A stretch of DNA of 64,000 nucleotides, from assembly GCF_009696465.1 (NCBI RefSeq), contig NZ_VULX01000002.1, positions 124,001-188,000 of the forward strand, read 5' to 3'. A model generated the notes under the pieces. The model was given only the letters and a program-made list of their open reading frames with translations. It was not told where the DNA came from and ran no database searches. Positions 1 through 64,000 of this stretch are shown here, one piece after another. The position numbers and the translations under genes were made by a program. Source of the stretch: Inconstantimicrobium porci (GTDB lineage: Bacteria > Bacillota > Clostridia > Clostridiales > Clostridiaceae). How positions within the stretch are numbered: the first letter of the stretch is position 1; each line of letters starts with the position of its first letter.

Positions 1-417
1 TCTTGAATTTTTGTCTATAGCTTTTGAAAGACTTGCCACAGCTATAAGTACAAGCATTGGTACTGCTGCACTTATCCCCATGAACGCTTTGTTTACATAA
101 TAATTATTTCTAAACTGCATGAAGTATGCTGCCACAAGAAGTATTATCGAAAATGATGGTAGTACAGCACCTAAAAATGAAAGTAATCCGCCTATAACTC
201 CAGCAATCTTATATCCTACAAATATAGATGCATTTACTGCAAATGGCCCCGGAAGACTTTGCGAAAGTACTATAATGTCCATAAATTCATCTTTATCAAG
301 CCACTTTTTCTTATTTATCATCTCCTCTTCAATAAGTGGAATCATGGCAAATCCACCACCAAAAGTGAAAAGTCCAATTTTAAAGAAGGTTGCAAAAATC
401 CCAAAAAGTTTTTTCAT
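1..417 (-). CDS. Chromate transporter family membrane protein (N-terminal part, runs off window)
   Basis: The gene enters from beyond base 1; the first 139 codons are visible and stay open to the window edge. The start is an ATG at 415-417 preceded by AAGAGGTGA, a good ribosome binding site. The N-terminus (FKIGLFTFGGGFAMIPLIEE) is the hallmark of the ChrA/CHR family, in which half-size (about 180-200 aa) and full-size forms exist. At least two hydrophobic segments follow, with a SLPGPFAVN motif between them. Clostridia usually carry two adjacent short CHR genes that work as a pair; the partner would lie outside. Known family role is anion (chromate/sulfate-like) transport across the cytoplasmic membrane. 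The substrate here is not known. Confidence 0.85.
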   Translation of the reverse strand, partial: MKKLFGIFATFFKIGLFTFGGGFAMIPLIEEEMINKKKWLDKDEFMDIIVLSQSLPGPFAVNASIFVGYKIAGVIGGLLSFLGAVLPSFSIILLVAAYFMQFRNNYYVNKAFMGISAAVPMLVLIAVASLSKAIDKNSR

Positions 418-486
418 TAAATGAATCACCTCTTATCTTTTGTTTTAACTATACTCTTCCTTTATTATGGACATATTAACTTCAAT

Positions 487-800
487 TTATTTGCTATTAT
501 CTTCAAAAAAAGACAGCATAAGCTGTCCATTTTTCATAACATATATGCAGTCACATTTATCTAGTACATCATCATCAAGCTGATGTGTGATTATGATACA
601 GCTCGTTCCCTTTAAGTTAAAGATACTATCAAAGATAGCTTTGGCTGTCATATTATCAAGACTTGATGTTGCTTCATCAAGAATCAGAAAATCTGATCCG
701 CGTTCAGTACAGAAACATATGATGCACTGTTTTCGCTATTGAAGCTTTGTACATCTCTGCCTATGATACTTAAAAAAATATCTTCAAGTTCTTTAAGTTA
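487..800 (-). pseudogene. ABC transporter remnant with internal deletion
   Basis: Two pieces of one ABC exporter survive on the minus strand in different frames. Around 700-800 a stretch reads FLSIIGRDVQSFNSENSASY followed by VSVLNAD, typical of the first cytoplasmic loop of a fused membrane/ATPase protein. From about 710 down to the stop at 487-489 the frame reads SDFLILDEATSSLDNMTA (Walker B and D-loop), then a switch-histidine region (IIITHQLDDDVLD) and a short C-terminal tail. The helices and Walker A that should lie between (roughly 350-400 residues) are absent, and the join is out of frame. There is no start codon with a ribosome binding site. This is a dead gene; its upstream edge abuts a truncated copy of the hairpin-rich repeat element. 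Confidence 0.8.
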
Positions 801-801
801 A

Positions 802-890
802 AGTGTTTTGAAGAGAGATGTGCTCTCTTTTTGGAACTCCTCAAGGGAGTTCAATCCTTAACTCTTCGTCCTTCGCTCTTAGTTCTTAAC
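802..890 (-). repeat. Hairpin-rich intergenic element, truncated copy (copy A)
   Basis: Read on the minus strand, a purine-rich lead with quasi-repeats (GAACTAAGAGCGAAGGACGA) is followed by GGATTGAACTCC and a hairpin (834-852). A second hairpin of the AAGAGAG/CTCTCTT type follows (811-829), then CAAAACACT. The same order and near-identical wording occur in plus orientation at 10177-10228. The copy stops where the ABC-transporter remnant begins, so the distal hairpins are missing. It lies just downstream of the ABC ATPase gene and its hairpins could also act as that operon's terminator. Confidence 0.65.
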
Positions 891-893
891 TTT

Positions 894-1598
894 CTAGATT
901 GCTTCTTCTTCCTGTTCTAGCACTTCTTTTGATACTATCTGTCCATCAAGAAGTCTGATAATTGAAGTTCCATATTCTGCTGACTTTTCTGAGTGTGTAA
1001 CCTGCACAAGTGTTTTGCCATATTCCTTATTTATCTTTCTGAAAAGCTCCATTATTTCTGCACCAGTCTTTGAATCAAGGTTTCCGATTGGTTCATCAAG
1101 GAAGATTATTTCTGGTTCAAAAATAAGAGCTCTTGCTATTGCTACTCTCTGCTGCTGTCCACCTGAAAGTTCTCTTGGTGTCATCTTTCTCTTTGCTTTC
1201 ATTCCTATGATATCAAGGATTTCATCAAGCTTCCCTTTATAATCCTTAAGCTTCTTTCCATCAAGTATAAGTGGAAGCATAATATTATCTTCAACTGATA
1301 AATTAGGTACAAGATTATAAAATTGAAATACAAATCCTATTTTATTTCTTCTAAGTTTACTCATTTCTTTTTCTTTTACTTTACTAAGATCTTTTCCGTT
1401 AATCTCAACTGAACCTGATGTAGGCTTATCTAGTCCTCCTAGAAGATAAAGTAATGTTGACTTTCCACCACCTGAAGGCCCCATTATAGAGACGAACTCG
1501 CCCTTTTCGACAGTAAAACTTATATTTTTTAAAACTTCAACGCTTTCCTTTCCAACTTTGAAACTCTTTTTTAAATTAGTAACTCTTATTGCATCCAT
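894..1598 (-). CDS. ABC transporter ATP-binding protein (MacB/LolD type)
   Basis: A 234-residue ATPase that would power the adjacent FtsX-like permease. Walker A is GPSGGGKST at residues 40-48, the Q-loop Gln is at about 92, the signature LSGGQQQRVAIARA starts at 144, Walker B with IIFLDEP lies at 164-170 and the switch His is at 202. The usual DEPTGNLD reads DEPIGNLD, a mild variant. Length and motifs match the MacB/LolD/BceA group. The start ATG lies 12 bp after the permease stop with a GGAGG site, so the two genes form one transcript. Members of this group drive mechanotransmission-type export or peptide/antibiotic resistance rather than import; the substrate cannot be read from the sequence. 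Confidence 0.93.
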   Translation of the reverse strand: MDAIRVTNLKKSFKVGKESVEVLKNISFTVEKGEFVSIMGPSGGGKSTLLYLLGGLDKPTSGSVEINGKDLSKVKEKEMSKLRRNKIGFVFQFYNLVPNLSVEDNIMLPLILDGKKLKDYKGKLDEILDIIGMKAKRKMTPRELSGGQQQRVAIARALIFEPEIIFLDEPIGNLDSKTGAEIMELFRKINKEYGKTLVQVTHSEKSAEYGTSIIRLLDGQIVSKEVLEQEEEAI

Positions 1599-1610
1599 AT
1601 TCTTTTCCTC

Positions 1611-4106
1611 CTACTCATATCTTATTTCCTGAATTATTGATAACTTTCTATTCTTAATTAATGCTGGTATTGTCGCAATGAGGATTATTACTAATGATGC
1701 AATAAAATACTGTGGCACTACCTTAAAGTTCATTTCAATATCAAGCGGCATATTTAAAACATTTAAGAATCTTGATAAAAGTGATAATCCTAAAGTCACA
1801 TAAGACACTGATATAATTACTGCCCAGACAACTGATAATATTGATTCAATAATTATCATTTCTGTTATTTTCCATCTGCTCATTCCTACTGATTTAAGTA
1901 CTGCTATCTCTTTCTTTCTCTGCATAAAGCCAATGCTTATATTATTAAAGATTCCAATGGCAGCTATAAATATTGCCATGTAGCTGAATATGCTTAAAAC
2001 GATAAGCATTTGATTATTTGCTTCTGTATTAGCTTTTTGATCTTCTTCAACTGTACTTACAGTAGCCCCATATTTCTTAACCACACTCTTTAATTCTTTC
2101 TTTGCTTCATCATGTTTTTCATCTGTATATAAATATAACTGATCTGCTTCCTTTAGCTTATAAATGTCTTTAAGGACATTGTTCCTTACAAGTGCAATTT
2201 GTCCCATATTATAAAGTTTTCCGTTGATGATACCTGCAACTGTAAGCTTTTTACTAATTCCATTTATATTAACACTTACCTTATCCCCTACCTTTACCTT
2301 AAAGACTTTATTCATTGCTGTTGTAATCATTATTGAATCATCTGACTGCAAAAACTTCTGGTACTCTTCTTTATACTTTGTATTAAGATCAAAATATTTG
2401 TTATAAGTTTCATAATTATCATCAATACCTTCTACAACATAATTACTGTTATTTATAACAGCTCTAGTCTGTATCTGGTGGATGATAGTGCTCTTTATAT
2501 TATCATTTTTCTTAATATCTTCTATTATTTTCTCTGTATTTGTTGTCTTTTCAGCAGAATCTGATGGCTGTATTTTACTGATACACAAGTCATATCTCAT
2601 ATCCTTATAAGCACCTGTAACTGCCTTTTCTACTGAAGAAGAAACTGAAGTCATCATAAATACTGAAAGAAGTGAAATTATTATAAGTGTAACATTACTC
2701 ATTAAAACCTTTGATGTCCTAAGATTATTTAGTGCAAATACTGCTGCCTTACTTTTACCCTTAGCTACCTTATATAATAATGATGAAATAACATCTATTA
2801 TCTTAGGGTACATCAGTACGAGTCCTATTACAGATAAAATTACGAATACTCCACACAAAGCATCTGCAGCTTCTGATTTTATATTGTAAACTATAACTGA
2901 AACAATAATGATTGTAAGTCCCGCTATAAACCTCTTATAACCAATCCTATTTGTAACGCTGACTTCATTTAGTATTATGTCTTTAACCTGCATTTTTCTT
3001 ATCTTCTTTACTGGAATTATTGCAGAAATGAATGATAATACTACTGCAAATATCATGCCTGCTGCTAGATATTTAGGCTCAACAGATAACTTTGATATTA
3101 TTCCGTACTGCTTTAATGGAGAAGTCAAATAATTTACAAGATAAAGTCCAAGAACTCCAAATAAGTCACCAACTATTCCCCCAACTATTCCATAGCCAAC
3201 ACTTTCTAAAAATAATATCTTCTCAACCTTTCCTCTTGTTGCTCCCTGGCTAAGGAATGTACCTATAACTGAAAGCCTTTCTGTTACTATAAGCTTAAAT
3301 GATCCATAAATTATTATGCCACTCATAAATGCTACTATAATCAACATTACATAAAGTACATTTGTGAATGATGACATCTGATCCTTAACTGCATCTTCAT
3401 TAAACAATTCTTTTGCAGTATACTTTGTATTATTTTTATTAAATTCTTTTACGCTGTCTTTAATATTATCTTTATCTGCTTTAGCTGAAATAAAATTATA
3501 TTTTCCTTCTGCTTTAAACTCTTTTACTAGAGTTTTATAAGGAACTATTATCGAATATCCTGTACTTTTATCAGGATAAAATACACCTTCATTTGAGCTT
3601 ATTGCTTTTACTGTATATTCTTGTTCCTTTCCATTCATAAAAATTTTAACTTTATCATTTATCTTTAATTTATTATCTGAACTTATTCTTTTAGAAATGA
3701 TACAGCTGTTACCGTCAAAGTCATTGATATTTCCTTCAACAAGCTGTTTATCATTTATATTTTCTTTTTCTCTTGCACGTATTGTAACAAATTTAGTATC
3801 TTTGCTGTCATCCTTACTATCTTCAACAGCTGAAGCAACTATTTCTGCTTTTAAATTTTTTATCCCTTTTAATTTAATATCATTTTTATCGATAAAAAGC
3901 TGATTTTTATCATTTGAAGAAATGACTATCTGCTGATCTTCAAATTGTGCTAGTTGCGGCTTTACTATACTGTTTATACCAACATTAACTGCTCCCATGC
4001 TGGCAACAAACATGCCTGTACTTAATGAAATTGCAATGATCAAAAGAACAAACCTTAATTTCTTTTCCATCATGCATCTTGTTATATACTTGAAAAATAT
4101 CTTCAT
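1611..4106 (-). CDS. FtsX-like ABC transporter permease, large form
   Basis: About 831 residues from an ATG at 4104-4106 with GGAGGGG six bases upstream; a longer frame opens at 4157 but has no ribosome binding site. One membrane helix near the N-terminus is followed by a large hydrophilic, presumably extracytoplasmic region. A first FtsX block of about three helices (near residues 250-380) comes next, then further helices, a second extracytoplasmic domain, and a C-terminal FtsX block ending in a basic cytoplasmic tail. Two FtsX repeats in one chain fit the YknZ/BceB-like or MacB-like exporters of Firmicutes. It is the first gene of the pair with the ATPase. The sequence gives no direct hint of substrate. 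A direct repeat of the OmpR-regulator type sits upstream. Confidence 0.88.
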   Translation of the reverse strand: MKIFFKYITRCMMEKKLRFVLLIIAISLSTGMFVASMGAVNVGINSIVKPQLAQFEDQQIVISSNDKNQLFIDKNDIKLKGIKNLKAEIVASAVEDSKDDSKDTKFVTIRAREKENINDKQLVEGNINDFDGNSCIISKRISSDNKLKINDKVKIFMNGKEQEYTVKAISSNEGVFYPDKSTGYSIIVPYKTLVKEFKAEGKYNFISAKADKDNIKDSVKEFNKNNTKYTAKELFNEDAVKDQMSSFTNVLYVMLIIVAFMSGIIIYGSFKLIVTERLSVIGTFLSQGATRGKVEKILFLESVGYGIVGGIVGDLFGVLGLYLVNYLTSPLKQYGIISKLSVEPKYLAAGMIFAVVLSFISAIIPVKKIRKMQVKDIILNEVSVTNRIGYKRFIAGLTIIIVSVIVYNIKSEAADALCGVFVILSVIGLVLMYPKIIDVISSLLYKVAKGKSKAAVFALNNLRTSKVLMSNVTLIIISLLSVFMMTSVSSSVEKAVTGAYKDMRYDLCISKIQPSDSAEKTTNTEKIIEDIKKNDNIKSTIIHQIQTRAVINNSNYVVEGIDDNYETYNKYFDLNTKYKEEYQKFLQSDDSIMITTAMNKVFKVKVGDKVSVNINGISKKLTVAGIINGKLYNMGQIALVRNNVLKDIYKLKEADQLYLYTDEKHDEAKKELKSVVKKYGATVSTVEEDQKANTEANNQMLIVLSIFSYMAIFIAAIGIFNNISIGFMQRKKEIAVLKSVGMSRWKITEMIIIESILSVVWAVIISVSYVTLGLSLLSRFLNVLNMPLDIEMNFKVVPQYFIASLVIILIATIPALIKNRKLSIIQEIRYE

Positions 4107-4139
4107 TTCGTCCCCTCCCATGTTAATTATTGTATCAAC

Positions 4140-4185
4140 ATTATATTTATATTTCATTAAGCAAATCTTAATTTTTCCTTAATTA
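4140..4185 (-). promoter_or_regulatory. Candidate promoter and OmpR-type direct repeat upstream of ABC operon
   Basis: On the minus strand a perfect TATAAT lies at 4145-4140. The -35 region is occupied by AATTAAGGAAAAATTAAGATTT (4185-4164, given here as two AATTAAG copies), a direct repeat with an 11-bp period. Direct repeats with 10-11 bp spacing next to -10 are typical binding sites for OmpR/PhoB-family response regulators that substitute for a poor -35. Many Firmicute exporters of this architecture are controlled that way. No two-component genes lie next to the operon; the nearest pair is at 13.9-16.5 kb. The regulatory role is inferred. Confidence 0.4.
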
Positions 4186-4249
4186 CCCACAGAGTGTTTC
4201 TTGTCACAATCTAACATAATTTATATTTATAAATAATACAAATTAATAT

Positions 4250-4290
4250 CAAAAAAGCTCCCGCTTATAAAAGCGGAAGCTTTTTCATTA
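4250..4290 (-). terminator. Rho-independent terminator downstream of ptsI
   Basis: On the minus strand AAAAAGCTTCCGCTT, a short loop and AAGCGGGAGCTTTTTT form a stable stem followed by T residues. It lies about 115 bp after the ptsI stop. The stem is nearly symmetrical, so it could also stop transcription from the other side. Confidence 0.85.
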
Positions 4291-4406
4291 AATATAATTT
4301 GGGATTATATTCGTGTTATCAGGTATTTTAAATCTATGTTAAAATATCTTCATTAAAATTTGTTAGTATTTTATGTTAAATTGTTAGTTTATTTATATCT
4401 TTGTAA

Positions 4407-6023
4407 TTAGTTTTCCATTATAAGCTTCTTAGCGTTTAATATTGATGTTGCACTCATTGAGAATTCATCTAATCCGTATTCTACAAGAGTTGGTATAGCA
4501 GTTTCGTCTCCTGCCATTTCTCCACACATTCCACACCATTTTCCTTGTGAATGAGCTCCATCTATAGTCATCTTTATTAATCTTAATACAGCTGGATGCA
4601 TTGGGTTGTATAGGTAAGATACCTTTTCACTCATTCTATCTGCAGCTAATGTGTATTGGATTAAATCGTTAGTTCCGATTGAGAAGAAGTCAACATGCTT
4701 AGCAAGTTCATCAGCCATAACTGCTGCTGCTGGAATTTCAACCATGATACCCCATTGGATAGTATCTGAGAATTTCTTTCCTTCTGCAGTTAATTCTGCC
4801 TTACATTCTTCTACTACAGCTTTAGCCTGTTCAAATTCCTGTATTCCAGAAATCATTGGGAACATTACTCTTAAATCTCCATAAACTGAAGCTCTAAGTA
4901 AAGCTCTTAATTGAACCTTGAATATTTCTTTTCTATCTAAGCAAAGTCTGATTGCTCTGTATCCTAAGAATGGGTTCATTTCTTGTGGTAATGGTAAGTA
5001 TGGAAGAGTCTTATCTCCACCGATATCTAAAGTTCTTATAACAACTGGTCCGCTGATTTTTTCAAGAACGTGCTTGTATGCTTCATACTGTTCTTCTTCT
5101 GTTGGCGCCTGATCTCTGTCCATGTATAAGAATTCAGTTCTGAATAGACCTATACCGTCTCCACCGTTAGCTATAACCTGATCAACGTCAGAAGCCTTAC
5201 CGATATTTCCGCAAACTTCTACTCTCTTACCTGCTTTAGTTACAGTTTTAACTTCGATAAGTTTCTTTAATTCTTCTTGTTCTGCCTGGAATTTAGCTTT
5301 TTTAGCTTCGTATTCAGCAATAACTTCTTCTGATGGGTTGATTATAACATCACCAGTTAAACCATCAACAATTATCTTGTCTCCATTTTTAACACATTCA
5401 GTTATATCTCCAAGACCAAGTACAGCTGGAATTTCAAGAGTTCTAGCCATGATAGCTGCATGTGAAGTTCTTCCACCTATGTTAGTTATGAATCCTGAAA
5501 CCTTAGTTCTATCAAGTTGTGCTGTATCTGATGGAGTTAAATCGTGAGCAACTACTACTGTGTTTTCTTCAGTGATTGCGAAATCATCTCCACCTCTTCC
5601 TGCAAGGTTAGAGATTATTCTCTTAGAAACGTCCTTTATGTCAGCTGCTCTTTCTCTCATGTAGGCATCTTCCATAGATTCGAAGATCATTACAAATGTA
5701 TTAGTAACATTTTCAACTGCCTTCATAGCGTTGATTGAATTGTTTTCTATTTCTAAAGACATAGCTCCAGTGAATTCTGGGTCATCTAATAATGTGATGT
5801 GTGCTTCAAAAACTGCTGCCTTATCTGCTCCCATTGATTCTTCAGCTTTAGCCTTTACAGCTTCTAATTGCGTATGAGATGCTTTTAATGCCGCATCTAA
5901 TTTAGCCTTTTCAGCTTCTATGTCATTAACTTTAGCGTCTGTTATTACTATTTCTTCGTGAGCCTTTATAAATACTTTTCCAATAGCATATCCTTTTGAT
6001 GCTGCTATACCTTTTTTATTCAT
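4407..6023 (-). CDS. ptsI: Phosphoenolpyruvate-protein phosphotransferase (PTS enzyme I)
   Basis: Enzyme I transfers phosphate from phosphoenolpyruvate to HPr and so feeds all PTS sugar uptake. The 538 residues contain the phospho-accepting His at about 188 in GGRTSHAAIMARTLEIPAVL. The PEP-binding barrel follows (GLFRTEFLYMDR near 290, SIGTNDLIQYTLAADR near 450) and the catalytic Cys lies in WCGMCGEMAGD near 500. It is slightly shorter than the E. coli protein (575) but complete. The ATG has an AAGGAGG-like site (ctaaggaggaatttt). It is transcribed alone: a terminator follows, and upstream is the divergent HPr-PAS-sigma-54 activator. Its promoter carries a clear -24/-12 element, so expression is probably sigma-54 dependent, unlike the usual ptsHI arrangement. 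No ptsH is in the window. Confidence 0.97.
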   Translation of the reverse strand: MNKKGIAASKGYAIGKVFIKAHEEIVITDAKVNDIEAEKAKLDAALKASHTQLEAVKAKAEESMGADKAAVFEAHITLLDDPEFTGAMSLEIENNSINAMKAVENVTNTFVMIFESMEDAYMRERAADIKDVSKRIISNLAGRGGDDFAITEENTVVVAHDLTPSDTAQLDRTKVSGFITNIGGRTSHAAIMARTLEIPAVLGLGDITECVKNGDKIIVDGLTGDVIINPSEEVIAEYEAKKAKFQAEQEELKKLIEVKTVTKAGKRVEVCGNIGKASDVDQVIANGGDGIGLFRTEFLYMDRDQAPTEEEQYEAYKHVLEKISGPVVIRTLDIGGDKTLPYLPLPQEMNPFLGYRAIRLCLDRKEIFKVQLRALLRASVYGDLRVMFPMISGIQEFEQAKAVVEECKAELTAEGKKFSDTIQWGIMVEIPAAAVMADELAKHVDFFSIGTNDLIQYTLAADRMSEKVSYLYNPMHPAVLRLIKMTIDGAHSQGKWCGMCGEMAGDETAIPTLVEYGLDEFSMSATSILNAKKLIMEN

Positions 6024-6068
6024 CTAAAATTCCTCCTTAGATTTAAAATATCCTTTTACTATTATACA

Positions 6069-6084
6069 AGCAAATACCATGCCA
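6069..6084 (-). promoter_or_regulatory. Sigma-54 (-24/-12) promoter of ptsI
   Basis: On the minus strand TGGCATGGTATTTGCT matches the sigma-54 consensus TGGCAC-N5-TTGCW at every key base, with the invariant GG and GC dinucleotides at the required spacing. It is oriented toward ptsI and places the transcription start near 6058, about 35 bp before the ptsI ATG. A divergent sigma-54 activator gene begins 270 bp away. Confidence 0.85.
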
Positions 6085-6212
6085 AATTTTAAAAAATAAT
6101 TTATTTTTTATTACATTTATGTATTTTATCATATTTGCACACAACTTTCCATGATTTTATTATTACTTTATATATAATGTATTATGCATATAAATGCTTC
6201 TTTATAAAATTG

Positions 6213-6338
6213 TTGATAAATTTTATCAACTATTTTATAAAGAATTATATATTTTTACCCCTAACCCATGATATAATGTTCTTAAGTAAAACATGATAAA
6301 AAATATCAACATATTTTATTTTTGATACTTTTTATCAA
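6213..6338. promoter_or_regulatory. Three TTGATA-N5-TATCAA palindromes, candidate activator sites
   Basis: Palindromes of the form TTGATA-N5-TATCAA occur at 6213-6229 (perfect), 6293-6309 (one mismatch, ATGATA) and 6322-6338 (perfect). They lie between ptsI and the divergent regulator. The first is about 155 bp upstream of the predicted ptsI start site, a normal distance for a sigma-54 enhancer. The last ends right at the regulator's ribosome binding site and would suit autoregulation. A Fis-type HTH dimer would be expected to bind such a dyad. Confidence 0.7.
6269..6277 (+). promoter_or_regulatory. Extended -10 promoter of the sigma-54 activator gene
   Basis: TGATATAAT is an extended -10 (TG-N-TATAAT) on the plus strand, with no good -35. 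It predicts a start near 6284, so the palindromes at 6293 and 6322 would lie in the 5' untranslated region. Confidence 0.5.
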
Positions 6339-6352
6339 AAAGGAGAATTATT

Positions 6353-8377
6353 ATGATAACTCAAGAAATAAAAATTCTTGCAACTAATGGCATTCACACA
6401 AGAATAGCTGCAATGATAGTCAATAAAGTTGCCCAAATTTCAAATAAATCACATGTTCAGCTGTACATAAAAAAGGTAGGCCTTAAAGACTGGCTGGGAA
6501 TAAGCATGCTAGCACTTGTTTCTTTAAAAATAAAATGTAACGAATCAATAATAATTGGTGCCAAAAAATCTGGAGACGAAACAATAGAAGCACTAAATGA
6601 ATTAAAATTATACATAGAAACAGTAATTAACAAAAGCGACAACGCCACTACTTCAATGAATAGCATTGATAAATTTATAGAGGAAAGTGCAATCGTTACT
6701 GACCAGATTATAAGCGAATCTCCAATAGGTATAATAGTTATTGATTTAAATTCTAACATTATAAATATTAATAATTACGCTTCAAACATCCTTAATATTA
6801 ACGGAAAAGAATGCATAGGAAAAGATATTTACAAAATACTTCCACATTCGGAACTTCCTAAAATACTTACATCAAAAGATAAAGAACTTGGTAAGATTCT
6901 TTATCTTGGTAACAAGACATGTACAATAAATAGAAGCCCTCTTCTTTCCCACGATAAAATTATAGGAGCTGTTGCTGTATTCCAGGATGTCTCAGAACTT
7001 GTAGGTGTAAAAGAAGTTAATGAAAAGTTGCAAAAGATACTTGCTTCTTCACATGACTTGATCTGTTTTGTTGATAATACAGGTGTAATAAATTACTGCA
7101 ACCCTGCATACAAACAATGTTTTTCTTCTGCAGATTCCGAAATAGGCAAAAATATTTTTGATATGCCTTCACACAATATAATTATTCAGTGCTTTAAGGA
7201 TAAAAAGAAAATTGAAAATGTGCTCCAAACTAAAGACGGTATTGATGTTATGACTACAGCTGAGCCCATTTTTATTGATAATAAATTTAACGGGGTTATC
7301 TCAACATCTAAACCTGTAAATGAACTTAAAGAATTAATGAGCAAACTTCAGAAGTCTCAGGAAGAACTTGATTATTACAAAGATGAACTTATGAAACACA
7401 CTTCGCTTAAAGGATCATTTAAAAATATCATAGGTGTAAGCAAGGCTATGCACAATATTTTATTTATGTGTGAAAAAGCCTCAAGAACAACTTCTACTGT
7501 GCTTATACAAGGAGAAAGTGGTACAGGAAAAGAACTTATTGCAAGTGCCATCCATAACAACAGTCCAAGAAAAGGCAAACCTTTTATAAGAGTAAACTGT
7601 GCAGCAATTCCTGAAAATCTGCTTGAAAGCGAACTTTTTGGTTACAAAAAAGGGGCTTTTACAGGCGCATTAAAGCATAAACCAGGTAAATTCCAGCTAG
7701 CAGATGGCGGTACAATCTTCTTGGATGAAATAGGTGATATGCCTCTTTCTATGCAGGCAAAACTTTTAAGAGTCCTTCAGGAAAAAGAAATAGATAGTCT
7801 TGGTGGTTTAAAACCTCAAAAAATAGATATTAGAGTAATTGCAGCAACAAATAGAATCCTTCCTGAAATGATTGAAAATGGCACATTCAGAGAAGATTTA
7901 TATTACAGACTTAATGTTGTGTCAATAAGCCTACCATCGCTAAAAGACAGAAAAGAAGATATTCCTATTCTTGTTGAACACTTTATAAGCAAAATAAACG
8001 AATCTCTTCACACTACAGTTACAGGAATAGATCAAAATGTACTTCCCATGCTTTGTAACTATTCATGGCCAGGAAACATTAGAGAGCTTGAGAACATCAT
8101 CGAAAGAGCCATTAATCTTTGTGATGGGCACATACTTACAGCAAGAGATTTTCCTTCATACATATGTTCTAAAACTCATACAGCTATTACAAACCAGTCA
8201 CAAAACTTAATAAATGTATATAATGATGAGCTCCTGCCATTTGAAGAGTACGAAAAGCAGATAATTGAACTTGCCATGAAAAAATATAAATCATACAACA
8301 AAGCTGGAAAAGCACTTGGTCTTACTCATAGAACAATATCACTTAAGTGCCAGAAATACGGAATAGATAAGCAATAA
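6353..8377 (+). CDS. Sigma-54-dependent activator with N-terminal HPr-like domain and PAS domains
   Basis: 674 residues. Residues 1-90 align along HPr: the sequence NGIHTRIAA places His at 15 and Arg at 17, exactly as in HPr, and Lys45 is followed by Asp46 where HPr has the regulatory Ser46. Two PAS-like domains follow (about 110-215 and 225-330). The AAA+ domain has Walker A GESGTGKE at 387-394, the sigma-54 loop GAFTGA at 434-439 and Walker B FLDE ending at 459. A Fis-type helix-turn-helix ends the protein (about 638-672). The ATG follows AAGGAG. The domain order suggests it senses PTS phosphorylation or a ligand and switches on the -24/-12 promoter of the divergent ptsI. This is inference from layout; related HPr-bearing or PRD-bearing activators such as LevR are known. 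Confidence 0.9.
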   Translation: MITQEIKILATNGIHTRIAAMIVNKVAQISNKSHVQLYIKKVGLKDWLGISMLALVSLKIKCNESIIIGAKKSGDETIEALNELKLYIETVINKSDNATTSMNSIDKFIEESAIVTDQIISESPIGIIVIDLNSNIININNYASNILNINGKECIGKDIYKILPHSELPKILTSKDKELGKILYLGNKTCTINRSPLLSHDKIIGAVAVFQDVSELVGVKEVNEKLQKILASSHDLICFVDNTGVINYCNPAYKQCFSSADSEIGKNIFDMPSHNIIIQCFKDKKKIENVLQTKDGIDVMTTAEPIFIDNKFNGVISTSKPVNELKELMSKLQKSQEELDYYKDELMKHTSLKGSFKNIIGVSKAMHNILFMCEKASRTTSTVLIQGESGTGKELIASAIHNNSPRKGKPFIRVNCAAIPENLLESELFGYKKGAFTGALKHKPGKFQLADGGTIFLDEIGDMPLSMQAKLLRVLQEKEIDSLGGLKPQKIDIRVIAATNRILPEMIENGTFREDLYYRLNVVSISLPSLKDRKEDIPILVEHFISKINESLHTTVTGIDQNVLPMLCNYSWPGNIRELENIIERAINLCDGHILTARDFPSYICSKTHTAITNQSQNLINVYNDELLPFEEYEKQIIELAMKKYKSYNKAGKALGLTHRTISLKCQKYGIDKQ

Positions 8378-8409
8378 AAAATTTACAATCGTCCCTTGTC
8401 ATCCAAAAT

Positions 8410-8898
8410 TCGATATTGAAGAAATTTATATATTATTTTTTGGGTTTATAATCTGTGGCTTAATGCAGCCTTCTCATACAATGATTTCTGTAATAATTGC
8501 TGCATCATGCGCATCATCAATGGCTGGTTCATGTTTTGATACTATTATTGCAAACATAACAACTGATGAAAAAGGAAAGACCTATTCTTATATATTTTTC
8601 ATTCTTAATGCTTACTTTTCAGATTGCGTATTCGCAGTTCAGCTTTTCAATGCCGCTGCAGGTGAATAAGGTATTCGGAAATGTTTATGGTCCAAAATAT
8701 TATGGTTTTCTTGGCAGTTTCAATGCTGTAATAGTAATAATTCTAACACCTCTAATTACATCTTTAACTAAGAAATTTAGAATAATTTCGGTTATAGCAT
8801 GCGGTGGTCTACTATATGCAGTTTCTTTAGCAGTATGTGGTGCTCTTATCATGTTCCTATTAAACGGAATGTACGAGAAATTGATGAATAATAAATAA
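8410..8898 (+). pseudogene. Major facilitator superfamily transporter remnant
   Basis: Two open stretches in different frames encode separate parts of one MFS protein. From about 8410 the frame reads FDIEEIYILFFGFIICGLMQ and later IIANITTDEKGKTYSYIFF, the typical loop after helix 4 (ADITTEEKRKxAYS). From about 8590 another frame reads IAYSQFSFSMPLQVNKVFGN, helix 7 onward, and continues through two further hydrophobic segments to a stop at 8896-8898. The first two helices, the middle of the protein and most of the C-terminus are missing, and the joins shift frame. No start with a ribosome binding site is present. A hairpin terminator follows. Confidence 0.8.
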
Positions 8899-8901
8899 TA
8901 A

Positions 8902-8938
8902 AACGGCTATAATGGATATTATACTCATTATAGCCGTT
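8902..8938 (+). terminator. Hairpin terminator after MFS remnant
   Basis: AACGGCTATAATG and CATTATAGCCGTT form a perfect 13-bp stem. The T-tract on the plus strand is poor (ttaactctaaatttt), so termination may be weak or the hairpin may work in either direction. Confidence 0.6.
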
Positions 8939-8943
8939 AACTC

Positions 8944-8971
8944 TAAATTTTAAAATCTAAATTCTAAATTA
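8944..8971. repeat. 28-bp direct repeat, copy 1
   Basis: This 28-base AT-rich string (taaattttaaaatctaaatt followed by ctaaatta) occurs again without a mismatch at 10356-10383. The two copies flank the broken SGNH hydrolase and the PH-domain gene in the same orientation. In copy 2 it forms the right edge of a hairpin-rich element. Confidence 0.75.
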
Positions 8972-8974
8972 GTA

Positions 8975-9595
8975 CAAATGGAAACTCCTAGTCCAATGCT
9001 CTTCATAAGATTTCTATAAATCAGTTCATGTACAAAATCACTTGGATGCAGTTCATCATTCATACAGTTTTCCTGAATAATTATATCTTCAATTGTCCTT
9101 CCTGTGAAAAGCAGATAGTCCTGCACGTAGATTTTACTATTTCGTAAGGATTCTCTTGTTCGTTTCACTCCCAAGAGGGACTTAATTTCTAAATTCAATC
9201 TTCACTTCGTTTGATTTCATTAAAAAATTAATGCCTCCTCATTATGATAAAGCCTGTTTGGGAATGATTCATTCTGCACTGTTGACGGAAGACCTGTCAT
9301 TAAAATTATTTTTTTATTCTTTTCTTTAAAATATCGCACTATATGTAAGATTATCAAAAGGAAACTTATCCTTAATATATTTTTCAAATAAACCATACCA
9401 GCTTTTCTCGCCGTATCTCCTGCAGTAAGTTCTTTTTTCAGTAGTAATTATTTCTTCATCACTTTTAACACTATCGGACGCACCTGCCCCTGCTGCAATA
9501 CTATCTCCTATTACATTTATCTTTATGCCTCTTCTAAACATTGAAATAAAACCTTCATTAGTCATAATATACAATTCCCTTCTATATAACCTCAT
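8975..9595 (-). pseudogene. SGNH/GDSL hydrolase, broken into at least three pieces
   Basis: The N-terminal piece (9595-9326) contains KINVIGDSIAAGAGASDS, the block-I GDS motif with the nucleophilic serine of SGNH esterases, and runs to a stop after FPFDNLTYSAIF. A second frame (about 9340-9230) gives YFKEKNKKIILMTGLPSTVQ. A third (9150-8975) gives the C-terminal block YLLFTGRTIEDIIIQENCMN with HPSD, the catalytic Asp-x-x-His region (here LHPSD). All three belong in order to one protein of about 230-250 aa. The middle block with the oxyanion Gly/Asn is lost, and about 50 bp of unrelated repeat-like sequence sits at 9160-9230. Not functional as it stands. Confidence 0.8.
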
Positions 9596-9705
9596 AATTA
9601 ATATTATAGTTCTTTTCTATATTACTCAGATTAAATTTTAATTAATTTGCATTTTTATTCCATAATATTATAAAATATAACAAAAGAACTTAGGAGGTTT
9701 TTTAC

Positions 9706-10101
9706 ATGTCACGATTATGGGAAGCAAAATCACAACACTTTGGATTACCACTATCTTTCACAAAATATTATGTAGAAGATGGAATATTATTCATGCAGAA
9801 GGGACTGTTCAGCACAGACTTGGAACAGGTAAGATTATATAGAGTTGTAGATTTAAGTTTAAGAAAAAACTTATTAGATAGAATATTTGGTCAGGGAACT
9901 ATTATTGTCAGTTCCAAGGATAAAACTATGCCTACTCTTGAATTATTACGAATACCTCATGCTGAAGAAGTATTAAGATCATTAAACAAATGGACAGAAG
10001 AAGAACGTAGACGAGCAGGATATAAAACTAGAGAAATCATTCGAGACAACGACGATTCAGAAACTGACGAATACGATGATGATGATAAAAATTATGATTG
10101 A
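9706..10101 (+). CDS. Bacterial PH-domain protein (YdbT/bPH2-like)
   Basis: 131 residues, ATG after TTAGGAGG. Residues about 15-95 match the bacterial pleckstrin-homology-like fold: SFTKYYVEDGILFMQKGLFS, VRLYRVVDLSLRKNLLDRIF and GTIIVSSKDK form the alternating beta strands seen in DUF304/bPH2 proteins. The C-terminus is a charged tail with a run of Asp and Glu. There is no membrane segment, so it is predicted to be cytoplasmic. It is a single-gene unit between the broken SGNH gene and a repeat element. Function is unknown; in other Firmicutes such small PH proteins have no firmly assigned role. Confidence 0.8.
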   Translation: MSRLWEAKSQHFGLPLSFTKYYVEDGILFMQKGLFSTDLEQVRLYRVVDLSLRKNLLDRIFGQGTIIVSSKDKTMPTLELLRIPHAEEVLRSLNKWTEEERRRAGYKTREIIRDNDDSETDEYDDDDKNYD

Positions 10102-10146
10102 TACATTAGAAATGAAACACTAAAACTATAATATATCTTGAAGAAT

Positions 10147-10383
10147 GATCATTGATCAATGATCGATGACCAATGAAGGATTGAACTCCTACGGAGTTCC
10201 TAAAAGAGGATAATCCCTCTTTAAAACTCTCCTTAATTATCAATTATATAATCACTAGGTGGAATTGCGTTGAGCAATCACACAGGAGTCTTGGAGGGTC
10301 TCCCTCCATCATGATCAAAATTCGTGAGCTCGCGAATGAATTTTTTCCTCAATTTTAAATTTTAAAATCTAAATTCTAAATTA
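10147..10383 (+). repeat. Hairpin-rich intergenic element (copy B)
   Basis: This fills the 327-bp gap between the PH-domain gene and nrdB. The lead is a quasi-tandem array (TGATCATTGATCAATGATCG...), followed by GGATTGAACTCC-tac-GGAGTTC (10183-10199) and AAAGAGG-CCTCTTT (10203-10222) with AAAACTCT. Then come ATTGC-gttga-GCAAT (10264-10278), GGAGGG-tct-CCCTCC (10293-10307) and the near-palindrome ATTCGTGAGCTCGCGAAT (10320-10337). The right end is AT-rich and includes the 28-bp repeat. The same hairpin order is found at 0.8, 23.5 and 26.9 kb. No ORF is supported inside. Confidence 0.75.
10356..10383. repeat. 28-bp direct repeat, copy 2
   Basis: Identical over 28 bases and co-oriented with 8944-8971. 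It is the right boundary of hairpin element copy B and abuts the nrdB terminator. Confidence 0.75.
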
Positions 10384-10388
10384 CACTG

Positions 10389-10421
10389 AAAAAGACAGCT
10401 TCACAAAAAGCTGTCTCTTTT
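10389..10421 (-). terminator. Terminator of the nrdAB operon
   Basis: On the minus strand AAAGaGACAGCT, an 8-base loop and AGCTGTCTTTTTC form a stem followed by T residues, 8 bp after the nrdB stop. Confidence 0.85.
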
Positions 10422-10428
10422 AATCATT

Positions 10429-11463
10429 CTATAAATCATCTACTAATACTGCTGCTTTAGCGTAAGCTGTTGATCTTGCTTCAAAGAAATCTGTCTTTAC
10501 TGAGTTTGCATCTGCATGGATATCTACCCATTCAGCTGGATTTCTGTCATATCCTTCGTATACTGGTTCAAAGCCTATACCTTTAAGTCTTATGTTTCCA
10601 AGGTATTTTATATAACTTTCAATCATATTTTCGTTGATTCCCTGAATTCTGTTACCTATTACGTAACGTCCCCATTCGATTTCATGTTCAACACCAGTCT
10701 TTATCATTTCTACAAGTTCAGCCTTAAATTCTTCTGTAAATAGTTCAGGCTGTTCCTTCTGAATTTCTCTGATTATGTTTCTGAATAACCATAAGTGAGT
10801 ATTTTCATCTCTGTTTATGTATCTTATTTCCTGAGCTGATCCAGGCATCTTACCGTTTCTTTCAAGATTGTAGAAGAACATAAAACCTGAATAGAAGTAT
10901 ACACCTTCTAATATATAGTTAGCCATAATACTTCTTAAAAGATTTTCAGTTGTAGGATTCTCTATAAAAGTATTGTACTGATCTCCAATAAATTTGTTTC
11001 TTTCTAATAAAACTTTGTCGTCTTTCCACTGATATAATATCTCGTTTCTCTTTTCAGGCGAGCATATTGAATCAAGCATATAGCTATAACTCTGAGAATG
11101 CACAGCTTCCTGGAAAGCCTGAATAGTAAGACAAAGGTTAATCTCACTAGCTGTTATGTAGTTATTTATATTTCCAAGGTTCGCAGTCTGTATTGAATCA
11201 AGAAAGATTAAGAATGATAGTATTTTATCATATGCTGTTCTTTCCTCTTCTGTAAGCTTTGAATAATCCTTAAGATCCTGTGAAAGATTTATTTCTTCAG
11301 GAATCCAGAAGTTATTCATTGCCTGTCTGTACCAGTCTGAAGCCCAAGTATATTTCATATTGTTAAAGTCATTAAGGTTTGTTGTATTACCATTAATAAC
11401 TTTCTTTTTAGAAATTTCTATATCTCCATTTTCATTAAAAAGCGGTTTTCTATTTACGTTCAT
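10429..11463 (-). CDS. nrdB: Class Ia ribonucleotide reductase, small (beta) subunit
   Basis: 344 residues from the ATG at 11461-11463, which has AAAGGAG upstream; an earlier in-frame start at 11511 overlaps nrdA and lacks a site. The beta subunit holds the di-iron centre that generates the tyrosyl radical for dNTP synthesis. Visible ligands and radical site are FLDSIQ (Asp), QEAVHSQSYSY (Glu, His and, four residues later, the radical Tyr in the E. coli spacing), ANYILEGVYFYSGF (Glu) and RDENTHLWLF (Glu, His). The C-terminal tail, which docks on the alpha subunit, ends KAAVLVDDL. It is 22 bp downstream of nrdA in one operon. Anaerobes of this group usually rely on class III and II enzymes, so class I suggests tolerance of some oxygen. 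Confidence 0.95.
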   Translation of the reverse strand: MNVNRKPLFNENGDIEISKKKVINGNTTNLNDFNNMKYTWASDWYRQAMNNFWIPEEINLSQDLKDYSKLTEEERTAYDKILSFLIFLDSIQTANLGNINNYITASEINLCLTIQAFQEAVHSQSYSYMLDSICSPEKRNEILYQWKDDKVLLERNKFIGDQYNTFIENPTTENLLRSIMANYILEGVYFYSGFMFFYNLERNGKMPGSAQEIRYINRDENTHLWLFRNIIREIQKEQPELFTEEFKAELVEMIKTGVEHEIEWGRYVIGNRIQGINENMIESYIKYLGNIRLKGIGFEPVYEGYDRNPAEWVDIHADANSVKTDFFEARSTAYAKAAVLVDDL

Positions 11464-11485
11464 AGCTGCTTCTCCTTTAATCTTT

Positions 11486-13717
11486 CTATGCAGAGCAACC
11501 TTCACAGTCACTTACTGTAAGAGATTTTGATCTCACATAATATATACTTTTAACCTTATTTTCACAAGCTGCTATATAAAGATTCATTATCTGTCTCATC
11601 GTATAATTTGTAGTTATGTATAAGTTAAAAGACTGTCCCTGATCGATGTGTCTTTGCCTTATTCCGTTAATCTTTACACACCATTCTTGATCTATGTTAT
11701 AAGCTGAATTATAATACCAATAATTATCCATAGATAAATTAGGTGCTGTTTTAGGTGTCATGCTTCCCTTCTTTTCTTCCATCCAAAATCTTGCTATAAT
11801 TGGATCAACACCTTCTGAAGTACCAGCTATTGTTGCTGTTGAACCATTTGGTGCCACAGCAAAAAGATATCCATTTCTCATACCTTTAAGCTTAATTTCA
11901 CTTTCAAGCTCAAGCCATTCCTGAGAATCATAGTTCCTTAAGGCAAAATATCTTCCTGTATCCCAATCTGAACCTTCAAAATAATCATAAGCTCCCTTTT
12001 CTTCTGCTATCTTCATAGAAGCTTTTATTGCATAATAATTTATCTTCTCATATACCTTATCTGCAAATTCTGCATGCTTTTCGTCTGTAAAATGAATCTT
12101 GTTGTTTACAAGCATATGATGATATCCGCTTGTTCCAAGTCCTATTGCTCTGTATTTCTTGTTAGTTATTTCAGCAAATTTAACAGCATAGTAATTAAGA
12201 TCAATTACATTGTCCATAGCTCTTATCTGAGTCTCAACAACATATTCAAGTTCCTTATCATTAGTTACATCTACATTTCCAAGAACTATTGATGAAAGGT
12301 TACATACAACAAAATCACCAGGCTCAGTCTTTTCAACTATTATTTTGTCTCCATCTTTAGTTTCTATAACAGCATCTTCAATTTTCATAGAGCTCATATT
12401 CTGCATTATTTCAGTACATAAATTAGATGAATATATCATACCTTTATGTTTATTAGGATTCATTTCATTTACTGTATCTCTATAGAATGCAAATGGAGTT
12501 CCTGTTTCTGCAGCACTCTTTATGATAAGTCTAACTATATCCTTAACTGACATAACTCTTTTTTCTATTCTGTCATCATTTACACAGTCATAGTACTTTT
12601 CTTCCCACTCTTTTCCGTAAAAATCTTCAAGACTGTATCCCTTAACCTGTCTTATTTCATGTGGACACATCATGTACCAATTTGCATCTATATCTTCTTT
12701 AGCAAGCTTCCAGAAAAGATTAGGGTAACAAAGTCCAGGGAATACGTCATGTGCCTTCTTTCTATCGTCACCATTATTTGTTCTAATTTGTAAGAATTCA
12801 GGTAAATCTTTATGCCAAGCATCAAGCCATACAGCTACACTTCCGTTTCTTACTCCAAGCTGGTCAACTGCAACTGCTGTATCATTGAAAAGCTTAATCC
12901 ATGGAATAATTCCAGCTGATGCTCCCTTAAAGCCTCTTATGCTTGATCCAAGAGCTCTTACCTTTCCAAAGTAGATTCCCATTCCACCGCCAAACTTTGA
13001 TACCTTAGCAAAATTATCCAATGATTTATATATTCCTGAAAGGCTATCGTCTACAGTATCTATAAAGCATGAGCTAAGCTGATATAATGGCTTTCTGGCA
13101 TTAGACATTGTTGGTGTTGCCATAGTAGCTTTAAGAGAACTTAAAACATCATAAAATCTCTTTGCAAAATAGACTCTCTTCTCTTTCTTTTCAGGTATTG
13201 CAAGATGCATAGCTATTCCCATAAACATTTGCTGAGGAAGCTCAAGCACTTTTCTATCAAAGTTCTGTACTAGATATCTGCTATGAAGAAGTTTAATACC
13301 ACTATACGTGAACAAAGCATCCCTCTCTGGCTTAATTTCTTTTTCAAGCTCATCTATTTCCTCTTTAGTATAATTCTCTAATATGTATTTTCCGTATAAC
13401 CCCTTATCAGTAAGATCAACTATAAAGTCATATAATCCTCTATATAAATCTGCATCTTCACATAAGTTTCTATTTTTTCTTACTTCCATATACATCTTAT
13501 AAACGTAAAGCTTTGCTGCAGCTTCAAGCCATTTTGGTTCTGTTTCAGTAGTAAGCTCTAAGAATATCTGAATCATAGAATTAAGAGTCTCTTCGTCACT
13601 AGCATTATCCCTCTTAATGTTTTCATAAGATTCATAAAACTTATCTTTTATATATAGGCCTTCATTATCTTTTATATCTAAAATAGCACTTTCGCATAAT
13701 CCTAATAATCTGTCCAT
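11486..13717 (-). CDS. nrdA: Class I ribonucleotide reductase, large (alpha) subunit
   Basis: 743 residues starting at the ATG at 13715-13717 with GGAGGGG; a longer frame to 13762 has no ribosome binding site. It reduces NDPs in the barrel active site. The redox cysteine is in QLSSCFID and its partner in FVVCNLSS. The radical Cys and Glu are in SSNLCTEIMQ with the preceding NPNKHKG Asn. The phosphate loop is APNGSTATIAGTSEG and the swinging C-terminal pair is DCEGCSA. The radical-transfer Tyr pair is consistent with SIYYVRSKS. There is no recognisable N-terminal ATP-cone: the N-terminus is an unrelated helical segment, so overall-activity control by dATP may be absent or different. First gene of nrdA-nrdB, behind a good promoter with a possible NrdR site. 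Confidence 0.95.
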   Translation of the reverse strand: MDRLLGLCESAILDIKDNEGLYIKDKFYESYENIKRDNASDEETLNSMIQIFLELTTETEPKWLEAAAKLYVYKMYMEVRKNRNLCEDADLYRGLYDFIVDLTDKGLYGKYILENYTKEEIDELEKEIKPERDALFTYSGIKLLHSRYLVQNFDRKVLELPQQMFMGIAMHLAIPEKKEKRVYFAKRFYDVLSSLKATMATPTMSNARKPLYQLSSCFIDTVDDSLSGIYKSLDNFAKVSKFGGGMGIYFGKVRALGSSIRGFKGASAGIIPWIKLFNDTAVAVDQLGVRNGSVAVWLDAWHKDLPEFLQIRTNNGDDRKKAHDVFPGLCYPNLFWKLAKEDIDANWYMMCPHEIRQVKGYSLEDFYGKEWEEKYYDCVNDDRIEKRVMSVKDIVRLIIKSAAETGTPFAFYRDTVNEMNPNKHKGMIYSSNLCTEIMQNMSSMKIEDAVIETKDGDKIIVEKTEPGDFVVCNLSSIVLGNVDVTNDKELEYVVETQIRAMDNVIDLNYYAVKFAEITNKKYRAIGLGTSGYHHMLVNNKIHFTDEKHAEFADKVYEKINYYAIKASMKIAEEKGAYDYFEGSDWDTGRYFALRNYDSQEWLELESEIKLKGMRNGYLFAVAPNGSTATIAGTSEGVDPIIARFWMEEKKGSMTPKTAPNLSMDNYWYYNSAYNIDQEWCVKINGIRQRHIDQGQSFNLYITTNYTMRQIMNLYIAACENKVKSIYYVRSKSLTVSDCEGCSA

Positions 13718-13728
13718 GTTACCCCTCC

Positions 13729-13781
13729 ATACAAGATATCGTATATTGCATAATCTTATCACAATATGTGGGGCAGTTCAA
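13729..13781 (-). promoter_or_regulatory. nrdAB promoter with possible NrdR-like box
   Basis: On the minus strand TTGAAC (13781-13776), a 17-bp spacer and TAAGAT (13758-13753) form a good sigma-A promoter. CACATATTGTG, a near-palindrome, lies in the spacer. ATACGATATCTTGTAT (13744-13729), over the predicted start, agrees at most positions with the NrdR box ACACWATATATWGTGT. The two dyads are compatible with repressor binding, but the upstream one does not fit the box register well. Regulation is inferred. Confidence 0.5.
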
Positions 13782-13904
13782 TGAAAATAATTGCTAACAA
13801 ATAACGTCTTTCGCATGGTTACAAGAGAACTACAAGATAAAAATTTTTTGTACATTAAAATCAAACAGATTAGTGGATAACGAATAACTAATAACGAACA
13901 GATA

Positions 13905-13950
13905 AAAATAAGCATCTCATGCTTTGACTCGCATGAGATGCTTATTTTTT
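13905..13950 (-). terminator. Terminator of the two-component operon
   Basis: AAGCATCTCATGC, an 8-base loop and GCATGAGATGCTT form a perfect 13-bp stem with T/A runs on both sides, right at the histidine kinase stop. It is symmetrical and may work both ways. Confidence 0.88.
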
Positions 13951-15796
13951 AGAAATTTTTATTTAAATATATGAAAACTTTAAACATGTCTCCTTCAATA
14001 TCAACTTTCATTCTTCCACAATGTAGTTCTACTATAGATTTTGCAATAGCCATGCCAAGTCCTGAACCTTCTATTTTTGAAGTTCTTGCTTTATCTCCTC
14101 TTGCAAATCTTTCGAATACCTCATCAGAAGTAAAATTCATTTCATAACATGATACATTTTTAAATGAAATGATTATGTTAGTTAGATTCTCACTAATATC
14201 AATATATATTCTTGTATCCTTCATGGCATATTTATATGCATTAATAATTAGGTTTTCAAAGACTCTCGACATCTTTTCGCCATCAATATTCATATGTAGC
14301 CTTTCAAATTTAGAAGTAACTTTAACCTCCAAATTCTTTTCACTGTACAAAGTTGATGATTCTCCCACACACTGATTCAAAAGTTCCACAAGATCAAGTG
14401 AAACCTTATTTAGATGAATCTTGCCTGATGATAATTTTGATACTTCAAAAAGATCAAAAATAAGATTCTTAAGCCTAGTAGTCTTTCTGTCTAGTATATC
14501 AAGATATTGTTTTCTCTCATCATCAGTAATCTTACGAGTCTTAAGTATATTTACATAATTAATTATGCTTGTTAGTGGTGTCTTAAGATCATGAGATACA
14601 TTTGTAATCAGTTCAGTCTTCAAACGTTCACTTTTTAAGCTTTCATTTAAAGCCCTGTCATAACCTTCATTTATATTCTTAAGTTTATTGTAAATTCTCT
14701 TGTATCCGAATCCAGTTCTTCTTTTGAATCTTTCAAAATCTCCACTTTCAATATCATCTATGGCTGTTTCTACATTTATAATAACGATATTATAAATCAG
14801 CACAATTATAGATGAAGCTATAAGTATATCAATGAATGATGATTGAACTGAAAAAACAGCTTTTAATAATATTAGAATAATTATTACAGCGATATTTGTA
14901 TTAAAAATCACCGCATATCTTTTCTGATACTTATATAGCTGTATGTAAAGATTGCACACATAGAAACATTTATCTATAACATAATCCTGTCTAAGCTGCC
15001 CTGCTACTCCTTTAATCCCAAACTTAAATAAACTAAATATAAACTTACTCAATATACAAATTAAGCATACAGTTACACCTACTAAAATAATTATTTCAGA
15101 TGTAAGCTGACTCTTTTTAATAAGCAGTACACTACCCTTATTCTTTTCTTTAAACATTATTGCTTTGTAATCAGGATTATCCAGCTTTACTGTTCTACAA
15201 TAAAAATTGTCATCGATACTGTTCATATTATTTAGGATAGCAATCTTCTGACTATCAAGCTGTCTTGTAAAAGTTAAAATATGATACTGTTCATCAGTCA
15301 TATTTCCATTTGCAAATGCTCTCTGATTTTCTGACTCTATAATCGGGAAATAATTTCTACATATCTTTGAAAGCACACCATTTTCATTTGAAACAATTAT
15401 GTTATCTCTCTTATCTATTATAAGTATACCTGGCATTTCTTTGTATGAATTCTGTAGCCCATTAATAAGCTTAATCTTATTTAAAGGCTTGGAAAGATCA
15501 TTTACATCATCAAGTACTGATTTAACAGAAATCTCTCCCTTATCAAACTGTTCAGATGCTTTTTTATAATTAATATTTTCCTGCATACCTTCTATCTCTT
15601 CATAAGATGATACAGCTAACTTTTGGAATAATTCATATTTATTAATTTTTAAATCTTTCTGTGCACTGACAAGAATACCGTCTACTCTCTGCATTACCCA
15701 TGTAAATGCCCATATGGTAAATATAAGTGCTATTACGTCTAATAAAGTAATTTTTGAAAATATTCTTATCTTACTTGTCGATTTTGTATCCAACAC
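13949..15796 (-). CDS. Sensor histidine kinase, membrane-bound
   Basis: 615 residues. The start is a GTG inside the end of the response regulator gene (26-bp overlap), with a weak GGTGG upstream; a TTG one codon later is possible. A hydrophobic segment at about 18-37 is followed by an extracytoplasmic region of about 180 residues. Hydrophobic segments near 225-250 and 285-345 precede the kinase core. The H-box is NVSHDLKTPLTSIINYV (His near 400), followed by N-box NLIINAYKYAM and the G-box GSGLGMAIAKSIVELHCG. This is the HisKA/HATPase type that pairs with OmpR-family regulators. The signal is unknown. Translationally coupled to the regulator gene. Confidence 0.92.
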   Translation of the reverse strand: MLDTKSTSKIRIFSKITLLDVIALIFTIWAFTWVMQRVDGILVSAQKDLKINKYELFQKLAVSSYEEIEGMQENINYKKASEQFDKGEISVKSVLDDVNDLSKPLNKIKLINGLQNSYKEMPGILIIDKRDNIIVSNENGVLSKICRNYFPIIESENQRAFANGNMTDEQYHILTFTRQLDSQKIAILNNMNSIDDNFYCRTVKLDNPDYKAIMFKEKNKGSVLLIKKSQLTSEIIILVGVTVCLICILSKFIFSLFKFGIKGVAGQLRQDYVIDKCFYVCNLYIQLYKYQKRYAVIFNTNIAVIIILILLKAVFSVQSSFIDILIASSIIVLIYNIVIINVETAIDDIESGDFERFKRRTGFGYKRIYNKLKNINEGYDRALNESLKSERLKTELITNVSHDLKTPLTSIINYVNILKTRKITDDERKQYLDILDRKTTRLKNLIFDLFEVSKLSSGKIHLNKVSLDLVELLNQCVGESSTLYSEKNLEVKVTSKFERLHMNIDGEKMSRVFENLIINAYKYAMKDTRIYIDISENLTNIIISFKNVSCYEMNFTSDEVFERFARGDKARTSKIEGSGLGMAIAKSIVELHCGRMKVDIEGDMFKVFIYLNKNF

Positions 15797-16454
15797 CCCA
15801 CACCACCTTTATATATTCGGGCTCCTTAGTGTTAATTTCTATTTTTTCTCTTATCCTTCTAATATGAACTGTTACAGTATTATCACTTTTATAAATTGGC
15901 TCTCCCCATATCTTTTCATATATTTCTTCAATAGAAAAAACCTTTCCCGGATTCTGGGCAAGAAGCTCAATTATCTTAAATTCAGTGGCAGTAAGCTTTA
16001 CTTCTTCTCCACGTACTTCAACTCTTTTTAAATCTTTGTAAATAACAAGATCTCTTATGCTTATCACATTACCGTTATTTTCAGAAAGAGGCTTTTCATA
16101 TCTTCTTAGCTGTGACTTAACTCTTGCAACAAGTTCAAGATAATTAAAAGGCTTTGTCACATAGTCATCAGCACCTATATTAAGTCCTAAAATCTTATCG
16201 CTATCTTCACCTTTTGCTGAAAGCATTATTATAGGAATATTATTCTTCTCTCTTATCTTCATGCATGTTCTTATTCCATCAAGTTTTGGCATCATTATAT
16301 CAAGTATGATTACATGTATTTCATGTTCATTAAGTATATCCAAGGCTTCAATACCATCTCCAGCCTTATATACCTTATAGTTTTCTCCTCTTAAATATAT
16401 TTCAATGGCATCTCTTATTTCTTTTTCATCATCAACTACTAATATTGAGTACAT
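15771..16454 (-). CDS. OmpR/PhoB-family response regulator
   Basis: 227 residues. The receiver domain has the acidic pair DDEKE near residue 8, the phospho-Asp in VIILDIMMPKLDG near 52, Ser/Thr in MLSAKG and Lys in VTKPFNY. The C-terminal winged helix (about 130-225) ends KEPEYIKVVWGVGYKI, the standard OmpR wing. The ATG follows GGGGGAG. It shares 26 bp with the downstream kinase, so the pair is co-translated. The target is unknown; the direct-repeat site upstream of the ABC exporter at 4.1 kb is a candidate, on motif type alone. Confidence 0.95.
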   Translation of the reverse strand: MYSILVVDDEKEIRDAIEIYLRGENYKVYKAGDGIEALDILNEHEIHVIILDIMMPKLDGIRTCMKIREKNNIPIIMLSAKGEDSDKILGLNIGADDYVTKPFNYLELVARVKSQLRRYEKPLSENNGNVISIRDLVIYKDLKRVEVRGEEVKLTATEFKIIELLAQNPGKVFSIEEIYEKIWGEPIYKSDNTVTVHIRRIREKIEINTKEPEYIKVVWGVGYKIDK

Positions 16455-16557
16455 ATATATCTCCCCCTATCTTATATAATACATAATAAAAATAACAAAA
16501 GTCGCATTTATAAATTAAGAATTAATTAATTTATTTGGAGTTTTAATGAAACTACAC

Positions 16558-17256
16558 TTACTTAAGCAGTCTGCTAAATCTTTCATCTCCTCTTACAGGA
16601 TCAAAATCATGTTCATCTTTTGCAGTTTCCTTAACCTTAGGATCCACTTCTATTGCTTTCTTAAAATACTTCACAGTATTCTCAATGTCTCCACGTCTTC
16701 CATAAATACTTGCAATGCCATAATATGACCATACATATTTCTCAACTTTCAGATTCTTATTATACCACTCAATTGCTTCATCATAGTAACCTAATAGTTC
16801 ATAGGCAAGCCCTTTATTAAACATGGCATATCCATAATCGCTCTTAAGCTGAAGTGATCTATCAAGATCTTTCATTCCCTCATCAAGAGTCCTGCTTTTA
16901 AATATCTTGGTTATGCCAAGCACATTATATGCAATATAATTATCAGGGTCTTCCTTGATAACTTCTTCTGCAAGTTTTATAGCATCATCATATTTTCTAG
17001 CATAAAATAATGCATCCGCCTGACCTGCTTTCTGATCTAGCTGCTGCTGTTTTTTCTTTTTTTCTTCAATTTCTATTTTAATTTTTTTCTGATCTTCTTT
17101 TTCCTGTTTCTGTTGCTGTTCTATCTTAGCCTGCATTATCTGCTTTTCTTTTTTATTATTTATTCCTGCCGTAATAATTATCACTATAGCCACAACTGCA
17201 CATACTGCTAATACTGTAGACTTGACTTTTCTACTTCCAGGAAGCTTTATTCTCAT
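16558..17256 (-). CDS. Membrane-anchored TPR-repeat protein
   Basis: 232 residues. A single hydrophobic segment at about 13-29 sits after a short basic N-terminus (SRKVKS), so the protein is an anchored type II protein with its bulk outside. Residues 34-72 are almost only Lys, Glu and Gln, a predicted coiled coil. From about 75 there are tetratricopeptide-type repeats (ALFYARKYDDAIKLAEEVIK, AYNVLGITKIFKSR, AMFNKGLAYELLGYYDEAIE, AYYGIASIYGRRGDIENTVK). TPRs mediate protein contacts; partner and role are not known. It lies 103 bp upstream of the response regulator in the same direction and could be part of that transcript. Confidence 0.85.
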   Translation of the reverse strand: MRIKLPGSRKVKSTVLAVCAVVAIVIIITAGINNKKEKQIMQAKIEQQQKQEKEDQKKIKIEIEEKKKKQQQLDQKAGQADALFYARKYDDAIKLAEEVIKEDPDNYIAYNVLGITKIFKSRTLDEGMKDLDRSLQLKSDYGYAMFNKGLAYELLGYYDEAIEWYNKNLKVEKYVWSYYGIASIYGRRGDIENTVKYFKKAIEVDPKVKETAKDEHDFDPVRGDERFSRLLK

Positions 17257-17377
17257 CTAATCATCTCCCAATCTTATCTAAACTCTAACACTAATTGTAA
17301 AATATGATACTTACTATGTCTACATGGTTTTTAACTTATTACTATAGTTTTGCATAATTATTGCCCATTATCTAAAA

Positions 17378-17406
17378 CTATTATTATTAGCAGCAGATAA
17401 TAATAG
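17378..17406. promoter_or_regulatory. Perfect 10-bp inverted repeat upstream of yitT-family gene
   Basis: CTATTATTAT and ATAATAATAG are separated by nine bases (tagcagcag). The dyad lies in the 275-bp divergent gap between the TPR gene and the YitT-family gene. It has no T-tract, so an operator is more likely than a terminator. AT-richness makes chance occurrence possible. Confidence 0.35.
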
Positions 17407-17531
17407 CATGAATTTTGCAAGAAATCTTGTAAAAAATGCTTTTTATGATTGAAATCTATTTACTTTGAATTTATTTACTATATAATTATTTTGGAAGTTA
17501 TTTTTAAAAAACTAATTTAAAGGGTGATATT

Positions 17532-18392
17532 ATGAATTATCTAAAAAGCAAAAGGGACTATTTATTAGACATATTTATCATTATTCTTGGTGCGTTTATA
17601 GCATCGATTGGTGTAAATTTATTTTTAAGTCATGCAAAACTTCTTAGTGGTGGTGCAACAGGTGTAGGACTTATCATTCAATATATGACAGGCTTTCAGG
17701 CAGGTTTCTCAGTATTCCTTATCAACCTTCCTCTATTTATAGTAAGCTACTTTAAACTGAACAAGAAGTTCACAATCTACTCAGCTATAGGAATGGTTGC
17801 TTTATCATTATCACTTGTAGTAACATCTCCTATATCTCATGTTTTAAATATTAATAATGATTTACTTTTATATTGTATATATGGTAGAGTTTTCTGTGGA
17901 TTGGGATACGGACTTATATTTTCTAGGAATGGATCTACAGGTGGTACTGACATAATTACAATGCTGATAAGACAGAAATACTCAAGCTTTAATATAGGCA
18001 GCGTAGGCTTTTCATTAAATCTTATAATAGTAAGTATAGGTGCTTTCTTATTTGGCCTTCCTAAAGCTTTATACACATTAATATCAATGTTCATTCAGGG
18101 CTTTGTGCTTGATAGGGTAATAAGAGGTGTCAGCCATAAAAACCTTCTTTTCATTATTACAGAAAAAGAAGATGCTGTTATCGATTATGTAATGAATAAT
18201 CTTCATAGAGGCATCACATCACTTGCAGCTGAAGGAGAATATACACATAGTAAAAGAAGAATGCTTTACTGTATCCTTACTCCTAGACAGATGATTGAAC
18301 TTAAAAGAACAATTCATTTAATTGATCCAAAGGCCTTTGTAACTGTTGTAGATGTATCTGAAGTAAGAGGCAAGGGATTTGCCAATATCTAA
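17532..18392 (+). CDS. YitT family membrane protein
   Basis: 286 residues with ATG after GGGTGAT. Five to six hydrophobic segments fill residues 10-190, including SGGATGVGLIIQYMTGFQAG and GSTGGTDIITMLIRQKYS, the two conserved glycine-rich loops of the YitT/DUF161 family. The C-terminal 80 residues form the cytoplasmic DUF2179 domain (LLFIITEKEDAVIDYVMNNL, ending VDVSEVRGKGF). Members sit in the cytoplasmic membrane; their transported substrate is not settled. Single-gene unit with its own terminator. Confidence 0.92.
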   Translation: MNYLKSKRDYLLDIFIIILGAFIASIGVNLFLSHAKLLSGGATGVGLIIQYMTGFQAGFSVFLINLPLFIVSYFKLNKKFTIYSAIGMVALSLSLVVTSPISHVLNINNDLLLYCIYGRVFCGLGYGLIFSRNGSTGGTDIITMLIRQKYSSFNIGSVGFSLNLIIVSIGAFLFGLPKALYTLISMFIQGFVLDRVIRGVSHKNLLFIITEKEDAVIDYVMNNLHRGITSLAAEGEYTHSKRRMLYCILTPRQMIELKRTIHLIDPKAFVTVVDVSEVRGKGFANI

Positions 18393-18430
18393 AAGAAATA
18401 TGAAAATAGAATGAATACTATATTTAGGAT

Positions 18431-18467
18431 AGAATCAGTTCGCAATGCGTACTGATTCTTTTTTTAT
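18431..18467 (+). terminator. Terminator after yitT-family gene
   Basis: AGAATCAGT, an 11-base loop and ACTGATTCT followed by seven T residues. Confidence 0.9.
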
Positions 18468-18631
18468 GGAGGTTTTAACTTTAAAACTCTGTTATTTAAT
18501 CTCTAAAGATTTTTAAGAACATATTAATGTACTACTTTATATAAATTAATTCTAAGATATAGACTGTTATCATAATTTAATAATTTGCAACATAATAATT
18601 AAATATATTAAAAATATTGCAGGAGTATTCA

Positions 18632-19375
18632 ATGAAAGAGTTAAGTTCACGTAAAGTATATCTTGTAATTTTATATACCTTAATAATAATATTATTATTT
18701 TTAATCTGTTATGATATCTTCATCTTTATAACTAAAAAGTACTCAAATAAAGTTCCTTTTAATGCTATACGTGTTTCGCCAATCACTGGTGAACATATTT
18801 TAGTAAGCAATACTAAATTTCCTTTAATCGAAATAAATTATGACAATGGCAATTTTGATAATTTATCTTATATAAAATATGCTGACATTACTGTTGAAAA
18901 ATTCAATTCTTCTAATAATATGATTGACTACACTGCTTATCTATATGATAAACAGATAAGGACTTCCGACAATATAAAATCAATAAGGTCTATTTCTACT
19001 GGTTCTTTTCCAAAGCTTAGCTTTGATAATAAAACTTGTATAAATAAAAATGAATTAAAGAAAGTTGATGATATCAATATAAAATACAATGATAACTTGA
19101 GCACTTCATTTTCTTACAGTAATAATCACTATAAAAAATCAGATACATTATCACCTGACTACGCAAATATAGTAGTTGAATATGTACCTGATAATACTGA
19201 TATAAACCATATATATGATGCTCCATTTTCAGGCCTTCTTTTCTCAAATGGATTCTGTTCATCATTTAAATACAATGGAAAGCAGTGCATATTTGATGAC
19301 AAGAATCATATTTCATTTGCTGAAGGCAAAACATATTGGATTATACTCCCAAAAGGAGCTTCACTAAAAACAAAT
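18632..19375 (+). CDS. Unrecognised membrane-anchored protein
   Basis: About 248 residues. The ATG at 18632 has AGGAG six bases upstream, better than the in-frame TTG at 18617. Residues about 10-33 are a strong membrane helix (VYLVILYTLIIILLFLICYD) after a short basic start, so the remaining 215 residues should face outside. They are polar, rich in Asn, Asp, Ser and Tyr, without repeats I can recognise. Three cysteines occur, one near residue 135 and two near the C-terminus. I do not recognise the family. It is monocistronic, convergent with the amidase gene, and shares a terminator with it. A structural search would be the way to place it. Confidence 0.7.
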
Positions 19376-19392
19376 TAAATTTTAACTTTATT

Positions 19393-19432
19393 CCCTAGGA
19401 AATATTAATTTTCTAGGGATTTATTCTTTTTT
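19393..19432. terminator. Shared convergent terminator
   Basis: CCCTAG-gaaatattaatttt-CTAGGG with inner A/T pairing, followed on the plus strand by a T-rich run. The amidase stop codon (19405-19407) lies inside the hairpin, so the two convergent genes are packed against one bidirectional terminator. Confidence 0.7.
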
Positions 19433-20100
19433 ATATAAGTATCTATTCCTTTATTGACAGCTTCTGCAATTTTTTGCTGATATTCATCGCTTTTAAGCTT
19501 TTGTTCTTCTTCATAGTTAGACATAAAACCACACTCAACTATGACACATGCACATTTCTTTTCGCCTCTTAATATCTTATACATATTTTTAGCTGGTTTA
19601 GCCAGTCTATTGTTAGATGGATCTACTTCATCTTTTAATGTACTCTGAAGTATATCAGCAAGAATTTTACTATCCGCATTTTCTGCATGCCATACCTGTG
19701 CACCTTTATACTTTTCTTGAGGAAACATGTTCTGATGTATACTTACAAATACAACACAATTTGTTTCTTCCTGCATCTTAGCCCTCTTAGTAAGATCCTG
19801 AACCTTTTTCTCATGTATACTCTTACCAAGATCATACAACCCAGTATCACTGTCTCTTGTCATTACAACATTATAATTATTCTTTTTAAGCTCATCCCTC
19901 AGCTTTAAGGCAATCTTTAAATTTATATCCTTTTCATGTGTACCATCCTTTGCTACAGCACCACCATCAACTCCTCCATGACCAGCATCAACAAGAATAG
20001 TCAATTTACTGTTTTCCTGGGCATATACAGATTCTGTAGGTACAAAAACTAATACAGCACACATAACTAAAATCAACATAAATACTTTTTTATTTGTCAT
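19405..20100 (-). CDS. N-acetylmuramoyl-L-alanine amidase (Amidase_3), secreted
   Basis: 231 residues from the ATG at 20098-20100 (GGAGGAG upstream); a longer frame to 20184 lacks a site. Residues 1-24 are a signal peptide (basic start, hydrophobic core, cleavage after VYA-Q). The zinc hydrolase domain shows LVDAGHGGVDGGAVAKDG (first His), THEKDINLKIALKL (Glu), FVSIHQNMF (second His) and IVECGFMSN (catalytic Glu). It cuts the amide between MurNAc and L-Ala in peptidoglycan. No cell-wall binding domain is attached, so it is the short CwlD-like form; CwlD makes spore-cortex muramic lactam, and that role is possible here. Confidence 0.93.
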   Translation of the reverse strand: MTNKKVFMLILVMCAVLVFVPTESVYAQENSKLTILVDAGHGGVDGGAVAKDGTHEKDINLKIALKLRDELKKNNYNVVMTRDSDTGLYDLGKSIHEKKVQDLTKRAKMQEETNCVVFVSIHQNMFPQEKYKGAQVWHAENADSKILADILQSTLKDEVDPSNNRLAKPAKNMYKILRGEKKCACVIVECGFMSNYEEEQKLKSDEYQQKIAEAVNKGIDTYIKKNKSLEN

Positions 20101-20198
20101 ATCTTTCTCCTCCAAAAACAATACTATTTTTAGTATGTTCTTCTTTTGAAAAATCATGTATGAATTATAGTATATGCATTCCAATTCTCTTATCTATA

Positions 20199-20238
20199 AA
20201 AAAAGCACCGTTTGCTATAAACAAACAGTGCTTTTTTT
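20199..20238 (-). terminator. Terminator after Na/Pi cotransporter gene
   Basis: On the minus strand AAAAGCACtGTTTG, a short loop and CAAACgGTGCTTTTTTT, immediately after the stop. Confidence 0.92.
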
Positions 20239-20239
20239 A

Positions 20240-21862
20240 TTAGTTGTTTTCTATGACGCTTCCTGCAATATTTTCAGCATGGTCACTTATTCTTTCGAAA
20301 TTGCTTAGAAGATCGATGAATAATGTTCCTGCATATGCATTACATTCTCCATTATTTAATCTCTTTATATGATTATCTCTGTATTCCCTTTCAAGAGTAT
20401 CAACTCTTACTTCAACTGCAAATATTGAATCTGCTTTCTTTGGATCTCTTGTTTCATAACTTTCAATTGCTATGTTAACAGATGTAAGAGTGTATTTGAA
20501 CATATTATCAATTTCTTTAAGTGCCTGATCTGAATAACGAACATTCTTTACTATCTTTTCAGTAGTAAGGTCTGCTACATTTTCTGCATGATCTCCTATT
20601 CTTTCAATATCATTAATAACATGATACGTTGCACCAACTATGCTTCTTTCTTTTTCTGACAAATCACACTTAGAAAGCTTTATCAGATACTCTGTAATTG
20701 ATTCTTCAAGGATATTGATTGTCTTTTCATTCTCATAAACTTTTTCTACAAGAGTATTATCATTTGTCTTGAATGCTTCTACTGCCATTTCAAGATTTTT
20801 TCTTGCTATGTTTGCCATTCTTATAGTTTCTTTTATTACCTGTCCTGCTGCAATTACAGGAGTCTGTAATAATCTGTTTTCAATAAACTTAGGACCCTTC
20901 TTATCTATTTCATCATGTCCTGGTATTATTTTATTTACTACATAAATTAAATACTTAGTTAATGGCAGTAATAAAATTGTATTTGAAATATTAAATATCG
21001 TATGTACATTTGCTATTTGTCTCTTAACTGATTCTGGATCAGTTCCAGGAACTATATACTGTACTATTCCAGCAAGCTGTCCTCTAAATGGAATAAATAT
21101 AAATGCTCCTAATGTGTTGAAGAATAAATGTATAAGCGCAGCCTTATGAGCTGTTTTATTTGTTCCTATACTTGCAAGCATAGCTGTAATACATGTTCCT
21201 ATATTGCATCCAAATAGAACAGGTATTGCGATACCTACATTTATATGACCAGTTGCTGTTAAAGCAATAAGTATACCTGTTGTAGCCGATGAACTCTGAA
21301 GAACTGCTGTTAATGCAAGTCCTGCCAACATTCCAAGAATCCAATTATCACCGATAGCTACAATTATATTTGTAAACTGTGGGGAATTTGTCAGTGGCTT
21401 CATTGAATCTGACATTAAACCCATTCCCATGAATAATATACCAAATCCAAGAATTATGTTTCCAAACTCTTTCCTCTTTTTTCCTTTAGCTGAAAGTACA
21501 ATTACTGTACCTACACCAACAAAAATTGGGGCTACTGCATCTAAATTAAAAGCAACTAATTGTGCTGTTATAGTAGTACCAATATTAGCACCCATGATAA
21601 TTCCTGCTGCCTGAGTTAAATTCATCAAGCCTGCATTTACAAATCCTACGACCATTACTGTTGTAGCACTTGAACTTTGAATAACTGCTGTAACTATAGC
21701 ACCAACAAGTACTGCTGATACTGGATTTGAAGTTACTTTTTCTAATATGTTTTTAAGCTTATCTCCAGCTGAGTTTTCAAGACCATCTCCCATAAGGTTC
21801 ATACCATATAAGAAAAGTCCAAGACCGCCTATTAATTGAATAATTATTTTAGTAGCTTCCAA
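20240..21862 (-). CDS. Na+/phosphate cotransporter family protein with PhoU-like tail
   Basis: About 540 residues from a TTG at 21862, which has GGAGGAAAG ten bases upstream; the frame is open to 21901. The membrane half contains the two inverted QSSSATT motifs that define the NptA/SLC34 family (VIQSSSATTVMVVGFVNAG and VLQSSSATTGILIALTATG), each at the tip of a re-entrant loop. Residues about 330-540 are a PhoU-like helical domain with the ERIGDHAENVADL and ERISDHAENIAGS signatures, which bind metal. It takes up phosphate with sodium; the PhoU half probably restrains activity. Monocistronic. Confidence 0.94.
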   Translation of the reverse strand: MEATKIIIQLIGGLGLFLYGMNLMGDGLENSAGDKLKNILEKVTSNPVSAVLVGAIVTAVIQSSSATTVMVVGFVNAGLMNLTQAAGIIMGANIGTTITAQLVAFNLDAVAPIFVGVGTVIVLSAKGKKRKEFGNIILGFGILFMGMGLMSDSMKPLTNSPQFTNIIVAIGDNWILGMLAGLALTAVLQSSSATTGILIALTATGHINVGIAIPVLFGCNIGTCITAMLASIGTNKTAHKAALIHLFFNTLGAFIFIPFRGQLAGIVQYIVPGTDPESVKRQIANVHTIFNISNTILLLPLTKYLIYVVNKIIPGHDEIDKKGPKFIENRLLQTPVIAAGQVIKETIRMANIARKNLEMAVEAFKTNDNTLVEKVYENEKTINILEESITEYLIKLSKCDLSEKERSIVGATYHVINDIERIGDHAENVADLTTEKIVKNVRYSDQALKEIDNMFKYTLTSVNIAIESYETRDPKKADSIFAVEVRVDTLEREYRDNHIKRLNNGECNAYAGTLFIDLLSNFERISDHAENIAGSVIENN

Positions 21863-22197
21863 ACCTATCTTTCCTCCACATATAAGTTTTTTTCTTATCA
21901 CAGTTAATTATTTTACTCTATAGTTAATGTTTTGTTAAGATAACAAACATTTTTTTAACCTAATCTTAATATAGATATTTTTTTATTTTATATACATATC
22001 TAGAATTTTTCGTGCAATTATAATACTACCATAAAAACAATAAAATAGAAACAATATATAATATTACTTTACAGTATAATATTTTTCCAAATATATTAAC
22101 ACTATAATTAATTATATATTTAATCATCAAGAACAGCAATTGACATTTTATCCAATTAATGCTTTTCCCAAGATAAGTATATCTTAATATAGTTGAC

Positions 22198-22429
22198 TCA
22201 AATAAATTTAATTTCTAAAAATAGAACAATTACCAATAAAATAATCGATACCTTATTCATCTTCATTACTGCTACATACTCTCTTATAAATGCACTAAAG
22301 GTTATCATAAAATATAAAACTACTGTCATAACACCGCAAAACACCATTCCTAAATCTTCTAGGTTCAATTAATATTGATATCAAAGTTATTGCAGTCATT
22401 ATTATGCTTATAACAATAAAAAAGTTCAT
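22198..22429 (-). pseudogene. YdcF/ElyC-like membrane protein remnant (frameshifted)
   Basis: From an ATG at 22429 (GGAGAT upstream) the frame reads NFFIVISIIMTAITLISILI then EPRRFRNG and soon stops. The reading resumes one frame over as GMVFCGVMTVVLYFMITFSA and LLVIVLFLEIKFI to a stop at 22198. N-terminal helix, the E/DPRxxRNG turn and following helices resemble the N-terminus of YdcF/SanA-type (DUF218) membrane proteins. The catalytic domain that should follow is gone apart from a doubtful LILGKALIG further down. Family assignment is tentative; that the frame is broken is clear. The rest of the 540-bp gap (21863-22197) is AT-rich with nothing else recognisable. Confidence 0.5.
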
Positions 22430-22441
22430 TTATATCTCCAA

Positions 22442-23320
22442 TTAATATATATCCTCTGCATCTTTTGGAAGCTGTCTTACATGTTTTAAATATCCCATGC
22501 AGTTTTCAGCTTCTTTAATATTACATTCATAGCCTAGCCCCTTACTCACTTCATTCATGTTGTATATGAACAAGCTGCACATCTTCATTACAGCATTCCA
22601 AATATCATCAACATCTGCAGAAGAATATGTTTCAAGGAACTTGTTCCATTCATTCTCAGAAAGATATCTGTACATATACTTTCCTGACTTACCTATGCTA
22701 CATTTAAAGTCATTATTTATACCTATTTTCCAAGAAAGAAGTTTAACCAGCTGAGGACGTACACAATAATTAAGCATGTCCATTGCATATGTTGGTTCTT
22801 CTCTCCATAATCCTTTTGCCACATTATCAAGACACCACCAGAATTCATTGCAAATTGCTAAAAACTCTTTTTGTGTTGGTCTCTTCACATAATGATCCTC
22901 ATCAGAAGCCTTTGGAATATCAGGAAGAATTCCTTCTTTATCAAGAAGCACTATACAAAGCTTATCCTTTAACACTTCCTGTTCTGCATATTTTAATGTA
23001 ACAACATGAAGATCAAGCCTATTTCCATCAGCAAACTGCATCAGCCATCCATAACACTCCTGCTTATTAGTTTCATCTTCATAATATGGATTTTCATCTG
23101 GATACTGCATAAAAAGCCTTTCTCCAAATCTATCAATCCACTTTTTATCATCAATAAAAGGCTTTGTACTATCAACCACATACACAATATCATAATCCTG
23201 AAAAATATCTTTAACAGCATTAGAATTAGTTCTAGATCCATTCATATAAACAGCCTTAATTCTATCATCACTCTTAGCAGTATTAAGAATTAAATCCATC
23301 ATTTCTTTTTCTTTTCTCAC
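22442..23320 (-). CDS. Aminoglycoside 6-nucleotidyltransferase-like protein (AadK/AadE family)
   Basis: 292 residues, normal for ANT(6). The nucleotidyltransferase signature is VYMNGSRTNSNAVKDIFQDY followed by DIVYVV, giving the GS motif and Asp-x-Asp-type metal ligands. LDLHVV supplies the third acidic strand near residue 105. The C-terminal helical domain continues through FLAICNEFWWCLDNVAKGLW, a conserved block of the family. Family members adenylylate streptomycin at the 6 position; chromosomal homologues in Clostridium and Bacillus may give low-level or no resistance. Substrate cannot be proved from sequence. It heads a run of small modifying enzymes on the same strand. Confidence 0.88.
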   Translation of the reverse strand: MRKEKEMMDLILNTAKSDDRIKAVYMNGSRTNSNAVKDIFQDYDIVYVVDSTKPFIDDKKWIDRFGERLFMQYPDENPYYEDETNKQECYGWLMQFADGNRLDLHVVTLKYAEQEVLKDKLCIVLLDKEGILPDIPKASDEDHYVKRPTQKEFLAICNEFWWCLDNVAKGLWREEPTYAMDMLNYCVRPQLVKLLSWKIGINNDFKCSIGKSGKYMYRYLSENEWNKFLETYSSADVDDIWNAVMKMCSLFIYNMNEVSKGLGYECNIKEAENCMGYLKHVRQLPKDAEDIY

Positions 23321-23377
23321 TATAACATCCCCTTAAATCTATTAATTACTATTATAAATTAAAATTCAGCTGTTAAA

Positions 23378-23580
23378 CACAATGTCAAACGTCATAGGCA
23401 TAAAGTAAAGAAATAATTCATGTGACAAGCGCATGAATTATTAATTGTAATGGCAACTTTGCCTCCAAACCTTTTCAATATGCAATCACAGAGTTTTGGA
23501 GTGTAACCTCCATTTTGAAACTCCCTTGGAGTTTCATCCTTACTTTGTGCTTTTGACCTTTGACGTATGACTTGTGAGTT
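23378..23580 (-). repeat. Hairpin-rich intergenic element (copy C)
   Basis: Minus orientation. Hairpins in order are GAAACTCC-GGAGTTTC (23517-23535), TGGAG-CTCCA (23497-23512), GGCAA-TTGCC (23452-23463) and AATTCATG-CATGAATT (23415-23439). Its two ends are imperfect inverted repeats of each other: CACAATGTCAAACGTCATAG with ATAAAGTAA on the left, and CACAAGTCATACGTCAAAGG with ACAAAGTAA when the right end is reverse-complemented. These end sequences are unlike those of copies B and D, although the internal hairpin order is alike. Confidence 0.75.
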
Positions 23581-23585
23581 TTGAC

Positions 23586-24083
23586 CTATTTTATATAATA
23601 TGTATCTAGCTGCAGCTCTTTGCCGCTTTCTGTTACTATGTCTTCATGTTCCCCTTTAACTGCGCCTAGTTTTTCTGCTAATCTCTGACTTGCAGTGTTT
23701 CTGCTGTCAGCTTCATAGATAAAGCTTTCTATTGTATAGTTTGCTTTAAGATAATCTATGAATGATTTTATTGCTTCATAAGCATAGCCTTTATTCTGAT
23801 GTCTTTTAGCAATCCATACTCCAAGTTCAGGAGTATCAGTATCAAGCCCATGGGCCTCTACATCTCCAACAAATGATTCATCCTCTGCATCTAGTAATAT
23901 AAAAATCATGCTTGTGCGTTCCTGATTAAGCTTAATGAACCAGTTAAAAAACTTTTCTGCATCATCTCTGCTTTTAAATGAATCAGGATACTGGTATCTT
24001 GTTATATCTTCACTGAACTCCTCATAATACTGATCAAGATATTCGTAGCTTAACGGTACAAATTTTAATCTTTCTGTGTTCAT
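23586..24083 (-). CDS. GNAT acetyltransferase, RimJ/RimL type
   Basis: 165 residues, a single GNAT domain. MNTERLKFVPLSYEYLDQYY is the typical RimJ/RimL-type start. The acetyl-CoA pocket is in ELGVWIAKRHQNKGYAYEAI (motif A, Gln/Arg-x-x-Gly-x-Ala variant) around residues 90-110, and RNTASQRLAEKLGA is motif B. Family members acetylate N-termini of ribosomal proteins or small amines; the substrate is not predictable. ATG preceded by GGAGG. One of several GNAT genes within 10 kb. Confidence 0.88.
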   Translation of the reverse strand: MNTERLKFVPLSYEYLDQYYEEFSEDITRYQYPDSFKSRDDAEKFFNWFIKLNQERTSMIFILLDAEDESFVGDVEAHGLDTDTPELGVWIAKRHQNKGYAYEAIKSFIDYLKANYTIESFIYEADSRNTASQRLAEKLGAVKGEHEDIVTESGKELQLDTYYIK

Positions 24084-24154
24084 TTGTTTCCTCCAAATAA
24101 TAAAATATTGTCTATATTATAATGTAGAATACATAGATAACAAATATTTTTTAA

Positions 24155-25051
24155 TTAAGCATGTGATGTTGTTGGGAACATCAGCTTTTCATCATCAAAT
24201 ATTGATTCGCCACATTTGTTTATAAATAATGTTGTATCCTCTTCATGATGTTCTTCACATATCATGCCTTCATTATCTTTTGGTGTAAATCCTAAATATA
24301 CAGGACACTTATGACCTTGCGCTATAATGTTAAGCACATCTTTTATATCAGCATCAGTCTGTCCTAATATATCATGGCACCATATTTTATCATCTTCATA
24401 TTCAACAACAGCCACTAAATCGTAACCCTTAATATAATATACATTTTCCTTCATGCAGTCCATTGCATAAAATGATAATATAGCATAATTTCCCGTCATA
24501 TATAATTTTGAAAAGCTGTTTCCTTCTTTGTCTTTATCTATTACAAGCTGTATATTCTTTTCATCATTCATATCAAGTTTTTGATATTCCTTTGCTACTG
24601 ATGATGGATTCATATACTTATAATGATACTCTTCCTTTTTAATAAATCCAAATTTGGGATAAAAATCGAGTACACTATCATTAGCAAATAGATATACTGC
24701 ATCACATTTATCTTTCCACTCATCTACAATGCTTTCAATAAGATATCTGCTAAGCCCTCTTTTTCTGTATTTCTTATCAGTCATCACTGTACCTAACTGT
24801 ATGTAAAATCTTTTCTCACCATTATGATAAAAAGTTATCTTATTTACAGAAACATTGGCACATATTTCATCATTCATATATAACACATGAGGTTCATATT
24901 CTCCCCCTACTCTATTAAATGATATGCCGAAGCTTTTATTGGCTAGTTTATTAAAGCTATCAAACAGATTCTTATTATCTCCTATATTGTTTGAAAAAAT
25001 GTACTTTTCTCCGCCTATAATTACTTCCGTATTATTTTCTGCTAATCCCAT
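24155..25051 (-). CDS. GNAT N-acetyltransferase with C-terminal extension
   Basis: 298 residues. The GNAT core lies in residues about 45-140: FYIQLGTVMTDKKYRKRGLS carries the acetyl-CoA motif Arg-x-x-Gly-x-Ser, and VLDFYPKFGFIKKEEY closes the fold. The remaining 150 residues resemble the second domain of Eis-like or YkkB-like enzymes of Firmicutes but I cannot name them. ATG with AGGTGAG upstream. It lies 32 bp from the methyltransferase gene and is likely co-transcribed with it and the PfkB kinase. Substrate unknown. Confidence 0.82.
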   Translation of the reverse strand: MGLAENNTEVIIGGEKYIFSNNIGDNKNLFDSFNKLANKSFGISFNRVGGEYEPHVLYMNDEICANVSVNKITFYHNGEKRFYIQLGTVMTDKKYRKRGLSRYLIESIVDEWKDKCDAVYLFANDSVLDFYPKFGFIKKEEYHYKYMNPSSVAKEYQKLDMNDEKNIQLVIDKDKEGNSFSKLYMTGNYAILSFYAMDCMKENVYYIKGYDLVAVVEYEDDKIWCHDILGQTDADIKDVLNIIAQGHKCPVYLGFTPKDNEGMICEEHHEEDTTLFINKCGESIFDDEKLMFPTTSHA

Positions 25052-25083
25052 ACTATCTTTCTCACCTCATTAATTCCATTAAA

Positions 25084-25737
25084 TTATGCTTTAGCAAAAT
25101 AATGTGCATACCCTTCTGACTTGTTTTGTTTAAGAAGTTTAAAACCATTATTCACTAAACATGCTTTAACAAATTCTTCTGTAGGATAATAGTGATATCC
25201 TTCTAATGCTACTTCACCATACTTTACTGGTAGATTAATCTTAACTGCTTCATTAAATTTATCTTTTATAACTTCCTCATCTTCTAATTCAACGGTAAAG
25301 TATAAAATTCCATTTTCTTTTAATGATTTCTTAAAGTTACCTATAACAAGCTCCCAATCTTCAGGGAATATATTTTCCATTGCATCCATACAAATTACAG
25401 CATCAAATTTATTTTCAAATGAAATCTCCTGCATACCTAGCAGTTTAACATTAACATCTTGATACTTCTTCTTTGCTGTTTCAAGCATTTTTTCTGATTG
25501 ATCTATTCCTGTGATTATAGTATCGTATTTTTTCATGATTGAAAAATATTTTCCTGTACCACAAGCTGCATCAAGTATGTCTGGACATTTAGGTAAAGTT
25601 TTCAAAAGACTTTCTAGATTTTCTTTATGTACTGATTCTATTCTCCCCCAATTCAAATCATAATCTTTTGAAAATATTTCATTGTACCTTTGCACAGCCA
25701 TATTCCTCTTGTATGCAATAAATTCTTTCCTATCCAT
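25084..25737 (-). CDS. Class I SAM-dependent methyltransferase
   Basis: 217 residues. Motif I is CPDILDAACGTGKYFSIM near residue 55, followed by the acidic end of strand 2 (IITGIDQSEKML), ENKFDAVICMDAMENI (motif II) and ENGILYFTVELEDE (post-II). This is the Rossmann methyltransferase fold of the UbiE/type-11 kind. No substrate-binding domain is recognisable. ATG after GGGAGAGG. It lies between a PfkB kinase and a GNAT enzyme on one strand with 21- and 32-bp gaps, probably one transcript. Confidence 0.88.
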   Translation of the reverse strand: MDRKEFIAYKRNMAVQRYNEIFSKDYDLNWGRIESVHKENLESLLKTLPKCPDILDAACGTGKYFSIMKKYDTIITGIDQSEKMLETAKKKYQDVNVKLLGMQEISFENKFDAVICMDAMENIFPEDWELVIGNFKKSLKENGILYFTVELEDEEVIKDKFNEAVKINLPVKYGEVALEGYHYYPTEEFVKACLVNNGFKLLKQNKSEGYAHYFAKA

Positions 25738-25758
25738 GTATACCTCTCCCTATAACTA

Positions 25759-26667
25759 TTATTTTAAGACTCGATAATAATTTTCTACTATTGACTCGTT
25801 AGGGAAACCTACTGATGCGCCATTTTCTCCTATCTTGTATGATGCAAAAATCTCTGCTTTCTTTAAAGCATCAAGTGGCTTGTCCCCTTTTAAATAATAA
25901 TGTACAAATGCTGTACATAATGCATCCCCTGCACCAACAGTGTTCACTACAGGTCTTATGTCAGGTGCCTCTACCATATACAGCCTATTTTCTTCGTTTA
26001 CATATAATGCTGCTCCTTCTTTTCCTCTTCCTACAATTATTATCTTATTGTTATACTTTTCAGCAACTGCCCTAATAAAACTCTCAAGATCTCCTGGAAC
26101 TTTCTCATCACTAAAGAAAAGAATATCTGTATATTTCATAAAGTTTTTGTTTTTTTCATTATTTATGCTATCAAGCACTTGAACATCACATACTGTAAGT
26201 TTATTTCTTTTTCTACATTCCTTGATCAGTTCATAATTAAAGCTAAAATTTCCAAACACAATTGCATCATACTGATCAATATCTTTAGTATTAAGTACTT
26301 CTGGTGATATACTTTTTTCATAAATGTTCTTCATATCACTCTCAATAAGTCTTTTCCCACTTTTATCATATAAAATTACAGAATGTGGAGTGGCCTTAAG
26401 ACTATCATCTATATAATACGTTCCAATACCTTCTTTATTAAGAAAACTGCGAATTCTTTGACTTTCATCATCATCTGAAAGAAGTGATATTACATCAACA
26501 TGATCTTCTAATGTTTTAAAGGCCTTACTTACATTAGCGCATACGCCACCAATAACCGAACTAATTCCAAAGCTATTGACTTCAATTGGTTCATATTTTA
26601 CAGGAAATCCTTTCACTTTTACTGATATATCTATACATAGTGCTGCTGATACTAAAATTTTTGTCAT
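25759..26667 (-). CDS. PfkB-family carbohydrate/nucleoside kinase
   Basis: 302 residues from the ATG at 26665-26667 (GGGGTGG upstream); a GTG three codons earlier overlaps that site. It starts MTKILVSAALCIDISVKVKG, then the first signature GGVCANVSKAF near residue 38 and the second, NTVGAGDALCTAFVHYYLKG near 250, with GAGD carrying the catalytic Asp and anion hole. Ribokinase-like enzymes phosphorylate sugars or nucleosides; the exact substrate is open. First gene of the kinase-methyltransferase-GNAT run. Confidence 0.9.
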   Translation of the reverse strand: MTKILVSAALCIDISVKVKGFPVKYEPIEVNSFGISSVIGGVCANVSKAFKTLEDHVDVISLLSDDDESQRIRSFLNKEGIGTYYIDDSLKATPHSVILYDKSGKRLIESDMKNIYEKSISPEVLNTKDIDQYDAIVFGNFSFNYELIKECRKRNKLTVCDVQVLDSINNEKNKNFMKYTDILFFSDEKVPGDLESFIRAVAEKYNNKIIIVGRGKEGAALYVNEENRLYMVEAPDIRPVVNTVGAGDALCTAFVHYYLKGDKPLDALKKAEIFASYKIGENGASVGFPNESIVENYYRVLK

Positions 26668-26726
26668 CCTTACCACCCCAAATACTTATTAGTTATAATA
26701 TTATATACTTTCACATAGGCATATGG

Positions 26727-27070
26727 ATAAATTAGAATTTAATAATAGATTAGAAATCAGAACTAAGAGAGAAGAGAAAAGGAAGAAACTCCTATTGGAG
26801 TTTCGAGCCAAGGAATAAGCGAACATATCAGATCAAAGATTTGGAATACCTGCTTGGTCAAGACGTAAGCGAATATGCCAAATCGAAGATTTGGAATACC
26901 TGCTTAAATAAGAGAACATGTTCCTCTTAAAAACTCTTTAAAGATTATAACTTTAGAGGTTTGGAGGATATGCCTCCATTGATATTCAGAAATTAGTAAG
27001 TATAGCGAGCTAATTTCATCCTGTTCTCTTATCTCTGCTCTCATATCTCTAATCTCTATAAATTCCAGTT
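26727..27070 (+). repeat. Hairpin-rich intergenic element (copy D) with internal 50-bp tandem repeat
   Basis: Fills the 452-bp gap upstream of the PfkB gene. The left end (AATTTAATAATAGATTAGAA...) and the reverse complement of the right end (AATTTATAGAGATTAGAGAT...) agree over about 45 bases. Inside are GAAACTCC-tatt-GGAGTTTC (26785-26804), a 50-bp unit repeated twice (26817-26916), AAGAG-CCTCTT with AAAAACTCTTT (26909-26940), GGAGG-CCTCC (26963-26977) and AAATTAG-CTAATTT (26990-27016). The hairpin order matches copies A-C; the tandem insert is unique. No ORF is supported inside. Confidence 0.75.
26817..26916 (+). repeat. 50-bp tandem duplication with hairpin in each unit
   Basis: Two units beginning AAGCGAA at 26817 and 26867 share the tail GAAGATTTGGAATACCTGCTT or its close variant. 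The second unit contains a perfect CCAAATC-gaa-GATTTGG hairpin; the first has a weakened version. They lie between the first and second conserved hairpins of element copy D. Confidence 0.7.
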
Positions 27071-27119
27071 TGTCGAGTTCTTCGTGCTCTAATTTTTTAT
27101 TTATTTTAGTAATATTATT

Positions 27120-28214
27120 CTAATTCCACTGCCATGGCATTTTTAATTTCATCATATATGGAAACTTTTTATCATATTCATCAGCTTTAGCTGTATAACT
27201 ATTACATTCTTCATATACAGCTGCTTCATAGAACTTTCCTTTAACATCTTTAAGTCCATCCTTTACAAGTTCAATTCCCATAAATGGATCAAAATTTTCG
27301 CCATCACAAGTTGTTATTCCAAAATTATCACATGTCTTAAAGCCATGACGTGGATAATAGTATGGTTCTCCAAAGATAATTATTGCTTTATGTCCTTTTT
27401 GTCTTGCAATCTCCATTGTCTCTTCAAGGAGTCTGCTTCCTATACCTAAATTCTGATACATAGGATCTACACATAGCGGTCCAAAAGTTAGCACATCAAT
27501 CTTTTTGTCGCCATCCATCACATATGACATGGCATAAAAAATTTCTCCTACAATTTTACCGTCAATCTCTGCCACTCTGCTAAGCTCTGGCAGATAATCT
27601 TTGCTTTCTCTCAATAAATGAACAAGATAATGTTCATTACAGCCAGGCACATGAAGATTCCAAAATGCTCTTTTAGCCACAAGTTCAGTTTCATAATAAT
27701 CGCTTTCTCTTTCTTCTCTGATTATCACTTTTTCTTTAAGACTTCCTGTATTATCCGCATATCTGTACTTTTTAAACAATGGTCCTTCTTCCCCCATGCC
27801 ATCCTCTACAAAGTTATTTTTTCTAAGGACTTTCTTTGATATTTCATTATCTATATCTGTCTGTGCAGTTACACAAAGTACACCCTTCTGCTTCATTGCC
27901 CATTCAGTCACGTCATAAACAGCTTCAGTTGCATATCCTTTACGTCTATATTCTTCGTCTATACCATATCCTATTTCAACAATTCCTTTTTCATCTGGCC
28001 CACCTTTAAAACATATACCTCCAATTGATGTACCTTCTTTAAGCTCAATCAGCCAGTCTGCTCCCCATTCCTGATGTTCTAAGTCATTCTTCATGCACTT
28101 AATCATTTCTAAGTATGCCTTCTTCATCTCTTCATCTTGTTCCGCTTTATACAGTTTGTCCATTTCTTCCATTGTTCTAGGTCTTATTCTAAGTCTTTCA
28201 GATTCAATAATCAT
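27120..28214 (-). CDS. Tandem GNAT acetyltransferase (two GNAT domains fused)
   Basis: 364 residues made of two acetyltransferase domains. Residues 1-155 are RimJ/RimL-like: MIIESERLRIRPRTMEEMDK, with YGIDEEYRRKGYATEAVYDV as motif A and ISKKVLRKNNFVEDG as motif B. Residues about 165-364 are a YhbS-like GNAT: FGPLCVDPMYQNLGIGSRLL (Gln-x-x-Gly-x-Gly) and IIIFGEPYYYPRHGF. Both CoA-binding loops look intact, so both halves may work. ATG after AGGAAG. Such fusions occur in clostridia but substrates are unknown. It reads away from element copy D's right end. Confidence 0.87.
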   Translation of the reverse strand: MIIESERLRIRPRTMEEMDKLYKAEQDEEMKKAYLEMIKCMKNDLEHQEWGADWLIELKEGTSIGGICFKGGPDEKGIVEIGYGIDEEYRRKGYATEAVYDVTEWAMKQKGVLCVTAQTDIDNEISKKVLRKNNFVEDGMGEEGPLFKKYRYADNTGSLKEKVIIREERESDYYETELVAKRAFWNLHVPGCNEHYLVHLLRESKDYLPELSRVAEIDGKIVGEIFYAMSYVMDGDKKIDVLTFGPLCVDPMYQNLGIGSRLLEETMEIARQKGHKAIIIFGEPYYYPRHGFKTCDNFGITTCDGENFDPFMGIELVKDGLKDVKGKFYEAAVYEECNSYTAKADEYDKKFPYMMKLKMPWQWN

Positions 28215-28295
28215 TATTAATACTTCCTTCCTAAATATAAAATCTTTTTTAGAAAGTAAAACATAATGTGATACTCAAATATTCTATTTTTTATA

Positions 28296-28325
28296 TAAAA
28301 AAAGCCACACCAATCGATGTGACTA
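28296..28325 (-). terminator. Terminator downstream of small-ORF region
   Basis: On the minus strand AGTCACATC-gatt-GGTGTGGCT followed by seven T residues. It lies between the small-ORF region and the tandem GNAT gene, so something upstream is probably transcribed. Confidence 0.85.
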
Positions 28326-28342
28326 TAAATTTACAATTTTAT

Positions 28343-28467
28343 TCACAAAAAGATCAGAAATATGAATGCACCACAATAAAACCATAAATAATATGGTCTT
28401 TTACTTTCCATGATGCTAATATATTAAATTAGCCTAGTACTACCTCGCTTAATTTAACTCTTTTCAT
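28343..28467 (-). other. Possible transcribed region with two micro-ORFs
   Basis: In the 354-bp gap, minus strand, AAAGGAG precedes an ATG at 28467 that opens a 12-codon frame (MKRVKLSEVVLG). A second frame from 28411 gives MESKRPYYLWFYCGAFIFLI plus two residues, a 22-residue hydrophobic peptide, but it lacks a good ribosome binding site. A strong terminator follows at 28325. This may be a leader, a small membrane peptide gene, or the end of a decayed gene. Coding is not proven. Confidence 0.35.
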
Positions 28468-28512
28468 ATTCCATTTCTCCTTTCATCTATAACATAATAT
28501 TATAATAACATA

Positions 28513-28566
28513 AAATATTTGTTTTTCAAATATTTGTTTTTCAAATATTTGTTTTTCAAATATTTT
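28513..28566. repeat. 15-bp tandem repeat (three and a half units)
   Basis: AAATATTTGTTTTTC is repeated exactly at 28513, 28528 and 28543, followed by a partial fourth unit. It lies 3 bp after the stop of the GT-C gene on the minus strand. Slippage-prone and probably variable in length. Confidence 0.85.
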
Positions 28567-28568
28567 CT

Positions 28569-30128
28569 TTATAAAGCATTATATTTCTTTTTTATTATTT
28601 TAGTTATATACTGATACCCCATAACTCCTGCAATTATAAAGAAAGGTCCATACACAAGCAGATATCTGGCACGTGGCTCAAAAATCATCTCAAAGACAGT
28701 TATTCCTATCAACGAAAGATATAATGACTGTTGTTCTTTGCCTTCAATTCTAAACTTAGAATAACTGATTACAAAGCCGATCATCAGCATAAGGTTCAAC
28801 AACCATACTGATTGCTTTACTGCTGCAAAACCTCCATAATATCTACCGGAAACCCAGAAGATATTTCTAAGAAATGGTGATATCACTGAATCCTTATTAG
28901 GAAATTCCTTAACGTAAAACTCTCCTTCTTTACCATAAGCAAACGTTCCATCATTAAAATTAATAAGTGCTTTACGAATTATATGCATCATAAAATCTAT
29001 GCCATTATAATTAGCGATTCTTTCTTTAATAACTTTCATATTTCCTGCATTTCTTGACTTAACATCAGGGAAGTCAAAAGAACACTTTACATCTTCAGCA
29101 TAATACACACCATCAGTTACATTGTTTAGTCCCATCATAGCAAAATGCATCATACCCATTTCTTTATTCTTGTCCAATTTAAATCCTAATGATTCTCTAT
29201 AAAACTGATTTGCTGCAGATGATACTATTACTACTACCGCTATAACTGCTATAACAAATGCTGATTTTTTTAGTTTTTTCTTATCTGCTTCTGATATCAA
29301 ATGAGCTGATTCTATAATAAGCACTGCAATAAACACTATTAAAGTCTGTGGCTTTATATGATAGCCTATAAATGCAAGTACCGAAACAGCTATCCATTTT
29401 ATGTAAGCACACTTACCATTCTGTATAAAGTGATATATTCTTAGAATTAATATAGGAATAAGAATCCCCATTGAATCTGAATATGGTATAACAAGCCATG
29501 GAGATGTTCCAAGAAGTATAACATATGCTATCCATCCAACCCATGATAAAGTAAGTGACTTTAGCCAGTCTTTTATAGTTAAAAATATCAGTAGTCCTGC
29601 AGCACTTGATAAAACACATTGAACAACAGCTAAAGCTATAAGCTGGTTTTCATTATCATTAACACAAAAAAAACTGCATATCTTGATTATTCCCGAAAAG
29701 ATGCCTGTTATAAATATGTTATTAGGGTACCTTGAAAAATATAGATTATCAAGATTACCAAATTCACCTCTAACTATTCTCTGCGCATTTAAAAATACAT
29801 TTCTGGCATCCCAGCCAGTAAAAAATGTTATCCTGCTGCATATAAATATTTGTATTATCAATAACAGTATAACAGTAACTGTTATTTTAATCTGCCAGTT
29901 TCTAGACAACATCATCTCTATTAAATTGTATTTTTTATATAATACAATTGTTAATGTAGCTAATATTACAAATGTAATAATTATCAATCCAATATTAGAC
30001 ATGATGAATTTCTGCTTATCACAGTAATCCTGAAAAGATAAAAAGATCACATCTAGCAAAATAAAAATAAACATTCCAGTAAATATTGCTTTTACGCTTT
30101 TCTCAGTTAAAAGTATTATTTTCTTCAT
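28569..30128 (-). CDS. GT-C-type membrane glycosyltransferase or related polytopic protein
   Basis: 519 residues with about 11-12 hydrophobic segments. After the first helices comes ITFFTGWDARNVFLNAQRIV and then YFSRYPNNIFITG, the pattern of an extracytoplasmic loop with an acidic residue followed by a Tyr-Pro-Asn motif found in PMT/ArnT-like (GT39/GT83) enzymes. These use lipid-linked sugars to glycosylate targets outside the membrane. A soluble stretch around 330-410 and a polar C-terminus follow. The acceptor and donor are unknown. It may share a transcript with the truncated gene at 30221, 92 bp upstream. Confidence 0.75.
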   Translation of the reverse strand: MKKIILLTEKSVKAIFTGMFIFILLDVIFLSFQDYCDKQKFIMSNIGLIIITFVILATLTIVLYKKYNLIEMMLSRNWQIKITVTVILLLIIQIFICSRITFFTGWDARNVFLNAQRIVRGEFGNLDNLYFSRYPNNIFITGIFSGIIKICSFFCVNDNENQLIALAVVQCVLSSAAGLLIFLTIKDWLKSLTLSWVGWIAYVILLGTSPWLVIPYSDSMGILIPILILRIYHFIQNGKCAYIKWIAVSVLAFIGYHIKPQTLIVFIAVLIIESAHLISEADKKKLKKSAFVIAVIAVVVIVSSAANQFYRESLGFKLDKNKEMGMMHFAMMGLNNVTDGVYYAEDVKCSFDFPDVKSRNAGNMKVIKERIANYNGIDFMMHIIRKALINFNDGTFAYGKEGEFYVKEFPNKDSVISPFLRNIFWVSGRYYGGFAAVKQSVWLLNLMLMIGFVISYSKFRIEGKEQQSLYLSLIGITVFEMIFEPRARYLLVYGPFFIIAGVMGYQYITKIIKKKYNAL

Positions 30129-30220
30129 TACAATTTACCCCATATTAATTTTTCCCATGTTTGTAATTATATCATACCACATTCCTCTTTTTAGGCCTCC
30201 TTATGAAAATATATTAGTAT

Positions 30221-30718
30221 TTATATAAGGTTATTTCCAGGATGAACAAGCACTGCATCAGATGGTATATGAATTCTTATTACTTTTTTACTTGCTTTTT
30301 CATATTCTAGTTCACCAATCCTGAAAAGATTATGTGATATCTGCCTTGCTGTCCACCAGTCCCTGTCAAACTGCATCGTTCCATATCCATCATTATGTTC
30401 ATTGATGAATCTTGTGAAACACTTCATTGTATCAGCAAATATCTTATCGCTTATTCCCTTATTTTTATACATGTCATAAGACATTTCAGCACAATGCAAC
30501 ATACATGTAAGGATCTTGAGTCCATCAGGATCATCACCTAACATTGCTTTTATTTCTTTTCTCCCATCATCCCATGACGATCTTGAAAATAACTTTGTTA
30601 ATGATGATTCAGCTTTTGTATAATCAATCTTTTTGTCTAGATCAATTACTTTGTCTGTAACACATTTCTGAAGACAAATAACTCTGCATATTTCATTTAT
30701 TTTCCCCAATGACAGCAA
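30221..30718 (-). pseudogene. Acyltransferase-domain protein, N-terminal part only
   Basis: 165 residues with no AUG start: the frame opens with TTG at 30718, and another TTG at 30709 has a better distance to GGGGGAG. The part from GKINEICRVICLQ through DGLKILTCMLHCAEMSYDMY, DTMKCFTRFINEHNDGYGTM and FDRDWWTARQISHNLFRIGE to IRIHIPSDAVL looks like the N-terminal half of a clostridial acyltransferase of about 290 aa. The C-terminal GNAT-like half is missing: after PSDAVL the frame ends HPGNNLI and stops. I read it as a truncated gene; a short functional protein cannot be excluded. Family recognition rests on memory of similar proteins. Confidence 0.55.
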
Positions 30719-30768
30719 CTCCCCCTATAACCAATATCATTTAATCAACGATGTTAATATCTTCCTTT

Positions 30769-31137
30769 TTATTTCTGTATAAGATGTACTGCAAAGCCAC
30801 CTATATCTCCATCAAAATAAACAAAAGTGCACTTTCCATCCTTATCAAATTTCTTAGTTTCCTCTACAGTCTTCATACCTCTATCTTCAAAGTACTTCAT
30901 AGCCTTTTCACAGTCATTAACTGCAAATCCAATATGGCCATTAGTGCCTCTGCCATTCTTCTTCATAATTTCAATGAGACTATCATTAAAGTATGATACA
31001 GGTGTTTCGTTAATCTGAAGACCCATAAGACTTAAAAACTTCTCTGCAAACTGTAGAGCTTCTTTATCATCATTTGCGTTGATACCTACATGTGCAACTT
31101 TCATATCAAATAATTCAACTGCATTCTTTTCTGCCAT
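30769..31137 (-). CDS. VOC-family (glyoxalase-like) protein
   Basis: 122 residues forming one vicinal-oxygen-chelate domain: KVAHVGINANDDKEALQFAE opens the first beta-alpha-beta module and GHIGFAVNDCEKAMKYFEDR with YFDGDIGGFAVHLIQK the second. His residues in VAHVG and NGHIGF and the late HLIQ His are possible metal ligands. Very similar domains occur as the C-terminal part of clostridial KDPG/KHG-aldolase-like proteins, so this may be a free-standing version. Function unknown. ATG with GGGGTG upstream. Confidence 0.8.
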   Translation of the reverse strand: MAEKNAVELFDMKVAHVGINANDDKEALQFAEKFLSLMGLQINETPVSYFNDSLIEIMKKNGRGTNGHIGFAVNDCEKAMKYFEDRGMKTVEETKKFDKDGKCTFVYFDGDIGGFAVHLIQK

Positions 31138-31164
31138 TTTTATTCACCCCTATTGTTAAGATAA

Positions 31165-31648
31165 CTATTTTACTTCTCTTCCGCCCCATTCAACAACTGT
31201 AAATCCTCTACGATGAAATTCTTTAATATCAGGTTTTTCAATCTCTACAGGCTTATTTAATTTTTTATAAGCCATAAATACTCTTAATACACTGTCTGGT
31301 TTAGGATCTACCTTTAGCTTAGCACTGTTTGTATATGATTTTCCTTGAAATGTTATCAAGTTATATGGGTTGTCCTGCATCTTAGGAAGCCAGTATACAA
31401 TAAATTCATTATATTCTTTTGGTGTTAATCCCATCTCTGATAGTTTGTCCTGAAGAAATACTGCTGTATCCTTTCCTTTTACAACAAATCCTCTGCTCAT
31501 ATCATATTTTGTGTCATTTTTCCCTTCCCAAAAAAGATGTGAATTAGTTACCTCTTATGGTATCTATTATTGTGCCAATAATAATTACTATTATCCCAAC
31601 TGCAATAATAATTGCTATTATTATTTTTGTAAGTGTATTTTTTTTCAT
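31165..31648 (-). pseudogene. Membrane/secreted protein remnant: N-terminal helix and C-terminal domain joined out of frame
   Basis: An ATG at 31648 with GGGGAG opens a 34-codon frame that is one membrane helix (LTKIIIAIIIAVGIIVIIIG) and stops at 31544. In the next frame, starting about 31547, TNSHLFWEGKNDTKYDMSRG continues into FVVKGKDTAVFLQ and EYNEFIVYWLPKMQDNPYN and ends FTVVEWGGREVK at 31165. That second part is the conserved C-terminal domain of a clostridial envelope protein of roughly 250-350 aa. The middle is missing. The first frame alone could still make a 34-residue membrane peptide. Confidence 0.65.
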
Positions 31649-31787
31649 ATTATCTCCCCTTTGCACATCCCACTTAATTCCATATCACCATATATTTCTA
31701 TAACAAAATAGACCGATACATACTAATATCTGAATTACTATGTATCAGCCTTGTTTATATGTTTTCCGTATCAGTTAATTTCACTAA

Positions 31788-32015
31788 CTACTTTTCTTCT
31801 TTTAGATATGGCAGTGCCTCAGCTACCTGAATGCCTATTATCGGCATAGGGAGAAGCATTGCACTCTTTATATCCTCCGTAGACGCTCCAAGCTGCTTAG
31901 CTCTTGCTATATGAAAAGGAAGCCCTCCATACATCCTTGCTGTTACAAGCACTGATATATATGCAAGTTCATGAGTCTTTTCATCAAGAGTGCTTTTCTT
32001 TGACATCTTCATCAT
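31788..32015 (-). CDS. Carboxymuconolactone decarboxylase-like protein, short
   Basis: 75 residues. LDEKTHELAYISVLVTARMY followed by GLPFHIARAKQLGASTEDIK matches the core of the CMD/AhpD-like family. The redox Cys-x-x-Cys of AhpD is absent, as in the non-redox subgroup. Family members are usually 100-130 aa with about 30 more residues at the N-terminus, so this may be truncated. The ATG lies inside the 3' end of the broken sigma-factor gene (32-bp overlap), a pairing that suggests former translational coupling. Whether it is still expressed is uncertain. Confidence 0.55.
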   Translation of the reverse strand: MMKMSKKSTLDEKTHELAYISVLVTARMYGGLPFHIARAKQLGASTEDIKSAMLLPMPIIGIQVAEALPYLKEEK

Positions 32016-32543
32016 AAAAATATCCCTTTTCAGTAAAATCCAATTTTTCTATTATCCTTTTTGTACTCTTCTGCAAATTTTCGCGTTTCTTAGAAAAAGT
32101 GATCCAGACTCTACATGAACACGGATTTTTTTCATTAAGAATACTGCAGTGATCTGCAAAGAAAGAATCTATATTCATTCTAGCCCTATAAAGAAGTCCC
32201 TTTGCTGCTCCCTTCGTTATATTTAGTATTCCAGCAGCATTATCTATATCAAAACCATACATATCAACTAGTGAAAATATACTTCTTTGATTTAAAGTAA
32301 GCTTTCTTACCATAGCCAGAAAACATCCATTCTGCATATCTCTGATTTCTTCATCTACAATAATCTCCTCTTCAGGCTCAACTGTTATGCTGGCAAGAAG
32401 CTTCCCTTCACTCTCCAAAGTTTACCAATCTTCGGTTTCAACTAAGTACTTATTTTTATCTTTTCGTGCTTTATTAATGAATTCATGAAAGCATATAGTC
32501 CTTAGCTATTATAGTAGTTCTGATAGATTTCACTTATATCCAC
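31984..32543 (-). pseudogene. ECF-like RNA polymerase sigma factor, broken
   Basis: A GTG at 32543 with GGAG opens VDISEIYQNYYNS and stops. A second frame gives CFHEFINKARKDKNKYLVET then EDW and an in-frame TAA. Beyond it the same frame continues LESEGKLLASI and through the region-4 helix-turn-helix (KLTLNQRSIFSLVDMYGFDI, AAGILNITKGAAKGLLYRAR) to a cysteine-containing tail (NPCSCRVWITF). Region 2, needed for -10 binding, is largely deleted. The frameshift plus nonsense codon make this a pseudogene even though 144 codons remain open at the 3' end. Confidence 0.72.
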
Positions 32544-32556
32544 GAATTTTCTCCAA

Positions 32557-32935
32557 TCATTTCTTTAGCTTTAAAACAGCTACAATCTCATCATCACACA
32601 TCTGACCATTTTCAATAAATCCCATAGAGTTATACAGTGATTTAGCTGCAACATTTTCTGGTTCGTAAGAAAGCCAACAGTACCCGGCTTGTCCGCAAGG
32701 ATTAGTATGTATATAGTCAATCGCAGTTTTTAAAGCTTTTCTACCCAAGCCTTTCCCCTGATATGACTTATCTATCATAAATCCCAAAAGGCAAAGCAAC
32801 TCTTCCTGAAGTTATAGTTGTATAAGCTTCAAGGATACTTTCTGTATTTGTTGCCACAAAATCCTTCTGATCATCATTTACTGAAAGCTTGATCACCTTC
32901 CAGATATTTTTATCATCCACTTTCTTTAATTCCAT
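32557..32935 (-). pseudogene. GNAT acetyltransferase with internal deletion and frameshift
   Basis: An ATG at 32935 (AAAGGGG upstream) opens a 55-codon frame, MELKKVDDKNIWKVIKLSVN ... ITSGRVALPFGIYDR, then stops. The following frame begins FMIDKSYQGKGLGRKALKTA (acetyl-CoA loop) and ends with NVAAKSLYNSMGFIENGQM and VAVLKLKK at 32557. The central strands before motif A are missing. At the join (about 32776-32786) the bases GGATTTATGAT make sense in both frames, GIYD in one and GFMI in the other, which is what deletion between short direct repeats would leave. Confidence 0.82.
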
Positions 32936-33088
32936 AATATCTGCCCCTTTAATTCCCCTATTGCTATTTTTATTTTTTTATGATAAGGAGTTTTTGTAAC
33001 ATACATTTACATATTACCTCAATAAATCAAATTGCACTACAATTCTATCCTGAAACAACAAGTAATGTACCACTGTATTCTTTACTAG

Positions 33089-34138
33089 CTACTTTATGCA
33101 CCTTCTATCAGCTTGTATTCCTAGTTTCTTGTATTCTGCAAGATATACCTCTTCTAATTCACGAAAGCCATCAGACAACTTAGAGAGATTGTCTAAATCA
33201 AGATACTTTCCTATGTTAAATTCAGGCATTCCACACTCTTCTGTCATTTCCTCAATATATTCCTGTATACAGCATGATGCAAGTACTGCTAACTGTATAT
33301 CATTATTTTCTACAGCTCTTCGTACCTTGTTTTTGTAATTAGAAACAAGCTCTTCATATGAACCTCTAACAGAGTCAGCAGATGGCAGCTTGATTTTAAC
33401 TATACTATCTTTCATATTCTTAAAAAATATTGATGTAGATTTTAGAACTTCTTGTGCATAGTTCTTAATGTCTACGTCACTATCAGCTTTTATTGCATTC
33501 CAGTATAACTCTGAAAAATTATTAGGACATTTCATCTTTTCAATTTCCTGAATACGCTGCTTTATGCCATAAGTATAATAAGTGTTATTTAACAGACAGA
33601 TAACATCTGTAAGCTCCATTAGCATTTCAGACAATAGTGTCTTCTTATCCTCTGTCTTATCACTTATCATAAGATCTGTAAAATACCTTTTTGCTCTATC
33701 TAAGTTTTCTTCTGCAGATTCTATCTTATCTTTAGTAATAGGCTGCTTTATATTTTCTTCAGCTTTCTTCTTTAGATTATTCCATCTATTCTCTACCTCT
33801 TCTGATGCATACCATACTGGCTCAACATCAATAATATGTGCTGCCCATGTACTTCCTACTTTACTTGCAATGTACTTCCAATCCATAGTATAAAAATCAT
33901 ATCCTACATCAAGATCATCATATTCATTTATAAAGCACATGTTAAACCACTTATCAGAATCATCTGATTTAATTATCACAAGATCAAGATCTGAATATTT
34001 ATCAAAATCACCTGACTTGCATGAACCAGTAAGTCCAATAAAATCAACATCGTTCCTGTATTCACTTTCAATTTTCTTAATAAGCATATCAAGAAGTTTC
34101 CTATTTCTCTTTTCAACCATAATCTTTTCATCAACCAT
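33089..34138 (-). CDS. Nucleotidyltransferase-domain protein
   Basis: 349 residues. The N-terminal domain has FIGLTGSCKSGDFDKYSDLD followed by LVII, the GS-x-DxD nucleotidyltransferase (MNT/KNT) signature, with the third acidic site probably near LDVGYDFYTMDW. The C-terminal 230 residues are helical with charged stretches, resembling the HEPN-like or aminoglycoside-transferase second domain, but I cannot name it. ATG with GGAGGG upstream. Substrate unknown. It is the last gene of the accessory run before the rpsI terminator. Confidence 0.82.
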   Translation of the reverse strand: MVDEKIMVEKRNRKLLDMLIKKIESEYRNDVDFIGLTGSCKSGDFDKYSDLDLVIIKSDDSDKWFNMCFINEYDDLDVGYDFYTMDWKYIASKVGSTWAAHIIDVEPVWYASEEVENRWNNLKKKAEENIKQPITKDKIESAEENLDRAKRYFTDLMISDKTEDKKTLLSEMLMELTDVICLLNNTYYTYGIKQRIQEIEKMKCPNNFSELYWNAIKADSDVDIKNYAQEVLKSTSIFFKNMKDSIVKIKLPSADSVRGSYEELVSNYKNKVRRAVENNDIQLAVLASCCIQEYIEEMTEECGMPEFNIGKYLDLDNLSKLSDGFRELEEVYLAEYKKLGIQADRRCIK

Positions 34139-34244
34139 CTTTTAAACCCTCCTGTATTGTTTTAATTTATCCCATAATTAAAATATACTCCTTTATAACA
34201 GAAAAATATATGTAGCAAATTAGTCAACTTATTCTTTACCATAG

Positions 34245-34280
34245 CAAAAAAGCCCTGTATTGTATAACAGAACTTTTTTG
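34245..34280 (-). terminator. Terminator in gap downstream of rpsI
   Basis: On the minus strand AAAAAGTTCTGT, an 8-base loop and ACAGGGCTTTTTT form a stem with a T-run. It follows the remnant reading frame at 34291-34507. Confidence 0.8.
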
Positions 34281-34290
34281 CAAAATTATA

Positions 34291-34507
34291 TCAGTTTCCT
34301 TTTTTAATCTTAATCCTTAAAATAATACTATCAAATATGTTGATGAATGGAATAAATTGAAGTACACCATGTAAAACTGCATTACACACAGGTATCAATC
34401 CTTCCCTATTTGCTTTTACAACACCAGATATTCCACGTAAAGTTCCAGCAAAACCAATTACACAATTAAAACATATTATAAAAATTAACAGTATTATTTT
34501 TACATAA
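34291..34507 (-). pseudogene. Possible membrane-protein remnant after rpsI
   Basis: An open frame of about 70 codons without a start begins within the rpsI terminator tail and reads KIILLIFIICFNCVIGFAGT, REGLIPVCNAVLHGVLQFIP, and ends DSIILRIKIKKGN. It has two hydrophobic stretches and its own terminator. It may be the C-terminal part of a lost small membrane protein. I do not recognise it. The rest of the 34139-34559 gap is AT-rich with only the two terminators. Confidence 0.35.
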
Positions 34508-34541
34508 AAAAAATCCCACAGGTAAAACCTGTAGGATTTTG
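34505..34541 (-). terminator. Terminator of rplM-rpsI operon
   Basis: On the minus strand AAATCCTACAGGT, a TTT loop and ACCTGTGGGATTTTTTTT; eight T residues follow the stem. It starts about 20 bp after the rpsI stop. Confidence 0.93.
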
Positions 34542-34559
34542 TACATATATTTCGAAGAA

Positions 34560-34952
34560 CTATCTCTTTGAGAACTGTGGAGCTCTTCTTGCTTTCTTAA
34601 GACCTGGTTTCTTTCTTTCAGTCATTCTTGGGTCTCTTGTTAAGAATCCAGCTTTCTTTAATTCTGGCTTTAATGTTTCGTCAGCTTTAACAAGTGCTCT
34701 AGCCACACCGTGTCTGATAGCTCCTGCCTGACCGCTAACTCCACCACCGTGAACGTTAACTAATACGTCATACTTAGCTTTAGTTTCAGTAAGAACTAAA
34801 GGTTGGTTACAGATAACTCTTAAAGTTTCTAAACCAAAGTATTCATTTTCATCTCTCTTATTTATTATAACTTTACCTTCTCCAGGTACAAGTCTTACTC
34901 TTGCAACAGATCTCTTTCTTCTTCCAGTTGCCATGTATTGAACTTTTGCCAT
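34560..34952 (-). CDS. rpsI: 30S ribosomal protein S9
   Basis: 130 residues, the usual length. S9 binds the 3' major domain of 16S rRNA and its tail reaches the P-site tRNA. The start [20 protein letters not shown] and the basic C-terminus [17 protein letters not shown], with the universally conserved final Ser-Lys-Arg, are clear. ATG after GGAGGAGG. It follows rplM by 27 bp, the standard L13-S9 pair, and is followed by the operon terminator. Confidence 0.98.
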
Positions 34953-34979
34953 TTCAATTCCTCCTCCCGAATTCGCTTA

Positions 34980-35414
34980 TTAGTATCTTAATTCAAGTAC
35001 TTCTGGTTTTTGAGCTTCGTGATTGTGCTCAGCACCTCTGTATACATTTAATTTCTTAAGCATTTGTCTGCCTAGAACACCCTTTGGAAGCATTCTTCTA
35101 ACAGCTTCTTCAAAAGCAAATTCTGGTTTCTTATCTAAAACTTCTCTGTATGGAGTTTCTTTTAATCCGCCTGGATATAAGCTGTGCTTTCTTAATAATT
35201 TTTGGTCTAATTTCTTACCAGTTAAAACAACTTTTTCAGCGTTTATAACTATAACGAAATCTCCACAGTCAACATTAGGTGTAAATGTTGGCTTATTTTT
35301 TCCTCTTAATATTGAAGCAACCTGGCTAGCAACTCTTCCTAGTGGCTTACCTGCTGCATCTACAACATACCATTTTCTTTCAACTTCTTGTGGTTTTGCG
35401 ATGTATGATTTCAT
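34980..35414 (-). CDS. rplM: 50S ribosomal protein L13
   Basis: 144 residues. L13 is an early assembly protein of the 50S subunit. Conserved blocks are [35 protein letters not shown]-type sequence (here [20 protein letters not shown]) and [23 protein letters not shown] with AGGGAGGG. First gene of the L13-S9 unit. It has its own near-consensus promoter and a 115-nt leader, so it can be made independently of the upstream ecf-truA genes. Confidence 0.98.
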
Positions 35415-35561
35415 CAGTATTCCCTCCCTAAAAATTTTTAATGCTTTAATGCATTTATATCTTCTGTCTCTATTAGCTTTATGTCATGATCCACGTACTG
35501 AACCGTATGTACATAATTCAACAACATTAAATATTATAATACACGCTTACGGGTGTGTCAA
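35415..35561 (-). promoter_or_regulatory. rplM promoter and leader
   Basis: TTGACA (35561-35556), a 17-bp spacer and TATAAT (35538-35533) form a consensus promoter on the minus strand. The roughly 110-nt transcript leader that follows (GGTTCAGTACGTGGATCATG region) lies where Firmicutes carry the L13 leader, an RNA through which L13 represses its own operon. Position fits; I could not verify the leader fold. Confidence 0.7.
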
Positions 35562-35576
35562 CATTTTTTTGTATTT

Positions 35577-36311
35577 TTAATAAAAAACTTTTTCCAGGCA
35601 TAATCCACATGCAGGTGCACAGTGACCAGCCCTTCTTCTATCCTTTGAATCAATTATTTCCTTAACTTGCTGCGGTTCTATCTTACCTGAGCCAACCATA
35701 ACAAGTGTACCTGCTATTATTCTAACCATATTATATAAAAATCCATCAGCAGAAATATAAAATTTTATATGTTCCCCATATGTTTCGATTCTAAGTTCAC
35801 TTACAGTTCTCACTGATGTCTTTACAGATGCTCCCTGTGTCTTAAATGCTGCAAAGTCATGCTTTCCTATAAAGTATTTACAAGCTTCTTTCATTTTATC
35901 TACATCAAGTTTATATTTAACATGATAGACTAAATTTCTTTCTATAGCTGAAGGCATATACCTATTAAGTATTGTATATGAATAAGTCTTTCCTTTAGAA
36001 TCATATCTTGCATGAAAATCTTCATCTACCTCTTCAGCCTCAAGCACAACTATGTCGTTAGGTAGCATATAATTTAATGCACCTCTGAACTTAAATACAG
36101 GCACTCTGTCTCCTACATGGAAGTTTGCTATATATTCTTTAGCATGTACTCCAGAATCGGTTCTGGAGCATCCTATAACTTCTACCTTTTCACCTGTCAC
36201 TTTAAAAACAGCCTCTTCTATTTTTTCCTGGATAGTAACATCGTGTGGCTGCTTCTGCCAACCATGATATTCTGTACCATCATATTCTAATTTAATTCGT
36301 ATATTTCTCAA
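35577..36311 (-). CDS. truA: tRNA pseudouridine(38-40) synthase
   Basis: About 244 residues from a TTG at 36311, four bases after GGGTGA; an upstream TTG at 36323 keeps the frame but has no site. TruA isomerises uridines 38-40 in the tRNA anticodon arm. The catalytic Asp is in VIGCSRTDSGVHAKEY near residue 50. Other landmarks are NYMLPNDIVVLEAEEV, RYDSKGKTYSYTI and FLYNMVRIIAGTLVMVGSGK. It follows ecfT closely and closes the ecf transcript; rplM has its own promoter downstream. Confidence 0.95.
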   Translation of the reverse strand: MRNIRIKLEYDGTEYHGWQKQPHDVTIQEKIEEAVFKVTGEKVEVIGCSRTDSGVHAKEYIANFHVGDRVPVFKFRGALNYMLPNDIVVLEAEEVDEDFHARYDSKGKTYSYTILNRYMPSAIERNLVYHVKYKLDVDKMKEACKYFIGKHDFAAFKTQGASVKTSVRTVSELRIETYGEHIKFYISADGFLYNMVRIIAGTLVMVGSGKIEPQQVKEIIDSKDRRRAGHCAPACGLCLEKVFY

Positions 36312-36328
36312 AGTATCACCCAAATAAT

Positions 36329-37141
36329 TTATTTTAATGCAAATCTAACGTAAAATCCTACTGCTATAAGTGCAAGAATAAGCAGGAACGCTACATAATC
36401 TATCGCTGCATATGAAAGTTGCTTCATTCTTGTTCTGCCTTTGCCGCCTCTATAGCATCTTGCTTCCATAGCCATAGCAAGTTCATCAGCTCTTCTAAAA
36501 GAACTAATAAATAATGGAACAAGTAATGGAATAAGATTTTTTGCCTTCTGAATAATGTTTCCTGATTCAAAATCAGCACCTCTTGCCTGTTGTGCCTTCA
36601 TGATCTTATCTGTCTCGTCCATCAATGTAGGTATAAATCTTAGTGCTATTGTCATCATCATAGCAAGTTCATGTGCAGGAACTCCAATCTTCTTCAATGG
36701 CTTTAAAAGACTTTCAATACCATCTGTAAGTTCTATTGGTGATGTTGTAAGTGTTAATAGAGATGTCCCTAAAATAAGAAGTACCAGTCTTAAACTCATG
36801 AACACTGCTGTATTAACACCTTCCTTATAAATCTTTATAAAGCCTTTATGAAATAGGAGCGAACTTTCTGTACCTGTAGTCATAAATACATTAAGTGCTG
36901 CTGTAAACAATATTAATATAAATACTGGTTTAAGGCCATTATAAAGCATTTTAAATTTAATCCTGGAACTTATTATAGCCGTTCCTAAATACGCAAATAC
37001 AGCAATATAGCCCACATATTTATTAATTAAGAATAAAGCTACAATAAATAAAATGGAACTTAATATCTTTGTTCTCGGATCAAGCCTATGAACAAATGAA
37101 TCTCCAGGTATATACTGTCCTATAGTAATTTCCTTAAGCAT
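36329..37141 (-). CDS. ecfT: Energy-coupling factor transporter transmembrane protein
   Basis: 270 residues. EcfT is the membrane scaffold of the ECF vitamin/metal importers and couples the two ATPases to interchangeable substrate-binding S components. It has five to six hydrophobic segments and, in the long cytoplasmic helices, the two coupling motifs: QQARGADFESG (Ala-Arg-Gly) and MEARCYRGG (Ala-Arg-x). It starts YIPGDSFVHRLDPRTKIL, a conserved opening. The ATG overlaps the ecfA2 stop by one base. No S component is in the window, so this is a shared (group II) module. Confidence 0.96.
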   Translation of the reverse strand: MLKEITIGQYIPGDSFVHRLDPRTKILSSILFIVALFLINKYVGYIAVFAYLGTAIISSRIKFKMLYNGLKPVFILILFTAALNVFMTTGTESSLLFHKGFIKIYKEGVNTAVFMSLRLVLLILGTSLLTLTTSPIELTDGIESLLKPLKKIGVPAHELAMMMTIALRFIPTLMDETDKIMKAQQARGADFESGNIIQKAKNLIPLLVPLFISSFRRADELAMAMEARCYRGGKGRTRMKQLSYAAIDYVAFLLILALIAVGFYVRFALK

Positions 37142-38010
37142 TATACCTCACCCCTCTGTCCTGATTTTAATGCTTTTAAGATAACTCTCTTAGCTTCTTC
37201 AACAGTTATCATATCACCTTCAAGCTTAAATCCTTTTTCCTTAAGTGCTCTTTCAAGATATGTAACCTGTGGAACTGCAAGTCCTATGCTTTCAAGCATA
37301 TCTATATTTTTAAAGATATCTCTTGGTACTCCATCAAGTACAGCTTTTCCTTTGTTCAAGACTATTACTCTATCAGCTATCTTGGCAACATCTTCCATGC
37401 TATGGCTTACAATGATTGTAGTCATGTTATATTCCTTGTGCAGCTGTTTTACCTGAGCAAGTATTTCATCCCTACCTTTAGGGTCTAAGCCTGCTGTAGG
37501 CTCATCAAGAATAAGAACCTTAGGCTCCATAGCAACAACACCTGCAATAGCTACTCTTCTTTTCTGACCACCACTTAATTCAAATGGAGATTTATCTTTA
37601 TATTCTTCATAATCAAGTCCAACCATACTCATAGCTTTTTTAACTCTTTTATTTATTTCCTCTTCACTTAAGCCTAAATTTCTAGGACCGAACTGTATAT
37701 CCTTTTCAATAGTTTCTTCAAATAACTGATATTCTGGATATTGAAATACAAGACCTATCTTTTTTCTTATTTCAGTTAGTTTTACATTCTTCTCAGTAAT
37801 ATCTACTCCATCAACTACTATTCTTCCTGAAGTAGGCTTAAGTAATCCGTTAAGATGCTGGATAAGTGTAGATTTACCTGATCCTGTGTGACCTATAAGT
37901 GTGACAAATTCACCATCTTTTATCTCAAGATTTATATTATCAAGTGCTTTTTTCTCAAAAGGACCACCTGCCATATAAATGTGCACTAAGTTTTCTATCT
38001 TAATTGACAT
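37141..38010 (-). CDS. ecfA2: Energy-coupling factor ATPase 2
   Basis: 289 residues. Walker A is GHTGSGKST near 40, the Q-loop block [20 protein letters not shown] contains the A2-type Gln, the signature is [20 protein letters not shown] and Walker [16 protein letters not shown]. The C-terminal helical domain typical of ECF ATPases follows (from about 225). Its start overlaps the ecfA1 end by 16 bp and its stop overlaps the ecfT start by one, so the three are translationally coupled. ATP hydrolysis by the A1-A2 pair drives uptake of vitamins or metals. Confidence 0.96.
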
Positions 38011-38840
38011 AACGCATTCACCATCTCATCTATATTTAATATTTCTATACTTATATCTATTCCTGACTTCTTCAGTTCATAAGCAAGCTCAGTTACCTGT
38101 GGTACATCAAGTCCTAAGTTCTTCATAAGTTCAACATTAGAAAATACTTTTCTAGGTGTACCTTCAAGTTTTATCTCCCCATTATCCATAACAACAATTC
38201 TATCAGCCTGAGCTGCTTCATCCATATAGTGAGTAATAAGTACTATTGTAATACCATTTTCCTTATTAATCTGTTTGATTGCATTAAGTACTTCTTTTCT
38301 TCCAGAAGGATCAAGCATAGCTGTAGGCTCATCAAAAATAATGCATTTGGGTTTCATTGCTAATATACCTGCAATAGCTACTCTCTGCTTCTGTCCTCCT
38401 GATAATAGATGTGGCGCATGTTTTCTATATTCATACATACCAACCTTCTTTAAACTTTCATCTACTCTTTTTCTGATCTCAGCAGGCTCAACACCAATGT
38501 TTTCTGGCCCAAAAGCCACATCTTCTTCAACTATTGTAGCTACAAGCTGATTATCAGGATTTTGAAATACCATACCTGCAGTTTTTCTTATCTCCCATAG
38601 ATTACTTTCATCTTCAGTATCCATTCCATCTACATAAACCTTTCCACCAGATGGAAGCAGCAATACATTCATATGTTTTGCTATTGTAGATTTTCCTGAT
38701 CCGTTATGACCCAATACAACAAGAAATTCTCCTTTTTTTACTGACAAATTAACCCCATTTAAAGCTACTTTTTCTTTCTGTTCATTATCTATATATTTAT
38801 GAACAAGATCTTTACATTGAATTATAGTAGAGTTATCCAT
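37995..38840 (-). CDS. ecfA1: Energy-coupling factor ATPase 1
   Basis: 281 residues from the ATG at 38838-38840 with TTGGAGGGG; a start at 38855 lies inside that site. Walker A is [10 protein letters not shown]-loop [20 protein letters not shown], signature [20 protein letters not shown] and Walker [17 protein letters not shown], the standard A1 variants. First gene of ecfA1-ecfA2-ecfT-truA, behind its own promoter and just after the rplQ terminator. Confidence 0.96.
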
Positions 38841-38942
38841 GATATTCCCCTCCAATTGTTCAAAACTACTTACATATTAAATTATCCATTATTCTTAGTT
38901 AATTTAATATATAAGCAGTATATTTTGAAATCCTTATGATAA

Positions 38943-38971
38943 ATTATGTGTTCAAGTTAATTCTTTGTCAA
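38943..38971 (-). promoter_or_regulatory. Promoter of ecfA1 operon
   Basis: On the minus strand TTGACA (38971-38966), a 17-bp spacer and CATAAT (38948-38943). It lies about 100 bp upstream of ecfA1 and just after the rplQ terminator. Confidence 0.75.
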
Positions 38972-38991
38972 TATTTTTTGGATATTAAAAT

Positions 38992-39017
38992 AGGGATTAA
39001 GATAACACTTAATCCCT
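38992..39017 (-). terminator. Terminator of the S10-spc-alpha operon
   Basis: AGGGATTAAG, a 6-base loop and CTTAATCCCT form a perfect 10-bp stem 16 bp after the rplQ stop. The following minus-strand sequence is ATTTTAATATCC, a modest T-tract. Confidence 0.8.
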
Positions 39018-39032
39018 TATCTGCGAATCCTA

Positions 39033-39374
39033 CTATACTAATTCAAGGATTACCATTTCAGAAGCGTCGCCTCTTCTTGGTCCCATTTTAATCATTCTAG
39101 TGTATCCACCGTTTCTTTCAGCATACTTTGGAGCTATGTTATCAAATAATTCCTTAACAACATCCTCTTCAGTTACGAATGCTAAAGCCTGTCTTCTAGC
39201 GTGAAGATCTCCTCTTTTTCCAAGAGTTATCATCTTTTCTGCTAAACATCTAGTTTCTTTAGCTCTAGTTACTGTTGTTTCTATCTTACCATGCTTTAAT
39301 AAACTTGTTGTAAGGTTTCTAAGCATAGCTCTTCTTTGGTCAGTTGGACGACCTAACTTACGAGTTCCTGCCAT
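39033..39374 (-). CDS. rplQ: 50S ribosomal protein L17
   Basis: 113 residues, the short bacterial form. It starts [20 protein letters not shown], typical of Firmicute L17 and of the family's R-x-L-x-R pattern, and ends MVILELV. L17 sits near the exit tunnel of the 50S subunit. ATG with GGAGGCAG upstream. It lies 15 bp after rpoA and closes the operon. Confidence 0.98.
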
Positions 39375-39389
39375 GACACTGCCTCCTTT

Positions 39390-40337
39390 TTACTCTTCGT
39401 TTAATCTTAAACCTAAGCCTAATTCTTTTAACTTTCTTTCTACTTCTTCAAGAGATTTCTTTCCAAGATTTCTGACTTTCATCATATCATCCATAGATCT
39501 CTGAGCTAATTCCTGAACAGTATTAATACCAGCTCTCTTTAAGCAGTTATATGATCTAACTGAAAGATCTAACTCTTCAATAGTCATTTCAAGAGCTTTT
39601 TCTTTCTTGTCTTCTTCTTTCTCAACCATTATTTCAACATCATTAGTGTTATCAGTTAATGTTAAGAATAACTTAAAGTGTTCTATAAGTATTTTTGCAG
39701 ATAAGCTTATTGCTTCTTCTATCTTAACTGTTCCATTAGTCCAAACTTCAAGAGTTAACTTATCGTAATCAGTATTCTGACCTACTCTAGTGTTTTCTAC
39801 TGTGAAGTTTACTCTCTTAACTGGAGTGTATATTGAATCTACAGCTATAGCTGAGATTGGAAGATCATCAGTTTTATTTCTGTTCTGAGTAACATAACCT
39901 CTTCCTCTGTTAACAGTGATTTCCATATATAATCTACCATCATCGTCTAATGTAGCAATATGGACATCTTTATTAACAACTTCTACATCTCCATCTGTCT
40001 TTATATCAGCACCTGTAACAACTCCAGGTCCTTTTGCATCTATATAAATTGTCTTAGGGCCTTCTCCTGTCATCTTAAGCGCTAATGTCTTAATATTAAG
40101 TATTAATTCAGTTACATCTTCCTTAACACCCTGAACAGTTGAAAATTCATGTACAACTCCATCAATCTTAATTGATGATGCTGCAACTCCTGGTAAAGAA
40201 GATAATAATATTCTTCTTAAAGCATTTCCAAGAGTTATTCCATATCCTCTTTCAAGAGGCTCAACAACAAATTTGCCATATGTGCCATCCTCATTAGATT
40301 CAACACATTCAATTATTGGCTTTTCTATTTCTAACAT
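39390..40337 (-). CDS. rpoA: RNA polymerase alpha subunit
   Basis: 315 residues. The N-terminal dimerisation domain (about 1-230) has [20 protein letters not shown] and [20 protein letters not shown]. After an acidic linker ([12 protein letters not shown]), the C-terminal DNA/activator-binding domain has [20 protein letters not shown] and [20 protein letters not shown] with two helix-hairpin-helix motifs. It is complete. ATG after AAGGAGGG. The 101-bp gap to rpsD contains a stem-loop (TTTGCAAA...TTTGCAAA, about 40395-40430) that may tune downstream expression. Confidence 0.98.
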
Positions 40338-40438
40338 CCACGAACCCTCCTTGTATTAAAATGGCAACTTATCTTTGAGGGCAACTGATTCTATATTTGC
40401 AAAAGAGAAAAAATATTCCCTTTGCAAACATCAATCTA

Positions 40439-41059
40439 TTACTTGCTGTATAACTCAACGATTAGAGTTTCATTTACTGGTACGTCTATGTCTTCTCTTG
40501 CAGGTACTGCAACAACAGTTCCTTCAAAATTATCAGCATTAGCTGTTATCCATTTTGGTAATGGCTTTGGATTTTCTGCAAAAGTCTTGAACTTTTCAGT
40601 AGCCTTGCTATTATCGCAAACTGTAATAACATCATTTACGCTTAACTTATATGATGGGATATCAACTTTGTGTCCGTTAACTAGGAAATGTCCATGAGTA
40701 ACTAACTGTCTAGCTTCATTTCTTGATGCACCGTATCCTAATTTGTAAACAACATTGTCTAATCTCATTTCAAGAAGAACTAATAAGTTTTCACCTGTTA
40801 TTCCTCTCATTCTTTCAGCCTTTTCATAGTATTTTCTGAACTGACCTTCAAGAACTCCGTATATTCTCTTAGCTTTTTGCTTTTCTCTTAATTGTAACCC
40901 GTAGTTAGACATTTTCTTTCTGCTAGCTCCGTGTTGTCCTGGTGCATAGCTTCTTCTAGCGAATGCACATTTATCTGTATAACATCTATCCCCTTTAAGG
41001 AATAATTTCATACCTTCTCTTCTACATAATCTACATGTAGCTTCAGTATATCTTGCCAT
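40439..41059 (-). CDS. rpsD: 30S ribosomal protein S4 (zinc-binding form)
   Basis: 206 residues. S4 nucleates 30S assembly and in many bacteria represses its operon. The N-terminus has four Cys ([10 protein letters not shown] and [10 protein letters not shown]), the zinc-binding C+ form. The S4 RNA-binding domain follows ([32 protein letters not shown]). ATG with GGAGGTG. It lies between rpsK and rpoA as in most Firmicute alpha operons that keep rpsD here; Bacillus has moved it elsewhere. Confidence 0.98.
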
Positions 41060-41083
41060 TAATTTACACCTCCTGCTATTGTA

Positions 41084-41476
41084 CTAAACTCTTCTTCTCT
41101 TAGGTGGTCTACAACCATTGTGTGGAATTGGGGTAACATCTTTAATTAAAGTTACTTCAAGTCCTGCTGCCTGTAATGATCTTATAGCAGCTTCTCTACC
41201 AGCACCTGGTCCTTTTACGTAAACTTCAACACTCTTTAAACCGTGTTCCATTGCATCTTTAGCTGCTGCTTCAGCTGCCATCTGTGCTGCAAATGGAGTG
41301 CTCTTTCTTGATCCCTTGTATCCTAGAGATCCAGCACTTGACCATGATAAAGCATTTCCTGAAACATCTGTTAATGTTACGATAGAGTTATTAAATGTTG
41401 ATTTAATATGTGCTGCACCATGCTCTATGTTCTTTCTTTCTCTTCTTCTTCTAGTCTTTTTAACGTTCTGAGCCAT
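41084..41476 (-). CDS. rpsK: 30S ribosomal protein S11
   Basis: 130 residues. S11 forms part of the platform contacting the anticodon region. Conserved blocks are [40 protein letters not shown] and the basic tail [19 protein letters not shown] with AAGGAGG. It lies 15 bp after rpsM and 24 bp before rpsD. Confidence 0.98.
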
Positions 41477-41491
41477 TACCTTACCTCCTTA

Positions 41492-41860
41492 CTACTTTTT
41501 CTTGTTTGCCATAGTCTTCTTAGGACCTTTTCTTGTTCTAGCGTTAGTCTTAGTCTTCTGACCTCTAACTGGAAGTCCTTTTCTATGTCTTATTCCTCTA
41601 TAGCATCCTATTTCAACTAATCTCTTTATATTTAAAGCAACTTCTCTTCTTAAGTCACCTTCAACGTTTATGTTATGATTAACGTATTCTCTGATTGAAT
41701 TAACTTCCTCTTCTGTTAAGTCTTTAACTCTTGTATCTGGATTAACACCAGTTGTAGCTAATATTTTCTTAGAAGTAGGTAGTCCTATTCCATATATATA
41801 TGTTAGACCTATTTCAACTCTTTTTTCTCTTGGTAGGTCGATACCTGCTATTCTTGCCAT
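41492..41860 (-). CDS. rpsM: 30S ribosomal protein S13
   Basis: 122 residues. S13 bridges the subunits and contacts P-site tRNA. It begins [20 protein letters not shown] and ends with the basic tail [19 protein letters not shown]. The H2TH motif and [17 protein letters not shown] are present. ATG after CAGGAGG. It is separated from rpmJ by 202 bp containing a long perfect inverted repeat. Confidence 0.98.
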
Positions 41861-41994
41861 TAAAACTTACACCTCCTGGTATTTGAAACTTTTGAAACTA
41901 ATGTTATTATTATTAAAAATATTAGAAAATTTTGAAGTTTCCTTCAGAATCAGCCGCTTCTAATACTTTAATTGGTTTATTTAATGCCTATATA

Positions 41995-42030
41995 ATTTTA
42001 TTTGACTTTTGACAAAAAGTCAAATAAAAT
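41995..42030. promoter_or_regulatory. 16-bp perfect inverted repeat between rpmJ and rpsM
   Basis: ATTTTATTTGACTTTT and AAAAGTCAAATAAAAT are exact reverse complements with a 4-base loop. It lies in the otherwise featureless 202-bp gap within the operon. It has no G/C-rich stem or T-tract on the transcribed strand, so it is not a standard terminator. It might be an RNA processing or attenuation site, or an operator. Confidence 0.55.
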
Positions 42031-42062
42031 TCTTCAGCAACTATTATAATTTATTTAATCTA

Positions 42063-42188
<126 letters not shown>

Positions 42189-42216
42189 TCATTAATGATA
42201 AGCCTAAATTAGGCTC

Positions 42217-42435
42217 TTATTTTGCTCTCCATGTTATTCTTCCTCTTGTAAGATCGTAAGGAGAAAGTTCAACTGTTACTTTATCTCCTGGAAGAATTCT
42301 AATGAAGTTCATTCTTAATTTTCCTGAAATATGAGCTAATATTGTATGCCCACTTTCTAGTTCTACTTGAAACATTGCATTTGGCAGTGCTTCTAATACA
42401 ACTCCTTGCATTTCTATTACATCACTTTTTGACAT
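42217..42435 (-). CDS. infA: Translation initiation factor IF-1
   Basis: 72 residues from the ATG at 42433-42435 (AAGGAGGG upstream); a frame opening at 42465 is not preceded by a site. The S1-like OB fold shows [40 protein letters not shown] and [17 protein letters not shown]-1 binds the A site during initiation. It lies between the KOW-domain gene (7-bp gap) and rpmJ. Confidence 0.98.
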
Positions 42436-42442
42436 AAGGTAA

Positions 42443-42724
42443 TCAACCCTCCTTGACATTACCATTGAGTTTCAAAAACCTCTTAATTATTAAATCTAAA
42501 TTTTTATCTTTTTCATGAATGCTTTTCTGAATTTCTTCATCAAGCACATCAGTAAGAGATAAATGCTTAAACTTTTTTAATTTAGGTTTTTTTGTGGTTT
42601 TTGTACTTCCATTGACTAATAATACAGAATCCTTCGAATATTCTCCTATTATTATATACAAGTCACCTTTATCGTGTCCTGCTTCTGAAAGTACCATTCT
42701 GCCAATAAGTTCTTTCTTAACCAA
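42443..42724 (-). CDS. KOW-domain RNA-binding protein (L14e-like)
   Basis: About 93 residues from a TTG at 42724, which has GAGGTG at the right distance; an ATG at 42754 is in frame without a site. [20 protein letters not shown] is a KOW motif, followed by [20 protein letters not shown], which is basic. This is the small clostridial protein found between map and infA and often labelled ribosomal protein L14e/L6e/L27e-like. It probably binds RNA or the ribosome; its role is not established. Confidence 0.85.
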
Positions 42725-42808
42725 AGCATTCACCTCGATGATTACCTTAGCCATAAATCAACATTATCTATCCTAATGTGAATTATAACTAAGCAAAAGG
42801 TTCTATTA

Positions 42809-43555
42809 TTATACTAATGTAAGTATTTCGGGCCCATTAGTTAATATAGCCACTGTATTTTCATAGTGTGCTGATAATTTCTTATCAGCAGTAACAACAG
42901 TCCATTCATCATCAAGAGTTATGACTTTATGTGTTCCAACGTTAACCATTGGCTCAATTGCCAAAGTCATTCCTTCTTGAAGTATTGGGCCTCTGCCAGC
43001 CCTTCCATAGTTAGGGATATCCGGATCCTCATGAACATCTCTACCAATGCCATGACCGACGTAGTCTCTGACTACTGAAAAACCATTGCCCTCAACATAC
43101 GTTTGAATTGCATTTGATATATCAGAAAGTCTATTGCCTGGCTTTGCAAATTCAATTCCTTTGAAGAAACTTTCCTTTGTAACAGCGACAAGCCTTTTTG
43201 CTTCGTCTGATACATTTCCTACCATAAATGTTCTTGCAGCATCACTTTGATAACCATTTAAACATACTCCACAATCAATACTTATTAAGTCTCCATCCTG
43301 TAATACGTATTTACTTGGAAATCCGTGAATTACCTGTTCATTAACAGATATACAAGCTGCAGCAGGAAATCCATATAATCCTTTGAAAGATGGCTTTCCA
43401 CCATGCTTTACAATATAGTCTTCTGCAATTTTATTCAATTCTGCTGTAGTTATACCGGGTTTCACACTGTCTTCTACTCTAAGTAATGTTTCAGCTAAAA
43501 GTCTTCCAGCTTTTCTCATTAAGTCAATTTCCAAATTATTCTTAATAATAATCAC
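42809..43555 (-). CDS. map: Methionine aminopeptidase, type I
   Basis: 248 residues. It removes initiator Met from nascent proteins. The start is a GTG that shares one base with the adk stop (TAGTG). Metal ligands are in ISIDCGVCLNGYQSDAARTF (two Asp), YVGHGIGRDVHEDPDIPNYG (His), LAIEPMVNVG (Glu) and HYENTVAILTNG (Glu). The His in QVIHGFPS near residue 77 is the usual substrate-contacting one. Part of the spc operon between adk and the KOW gene. Confidence 0.97.
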   Translation of the reverse strand: MIIIKNNLEIDLMRKAGRLLAETLLRVEDSVKPGITTAELNKIAEDYIVKHGGKPSFKGLYGFPAAACISVNEQVIHGFPSKYVLQDGDLISIDCGVCLNGYQSDAARTFMVGNVSDEAKRLVAVTKESFFKGIEFAKPGNRLSDISNAIQTYVEGNGFSVVRDYVGHGIGRDVHEDPDIPNYGRAGRGPILQEGMTLAIEPMVNVGTHKVITLDDEWTVVTADKKLSAHYENTVAILTNGPEILTLV

Positions 43556-44205
43556 TAGATTACACCTTCAAGAAGCTTACATATACTTTCAAAAACTTGA
43601 TTAATTTCCTGTGTTCCATCAACTACTGATAACATATCTTTATCTTTATAAAAGTTAATTAATGGCTGAGTTTGTGACTCATACACATCTAATCTCTCTT
43701 TTACTGTTTCTTCAGTATCATCTTTTCTTTGGATTAAATCAGCTCCACAAAGATCACATTTTCCAGCAATCTTTGTAGTATTGAATTTTATGTGGTAACT
43801 AGCTCCACATGAAGGACATACTCTTCTTCCTGTCATTCTCTCTAATATAAATTCTTTCTGAACGTCTATTAAAAGAGCAGTGTCTAATTTTTCTCCTCTT
43901 GCAGATAAAAATTCTTGAAGAGCTTCTGCCTGTTCAACTGTTCTTGGAAATCCATCTAGTAGATATCCGTTCTTACAGTCATCTTGAACCAATCTGTCCT
44001 TGACCATGTTTATAGTCACTTCATCTGGTACTAGCTTTCCAGCGTCCATATAGCTCTTAGCTTCTATACCAAGAGGAGTATTTTCAGAAATATTCTTTCT
44101 GAATATATCTCCAGTTGATATGTGAGGTATAGAATACTTAGTGCTAATTGACTTTGCTTGTGTTCCCTTACCTGCACCAGGAGGTCCCAATAATACTATT
44201 TTCAT
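43555..44205 (-). CDS. adk: Adenylate kinase (zinc-lid form)
   Basis: 216 residues. It interconverts ATP, AMP and ADP. The P-loop is [16 protein letters not shown], the AMP site [10 protein letters not shown] and [12 protein letters not shown]. The long LID carries [12 protein letters not shown] and [10 protein letters not shown], a four-Cys zinc site usual in Gram-positives. ATG after AGGAGATG. It overlaps map by one base and follows secY by 30 bp. Confidence 0.98.
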
Positions 44206-44235
44206 ATTGGTTTCATCTCCTATCTTATTTGTTAT

Positions 44236-45519
44236 TTAATTAAGGAATCCATCATAATGACGCATAATAAGTTGAGACTTTAATTGTCTTGAAATTTCTA
44301 GTGAAACACTGACTAATATCAGCATTGAAGTTCCACTTAATCCAATATTCTTAAAAGCAGTATGCTGTTCAAGTATTATTGGAAGTATTGCAATTAATGC
44401 CGCGAATATACCGCCAAACAGTGATATCTTTCCTAAAACTTTTTCTAAATAAATTTCAGTTTGTTTTCCAGGTCTAACTCCAGGAATAAATCCAGCAGAT
44501 TTATTCATATTTTCAGCCATTTCATCTGGCTTGAAAGTAATTTCTGTGTAGAACCATGTAAAGAATATAGTTAAGAAAGCATATAATACAAGGTACCACC
44601 ATTTACTTTCGTTAAATGGACTGTACTTTCCTGTAAGTATTGCTTGCGCCCAACTCTTATCTGCAAAAAATTGAGCTATAACCTTTGGAAATTCCATTAC
44701 TGACATCGCAAATATAATTGCTATAACTGCAGTACCTATTAAACTGAATGGAATATGAGTTGACTGACCTTTATAAGTTTTAGCGCCAACTGCTTTACCA
44801 GCATATTGAACTGGTATTCTTCTTTCAGCTAAAGAAAGGTAAACTACTAAAAATAGTACTAATATTACTCCAACAATAAGTAAAGCCGCTTGAACAACGT
44901 CAATACTTTCTGTTTTCTTTAATGAAGCAACCTGATTAAACATAGCTGGTATTTTAGAAACAATGTTAACAAGAATTAATAATGATACACCATTACCAAG
45001 TCCTCTAACTGTTATTCTATCACCAAGCCACATACTGAACATTGCTCCAACTGTCAAAGTACCAAGTATCACAATTATGTTTATAACTGACAAATCTGTC
45101 AAAGCATTTGCGTTGTGTAATGTAACATATACTGCCCATGCAAGAACTACACTTAAAGGAATTGATAAGTATCTAGTGATATTTTGTATCTTCTTTCTAC
45201 CATCGTCTCCTTCTTTTTGTAATTGTTCAAGCTTAGGGATTGCAACTGTTAAAAGTTGCATAATAATTGATGCATTAATATATGGACCTACTCCAATAGC
45301 AAATATACTAAACCTGCTAAGAGAACCACCCGCAATTAAATCATAAAATTTTATTAAACTACCAGATCCTTCAGTTACTTGCTTCAATATCTTTGAAGTA
45401 TCAATTCCAGGAACAGGAATGTGACTTCCTATCCTAAAAATTGCTACCAAAAATACTGTCCACAATATCTTTTTTCTTAAATCTGGTGTCTTCCAAGCAT
45501 TACGTAGAGTCGATAGCAT
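44236..45519 (-). CDS. secY: Protein translocase subunit SecY
   Basis: 427 residues with ten membrane helices, the channel of the Sec translocon. It begins LSTLRNAWKTPDLRKKILWT. Landmarks are the plug/helix 2 region GGSLSRFSIFAIGVGPYINA, QYAGKAVGAKTYKGQSTHIP (cytoplasmic loop) and PGVRPGKQTEIYLEKVLGKI. ATG with GAGGTGAT. It lies 2 bp after rplO, so it is translationally coupled to it. Confidence 0.98.
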   Translation of the reverse strand: MLSTLRNAWKTPDLRKKILWTVFLVAIFRIGSHIPVPGIDTSKILKQVTEGSGSLIKFYDLIAGGSLSRFSIFAIGVGPYINASIIMQLLTVAIPKLEQLQKEGDDGRKKIQNITRYLSIPLSVVLAWAVYVTLHNANALTDLSVINIIVILGTLTVGAMFSMWLGDRITVRGLGNGVSLLILVNIVSKIPAMFNQVASLKKTESIDVVQAALLIVGVILVLFLVVYLSLAERRIPVQYAGKAVGAKTYKGQSTHIPFSLIGTAVIAIIFAMSVMEFPKVIAQFFADKSWAQAILTGKYSPFNESKWWYLVLYAFLTIFFTWFYTEITFKPDEMAENMNKSAGFIPGVRPGKQTEIYLEKVLGKISLFGGIFAALIAILPIILEQHTAFKNIGLSGTSMLILVSVSLEISRQLKSQLIMRHYDGFLN

Positions 45520-45521
45520 GA

Positions 45522-45962
45522 TTAGATCACCTCAACTTTTCCTCCAGCCGCTTCTATTTTTTCAACCGCTGATTTAGATAACTTGCAGCCCTTAACTGTT
45601 AAACTCTTTTCTAAGTTTCCGTTTCCTAGAATCTTTACTCCATCTAGTAATTTACTTACTACTCTTCTTTCAAGTAAAAGTTCTGGTGTAACTTCTGTAC
45701 CATTTTCAAATATATTTAATCTATCAACATTGATGCTGATTATTTCCTTAGTGAATGGATTCTTGAATCCTCTCTTAGGAAGTCTTCTGTATAAAGGCAT
45801 CTGACCTCCTTCAAATCCAGGTCTTACTCCACCGCCAGATCTAGCGTTCTGTCCGTTTTCTCCTCTACCAGCGTTTCTTCCCCAGTTTGAACCAGTTCCT
45901 CTTCCAACTCTCTTAGGAGCCTTCTTGCTGCCAGCAGCAGGTCTTAATTCATGAAGTTTCAT
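45522..45962 (-). CDS. rplO: 50S ribosomal protein L15
   Basis: 146 residues. Start [20 protein letters not shown], then the glycine-rich [20 protein letters not shown] and [13 protein letters not shown], followed by the globular part ([20 protein letters not shown]). L15 is a late assembly protein of the 50S subunit. ATG with GAGGAGGTG. Confidence 0.98.
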
Positions 45963-45983
45963 TACAAATACACCTCCTCGTTA

Positions 45984-46163
45984 TTATAGTTCTTCAACGT
46001 TTAATAAATAATCTATCTTATTTATCATACCTCTTACCTGAGGAGTATCGTTGTGTTCTACTGTTTTACCTATTTTCTTAAGTCCAAGGGCATTTGCAGT
46101 AGCGATATGATCTTTTTTTCTTCCAATTAAACTCTTTTTAAGAGTAACTTTTAACTTAGCCAT
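45984..46163 (-). CDS. rpmD: 50S ribosomal protein L30
   Basis: 59 residues: [40 protein letters not shown], then [19 protein letters not shown]. The full small L30 fold is present. ATG at 46161-46163 with TTAGGAGG. It sits between rpsE (12 bp) and rplO (21 bp), as expected in the spc operon. Confidence 0.98.
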
Positions 46164-46175
46164 TGCATATACCTC

Positions 46176-46673
46176 CTAACCTAATATTTCTTCTACAGAT
46201 TTGCCTCTTAATTTTGCTATATCTTCAGCTGTTCTTAAGCTAGCTAATCCGTTGATTGTTGCGTTAACCATATTTCTTGGATTGTTTGATCCTAAAGACT
46301 TAGCTCTAACATCTTTAACTCCGGCAAGTTCAAGTACAACTCTGGCAGGACCTCCAGCGATAACTCCTGTACCTTCGCTAGCTGGCATTAATAATACATT
46401 GCCTCTACCGAATACTCCATTGATTTTGTGTGGAATTGTTGTTCCAACTAAAGAAACTTCTACAAGGTTCTTCTTTGCATCTTCAATTCCTTTTCTGATT
46501 GCTTCTGGTATTTCTATAGACTTACCTATTCCTACTCCAACGTGTCCGTTCTCATCACCAACAACTACTAGAGCACTGAATCTGAAATTTCTACCACCTT
46601 TAACAACCTTAGTTACTCTGTTTATATAAACTACCTTTTCTTTAAGGTCTAGTGTGCTAGGATCGATTCTCAT
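46176..46673 (-). CDS. rpsE: 30S ribosomal protein S5
   Basis: 165 residues. The double-stranded RNA-binding-like N-domain contains [20 protein letters not shown] and the C-domain [21 protein letters not shown]5 shapes the mRNA entry site and decoding fidelity. ATG with GAGGGAAATAC. 17 bp after rplR. Confidence 0.98.
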
Positions 46674-46690
46674 GTATTTCCCTCCTCTTT

Positions 46691-47053
46691 CTAGAATTTT
46701 AAACCTGCTTCTCTTGCACCTTCAGCTAATTCTTTAACTCTTCCGTGATATACGTATCCACCTCTGTCGAATACTACATCTTCAATTCCTTTAGCAAGTG
46801 CCTTCTTTGCAACTAATGCACCAACTGTTTTAGCTGCTTCTTTGTTGCTTCCAACTTTACCTTCAAATTCTTTATCTAAAGATGAAGCTGCAACTAATGT
46901 TACTCTATTAACATCATCTATAACCTGAGCATAGATATTTTTGTCACTTCTGAATATAGCAAGTCTTGGTCTTTCAGCAGTACCGAAAACCTTCTTTCTA
47001 ACTCTAAGGTGACGTTTTTGTCTAGCTTCTTTTCTGTCTACCTTTTTGAACAT
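46691..47053 (-). CDS. rplR: 50S ribosomal protein L18
   Basis: 120 residues. Basic start [20 protein letters not shown], core [20 protein letters not shown] and C-terminus [20 protein letters not shown]18 brings 5S rRNA into the 50S subunit with L5. ATG with GGGAGTG. Confidence 0.98.
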
Positions 47054-47083
47054 TAAGGTTCACTCCCTTCTGTTTATTTACTA

Positions 47084-47626
47084 TTATTTCTTACCAGTTT
47101 TACCTTCTTTACGTCTGATAACTTCATCAGAATACTTAATTCCCTTACCCTTATATGGTTCTGGAACTCTCCACTTTCTGATATCAGCTGATACAGCTCC
47201 AACAAGTTCCTTATCGATACCTTCTACGATAACTTTTGTAGTTCCGTCGATCTTGAAAGTAACTCCTTCAACTGGCTCAACTTCTACTGGATGTGAATAT
47301 CCTAAGTTCATTACAAGTTTCTTTCCTTGTAATTGAGCTCTGTAACCAACACCTACTAATTCTAATGTCTTAGCATATCCGTTTGTTACACCGATAATCA
47401 TGTTATTTATTAAAGCTCTTGTTAAACCATGAAGCGCTCTATGATTCTTATTATCGCTTGGTCTAGTTACAACAACTTCGTTGTTTTCAATTGCTATATT
47501 TATGTCCTTATGCATAGCTTTTACAAGCTCTCCCTTAGGTCCTTTTACTGTAACAACGTTGTCTGGTGTTACAGTAACAGTTACGCCTGCAGGTACAGCT
47601 ATTGGTAATCTACCAACTCTTGACAT
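47084..47626 (-). CDS. rplF: 50S ribosomal protein L6
   Basis: 180 residues. [20 protein letters not shown] opens the first of two repeats; the second contains [20 protein letters not shown] and [21 protein letters not shown]6 supports the stalk base and the sarcin-ricin loop. ATG with CAGGAGG. Confidence 0.98.
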
Positions 47627-47717
47627 AATTGCACCTCCTGTTTATTTGGCATTAGATGATTAATCTATATCCTGTATTATGTTCTTTTTACTTCAATCTA
47701 TTATCTTGCTATTTGTA

Positions 47718-48116
47718 TTACCAAACGTAGCAAATTACTTCTCCACCAAGACCTAGTTTTCTAGCTTCTCTATCAACTACTAGACCATTTGATGTAGATA
47801 TTACTGCGATTCCAAGTCCGTTAAGAACCTTAGGAACTTCGTCCTTCTTGCAGTATACTCTTAATCCTGGCTTAGAGATTCTCTTTAATCCAGTTATAAC
47901 TCTTTCATTACTTGCTCCGTATTTAAGAGTTAATCTTAGCATTGGTACAACGCCATCATTGTACTCCTCTACTTCTTTAATATAACCTTCTTGTAGTAAT
48001 ATATTTACAATAGCCTTCTTAACATTTGAAGAAGGTACTTCAACAACCTCATGTTTAACAGCGTTTGCATTTCTTATACGAGTTAGCAAATCTGCGATTG
48101 GATCTGTCATAGCCAT
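47718..48116 (-). CDS. rpsH: 30S ribosomal protein S8
   Basis: 132 residues. [40 protein letters not shown] and the C-terminal [20 protein letters not shown] with [10 protein letters not shown]8 organises the central domain of 16S rRNA and in E. coli represses the spc operon. ATG with AAGGAGG. A 91-bp gap separates it from rplF. Confidence 0.98.
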
Positions 48117-48149
48117 TCTATTGTGCCTCCTTTCATATATCGAATAATT

Positions 48150-48335
48150 TTACCAGCTTGCTTTCTTACATCCAGGAATTTCTCCCTTATAAGCAAGTTC
48201 TCTGAAACAGATACGGCATATTCCATATTTCTTTAATACTGCGTGTGGTCTTCCACATATTCTGCATCTTGTATAAGCTCTTGTCTTATACTTTGGCTCT
48301 TTGTTCCACTTTTCAATTATTGCCTTACGTGCCAT
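48150..48335 (-). CDS. rpsZ: 30S ribosomal protein S14, type Z (zinc)
   Basis: 61 residues, the short zinc-dependent form. Cys ligands are in [13 protein letters not shown] and [10 protein letters not shown] (Cys-x2-Cys-x12-Cys-x2-Cys). S14 helps assemble the 30S head. ATG with GGAGGGG. No zinc-free paralogue is visible here. Confidence 0.98.
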
Positions 48336-48347
48336 GAAATCCCCTCC

Positions 48348-48893
48348 TTATTTGTTAGCGAATGGCATACCAAGGAATCTTAATAATTCTCTTGCTTCTT
48401 CATCAGTGTTAGCAGTTGTAACAAAGATAATATCCATACCTCTAACTTTATCTATCTTATCATATTCTATTTCTGGGAATATTAGCTGTTCCTTAATTCC
48501 TAGTGAATAGTTTCCTCTTCCATCGAATGATTTATCAGAAACTCCTCTGAAGTCTCTAACTCTAGGTAGAGCTATCGAAACTAACTTATCGCAGAATTCA
48601 TACATCTTTGCTTTTCTAAGAGTTACCTTACATCCTAAAGGCATATTTTCTCTTATCTTGAAGTTAGCAACAGATTTCTTTGCTCTAGTTAATATTGGCT
48701 TTTGACCAGTTATTAAAGTTAAGTCAGCAACAGCTGATTCTAGAACCTTAGAATTATCTTTAGCTTCTCCTACTCCCATGTTTATAACTATCTTTTCAAG
48801 CTTTGGAACTTCCATAACGTTCTTGTATCCGAACTTATCCATCATAGCTTGTTTTACTTCATTTTCATACTTTTCTTGAAGTCTTGTCATCAT
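48348..48893 (-). CDS. rplE: 50S ribosomal protein L5
   Basis: 181 residues. Two adjacent ATGs; the first is 8 bases from AAAGGAGG and the second gives the more common N-terminus [11 protein letters not shown]. Conserved blocks are [40 protein letters not shown] and [21 protein letters not shown]5 binds 5S rRNA in the central protuberance. Confidence 0.98.
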
Positions 48894-48916
48894 TTGAACT
48901 ACCTCCTTTCAGCTGC

Positions 48917-49240
48917 TTAGAATGTTTCTCCGCACTTCTTACATACTCTTACTTTTGATCCATCTTCTAATATCTTATTAGAAATTCTAGTTGCGCTCTT
49001 GCACTTTGTGCAGTATAACATAACCTTTGAGCTATATATAGCTGCTTCAGACTTAACGATTCCACCCTGAACGTTATCTCTAGTTGGTTTCTTATGTCTG
49101 CTTACTATGTTAACGCCTTGAACTAGTACTTTTCCTGTCTTAGGAAATACTTTTAAAACTTCTCCAGTTTTACCCTTATCTTTACCAGATACGACTACAA
49201 CTGTGTCATTCTTTCTTACATGTACCTTCAAATTAGCCAC
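48917..49240 (-). CDS. rplX: 50S ribosomal protein L24 with C-terminal zinc ribbon
   Basis: 107 residues. The KOW motif is KNDTVVVVSGKDKGKTGEVL near the N-terminus. The C-terminus has two Cys-x-x-Cys pairs (LYCTKCKSATR and RVCKKCGETF) that probably bind zinc. L24 is an early assembly initiator at the tunnel exit. ATG with CAGGAGG. Confidence 0.97.
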   Translation of the reverse strand: MANLKVHVRKNDTVVVVSGKDKGKTGEVLKVFPKTGKVLVQGVNIVSRHKKPTRDNVQGGIVKSEAAIYSSKVMLYCTKCKSATRISNKILEDGSKVRVCKKCGETF

Positions 49241-49253
49241 CTCCTGGTTTTTA

Positions 49254-49622
49254 TTATAGAACTTCTGGTGCTAATGATAATATCTTATTGAATTCCTTAT
49301 CTCTTAGCTCCCTAGCAACAGGTCCGAAGATACGAGTTCCTCTTGGTTGCTTATCATCCTTTATTATTACTGCTGCGTTTTCATCAAATTTGATGTATGA
49401 TCCGTCAGGTCTTCTTAAGCCTCTTTTACTTCTAACGATAACGGCCTTTACAACCTCACCTTTTTTAACAACTCCACCTGGTGTTGCACTTTTAACGCTA
49501 GCAACTATTATATCGCCTATATTACCGAACTTTCTTTTTGAACCACCTAATACTCTGATGCACATGATTTCCTTAGCACCAGAATTATCTCCAACTTTTA
49601 GTAAGGTCTGTTGTTGTATCAT
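49254..49622 (-). CDS. rplN: 50S ribosomal protein L14
   Basis: 122 residues, [20 protein letters not shown] through [20 protein letters not shown] to LAPEVL. L14 lies at the subunit interface and contacts 16S rRNA helix 14. ATG with GGAGGG. 32 bp after rpsQ. Confidence 0.98.
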
Positions 49623-49654
49623 TGTGAATTACCCTCCTTTCAGTATTAAAGCTA

Positions 49655-49909
49655 TTATTTAGCTTTTTCAACTACCTCAACAAGTCTCCATCTCTTATCT
49701 TTAGATAATGGTCTTGTTTCCATGATCATTACTCTATCGCCGATCTTAGCTGTATTATTTTCATCATGAGCCTTAAACTTAGTTGTTCTGTTAACAGTCT
49801 TTCCGTATAGTGGATGTCTAACCTTAGTTTCAACAGCAACTACTATAGTTTTATCCATTTTATCTGAAACTACTTTACCAAGTCTCTTCTTTCTTAATCC
49901 TCTTTCCAT
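49655..49909 (-). CDS. rpsQ: 30S ribosomal protein S17
   Basis: 84 residues, [40 protein letters not shown], then the OB-fold end [20 protein letters not shown]. Early 30S assembly protein. ATG with AGGAGG. 21 bp after rpmC. Confidence 0.98.
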
Positions 49910-49930
49910 AATAGGTTACCTCCTTTCAGA

Positions 49931-50143
49931 CTACTGTTCGAAAGCCTTAAGTTCTTCTTCTCTGATTATAGTCTTAATTTGTGCAATTGACTTCTTTACT
50001 TCTTTAATTCTCATTGGATTTTCTAGTTGTCCAGTAGCTAATTGGAATCTTAGGTTGAATAACTCCGCCTTTAAGTCATTTAGCTTTACCTTTAAATCTT
50101 GAGGATTGCTTGTTCTTAACTCTTTTAATTCGTTAGCTTTCAT
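49931..50143 (-). CDS. rpmC: 50S ribosomal protein L29
   Basis: 70 residues, a two-helix protein: [40 protein letters not shown]. It sits near the tunnel exit with L23. The ATG overlaps the rplP stop by one base (TAATG), so translation is coupled. Confidence 0.98.
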
Positions 50144-50577
50144 TATTCTTCACCACCCATTTCCTCAAAATCTTTTCTTGTTACAAACTTAGTCTTAACA
50201 GGTAATTTATGTGATGCAAGTCTCATAGCTTCTCTAGCTACTTCTTCACCAACACCTGATAATTCGAATAGCACTCTGCCTGGCTTAACAACTGCCACCC
50301 AGTATTCTGGTGAACCTTTTCCTGAACCCATTCTTGTTTCAGCTGGCTTTTCAGTTACTGGCTTATGTGGGAATATTTTAATCCAAAGCTTTCCGCCTCT
50401 TTTGATATATCTGTTTATTGCGATTCTCGCTGCTTCTATTTGATTACTTGTAATCCATCCACAAGTTGTAGCCTGGATTCCAAAATCTCCGTATGCAAGG
50501 AAGTTACCTCTAGTAGCCTTTCCTTTCATTCTACCACGTTGTACCTTACGATGTTTTACTCTTTTTGGCATTAACAT
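50143..50577 (-). CDS. rplP: 50S ribosomal protein L16
   Basis: 144 residues starting [20 protein letters not shown], with GGAGG eight bases before the ATG. The central [20 protein letters not shown] and [20 protein letters not shown] are strongly conserved. L16 lines the A site of the 50S subunit. Confidence 0.98.
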
Positions 50578-50604
50578 GATATATTCCTCCTTTCTTATAC
50601 GTTA

Positions 50605-51270
50605 TTACGCGTTAATTTCTTCTTTAACAACTTTTTTTGCTGGAAGAACTTCTCCTTTATATAACCAAACCTTAACTCCGATCTTTCCGTAAGTTGTGTT
50701 TGCTTCAGCAAAACCATAATCGATATCTGCTCTTAATGTTTGTAGTGGAATAGTTCCTTCATGATAAAATTCATCTCTAGCCATTTCAGCTCCGCCAAGT
50801 CTACCTGAGCAGTTAGTCTTAACACCCTTTGCTCCAGCTTTCATTGCTCTTTGGATTGTCTGCTTCATAGCTCTTCTGAATGATATTCTCTTTTCTAGTT
50901 GAGCTGCTATGTTTTCAGCCATTAACTGAGCATCAACTTCAGCATTTTTAACTTCAACTATATTGATTAATATATTTTTGCTATCTACTAAATTCTTAAG
51001 CTTATTCTTTAAAGCTTCAATTCCTGCTCCACCTTTTCCGATGATAACTCCTGGCTTAGCAGTAAATATGTTTAACTTAACTCTTTTAGCTGATCTTTCA
51101 ATTTCTATCTTAGATATTCCAGCTGAGAAAAGGTCCTTTTTAACGAATTCTCTTATTTTGTGGTCTTCTATAAGATTATCTGCAAAATTCTTCTTATCTG
51201 CATACCATTTTGCATTCCAATCTTTAATAACGCCAACTCTTAATCCATGAGGATTTACTTTCTGACCCAA
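50605..51270 (-). CDS. rpsC: 30S ribosomal protein S3
   Basis: 221 residues. [20 protein letters not shown], the KH motif region [20 protein letters not shown], and the C-terminal [21 protein letters not shown]3 forms part of the mRNA entry helicase. ATG with GGAGGGAAAC. Confidence 0.98.
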
Positions 51271-51288
51271 TCTGTTTCCCTCCTTCTA

Positions 51289-51624
51289 TTAAGCTCTTTC
51301 TCTCACTACTATAGTGATGTTACTTGATCTCTTGTGTATTTTGAATGCTTTACCATGATCCATTGGTCTATATCTCTTAAGTGTTGGACCAGGTCCTACA
51401 TAAGCTTCAGCAACTATTAAGTTGTCTGCATCTAAATCATTATTATTTTCTGCATTTGCTACTGCTGATTTTAAAACTTTTAACACTGCTGCTGCTGCGT
51501 CTCTTGGAGTGTATTTTAAAATTGCAGAAGCTTCTTTAACGCTTTTTCCTCTTATTAAATCAAGAACTACTCCTACTTTAGAAGGAGACATTCTAACGTA
51601 TTTAGCTATTGCTCTAGCTTCCAT
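51289..51624 (-). CDS. rplV: 50S ribosomal protein L22
   Basis: 111 residues, [40 protein letters not shown] and [20 protein letters not shown] with the extended tunnel loop. Macrolide-contacting hairpin is intact. ATG with GGAGGAT. 20 bp after rpsS. Confidence 0.98.
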
Positions 51625-51644
51625 TAATTTATCCTCCTTTCGAA

Positions 51645-51926
51645 CTAAGCTCTCTTAGTTGTCTTTTCTGTGTCAATATGTCCTTTGAAAGTTCTAGTTA
51701 ACACAAATTCACCTAGTTTATGTCCAACCATATCTTCGCTGATATATACTGGAACGTGTTTTCTTCCATCATGAACAGCTATTGTGTGGCCGATCATTTG
51801 TGGGAATATTGTTGAACTTCTTGACCAAGTTTTGATTACTTTCTTTTCACCATTGTTGTTCATTTCTTCAACTTTCTTTAAAAGTCCTGCATGGACAAAA
51901 GGTCCTTTTTTAATTGATCTACTCAT
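51645..51926 (-). CDS. rpsS: 30S ribosomal protein S19
   Basis: 93 residues, [40 protein letters not shown] and [21 protein letters not shown]19 forms the head with S13. ATG with GGGAGG. 69 bp separate it from rplB. Confidence 0.98.
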
Positions 51927-51995
51927 TGAAGTATCCTCCCTTCATAATAACTAATCTCTATCAAGCATTGAAGAGAATCAAACATTCTCTCCAAA

Positions 51996-52829
51996 TTACT
52001 TATTATTTCTTCTCTTAATTATAAATCTATCTGAATATTTCTTATTCTTTCTAGTCTTATATCCAAGAGCTGGTTTACCCCATGGAGTTACTGGAGAAGG
52101 TCTTCCGACTGGTGACTTACCTTCACCACCACCGTGAGGGTGATCGTTAGGGTTCATAACAGAACCTCTTACCTGTGGTCTCCATCTCATGTGTCTCTTT
52201 CTTCCGGCTTTACCAATCTTAACGATATCGTTAGTTAAGTTTGAAACAACTCCGATTGTAGCTCTGCACTCTAATCTTACATATCTCATTTCGCCTGATG
52301 GTAATCTTAAAGTAGCGTATTCGCCTTCTTTAGCCATTAACTGTGCTGATAATCCAGCAGCTCTAACTAACTGACCACCTTTTCCAGCTTGTAATTCAAT
52401 GTTATGAATTGTAGTACCTACTGGTATGTTTCTAAGTGGCAAAGCGTTACCTGGCTTAATATCTGCTTCTGGTCCAGATACAACTACGTCTCCAACTTTT
52501 AATCCAACTGGAGCGATTATGTATCTCTTTTCACCATCTGCATAAACAACTAATGCTATGAAAGCTGTTCTGTTTGGATCGTATTCGATACTAGCAACCT
52601 TTGCTGGTATGTTATCCTTATTTCTCTTGAAATCTATTATTCTATATTTTCTCTTAGCACCGCCACCACGATGTCTAACAGTTATTTTACCCTGAGCATT
52701 TCTACCCGCATTATTATTTAATGATACAAGAAGTGACTTTTCTGGTACATTTGTAGTTATTTCTTCAAAAGTACTCATTGTCATATTTCTTCTTGAAGGA
52801 GTAGTAGGGTTAAATCTTTTAATTGCCAT
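51996..52829 (-). CDS. rplB: 50S ribosomal protein L2
   Basis: 277 residues. [20 protein letters not shown] opens the protein. The peptidyl-transferase-associated region is [20 protein letters not shown] (conserved His-Pro-His) and the C-terminus is [20 protein letters not shown]2 is needed for subunit association. ATG with GGAGGGAAT. Confidence 0.98.
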
Positions 52830-52888
52830 TAAAAATTCCCTCCTTGCTTTCGCTTATCTGGCTTAGCAGCCAATACCTGCTATTCTAA

Positions 52889-53185
52889 TTATTGCATTCC
52901 GTCAAAGAATTCAATAGTTTTGCTGTCTTCAGTTAATGTAACAACAGCTTTCTTTAAGTCAGCTCTTTTACCTACGTGAACGCCAACTCTCTTATTTTTC
53001 CCCATAGTTCTAATTGTTTTAACATCAGCAACTTTAACGCCGAATACTTCTTCAACTGCTCTCTTAACTTGAGATTTGTTAGCTGAAACGTGAACTATGA
53101 AAGTGTACTTCTTTTCTGCCATTGCTGCCATTGACTTTTCAGTAATAACAGGCTTTCTTATTATATCATGGCTTGTTAAATTCAT
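52889..53185 (-). CDS. rplW: 50S ribosomal protein L23
   Basis: 98 residues, [40 protein letters not shown] and the tunnel loop around [20 protein letters not shown]. It docks trigger factor and SRP at the exit. The ATG overlaps the rplD stop by one base. Confidence 0.98.
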
Positions 53186-53805
53186 TATGCGTACACCTCC
53201 TCAATTTTTCTAACAGCTGCTTCTGTCATAATTACTTTAGTGTATTTTAATAAATCATATACATTGATGTTGTTAACTGGCATAACAGCAACTCCTTCAA
53301 TATTTCTAGCTGATTTAAATACATTTTCATTAGTTTCAGCTGTTATGATTAATGTCTTGTTAGCATTGAATGCTTTTAACATTGCTACTGCTTCCTTAGT
53401 CTTAGGAGCATCGAATTCTAAGTTTTCTAAAACTACTAATTCATTTTCGTTAACCTTGCTAGTTAAAGCAGAAGTTAAAGCAACTTTTTTCATAGTCTTA
53501 GGAATTGACATTCTATAGTCTCTTGGCTTTGGTGCGAATACTATACCACCTTTGATCCACTGAGGTGCTCTTATAGAACCTTGTCTAGCTCTACCAGTTC
53601 CCTTTTGTCTCCAAGGTTTGATTCCGCCTCCACGAACTTCAGCTCTAGTCTTAGCTGATTGAGTTCCTTGTCTCTTGTTAGCTAGTAATGCAACAACTAC
53701 CTGGTGCATTGCTTCGTTATTAACTTCAACTCCAAATACATTGTCGTTTAGTTCAATATCTCTAACCTTTTGTGCTTGCTTATTAAATAATTCTATTTTA
53801 GGCAT
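53185..53805 (-). CDS. rplD: 50S ribosomal protein L4
   Basis: 206 residues. The extended loop [20 protein letters not shown] reaches into the exit tunnel, and [20 protein letters not shown] and [20 protein letters not shown] define the globular part. L4 is the autogenous regulator of the S10 operon in several bacteria, which matters for the leader upstream of rpsJ. ATG with GGAGGAAT. Confidence 0.98.
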
Positions 53806-53828
53806 ATCTATTCCTCCTTTCTATCAGA

Positions 53829-54458
53829 TTAACACTTAACGCTATCTCTGATAACTACTATACCTTTGTTTGCTCCTGGAACGCCACCCTTAATTAATAT
53901 TAAGTTCTTTTCTGGCATTACCTTAACAACTTCTACATTAAGAACAGTTCTGTTTACAGCACCCATATGTCCTGGTAACTTCTTGCTCTTGAATGTTCTT
54001 GATGGATCTGAAGATGCACCCATTGATCCTGGAGCTCTCTTGAATTTAGAACCGTGTGACATAGGTCCTCTTTGTTGTCCCCATCTCTTTATAACGCCGG
54101 CAAATCCTTTACCTTTTGAAACTCCTGATACATCAACTTTATCTCCAACAGCGAATACGTCAGCCTTTATTTCCTGGCCTACTTCGTATTCTGAAACATT
54201 TTCGAATCTGAATTCTTTTAAGTGTCTTCTTAAAGAAACTCCAGCCTTAGCGAAATGTCCTTTCTTTGGTTTGTTAAGAAGCTTTTCTCTTACATCTCCG
54301 AATCCTAACTGTACTGCTTCATATCCGTCAGTTTCAACTGTTTTCTTCTGAACAACAACACATGGACCTGCTTCTACAACTGTTACTGGAACGATCTTTC
54401 CAGTTTCATCAAATACCTGAGTCATTCCTATTTTCTTTCCTATTATAGCCTTTTTCAT
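53829..54458 (-). CDS. rplC: 50S ribosomal protein L3
   Basis: 209 residues from the ATG at 54456-54458 with TAGGAGGTG; a start at 54467 would fall inside that site. [40 protein letters not shown] (Gln modified in some bacteria) and [14 protein letters not shown]-type sequence. L3 initiates 50S assembly near the peptidyl-transferase centre. Confidence 0.98.
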
Positions 54459-54541
54459 GCTATACACCTCCTAAACTTATTAGCGGATTGCATTAAGTAA
54501 TCATAATAGTTCACAACTTACTTCAATCGTGTAATTTAAAA

Positions 54542-54850
54542 TTATAGTTTAATTTCGATATCAACACCAGCTGGTAGGTTTAATCTCATTAAAGCATCAA
54601 CTGTTTTAGATGTTGGATTAAGTATATCGATTAATCTCTTATGTGTTCTGATTTCGAACTGTTCTCTTGAATCTTTATATTTATGAACCGCTCTTAATAT
54701 TGTTACTACATCTTTTTCAGTAGGTAGTGGTACTGGACCTGCAACCTTAGCTCCTGTAGACTTAGCAGTTTCAACTATCTTTTCAGATGATTGATCTAAG
54801 ATTGTGTGATCAAAAGCTTTAAGTCTGATTCTTATTTTTTGTTTTGACAT
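54542..54850 (-). CDS. rpsJ: 30S ribosomal protein S10
   Basis: 102 residues, [40 protein letters not shown] and [21 protein letters not shown]10 is both a 30S head protein and NusE in antitermination. ATG with AAGGAGGG. First gene of the S10-spc-alpha run, preceded by a structured leader. Confidence 0.98.
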
Positions 54851-55055
54851 TTGTTTTCCCTCCTTTTCATGTACGCTTTACTTCTAACGCACAACAGCGA
54901 TTGTTATGTAAACTGTTCCTGGTGTTTCCTAATTTTAAAAAAGACACACTGGTAGCATAACAACTCTCTGTCGTTGGATTCTAGATCCGAACATGCTCTT
55001 CAAGAATTCCCCGGAAGTCCGGCAACCTCTTGATTCATCGCCGTTTGCTCTGCAA
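54851..55055 (-). ncRNA. Structured 5' leader of the S10 operon
   Basis: About 205 nt from the predicted start to rpsJ. Three helices can be drawn from the sequence: TCAAGA/TCTTGA (55000-55005 with 55028-55033) enclosing CCGGA/TCCGG; GTTxGAT/ATCxxAAC around 54973-54992; and TTGTTATG/CATAACAA (54901-54908 with 54956-54963) enclosing a GGTGT/ACACT stem. A leader of this size at this place fits the ribosomal-protein (L4) autoregulatory leaders of Firmicutes. I could not compare it with a covariance model. No clear intrinsic terminator lies inside. Confidence 0.6.
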
Positions 55056-55062
55056 CTCCTAT

Positions 55063-55091
55063 ATTATACTATAACTGCAGTGCATTTTCAA
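55063..55091 (-). promoter_or_regulatory. Promoter of the S10 operon
   Basis: On the minus strand TTGAAA (55091-55086), a 17-bp spacer and TATAAT (55068-55063), predicting a start near 55056. The rest of the gap up to the tuf terminator (55092-55460) is AT-rich and shows no gene. Confidence 0.85.
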
Positions 55092-55461
55092 GGTCTTTAT
55101 GTATAATTTTCAATTTTTCTTGCCGTCTCACATTCTACGTCTACACAATTATAAAAAATTTTTTTATTCTTTGCAACTGGTTTTTTCTAATTGTCACTCC
55201 ATATTTTAATACAGATAGTTTAAGTTAAACAATCATTCCATATTTTGTTTATTGTGACCTGGTAAACACATTTTTAAGCAATTGGAATAGAGTCTTAAAT
55301 TCATGCATTTCTCTCACTCTTATACTAGAGCTAGCTATAATTAATCTTTTTTAAACTTTTAATTCATTATATATTGTGATTATTTTACGTGGTAAACTTG
55401 TACGTTTTTCATAAATCAATTATGCCTCTTAGTGTTATTTATTTTACTATATCTTTTCTAA

Positions 55462-55505
55462 AAAAAATAGCGGAAAAGGACGTCTCCTCTTCCACTATTA
55501 ATAAA
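55462..55505 (-). terminator. Terminator of the str operon after tuf
   Basis: On the minus strand AATAGTGGAA, a G/A-rich loop and TTCCGCTATT form a stem followed by TTTTTT. It lies about 50 bp after the tuf stop and separates the str transcript from the S10 promoter. Confidence 0.85.
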
Positions 55506-55549
55506 GCTTTATTTAAATTGTATATGGTAAATAACTAATTTAATTATAA

Positions 55550-56743
55550 TTAGTCAAGAACGCTAGTAACAACACCAGAACCTACAGTTCTTCCACCTTC
55601 TCTGATGGCGAATCTTAAGTTTTCTTCCATTGCTATTTCAGTTATTAATTCAACGTTCATATCAATGTGATCTCCTGGCATAACCATTTCCATACCTTCT
55701 GGTAATTTGATTGTTCCAGTAACGTCAGTTGTTCTGAAGTAGAATTGTGGTCTGTATCCATCGAAGAATGGAGTATGTCTACCACCTTCTTCTTTCTTTA
55801 ATACGTAAACCTGACCAACGAATTTCTTGTGTGGATGTACAGTACCTGGTTTAGCTAAAACCTGACCTCTTTCGATTTCATCTCTCTGGATACCTCTTAA
55901 AAGAGCTCCGATGTTATCTCCAGCTTCTGCTTCGTCTAGTAACTTTCTGAACATTTCTATTCCAGTTACAACAGTCTTCTTCTTTTCTTCCTTTAATCCA
56001 ACGATTTCTAATTCATCTGATATGTGAAGAACTCCTCTTTCAACTCTACCAGTTGCAACAGTTCCTCTACCAGTGATTGTAAATACGTCTTCTACTGGCA
56101 TTAAGAAAGGCTTATCTGTAGCTCTTTCTGGAGTTGGGATGTAGCTGTCAACAGCATCCATTAATTCAAGGATTGGTTTGATAGCTTCTTCGTCAGTTGG
56201 GTTTTCAAGAGCCTTTAAAGCTGATCCTCTAATTACTGGGATATCATCACCTGGGAATTCATATTCGTTTAATAATTCTCTAACTTCCATTTCAACTAGA
56301 TCTAGTAATTCTTCATCATCAACCATATCAGCCTTGTTTAAGAATACTACGATGTAGTTAACTCCAACTCTTGAAGCAAGAAGTATATGTTCTCTTGTCT
56401 GAGGCATTGGACCATCAGCTGCAGAAACAACTAGGATAGCTCCGTCCATCTGAGCAGCTCCAGTGATCATGTTCTTAACATAGTCAGCATGTCCTGGGCA
56501 GTCAACGTGAGCATAGTGTCTGTTGTCTGTTTCATATTCAACGTGAGCAGTGTTGATAGTGATTCCTCTTTCTTTTTCTTCTGGAGCCTTATCGATTTCT
56601 GCATAGTTGAATGCCTTTGCGAATCCTCTGTTAGCTAATACTGTAGTAATAGCTGCTGTTAAAGTAGTCTTACCGTGGTCAACGTGACCAATTGTACCGA
56701 TATTAACATGTGGTTTAGTTCTTTCAAATTTTGCCTTAGCCAT
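55550..56743 (-). CDS. tuf: Elongation factor Tu
   Basis: 397 residues. EF-Tu delivers aminoacyl-tRNA to the ribosome. The G motifs are [27 protein letters not shown] and [10 protein letters not shown], followed by switch I with [13 protein letters not shown] and domains 2-3 ([33 protein letters not shown]). ATG with AGGAGG. 54 bp after fusA; last gene of the str operon. Confidence 0.99.
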
Positions 56744-56797
56744 TTTTTGTATTCCTCCTGTATGTGTGAAATTAAATATTTATAGTATTAAAGGGAA

Positions 56798-58861
56798 TTA
56801 TTTTTTACCCTTTGCTACCTCTTCCTGAATGCTCTTTGGAACTTCTTCATAATGATCAAATACCATTGAGTAGTTTCCTCTACCCTGAGTTCTTGATCTT
56901 AATGTAGTTGCGTATCCAAACATTTCTGCTAGTGGAACGTAAGCTCTGATGATCTGAGCACCATTTCTTAATTCCATACCTTCAATTCTACCTCTTCTTG
57001 AATTGATATCTCCCATTACATCTCCCATGTATTCTTCTGGAACTGTAACTTCAACTTTCATAGAAGGTTCTAGTAAAACTGGGTCTGCCTTAGCCATAGC
57101 ATTTTTGAATGCCATAGATCCAGCAATCTTGAATGACATTTCTGATGAATCGACATCATGATATGATCCATCATATAATTTAACTTTAAAGTTGATAACT
57201 GGGTATCCAGCTATAATACCATTTTGAGCTGCTTCTTGAATACCTGCATCTACAGCTGGGATGTATTCCTTTGGAATAGCTCCACCAACAATAGCATTTT
57301 CGAAGCTGTATTCTTCTTCAGTTGGTATAAGTTCTATAGAACAATCTCCGTATTGTCCCTTACCACCTGATTGCTTAATGTACTTACCTTGAGCTTTAAC
57401 TTGAGTTCTGATAGTTTCTTTGTAAGCAACCTGAGGAGCACCTACGTTACATTCTACCTTAAATTCTCTCTGAAGTCTATCAACAATGATATCAAGGTGA
57501 AGTTCACCCATACCAGCGATTATAGTCTGACCTGTTTCAGTATCAGTCCAAGTCTTGAATGTTGGATCTTCTTCAGCAAGTTTTGCTAAAGCTATACCCA
57601 TTTTTTCCTGAGCAGCCTTAGTCTTAGGTTCTATAGCAACATCGATAACTGGATCTGGGAATTCCATAGATTCAAGAATTATTGGATTTTCTTCATCACA
57701 TAAAGTATCTCCAGTAGTAGTATTCTTAAGACCTATGATAGCTCCGATTTCTCCAGCTTCTAATGCGTCTACCTCTTCTCTGTGGTTAGCGTGCATCTTA
57801 ACAAGTCTACCAACTCTTTCTTTCTTACCCTTTGTTGAGTTAAGAACGTATGATCCACTTGTTAATATTCCTGAGTAAACTCTAGCGAATGCAAGCTTTC
57901 CAACGAATGGATCTGTAGCAATCTTAAATGCTAAAGTAGCTAATGGTGCTTTATCATCTGAAGGTCTGCTATCTTCTTCTCCATCTAATGAAGTACCTTT
58001 TATAGCTGGTACATCAAGTGGTGATGGTAAGAAATCAACAACACCGTCAATCATCTGTTGAACACCCTTGTTCTTGTATGAAGAACCACAGATTACTGGG
58101 ATTATCTGATTTGAGATAGTTCCCTTTCTTAATGCTCCCATAATCTCTTCTGTAGTTAGTTCTTCTCCATCAAGATACTTAAGCATTAATTCTTCATCAA
58201 GTTCAGCAACAGATTCGATCATTGCTGCTCTGTATTCTGCTGCCTGATCTTTTAATTCTTCTGGAATTTCTATTTCTTCCATTTCAGTTCCAAGTTTGTT
58301 ATCGAAAACTATAGCAACGTTTCTTATTAAGTCAACCATTCCTCTGAAGTCTTCTTCTGAACCTATTGGAATCTGTATTGGAACAGCATTAGCCTTTAAT
58401 CTATCTCTTACTGTATTAACACAGTTGAAGAAGTCAGCTCCTGTTGCATCCATCTTATTTACATATACCATTCTTGGTACTTCGTATTTATCTGCCTGTC
58501 TCCAAACAGTTTCAGTTTGTGGTTCAACACCACTCTTAGCGTCAAGTACAGTTACAGCACCATCAAGAACTCTTAATGATCTTTCAACTTCAACTGTAAA
58601 GTCTACGTGTCCTGGTGTATCAATTATATTAAGTTCATGACCTTTCCAGAAACAAGTTGTAGCTGCAGAAGTAATTGTTATACCTCTTTCCTGTTCTTGA
58701 ACCATCCAGTCCATCTGAGATGCACCTTCATGTGTTTCACCAATTTTATGAGTTTTTCCTGTATAGAATAATATACGCTCAGTAGTTGTAGTCTTACCAG
58801 CATCTATATGAGCCATTATTCCAAAGTTACGGAATTTATCTAATGGGTATTGTCTAGACAT
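56798..58861 (-). CDS. fusA: Elongation factor G
   Basis: 687 residues from the ATG at 58859-58861 with GAGAGGAGG; the frame is open to 58900 without another site. EF-G drives translocation. G1 is [21 protein letters not shown]2 [13 protein letters not shown]3 [20 protein letters not shown] and G4 [13 protein letters not shown]. Domain IV, which enters the A site, includes [14 protein letters not shown], and the C-terminus ends VAKGKK. One EF-G gene of the canonical type. Confidence 0.99.
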
Positions 58862-58936
58862 AATTCTGCCTCCTCTCAATATATCAATATAATCTAACAA
58901 AAACTGTTTTGGTATTCGCCAAAACAGTTTTTGAAA

Positions 58937-59437
<501 letters not shown>

Positions 59438-59557
59438 TTAAGTTCATCGGTACTCGGCTTATCGCCGCAAAATGCTCGCTTCAACAATTCTATAGGTGAA
59501 TCTATGTAAATGCCGAAACTTCGCACTAATTAAGCTATTTAAGCAACCAAAATCAAA

Positions 59558-59935
59558 TTATTTCTGCTTTGGTTTCTTAGCACCATATTTTGATCTAGCC
59601 TGTAATCTGTTAGCTACTCCAGCACAGTCAAGTGCTCCTCTTACGATATGGTATCTAACACCAGGTAAATCCTTAACTCTTCCACCTCTTATAAGAACAA
59701 CACTATGTTCCTGTAAGTTATGGCCTATTCCTGGAATGTAACCAGTAACTTCAATTCCGTTAGTTAATCTAACTCTGGCAATCTTTCTTAACGCTGAGTT
59801 AGGCTTCTTTGGAGTTGTAGTCTTAACTACTGTACATACCCCTCTCTTCTGTGGGCACTCTTTAAGTGCAGGTGAGTTTGATTTTGTTGCTAATGTTTTT
59901 CTGCCCTTTCTAACTAATTGGCTTATAGTTGGCAT
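59558..59935 (-). CDS. rpsL: 30S ribosomal protein S12
   Basis: 125 residues. [40 protein letters not shown] and [20 protein letters not shown]. The Lys in [10 protein letters not shown] and in RVKDLPG, the positions altered in streptomycin-resistant mutants of other bacteria, are wild type. ATG with CAGGAGGTG. First protein gene of the str set after the L7Ae-like gene. Confidence 0.98.
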
Positions 59936-59991
59936 ACTTTCACCTCCTGAAAATTTAATAATATCTATATAAATTAAAGATATTAACGCTA

Positions 59992-60231
59992 TTATTTGAG
60001 AATTAATGCTGCAGCTGCTTTCACGTCAATACTGCACATCTTCCCAAGCTTCTGCATTGTATCAATTACAGTAACCGGCACACTCTTCTGCTCAGCAACA
60101 CTAATTAATGGAGATGTCAACTTCTTATCAGCATCATCTGCAATATAAAGAATTTTTCCCTCACCATTTAATATTGACTTTTTGCATTGTTTTATGCCTA
60201 TAACTTTTTTTTCCTGAATCCTGTCTATCAT
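59992..60231 (-). CDS. rplGB: L7Ae-family ribosome-associated protein (YbxF-like)
   Basis: 79 residues with the L7Ae/L30e fold: [40 protein letters not shown] and [20 protein letters not shown]. In Bacillus the gene at this position encodes YbxF, which binds kink-turn RNA and associates with ribosomes. ATG with AAGGGGG. It sits between the rpoBC terminator-like hairpins and rpsL, the usual Firmicute order. Confidence 0.92.
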
Positions 60232-60260
60232 GAAATTACCCCCTTATTTTATAAAAGCAA

Positions 60261-60336
60261 CATTGAGATGCATTTCTACATCTCAATGGTCATGTAGACA
60301 AATTAAATTCATTAAGTTTGTGCATTGCACAAGTTG
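60261..60336 (-). terminator. Hairpins downstream of rpoC
   Basis: Two stem-loops lie in the 147-bp gap: CATTGAGATG-8-CATCTCAATG (60261-60288), a perfect 10-bp stem with a modest T-tract (TTGCTTTTAT) on the minus strand, and AACTTGTGC-AAT-GCACAAACTT (60315-60336). They may reduce but not abolish read-through into the L7Ae-like gene. Confidence 0.6.
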
Positions 60337-60378
60337 TATTTTATCATTTTGTATTTTTAAAGTCAATAAAATTAATTA

Positions 60379-63300
60379 CTATTCTATTGGCTGTTCTTCT
60401 GTATTATTTTCTTCTTTTTCCTCTAAATTCTTATCTGTATTTAATTTGATTGATCTATATCTCATCATTCCTGTACCAGCTGGAATCAACTTACCGATAA
60501 GAACATTTTCCTTAAGACCAATTAATGGATCAATTTTACCCTTAATTGCTGCTTCAGTAAGAACTCTAGTAGTTTCCTGGAATGAAGCTGCTGATAAGAA
60601 ACTGTCAGTAGCAAGTGCAGCCTTTGTTATACCAAGAAGAACTCTTTCTCCTTGTGCAGGTTCTCCACCAAACTCCTTAACTTTCTCATTAGCTTCATCA
60701 AAATCAAACATATCTATCATAACACCTGGTAATAAATCAGTATCACCAGATTCAAGAACTTTAACTTTTCTAGTCATTTGTCTTACAACAACTTCTAGAT
60801 GCTTATCGTTGATATCAACACCTTGAAGTCTGTAAACTTTCTGAACTTCTGAAAGAAGATATTTTCTAGCGCCATCAACGCCCTTGATTGCCATAATATC
60901 ATGTGGATTTACAGAACCTTCTGTTATTTCATCTCCAGCTTCAATCTGATCGCCATCGTTAACTCTGATTCTTGAACCAAATGGTATATCATATGACTTT
61001 TCTTCTCCATCTGCTCCAGTTACATACACAACTCTCTTCTTCTTAGTTTCTTCTCTTCTAACTATACCATCAATTTCACTGATTATAGCTAATCCCTTTG
61101 GTTTTCTAGCTTCGAAAAGTTCTTCAACTCTAGGAAGACCTTGTGTAATATCTGCTCCAGTGGCAACACCACCTGTATGGAATGTTCTCATTGTAAGCTG
61201 TGTACCTGGTTCACCTATAGACTGAGCTGCTACTATACCAACAGCTTCACCTATATTAATCTTAGATGCTGTAGCAAGGTCCATACCATAGCACTTAGCA
61301 CAAACACCGTTCTTAGATTTACATGTGAATACAGATCTTATCTTAACTTTCTTAATGCCTGATTTAACTACTTTATCAGCAAGTTTAGGATCTACATATT
61401 CATTAGCCTTAACAAGAACTTCTCCAGTAGATGGATCAACAACATCTTCTGCTACATATCTACCAGTTATTCTTTCTTCTAGACTTTCTACTACTTCTGT
61501 ACCTTCTTTGATTTCTTGAACATAAATACCATTGTTAGTACCACAGTCATCTTCTCTAACAACTACATCCTGACTTACATCAACAAGTCTTCTTGTTAAG
61601 TATCCTGAATCGGCTGTCTTAAGAGCTGTATCGGCATTACCTTTTCTTGCACCATGTGTTGACATGAAGTATTCAAGCACATCAAGACCTTCTCTGAATG
61701 ACGCTCTGATTGGTAACTCAAGGATTTTACCTGATGGACTCGCCATAAGTCCTCTCATACCTGCAAGCTGTTTGATCTGAGACTTAGAACCTCTGGCTCC
61801 AGAGTCCGCCATCATAAATATTGGATTAAATCTATCCATTGAGTCCATAAGTGCATTGGCAACATCTTCTGTTGTCTTAGTCCACTTATCAATAACTCTT
61901 TCATATCTTTCGTCTTCAGATATTAATCCTCTTCTATATAGCTTTTCGATCTTATCAACAGTCTGGTCAGCATCTGCTAATAAATCATATTTTTCTTTTG
62001 GCACAATCATATCTGCAACTGAAACTGTTACCGCTCCAATTGATGAATAATGATATCCCTTTGCTTTTATCTTATCAAGCATTACAGATGTTACTGTAGC
62101 TCCATGAGCCATATAACACTTATTTATTATTGTTCCTAAGTTCTTCTTAGTTACAAGGAAGTCTATTTCCATATTGAATTTAGTTTCTGGATCATTTCTA
62201 TCAACAAATCCTAAATCCTGAGGAATAGATTCATTAAAGATTATTTTACCTGGAGTAGTAGTGATTATACCCTGTTCTTCTACACCGTCAAATACTCTTG
62301 TCATTCTTACTTTAACTTTTGCATGTATTGAAATATCTTTTACTTCATATGCCATTAAAGCTTCTTCAGGTGATGAGAATACCATTCCTTCACCCTTTTC
62401 ACCATCTTTATCGATTGTTAAGTAGTATGAACCAAGTACCATATCCTGTGTTGGTACACATACTGGCTTACCATCTGATGGCTTCATGATATTTCCTGCA
62501 GCAAGCATTAAGAATCTAGCTTCAGCCTGAGCTTCAACTGATAATGGTAAATGAACAGCCATCTGGTCACCATCGAAATCGGCGTTGTATGCTGTACAAG
62601 CTAGTGGGTGAAGCTTTATTGCTCTTCCTCCAACTAATACTGGCTGGAATGCCTGAATACCTAATCTATGAAGAGTAGGCGCTCTATTAAGTAATACTGG
62701 ATGATCTGCAATTACATCTTCAAGAACATCCCATACCTGAGGCATTACTTTTTCAACCATTCTCTTAGCTGACTTAATGTTGTGAGCTATTCCGTCTTCA
62801 ACTAACTTCTTCATTACAAATGGCTTAAATAATTCAAGTGCCATTTCCTTTGGAAGTCCACATTGATACATCTTAAGTTCTGGTCCAACAACAATAACTG
62901 ATCTACCAGAGTAGTCAACTCTCTTACCAAGTAAGTTCTGTCTAAATCTACCTTGCTTACCTTTAAGCATATCTGATAATGATTTAAGAGGTCTATTTCC
63001 TGGTCCAGTAACTGGTCTTCCTCTTCTACCGTTATCTATAAGTGCATCTACTGCTTCTTGAAGCATTCTCTTTTCATTTCTTACAATGATATCTGGTGCA
63101 CCTAAATCTATTAACTTCTTAAGTCTGTTATTTCTGTTAATAACTCTTCTGTAAAGATCATTTAAATCTGATGTTGCAAATCTTCCACCATCTAATTGAA
63201 CCATTGGTCTTAAGTCTGGTGGTATAACTGGTATAACATCGATTATCATCCATTCAGGTTTATTTCCTGAAGTTCTGAATGATTCTATTACTTCAAGTCT

Positions 63301-63927
63301 TCTAATTATTCTTACTTTCTTCTGTCCAGTGCTTGTTTTAAGTTCTTCTTTTAATTCAACAGAACTTCTCTCAAGATCTATTTCAGAAAGTAGTTTCTTT
63401 ATAGCCTCAGCTCCCATTTCTGCAACGAAGCTATCTTCACCATACTTATCGCATGCTTCTCTATATTCTTTTTCATTTAGTAACTGCTTCTTTAATAAAG
63501 GAGTTTCTTTAGGATCTATTACGATATATGATGCAAAGTATAAAACTTTTTCTAATGCTCTTGGAGACATATCTATAATTAATCCCATTCTTGAAGGAAT
63601 TCCTTTAAAGTACCAGATGTGAGATACTGGGGCAGCAAGTTCAATATGCCCCATTCTCTCTCTTCTTACTTTTGACTTAGTGACTTCAACACCACATCTG
63701 TCACAGACAATTCCTTTATATCTAACTCTCTTATATTTTCCGCAATGACATTCCCAGTCCTTTATTGGTCCAAATATTCTTTCACAGAATAAACCGTCCT
63801 TTTCAGGCTTTAAAGTTCTGTAATTTATAGTTTCTGGTTTTTTTACTTCACCTCTAGACCATGCTCTGATCTGTTCTGGAGATGCTAACCCTATTTGTAA
63901 TGCATCAAAATTATTTAACTCAAACAA
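60379..63927 (-). CDS. rpoC: RNA polymerase beta-prime subunit
   Basis: 1182 residues from a TTG at 63927 preceded by GGGAGG; the frame continues to an ATG at 63945 that overlaps this site. TTG starts are common for clostridial rpoC, giving [20 protein letters not shown]. The first zinc site is [20 protein letters not shown]. The catalytic Mg loop is [14 protein letters not shown], the bridge helix/trigger loop region includes [20 protein letters not shown], and the second zinc site is [15 protein letters not shown]. Complete, with an acidic C-terminal tail ([14 protein letters not shown]). It follows rpoB by 20 bp. Confidence 0.98.
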
Positions 63928-63947
63928 GGGTAATCCTCCCTTCATAA

Positions 63948-64000
63948 TTAATGTTCATCATTAAAATCATCAAGTTCTAATTCACTATCAGTTCCTAGAT
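63948..64000 (-). CDS. rpoB: RNA polymerase beta subunit (last codons, runs off window)
   Basis: The frame reads [16 protein letters not shown] and a TAA at 63948-63950, an acidic tail like that of clostridial RpoB. Position directly upstream of rpoC supports the call. Only about 17 codons are visible. Confidence 0.85.

Follow-up and report, generated by a model that had tools for sequence, protein, structure and literature searches.

How is the supply of the general phosphotransferase enzyme set in Inconstantimicrobium porci? Every PTS sugar and much of carbon regulation in Firmicutes draw on enzyme I, which is generally regarded as near-constitutive. In the window (the whole stretch of 64,000 nucleotides analyzed here), ptsI encodes a 538 amino acid long enzyme I with the PEP-utilisers N, mobile and C domains of Pfam (4407-6023, minus strand). 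A gap of 329 bp (6024-6352) separates it from a divergent gene on the plus strand (6353-8377) that encodes a predicted sigma-54 activator. Our best explanation is that ptsI is under a sigma-54 switch dedicated to it; we give this reading, taken as a whole, a probability of roughly 0.85. The unit under study includes ptsI and the activator gene, and thus reaches beyond positions 6069-6352, to which the initial annotation referred.

The gap contains two kinds of elements. A -24/-12 element, TGGCATGGTATTTGCT (6069-6084, minus strand), faces ptsI 45 nt 5' of its ATG. It is a perfect match to TGGCA-N6-TTGCW, which bears out the GG and GC spacing described initially. Three copies of a dyad with the consensus TTGATA-N5-TATCAA lie farther upstream: TTGATAAATTTTATCAA (dyad 1, 6213-6229), the ptsI-proximal candidate activator site and the counterpart of a conserved third site in relatives; ATGATAAAAAATATCAA (dyad 2, 6293-6309); and TTGATACTTTTTATCAA (dyad 3, 6322-6338), which forms an activator-proximal pair with dyad 2 and stands beside the ribosome binding site of the activator gene, at a gene-relative position that is conserved. 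They have 0, 1 and 0 mismatches, respectively, the same two perfect copies and one imperfect copy as first reported, and no further dyad with 0-1 mismatch is found elsewhere across the 64 kb window. Three dyads were seen in none of 20,000 dinucleotide shuffles of the gap and two dyads in one, while a perfect -24/-12 facing ptsI arose in five of 20,000. No sigma-70-type match near ptsI rises above the shuffle background; an additional minor sigma-A promoter may serve ptsI, and we count this against our best explanation. The terminator-like hairpin 3' of ptsI (4250-4287, minus strand; 17-pair stem with a T-rich tail) suggests that the predicted transcript is monocistronic. A second perfect TGGCA-N6-TTGCA is present in the window at 14042-14057, within a sensor-kinase-like ORF, and is probably due to chance.

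The divergent gene had been described as encoding a sigma-54 AAA+ activator, and Pfam agrees. Its product (674 amino acids) has the domain order HPr-PAS-PAS-AAA+-HTH: an HPr domain (residues 3-89, at 6359-6619; PF00381, 6e-10), a first PAS domain (residues 117-212, at 6701-6988; PF00989), a second PAS domain (about residues 231-316, at 7043-7300; PAS_4/PAS_10 matches), the sigma-54 AAA+ domain with the motifs GESGTGKE and GAFTGA (residues 359-525, at 7427-7927; PF00158, 3e-73), a lid region, and a C-terminal helix-turn-helix (residues 631-671, at 8243-8365; HTH_50, 5e-10), all on the plus strand. The hallmarks that predict a sigma-54 enhancer-binding protein (Walker A, GAFTGA and the C-terminal HTH) are all present. 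The layout of sensor, AAA+ domain and HTH is like that of E. coli DhaR and other PAS-containing sigma-54 activators, which, however, have no HPr domain and act on a different target. The LevR/CelR/MptR-type activators are likewise sigma-54 activators linked to the PTS, but those proteins contain PRDs and each control one sugar operon, whereas the I. porci protein has an HPr domain and the general enzyme as its putative target. Since Pfam finds no PRD match in it, the activator is not of the LevR type.

Are the other components of such a switch present in the genome? The initial annotation hinged on rpoN, and the 3.2 Mb assembly has a single rpoN gene. ptsI is the only enzyme I gene (a single PF05524 match), and the HPr-domain proteins are two, the free HPr and the activator. 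Other PF00158 matches score at most 50 bits, lack GAFTGA and are Lon/Clp/RarA-like by sequence, and the divergent protein is the sole convincing candidate for a sigma-54 activator found in the genome. The genome has 29 matches to TGGCA-N6-TTGCW and 57 to the dyad (within one mismatch); among the places listed, the two coincide nowhere but at ptsI. With a single activator and no second place of this kind listed, rpoN may be devoted mainly or exclusively to ptsI. A perfect dyad, TTGATAATGATTATCAA at L011:1501-1517 (G000:C13:4582-4598), resembles a Fur/PerR box, not a site of the activator.

If the dyads belong to the activator, they should be found together in relatives. A search across the family detects full-length orthologs of the activator in about 64 of 207 genomes (identity about 50-73%), in addition to shortened relatives, and two genomes of a second family also have orthologs. 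We compared 64 loci, 62 with full-length and two with short activators. The activator gene is divergent from ptsI in 63 of them. L099 alone is not; it is an additional copy in genome G111, whose other copy adjoins ptsI. This second copy falls in the ptsI clade, has TTGATAATTTTTGTCAA dyads and a -24/-12 downstream, and probably serves another operon. Three dyads (with at most two mismatches) are present in 61 of the 62 orthologous gaps and a -24/-12 in 60 of 62, and the two activator-proximal dyads are spaced 28-33 bp apart (mode 31, approximately three helical turns) in 59 of the 61 relatives with three dyads. Neither dyads nor a -24/-12 were found at the 23 ptsI upstream regions of genomes without the activator. 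The dyads are thus conserved in orthologous gaps, as the first reading would have it, and the elements are missing from ptsI where there is no activator. When the 207 genomes were scanned with a strict tandem-dyad pattern, 34 gave a match (reversed control: zero): in 32 the match is in the activator gap, in one it is upstream of ptsH (G122) and in one it is in an unrelated place (G016). In one further relative (G177, L181:301-2302), the activator gene is split into three frames beside an intact ptsI and the -12 is degenerate (ATGC), reflecting either decay or sequencing errors.

The same comparison bears on whether the dyads might be those of a different regulator, such as a Fur/PerR-type repressor with a box like TGATAATNATTATCA. 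The arms are alike, and 20 of 180 sites are one mismatch from that box. However, the other 160 are two or three mismatches away, and the cores are A-tracts and not ATNAT. The sites are moreover tied to the activator gene, keep their spacing of approximately 31 bp and are missing at ptsI without the activator, and the dhaK-linked paralog of the activator (see below) has a matching variant site. We consider this assignment very improbable. Control of ptsI from a sigma-54 promoter by the divergent activator, by comparison, would appear highly probable.

A pair of relatives links the activator to its promoter from another direction. In sister genomes G101 and G102, the activators (L107 and L106) have lost GAFTGA and carry ELFGVEKNxNGNNNALLGKF in its place, while Walker A, His15, the HPr residues and the dyads are retained. 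The two gaps without a -24/-12 are exactly those of G101 and G102, where TATGCTATAATG or TGTGCTATAATG, a sigma-A-like extended -10, replaces it. Because these are sister genomes, we count them as one event. The joint loss of GAFTGA and of the -24/-12 ties the sigma-54 contact loop to the ptsI promoter.

We also scanned 84 HPr-type genes for dyads and -24/-12 elements. The elements precede an unlinked ptsH in G122 and G113 (in G122 the -24/-12 is between the dyads and ptsH), and they precede ptsH-ptsI operons in G211, G212 and G089. In G089 (L187:289-6319), the rpoN gene itself lies between the activator gene and the ptsH-ptsI operon. A weak dyad pair in G176 has a poor -24/-12 and was regarded as chance. 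Judged by these sequence comparisons, evolution has kept the activator and the three dyads together with the -24/-12 of ptsI, and in some relatives with that of ptsH.

Is the activator a known one? HPr domains have been described among clostridial sigma-54 activators by Nie et al. (2019; PMC6615313), and Table 1 of that paper gives dhaKLM and ptsI as the predicted targets of DhaQ. Sigma-54 control of ptsI is thus already predicted in print, as a single table entry on which the main text does not expand. In the open-licence literature we came across no account of a branch dedicated to ptsI, of a co-regulated ptsH or of the HPr residues, and the passages retrieved on C. ljungdahlii and C. autoethanogenum transcription yielded nothing on ptsI. 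The activator might simply be DhaQ, acting on dhaKLM and ptsI together, and the paralog found directly upstream of dhaK in relatives (42-44% identical; L149-L166; L109-L114) has the same HPr-PAS-PAS-AAA+-HTH order, together with a sigma-54 promoter and dyads with an N5 core. However, the I. porci genome has no dhaK (no Dak1 gene was found in it), and the I. porci activator is divergent from ptsI. In a quick tree, the ptsI-type and dhaK-type activators form separate supported clades, and the dhaK paralog sites consist of a -24/-12 with variant dyads such as TTGGTA-N5-TATCAA and TTGATA-N5-TACCAA, that is, TTGGTA-type half-sites against TTGATA at ptsI. This pattern suggests that the predicted HTH and its site changed as a pair between the two types. 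Two of the 23 genomes without the activator (G110 and G025) have the dhaK-type paralog and yet lack the elements at ptsI, so the paralog is not controlling ptsI there. On this evidence it is unlikely that the activator is DhaQ itself. Because dhaK is preceded by a paralog with 43% identity and a variant site, the I. porci protein looks like a member of a separate, ptsI-dedicated branch, apart from the dhaK type. An uncultured Eubacterium assembly (L218:2110-8693) has, one after another, an rpoN-like gene, a gene for an HPr-activator, a dha-like operon, an HPr gene and a gene resembling that of enzyme I, as read from translations only.

What does the activator sense? The HPr-like domain proposed in the initial annotation is well founded, with a Pfam match, an HPr fold and invariant phosphorylatable residues. 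The first 100 residues are modelled with a pLDDT of 93, and their best PDB matches are all HPr or Crh, with which the domain shares its fold and the positions of His15, Arg17 and Ser46 (Ser51 in the activator). The three residues are invariant in 64 of 64 orthologs, and the Ser46 equivalent is located where helix B begins in the predicted model. An apparent Asp (a phosphomimic) at HPr position 46 came from an ungapped reading and was rejected; gapped and PDB profile alignments and the model all give an invariant Ser. Compared with HPr and Crh, the domain is fused to a transcription activator, Pro18 is always replaced (by Ile, Val, Phe, Tyr or Leu), and the loop before the Ser46 equivalent is lengthened by an insertion. 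With these last two changes, exchange with enzyme I could be altered, a point against our best explanation. We think it probable that the predicted HPr domain is a sensor of PTS phosphate.

The dedicated switch might work as follows. By analogy with established sigma-54 biology, activator dimers on the dyads would build an AAA+ ring, the DNA would loop, GAFTGA would contact sigma-54, and ATP hydrolysis would open the ptsI promoter. Phosphorylated enzyme I (EI~P) would phosphorylate the HPr domain at His15, and the activator would thereby read the PTS phosphate pool. When sugar uptake drains phosphate, the HPr domain would be unphosphorylated and the activator would work, leading to more enzyme I; when EI~P accumulates, the domain would become phosphorylated and activity would fall. 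PAS ligands and HPr kinase acting on Ser51 are possible extra inputs. We prefer a negative sign for this feedback because enzyme supply then matches phosphate drain, but hold it at even odds. The same wiring with the opposite sign, in which phosphorylation of His15 activates and ptsI is self-reinforcing, being on when EI~P is plentiful, seems rather unlikely. In its favor are the invariance of His15 and Arg17 and the example of PRD activators such as LevR, which HPr-dependent phosphorylation can stimulate; against it, more enzyme would be made when the demand for phosphate flux is low.

A different possibility is that the HPr domain serves merely for docking or sequestration and that PAS ligands set the activity, so that ptsI would follow a metabolite or redox signal. 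Two PAS domains are present in most orthologs, and most clostridial activators appear to be ligand-sensing according to Nie et al. (2019; PMC6615313). Yet one branch that is minus one PAS domain keeps the HPr domain and the linkage to ptsI, and the invariant His15, Arg17 and Ser46 equivalent would be left unexplained. The short orthologs gave the first impression of having lost HPr; they retain it, and one PAS domain is missing instead. We regard the docking role as improbable, although sensing could fall mainly to the PAS domains, which we count against our best explanation of a phosphate-sensing switch.

The activator gene may also be subject to its own product. A candidate extended -10 of this gene (TGA-TATAAT, 6269-6277, plus strand) precedes dyads 2 and 3, which would then occupy positions of about +10 to +55 in the transcript. 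As the pair is just downstream of the candidate promoter, its occupancy should repress the activator gene, so binding of the activator-proximal pair would have a second effect besides its role at ptsI; the chances for and against such autorepression appear equal. In several of the nearest relatives, a TGN-TATAAT also stands 5-16 bp before the dyad pair; as a candidate activator promoter it was not found family-wide. The initial annotation had dyad 3 touching the ribosome binding site. It actually ends 1-2 nt before AAGGAG, so that the two adjoin without overlap.

Under the dedicated switch, enzyme I would hang on an activator-gated promoter that needs ATP hydrolysis to fire, and mutation of rpoN or of the activator gene should simultaneously abolish or lower the use of every PTS sugar. 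With an activator fused to HPr, point mutants would offer a direct test of how enzyme I is matched to phosphate flux. Dozens of relatives share the wiring, and the system seems to be common across the family. A wider picture, to which we give slightly less than an even chance, is closed-loop control of the general PTS in much of the family, in which enzyme I phosphorylates the HPr domain of the protein that activates ptsI, sigma-54 has been retained in the I. porci genome mainly or only for this purpose, and one lineage has rewired the output from sigma-54 to a sigma-A-type promoter while keeping the sensor and the dyads. Farther along the window, from about 30000 to 64000, there is a long series of ORFs, mostly on the minus strand, the last of 1188 amino acids, which is possibly a prophage or another mobile element.
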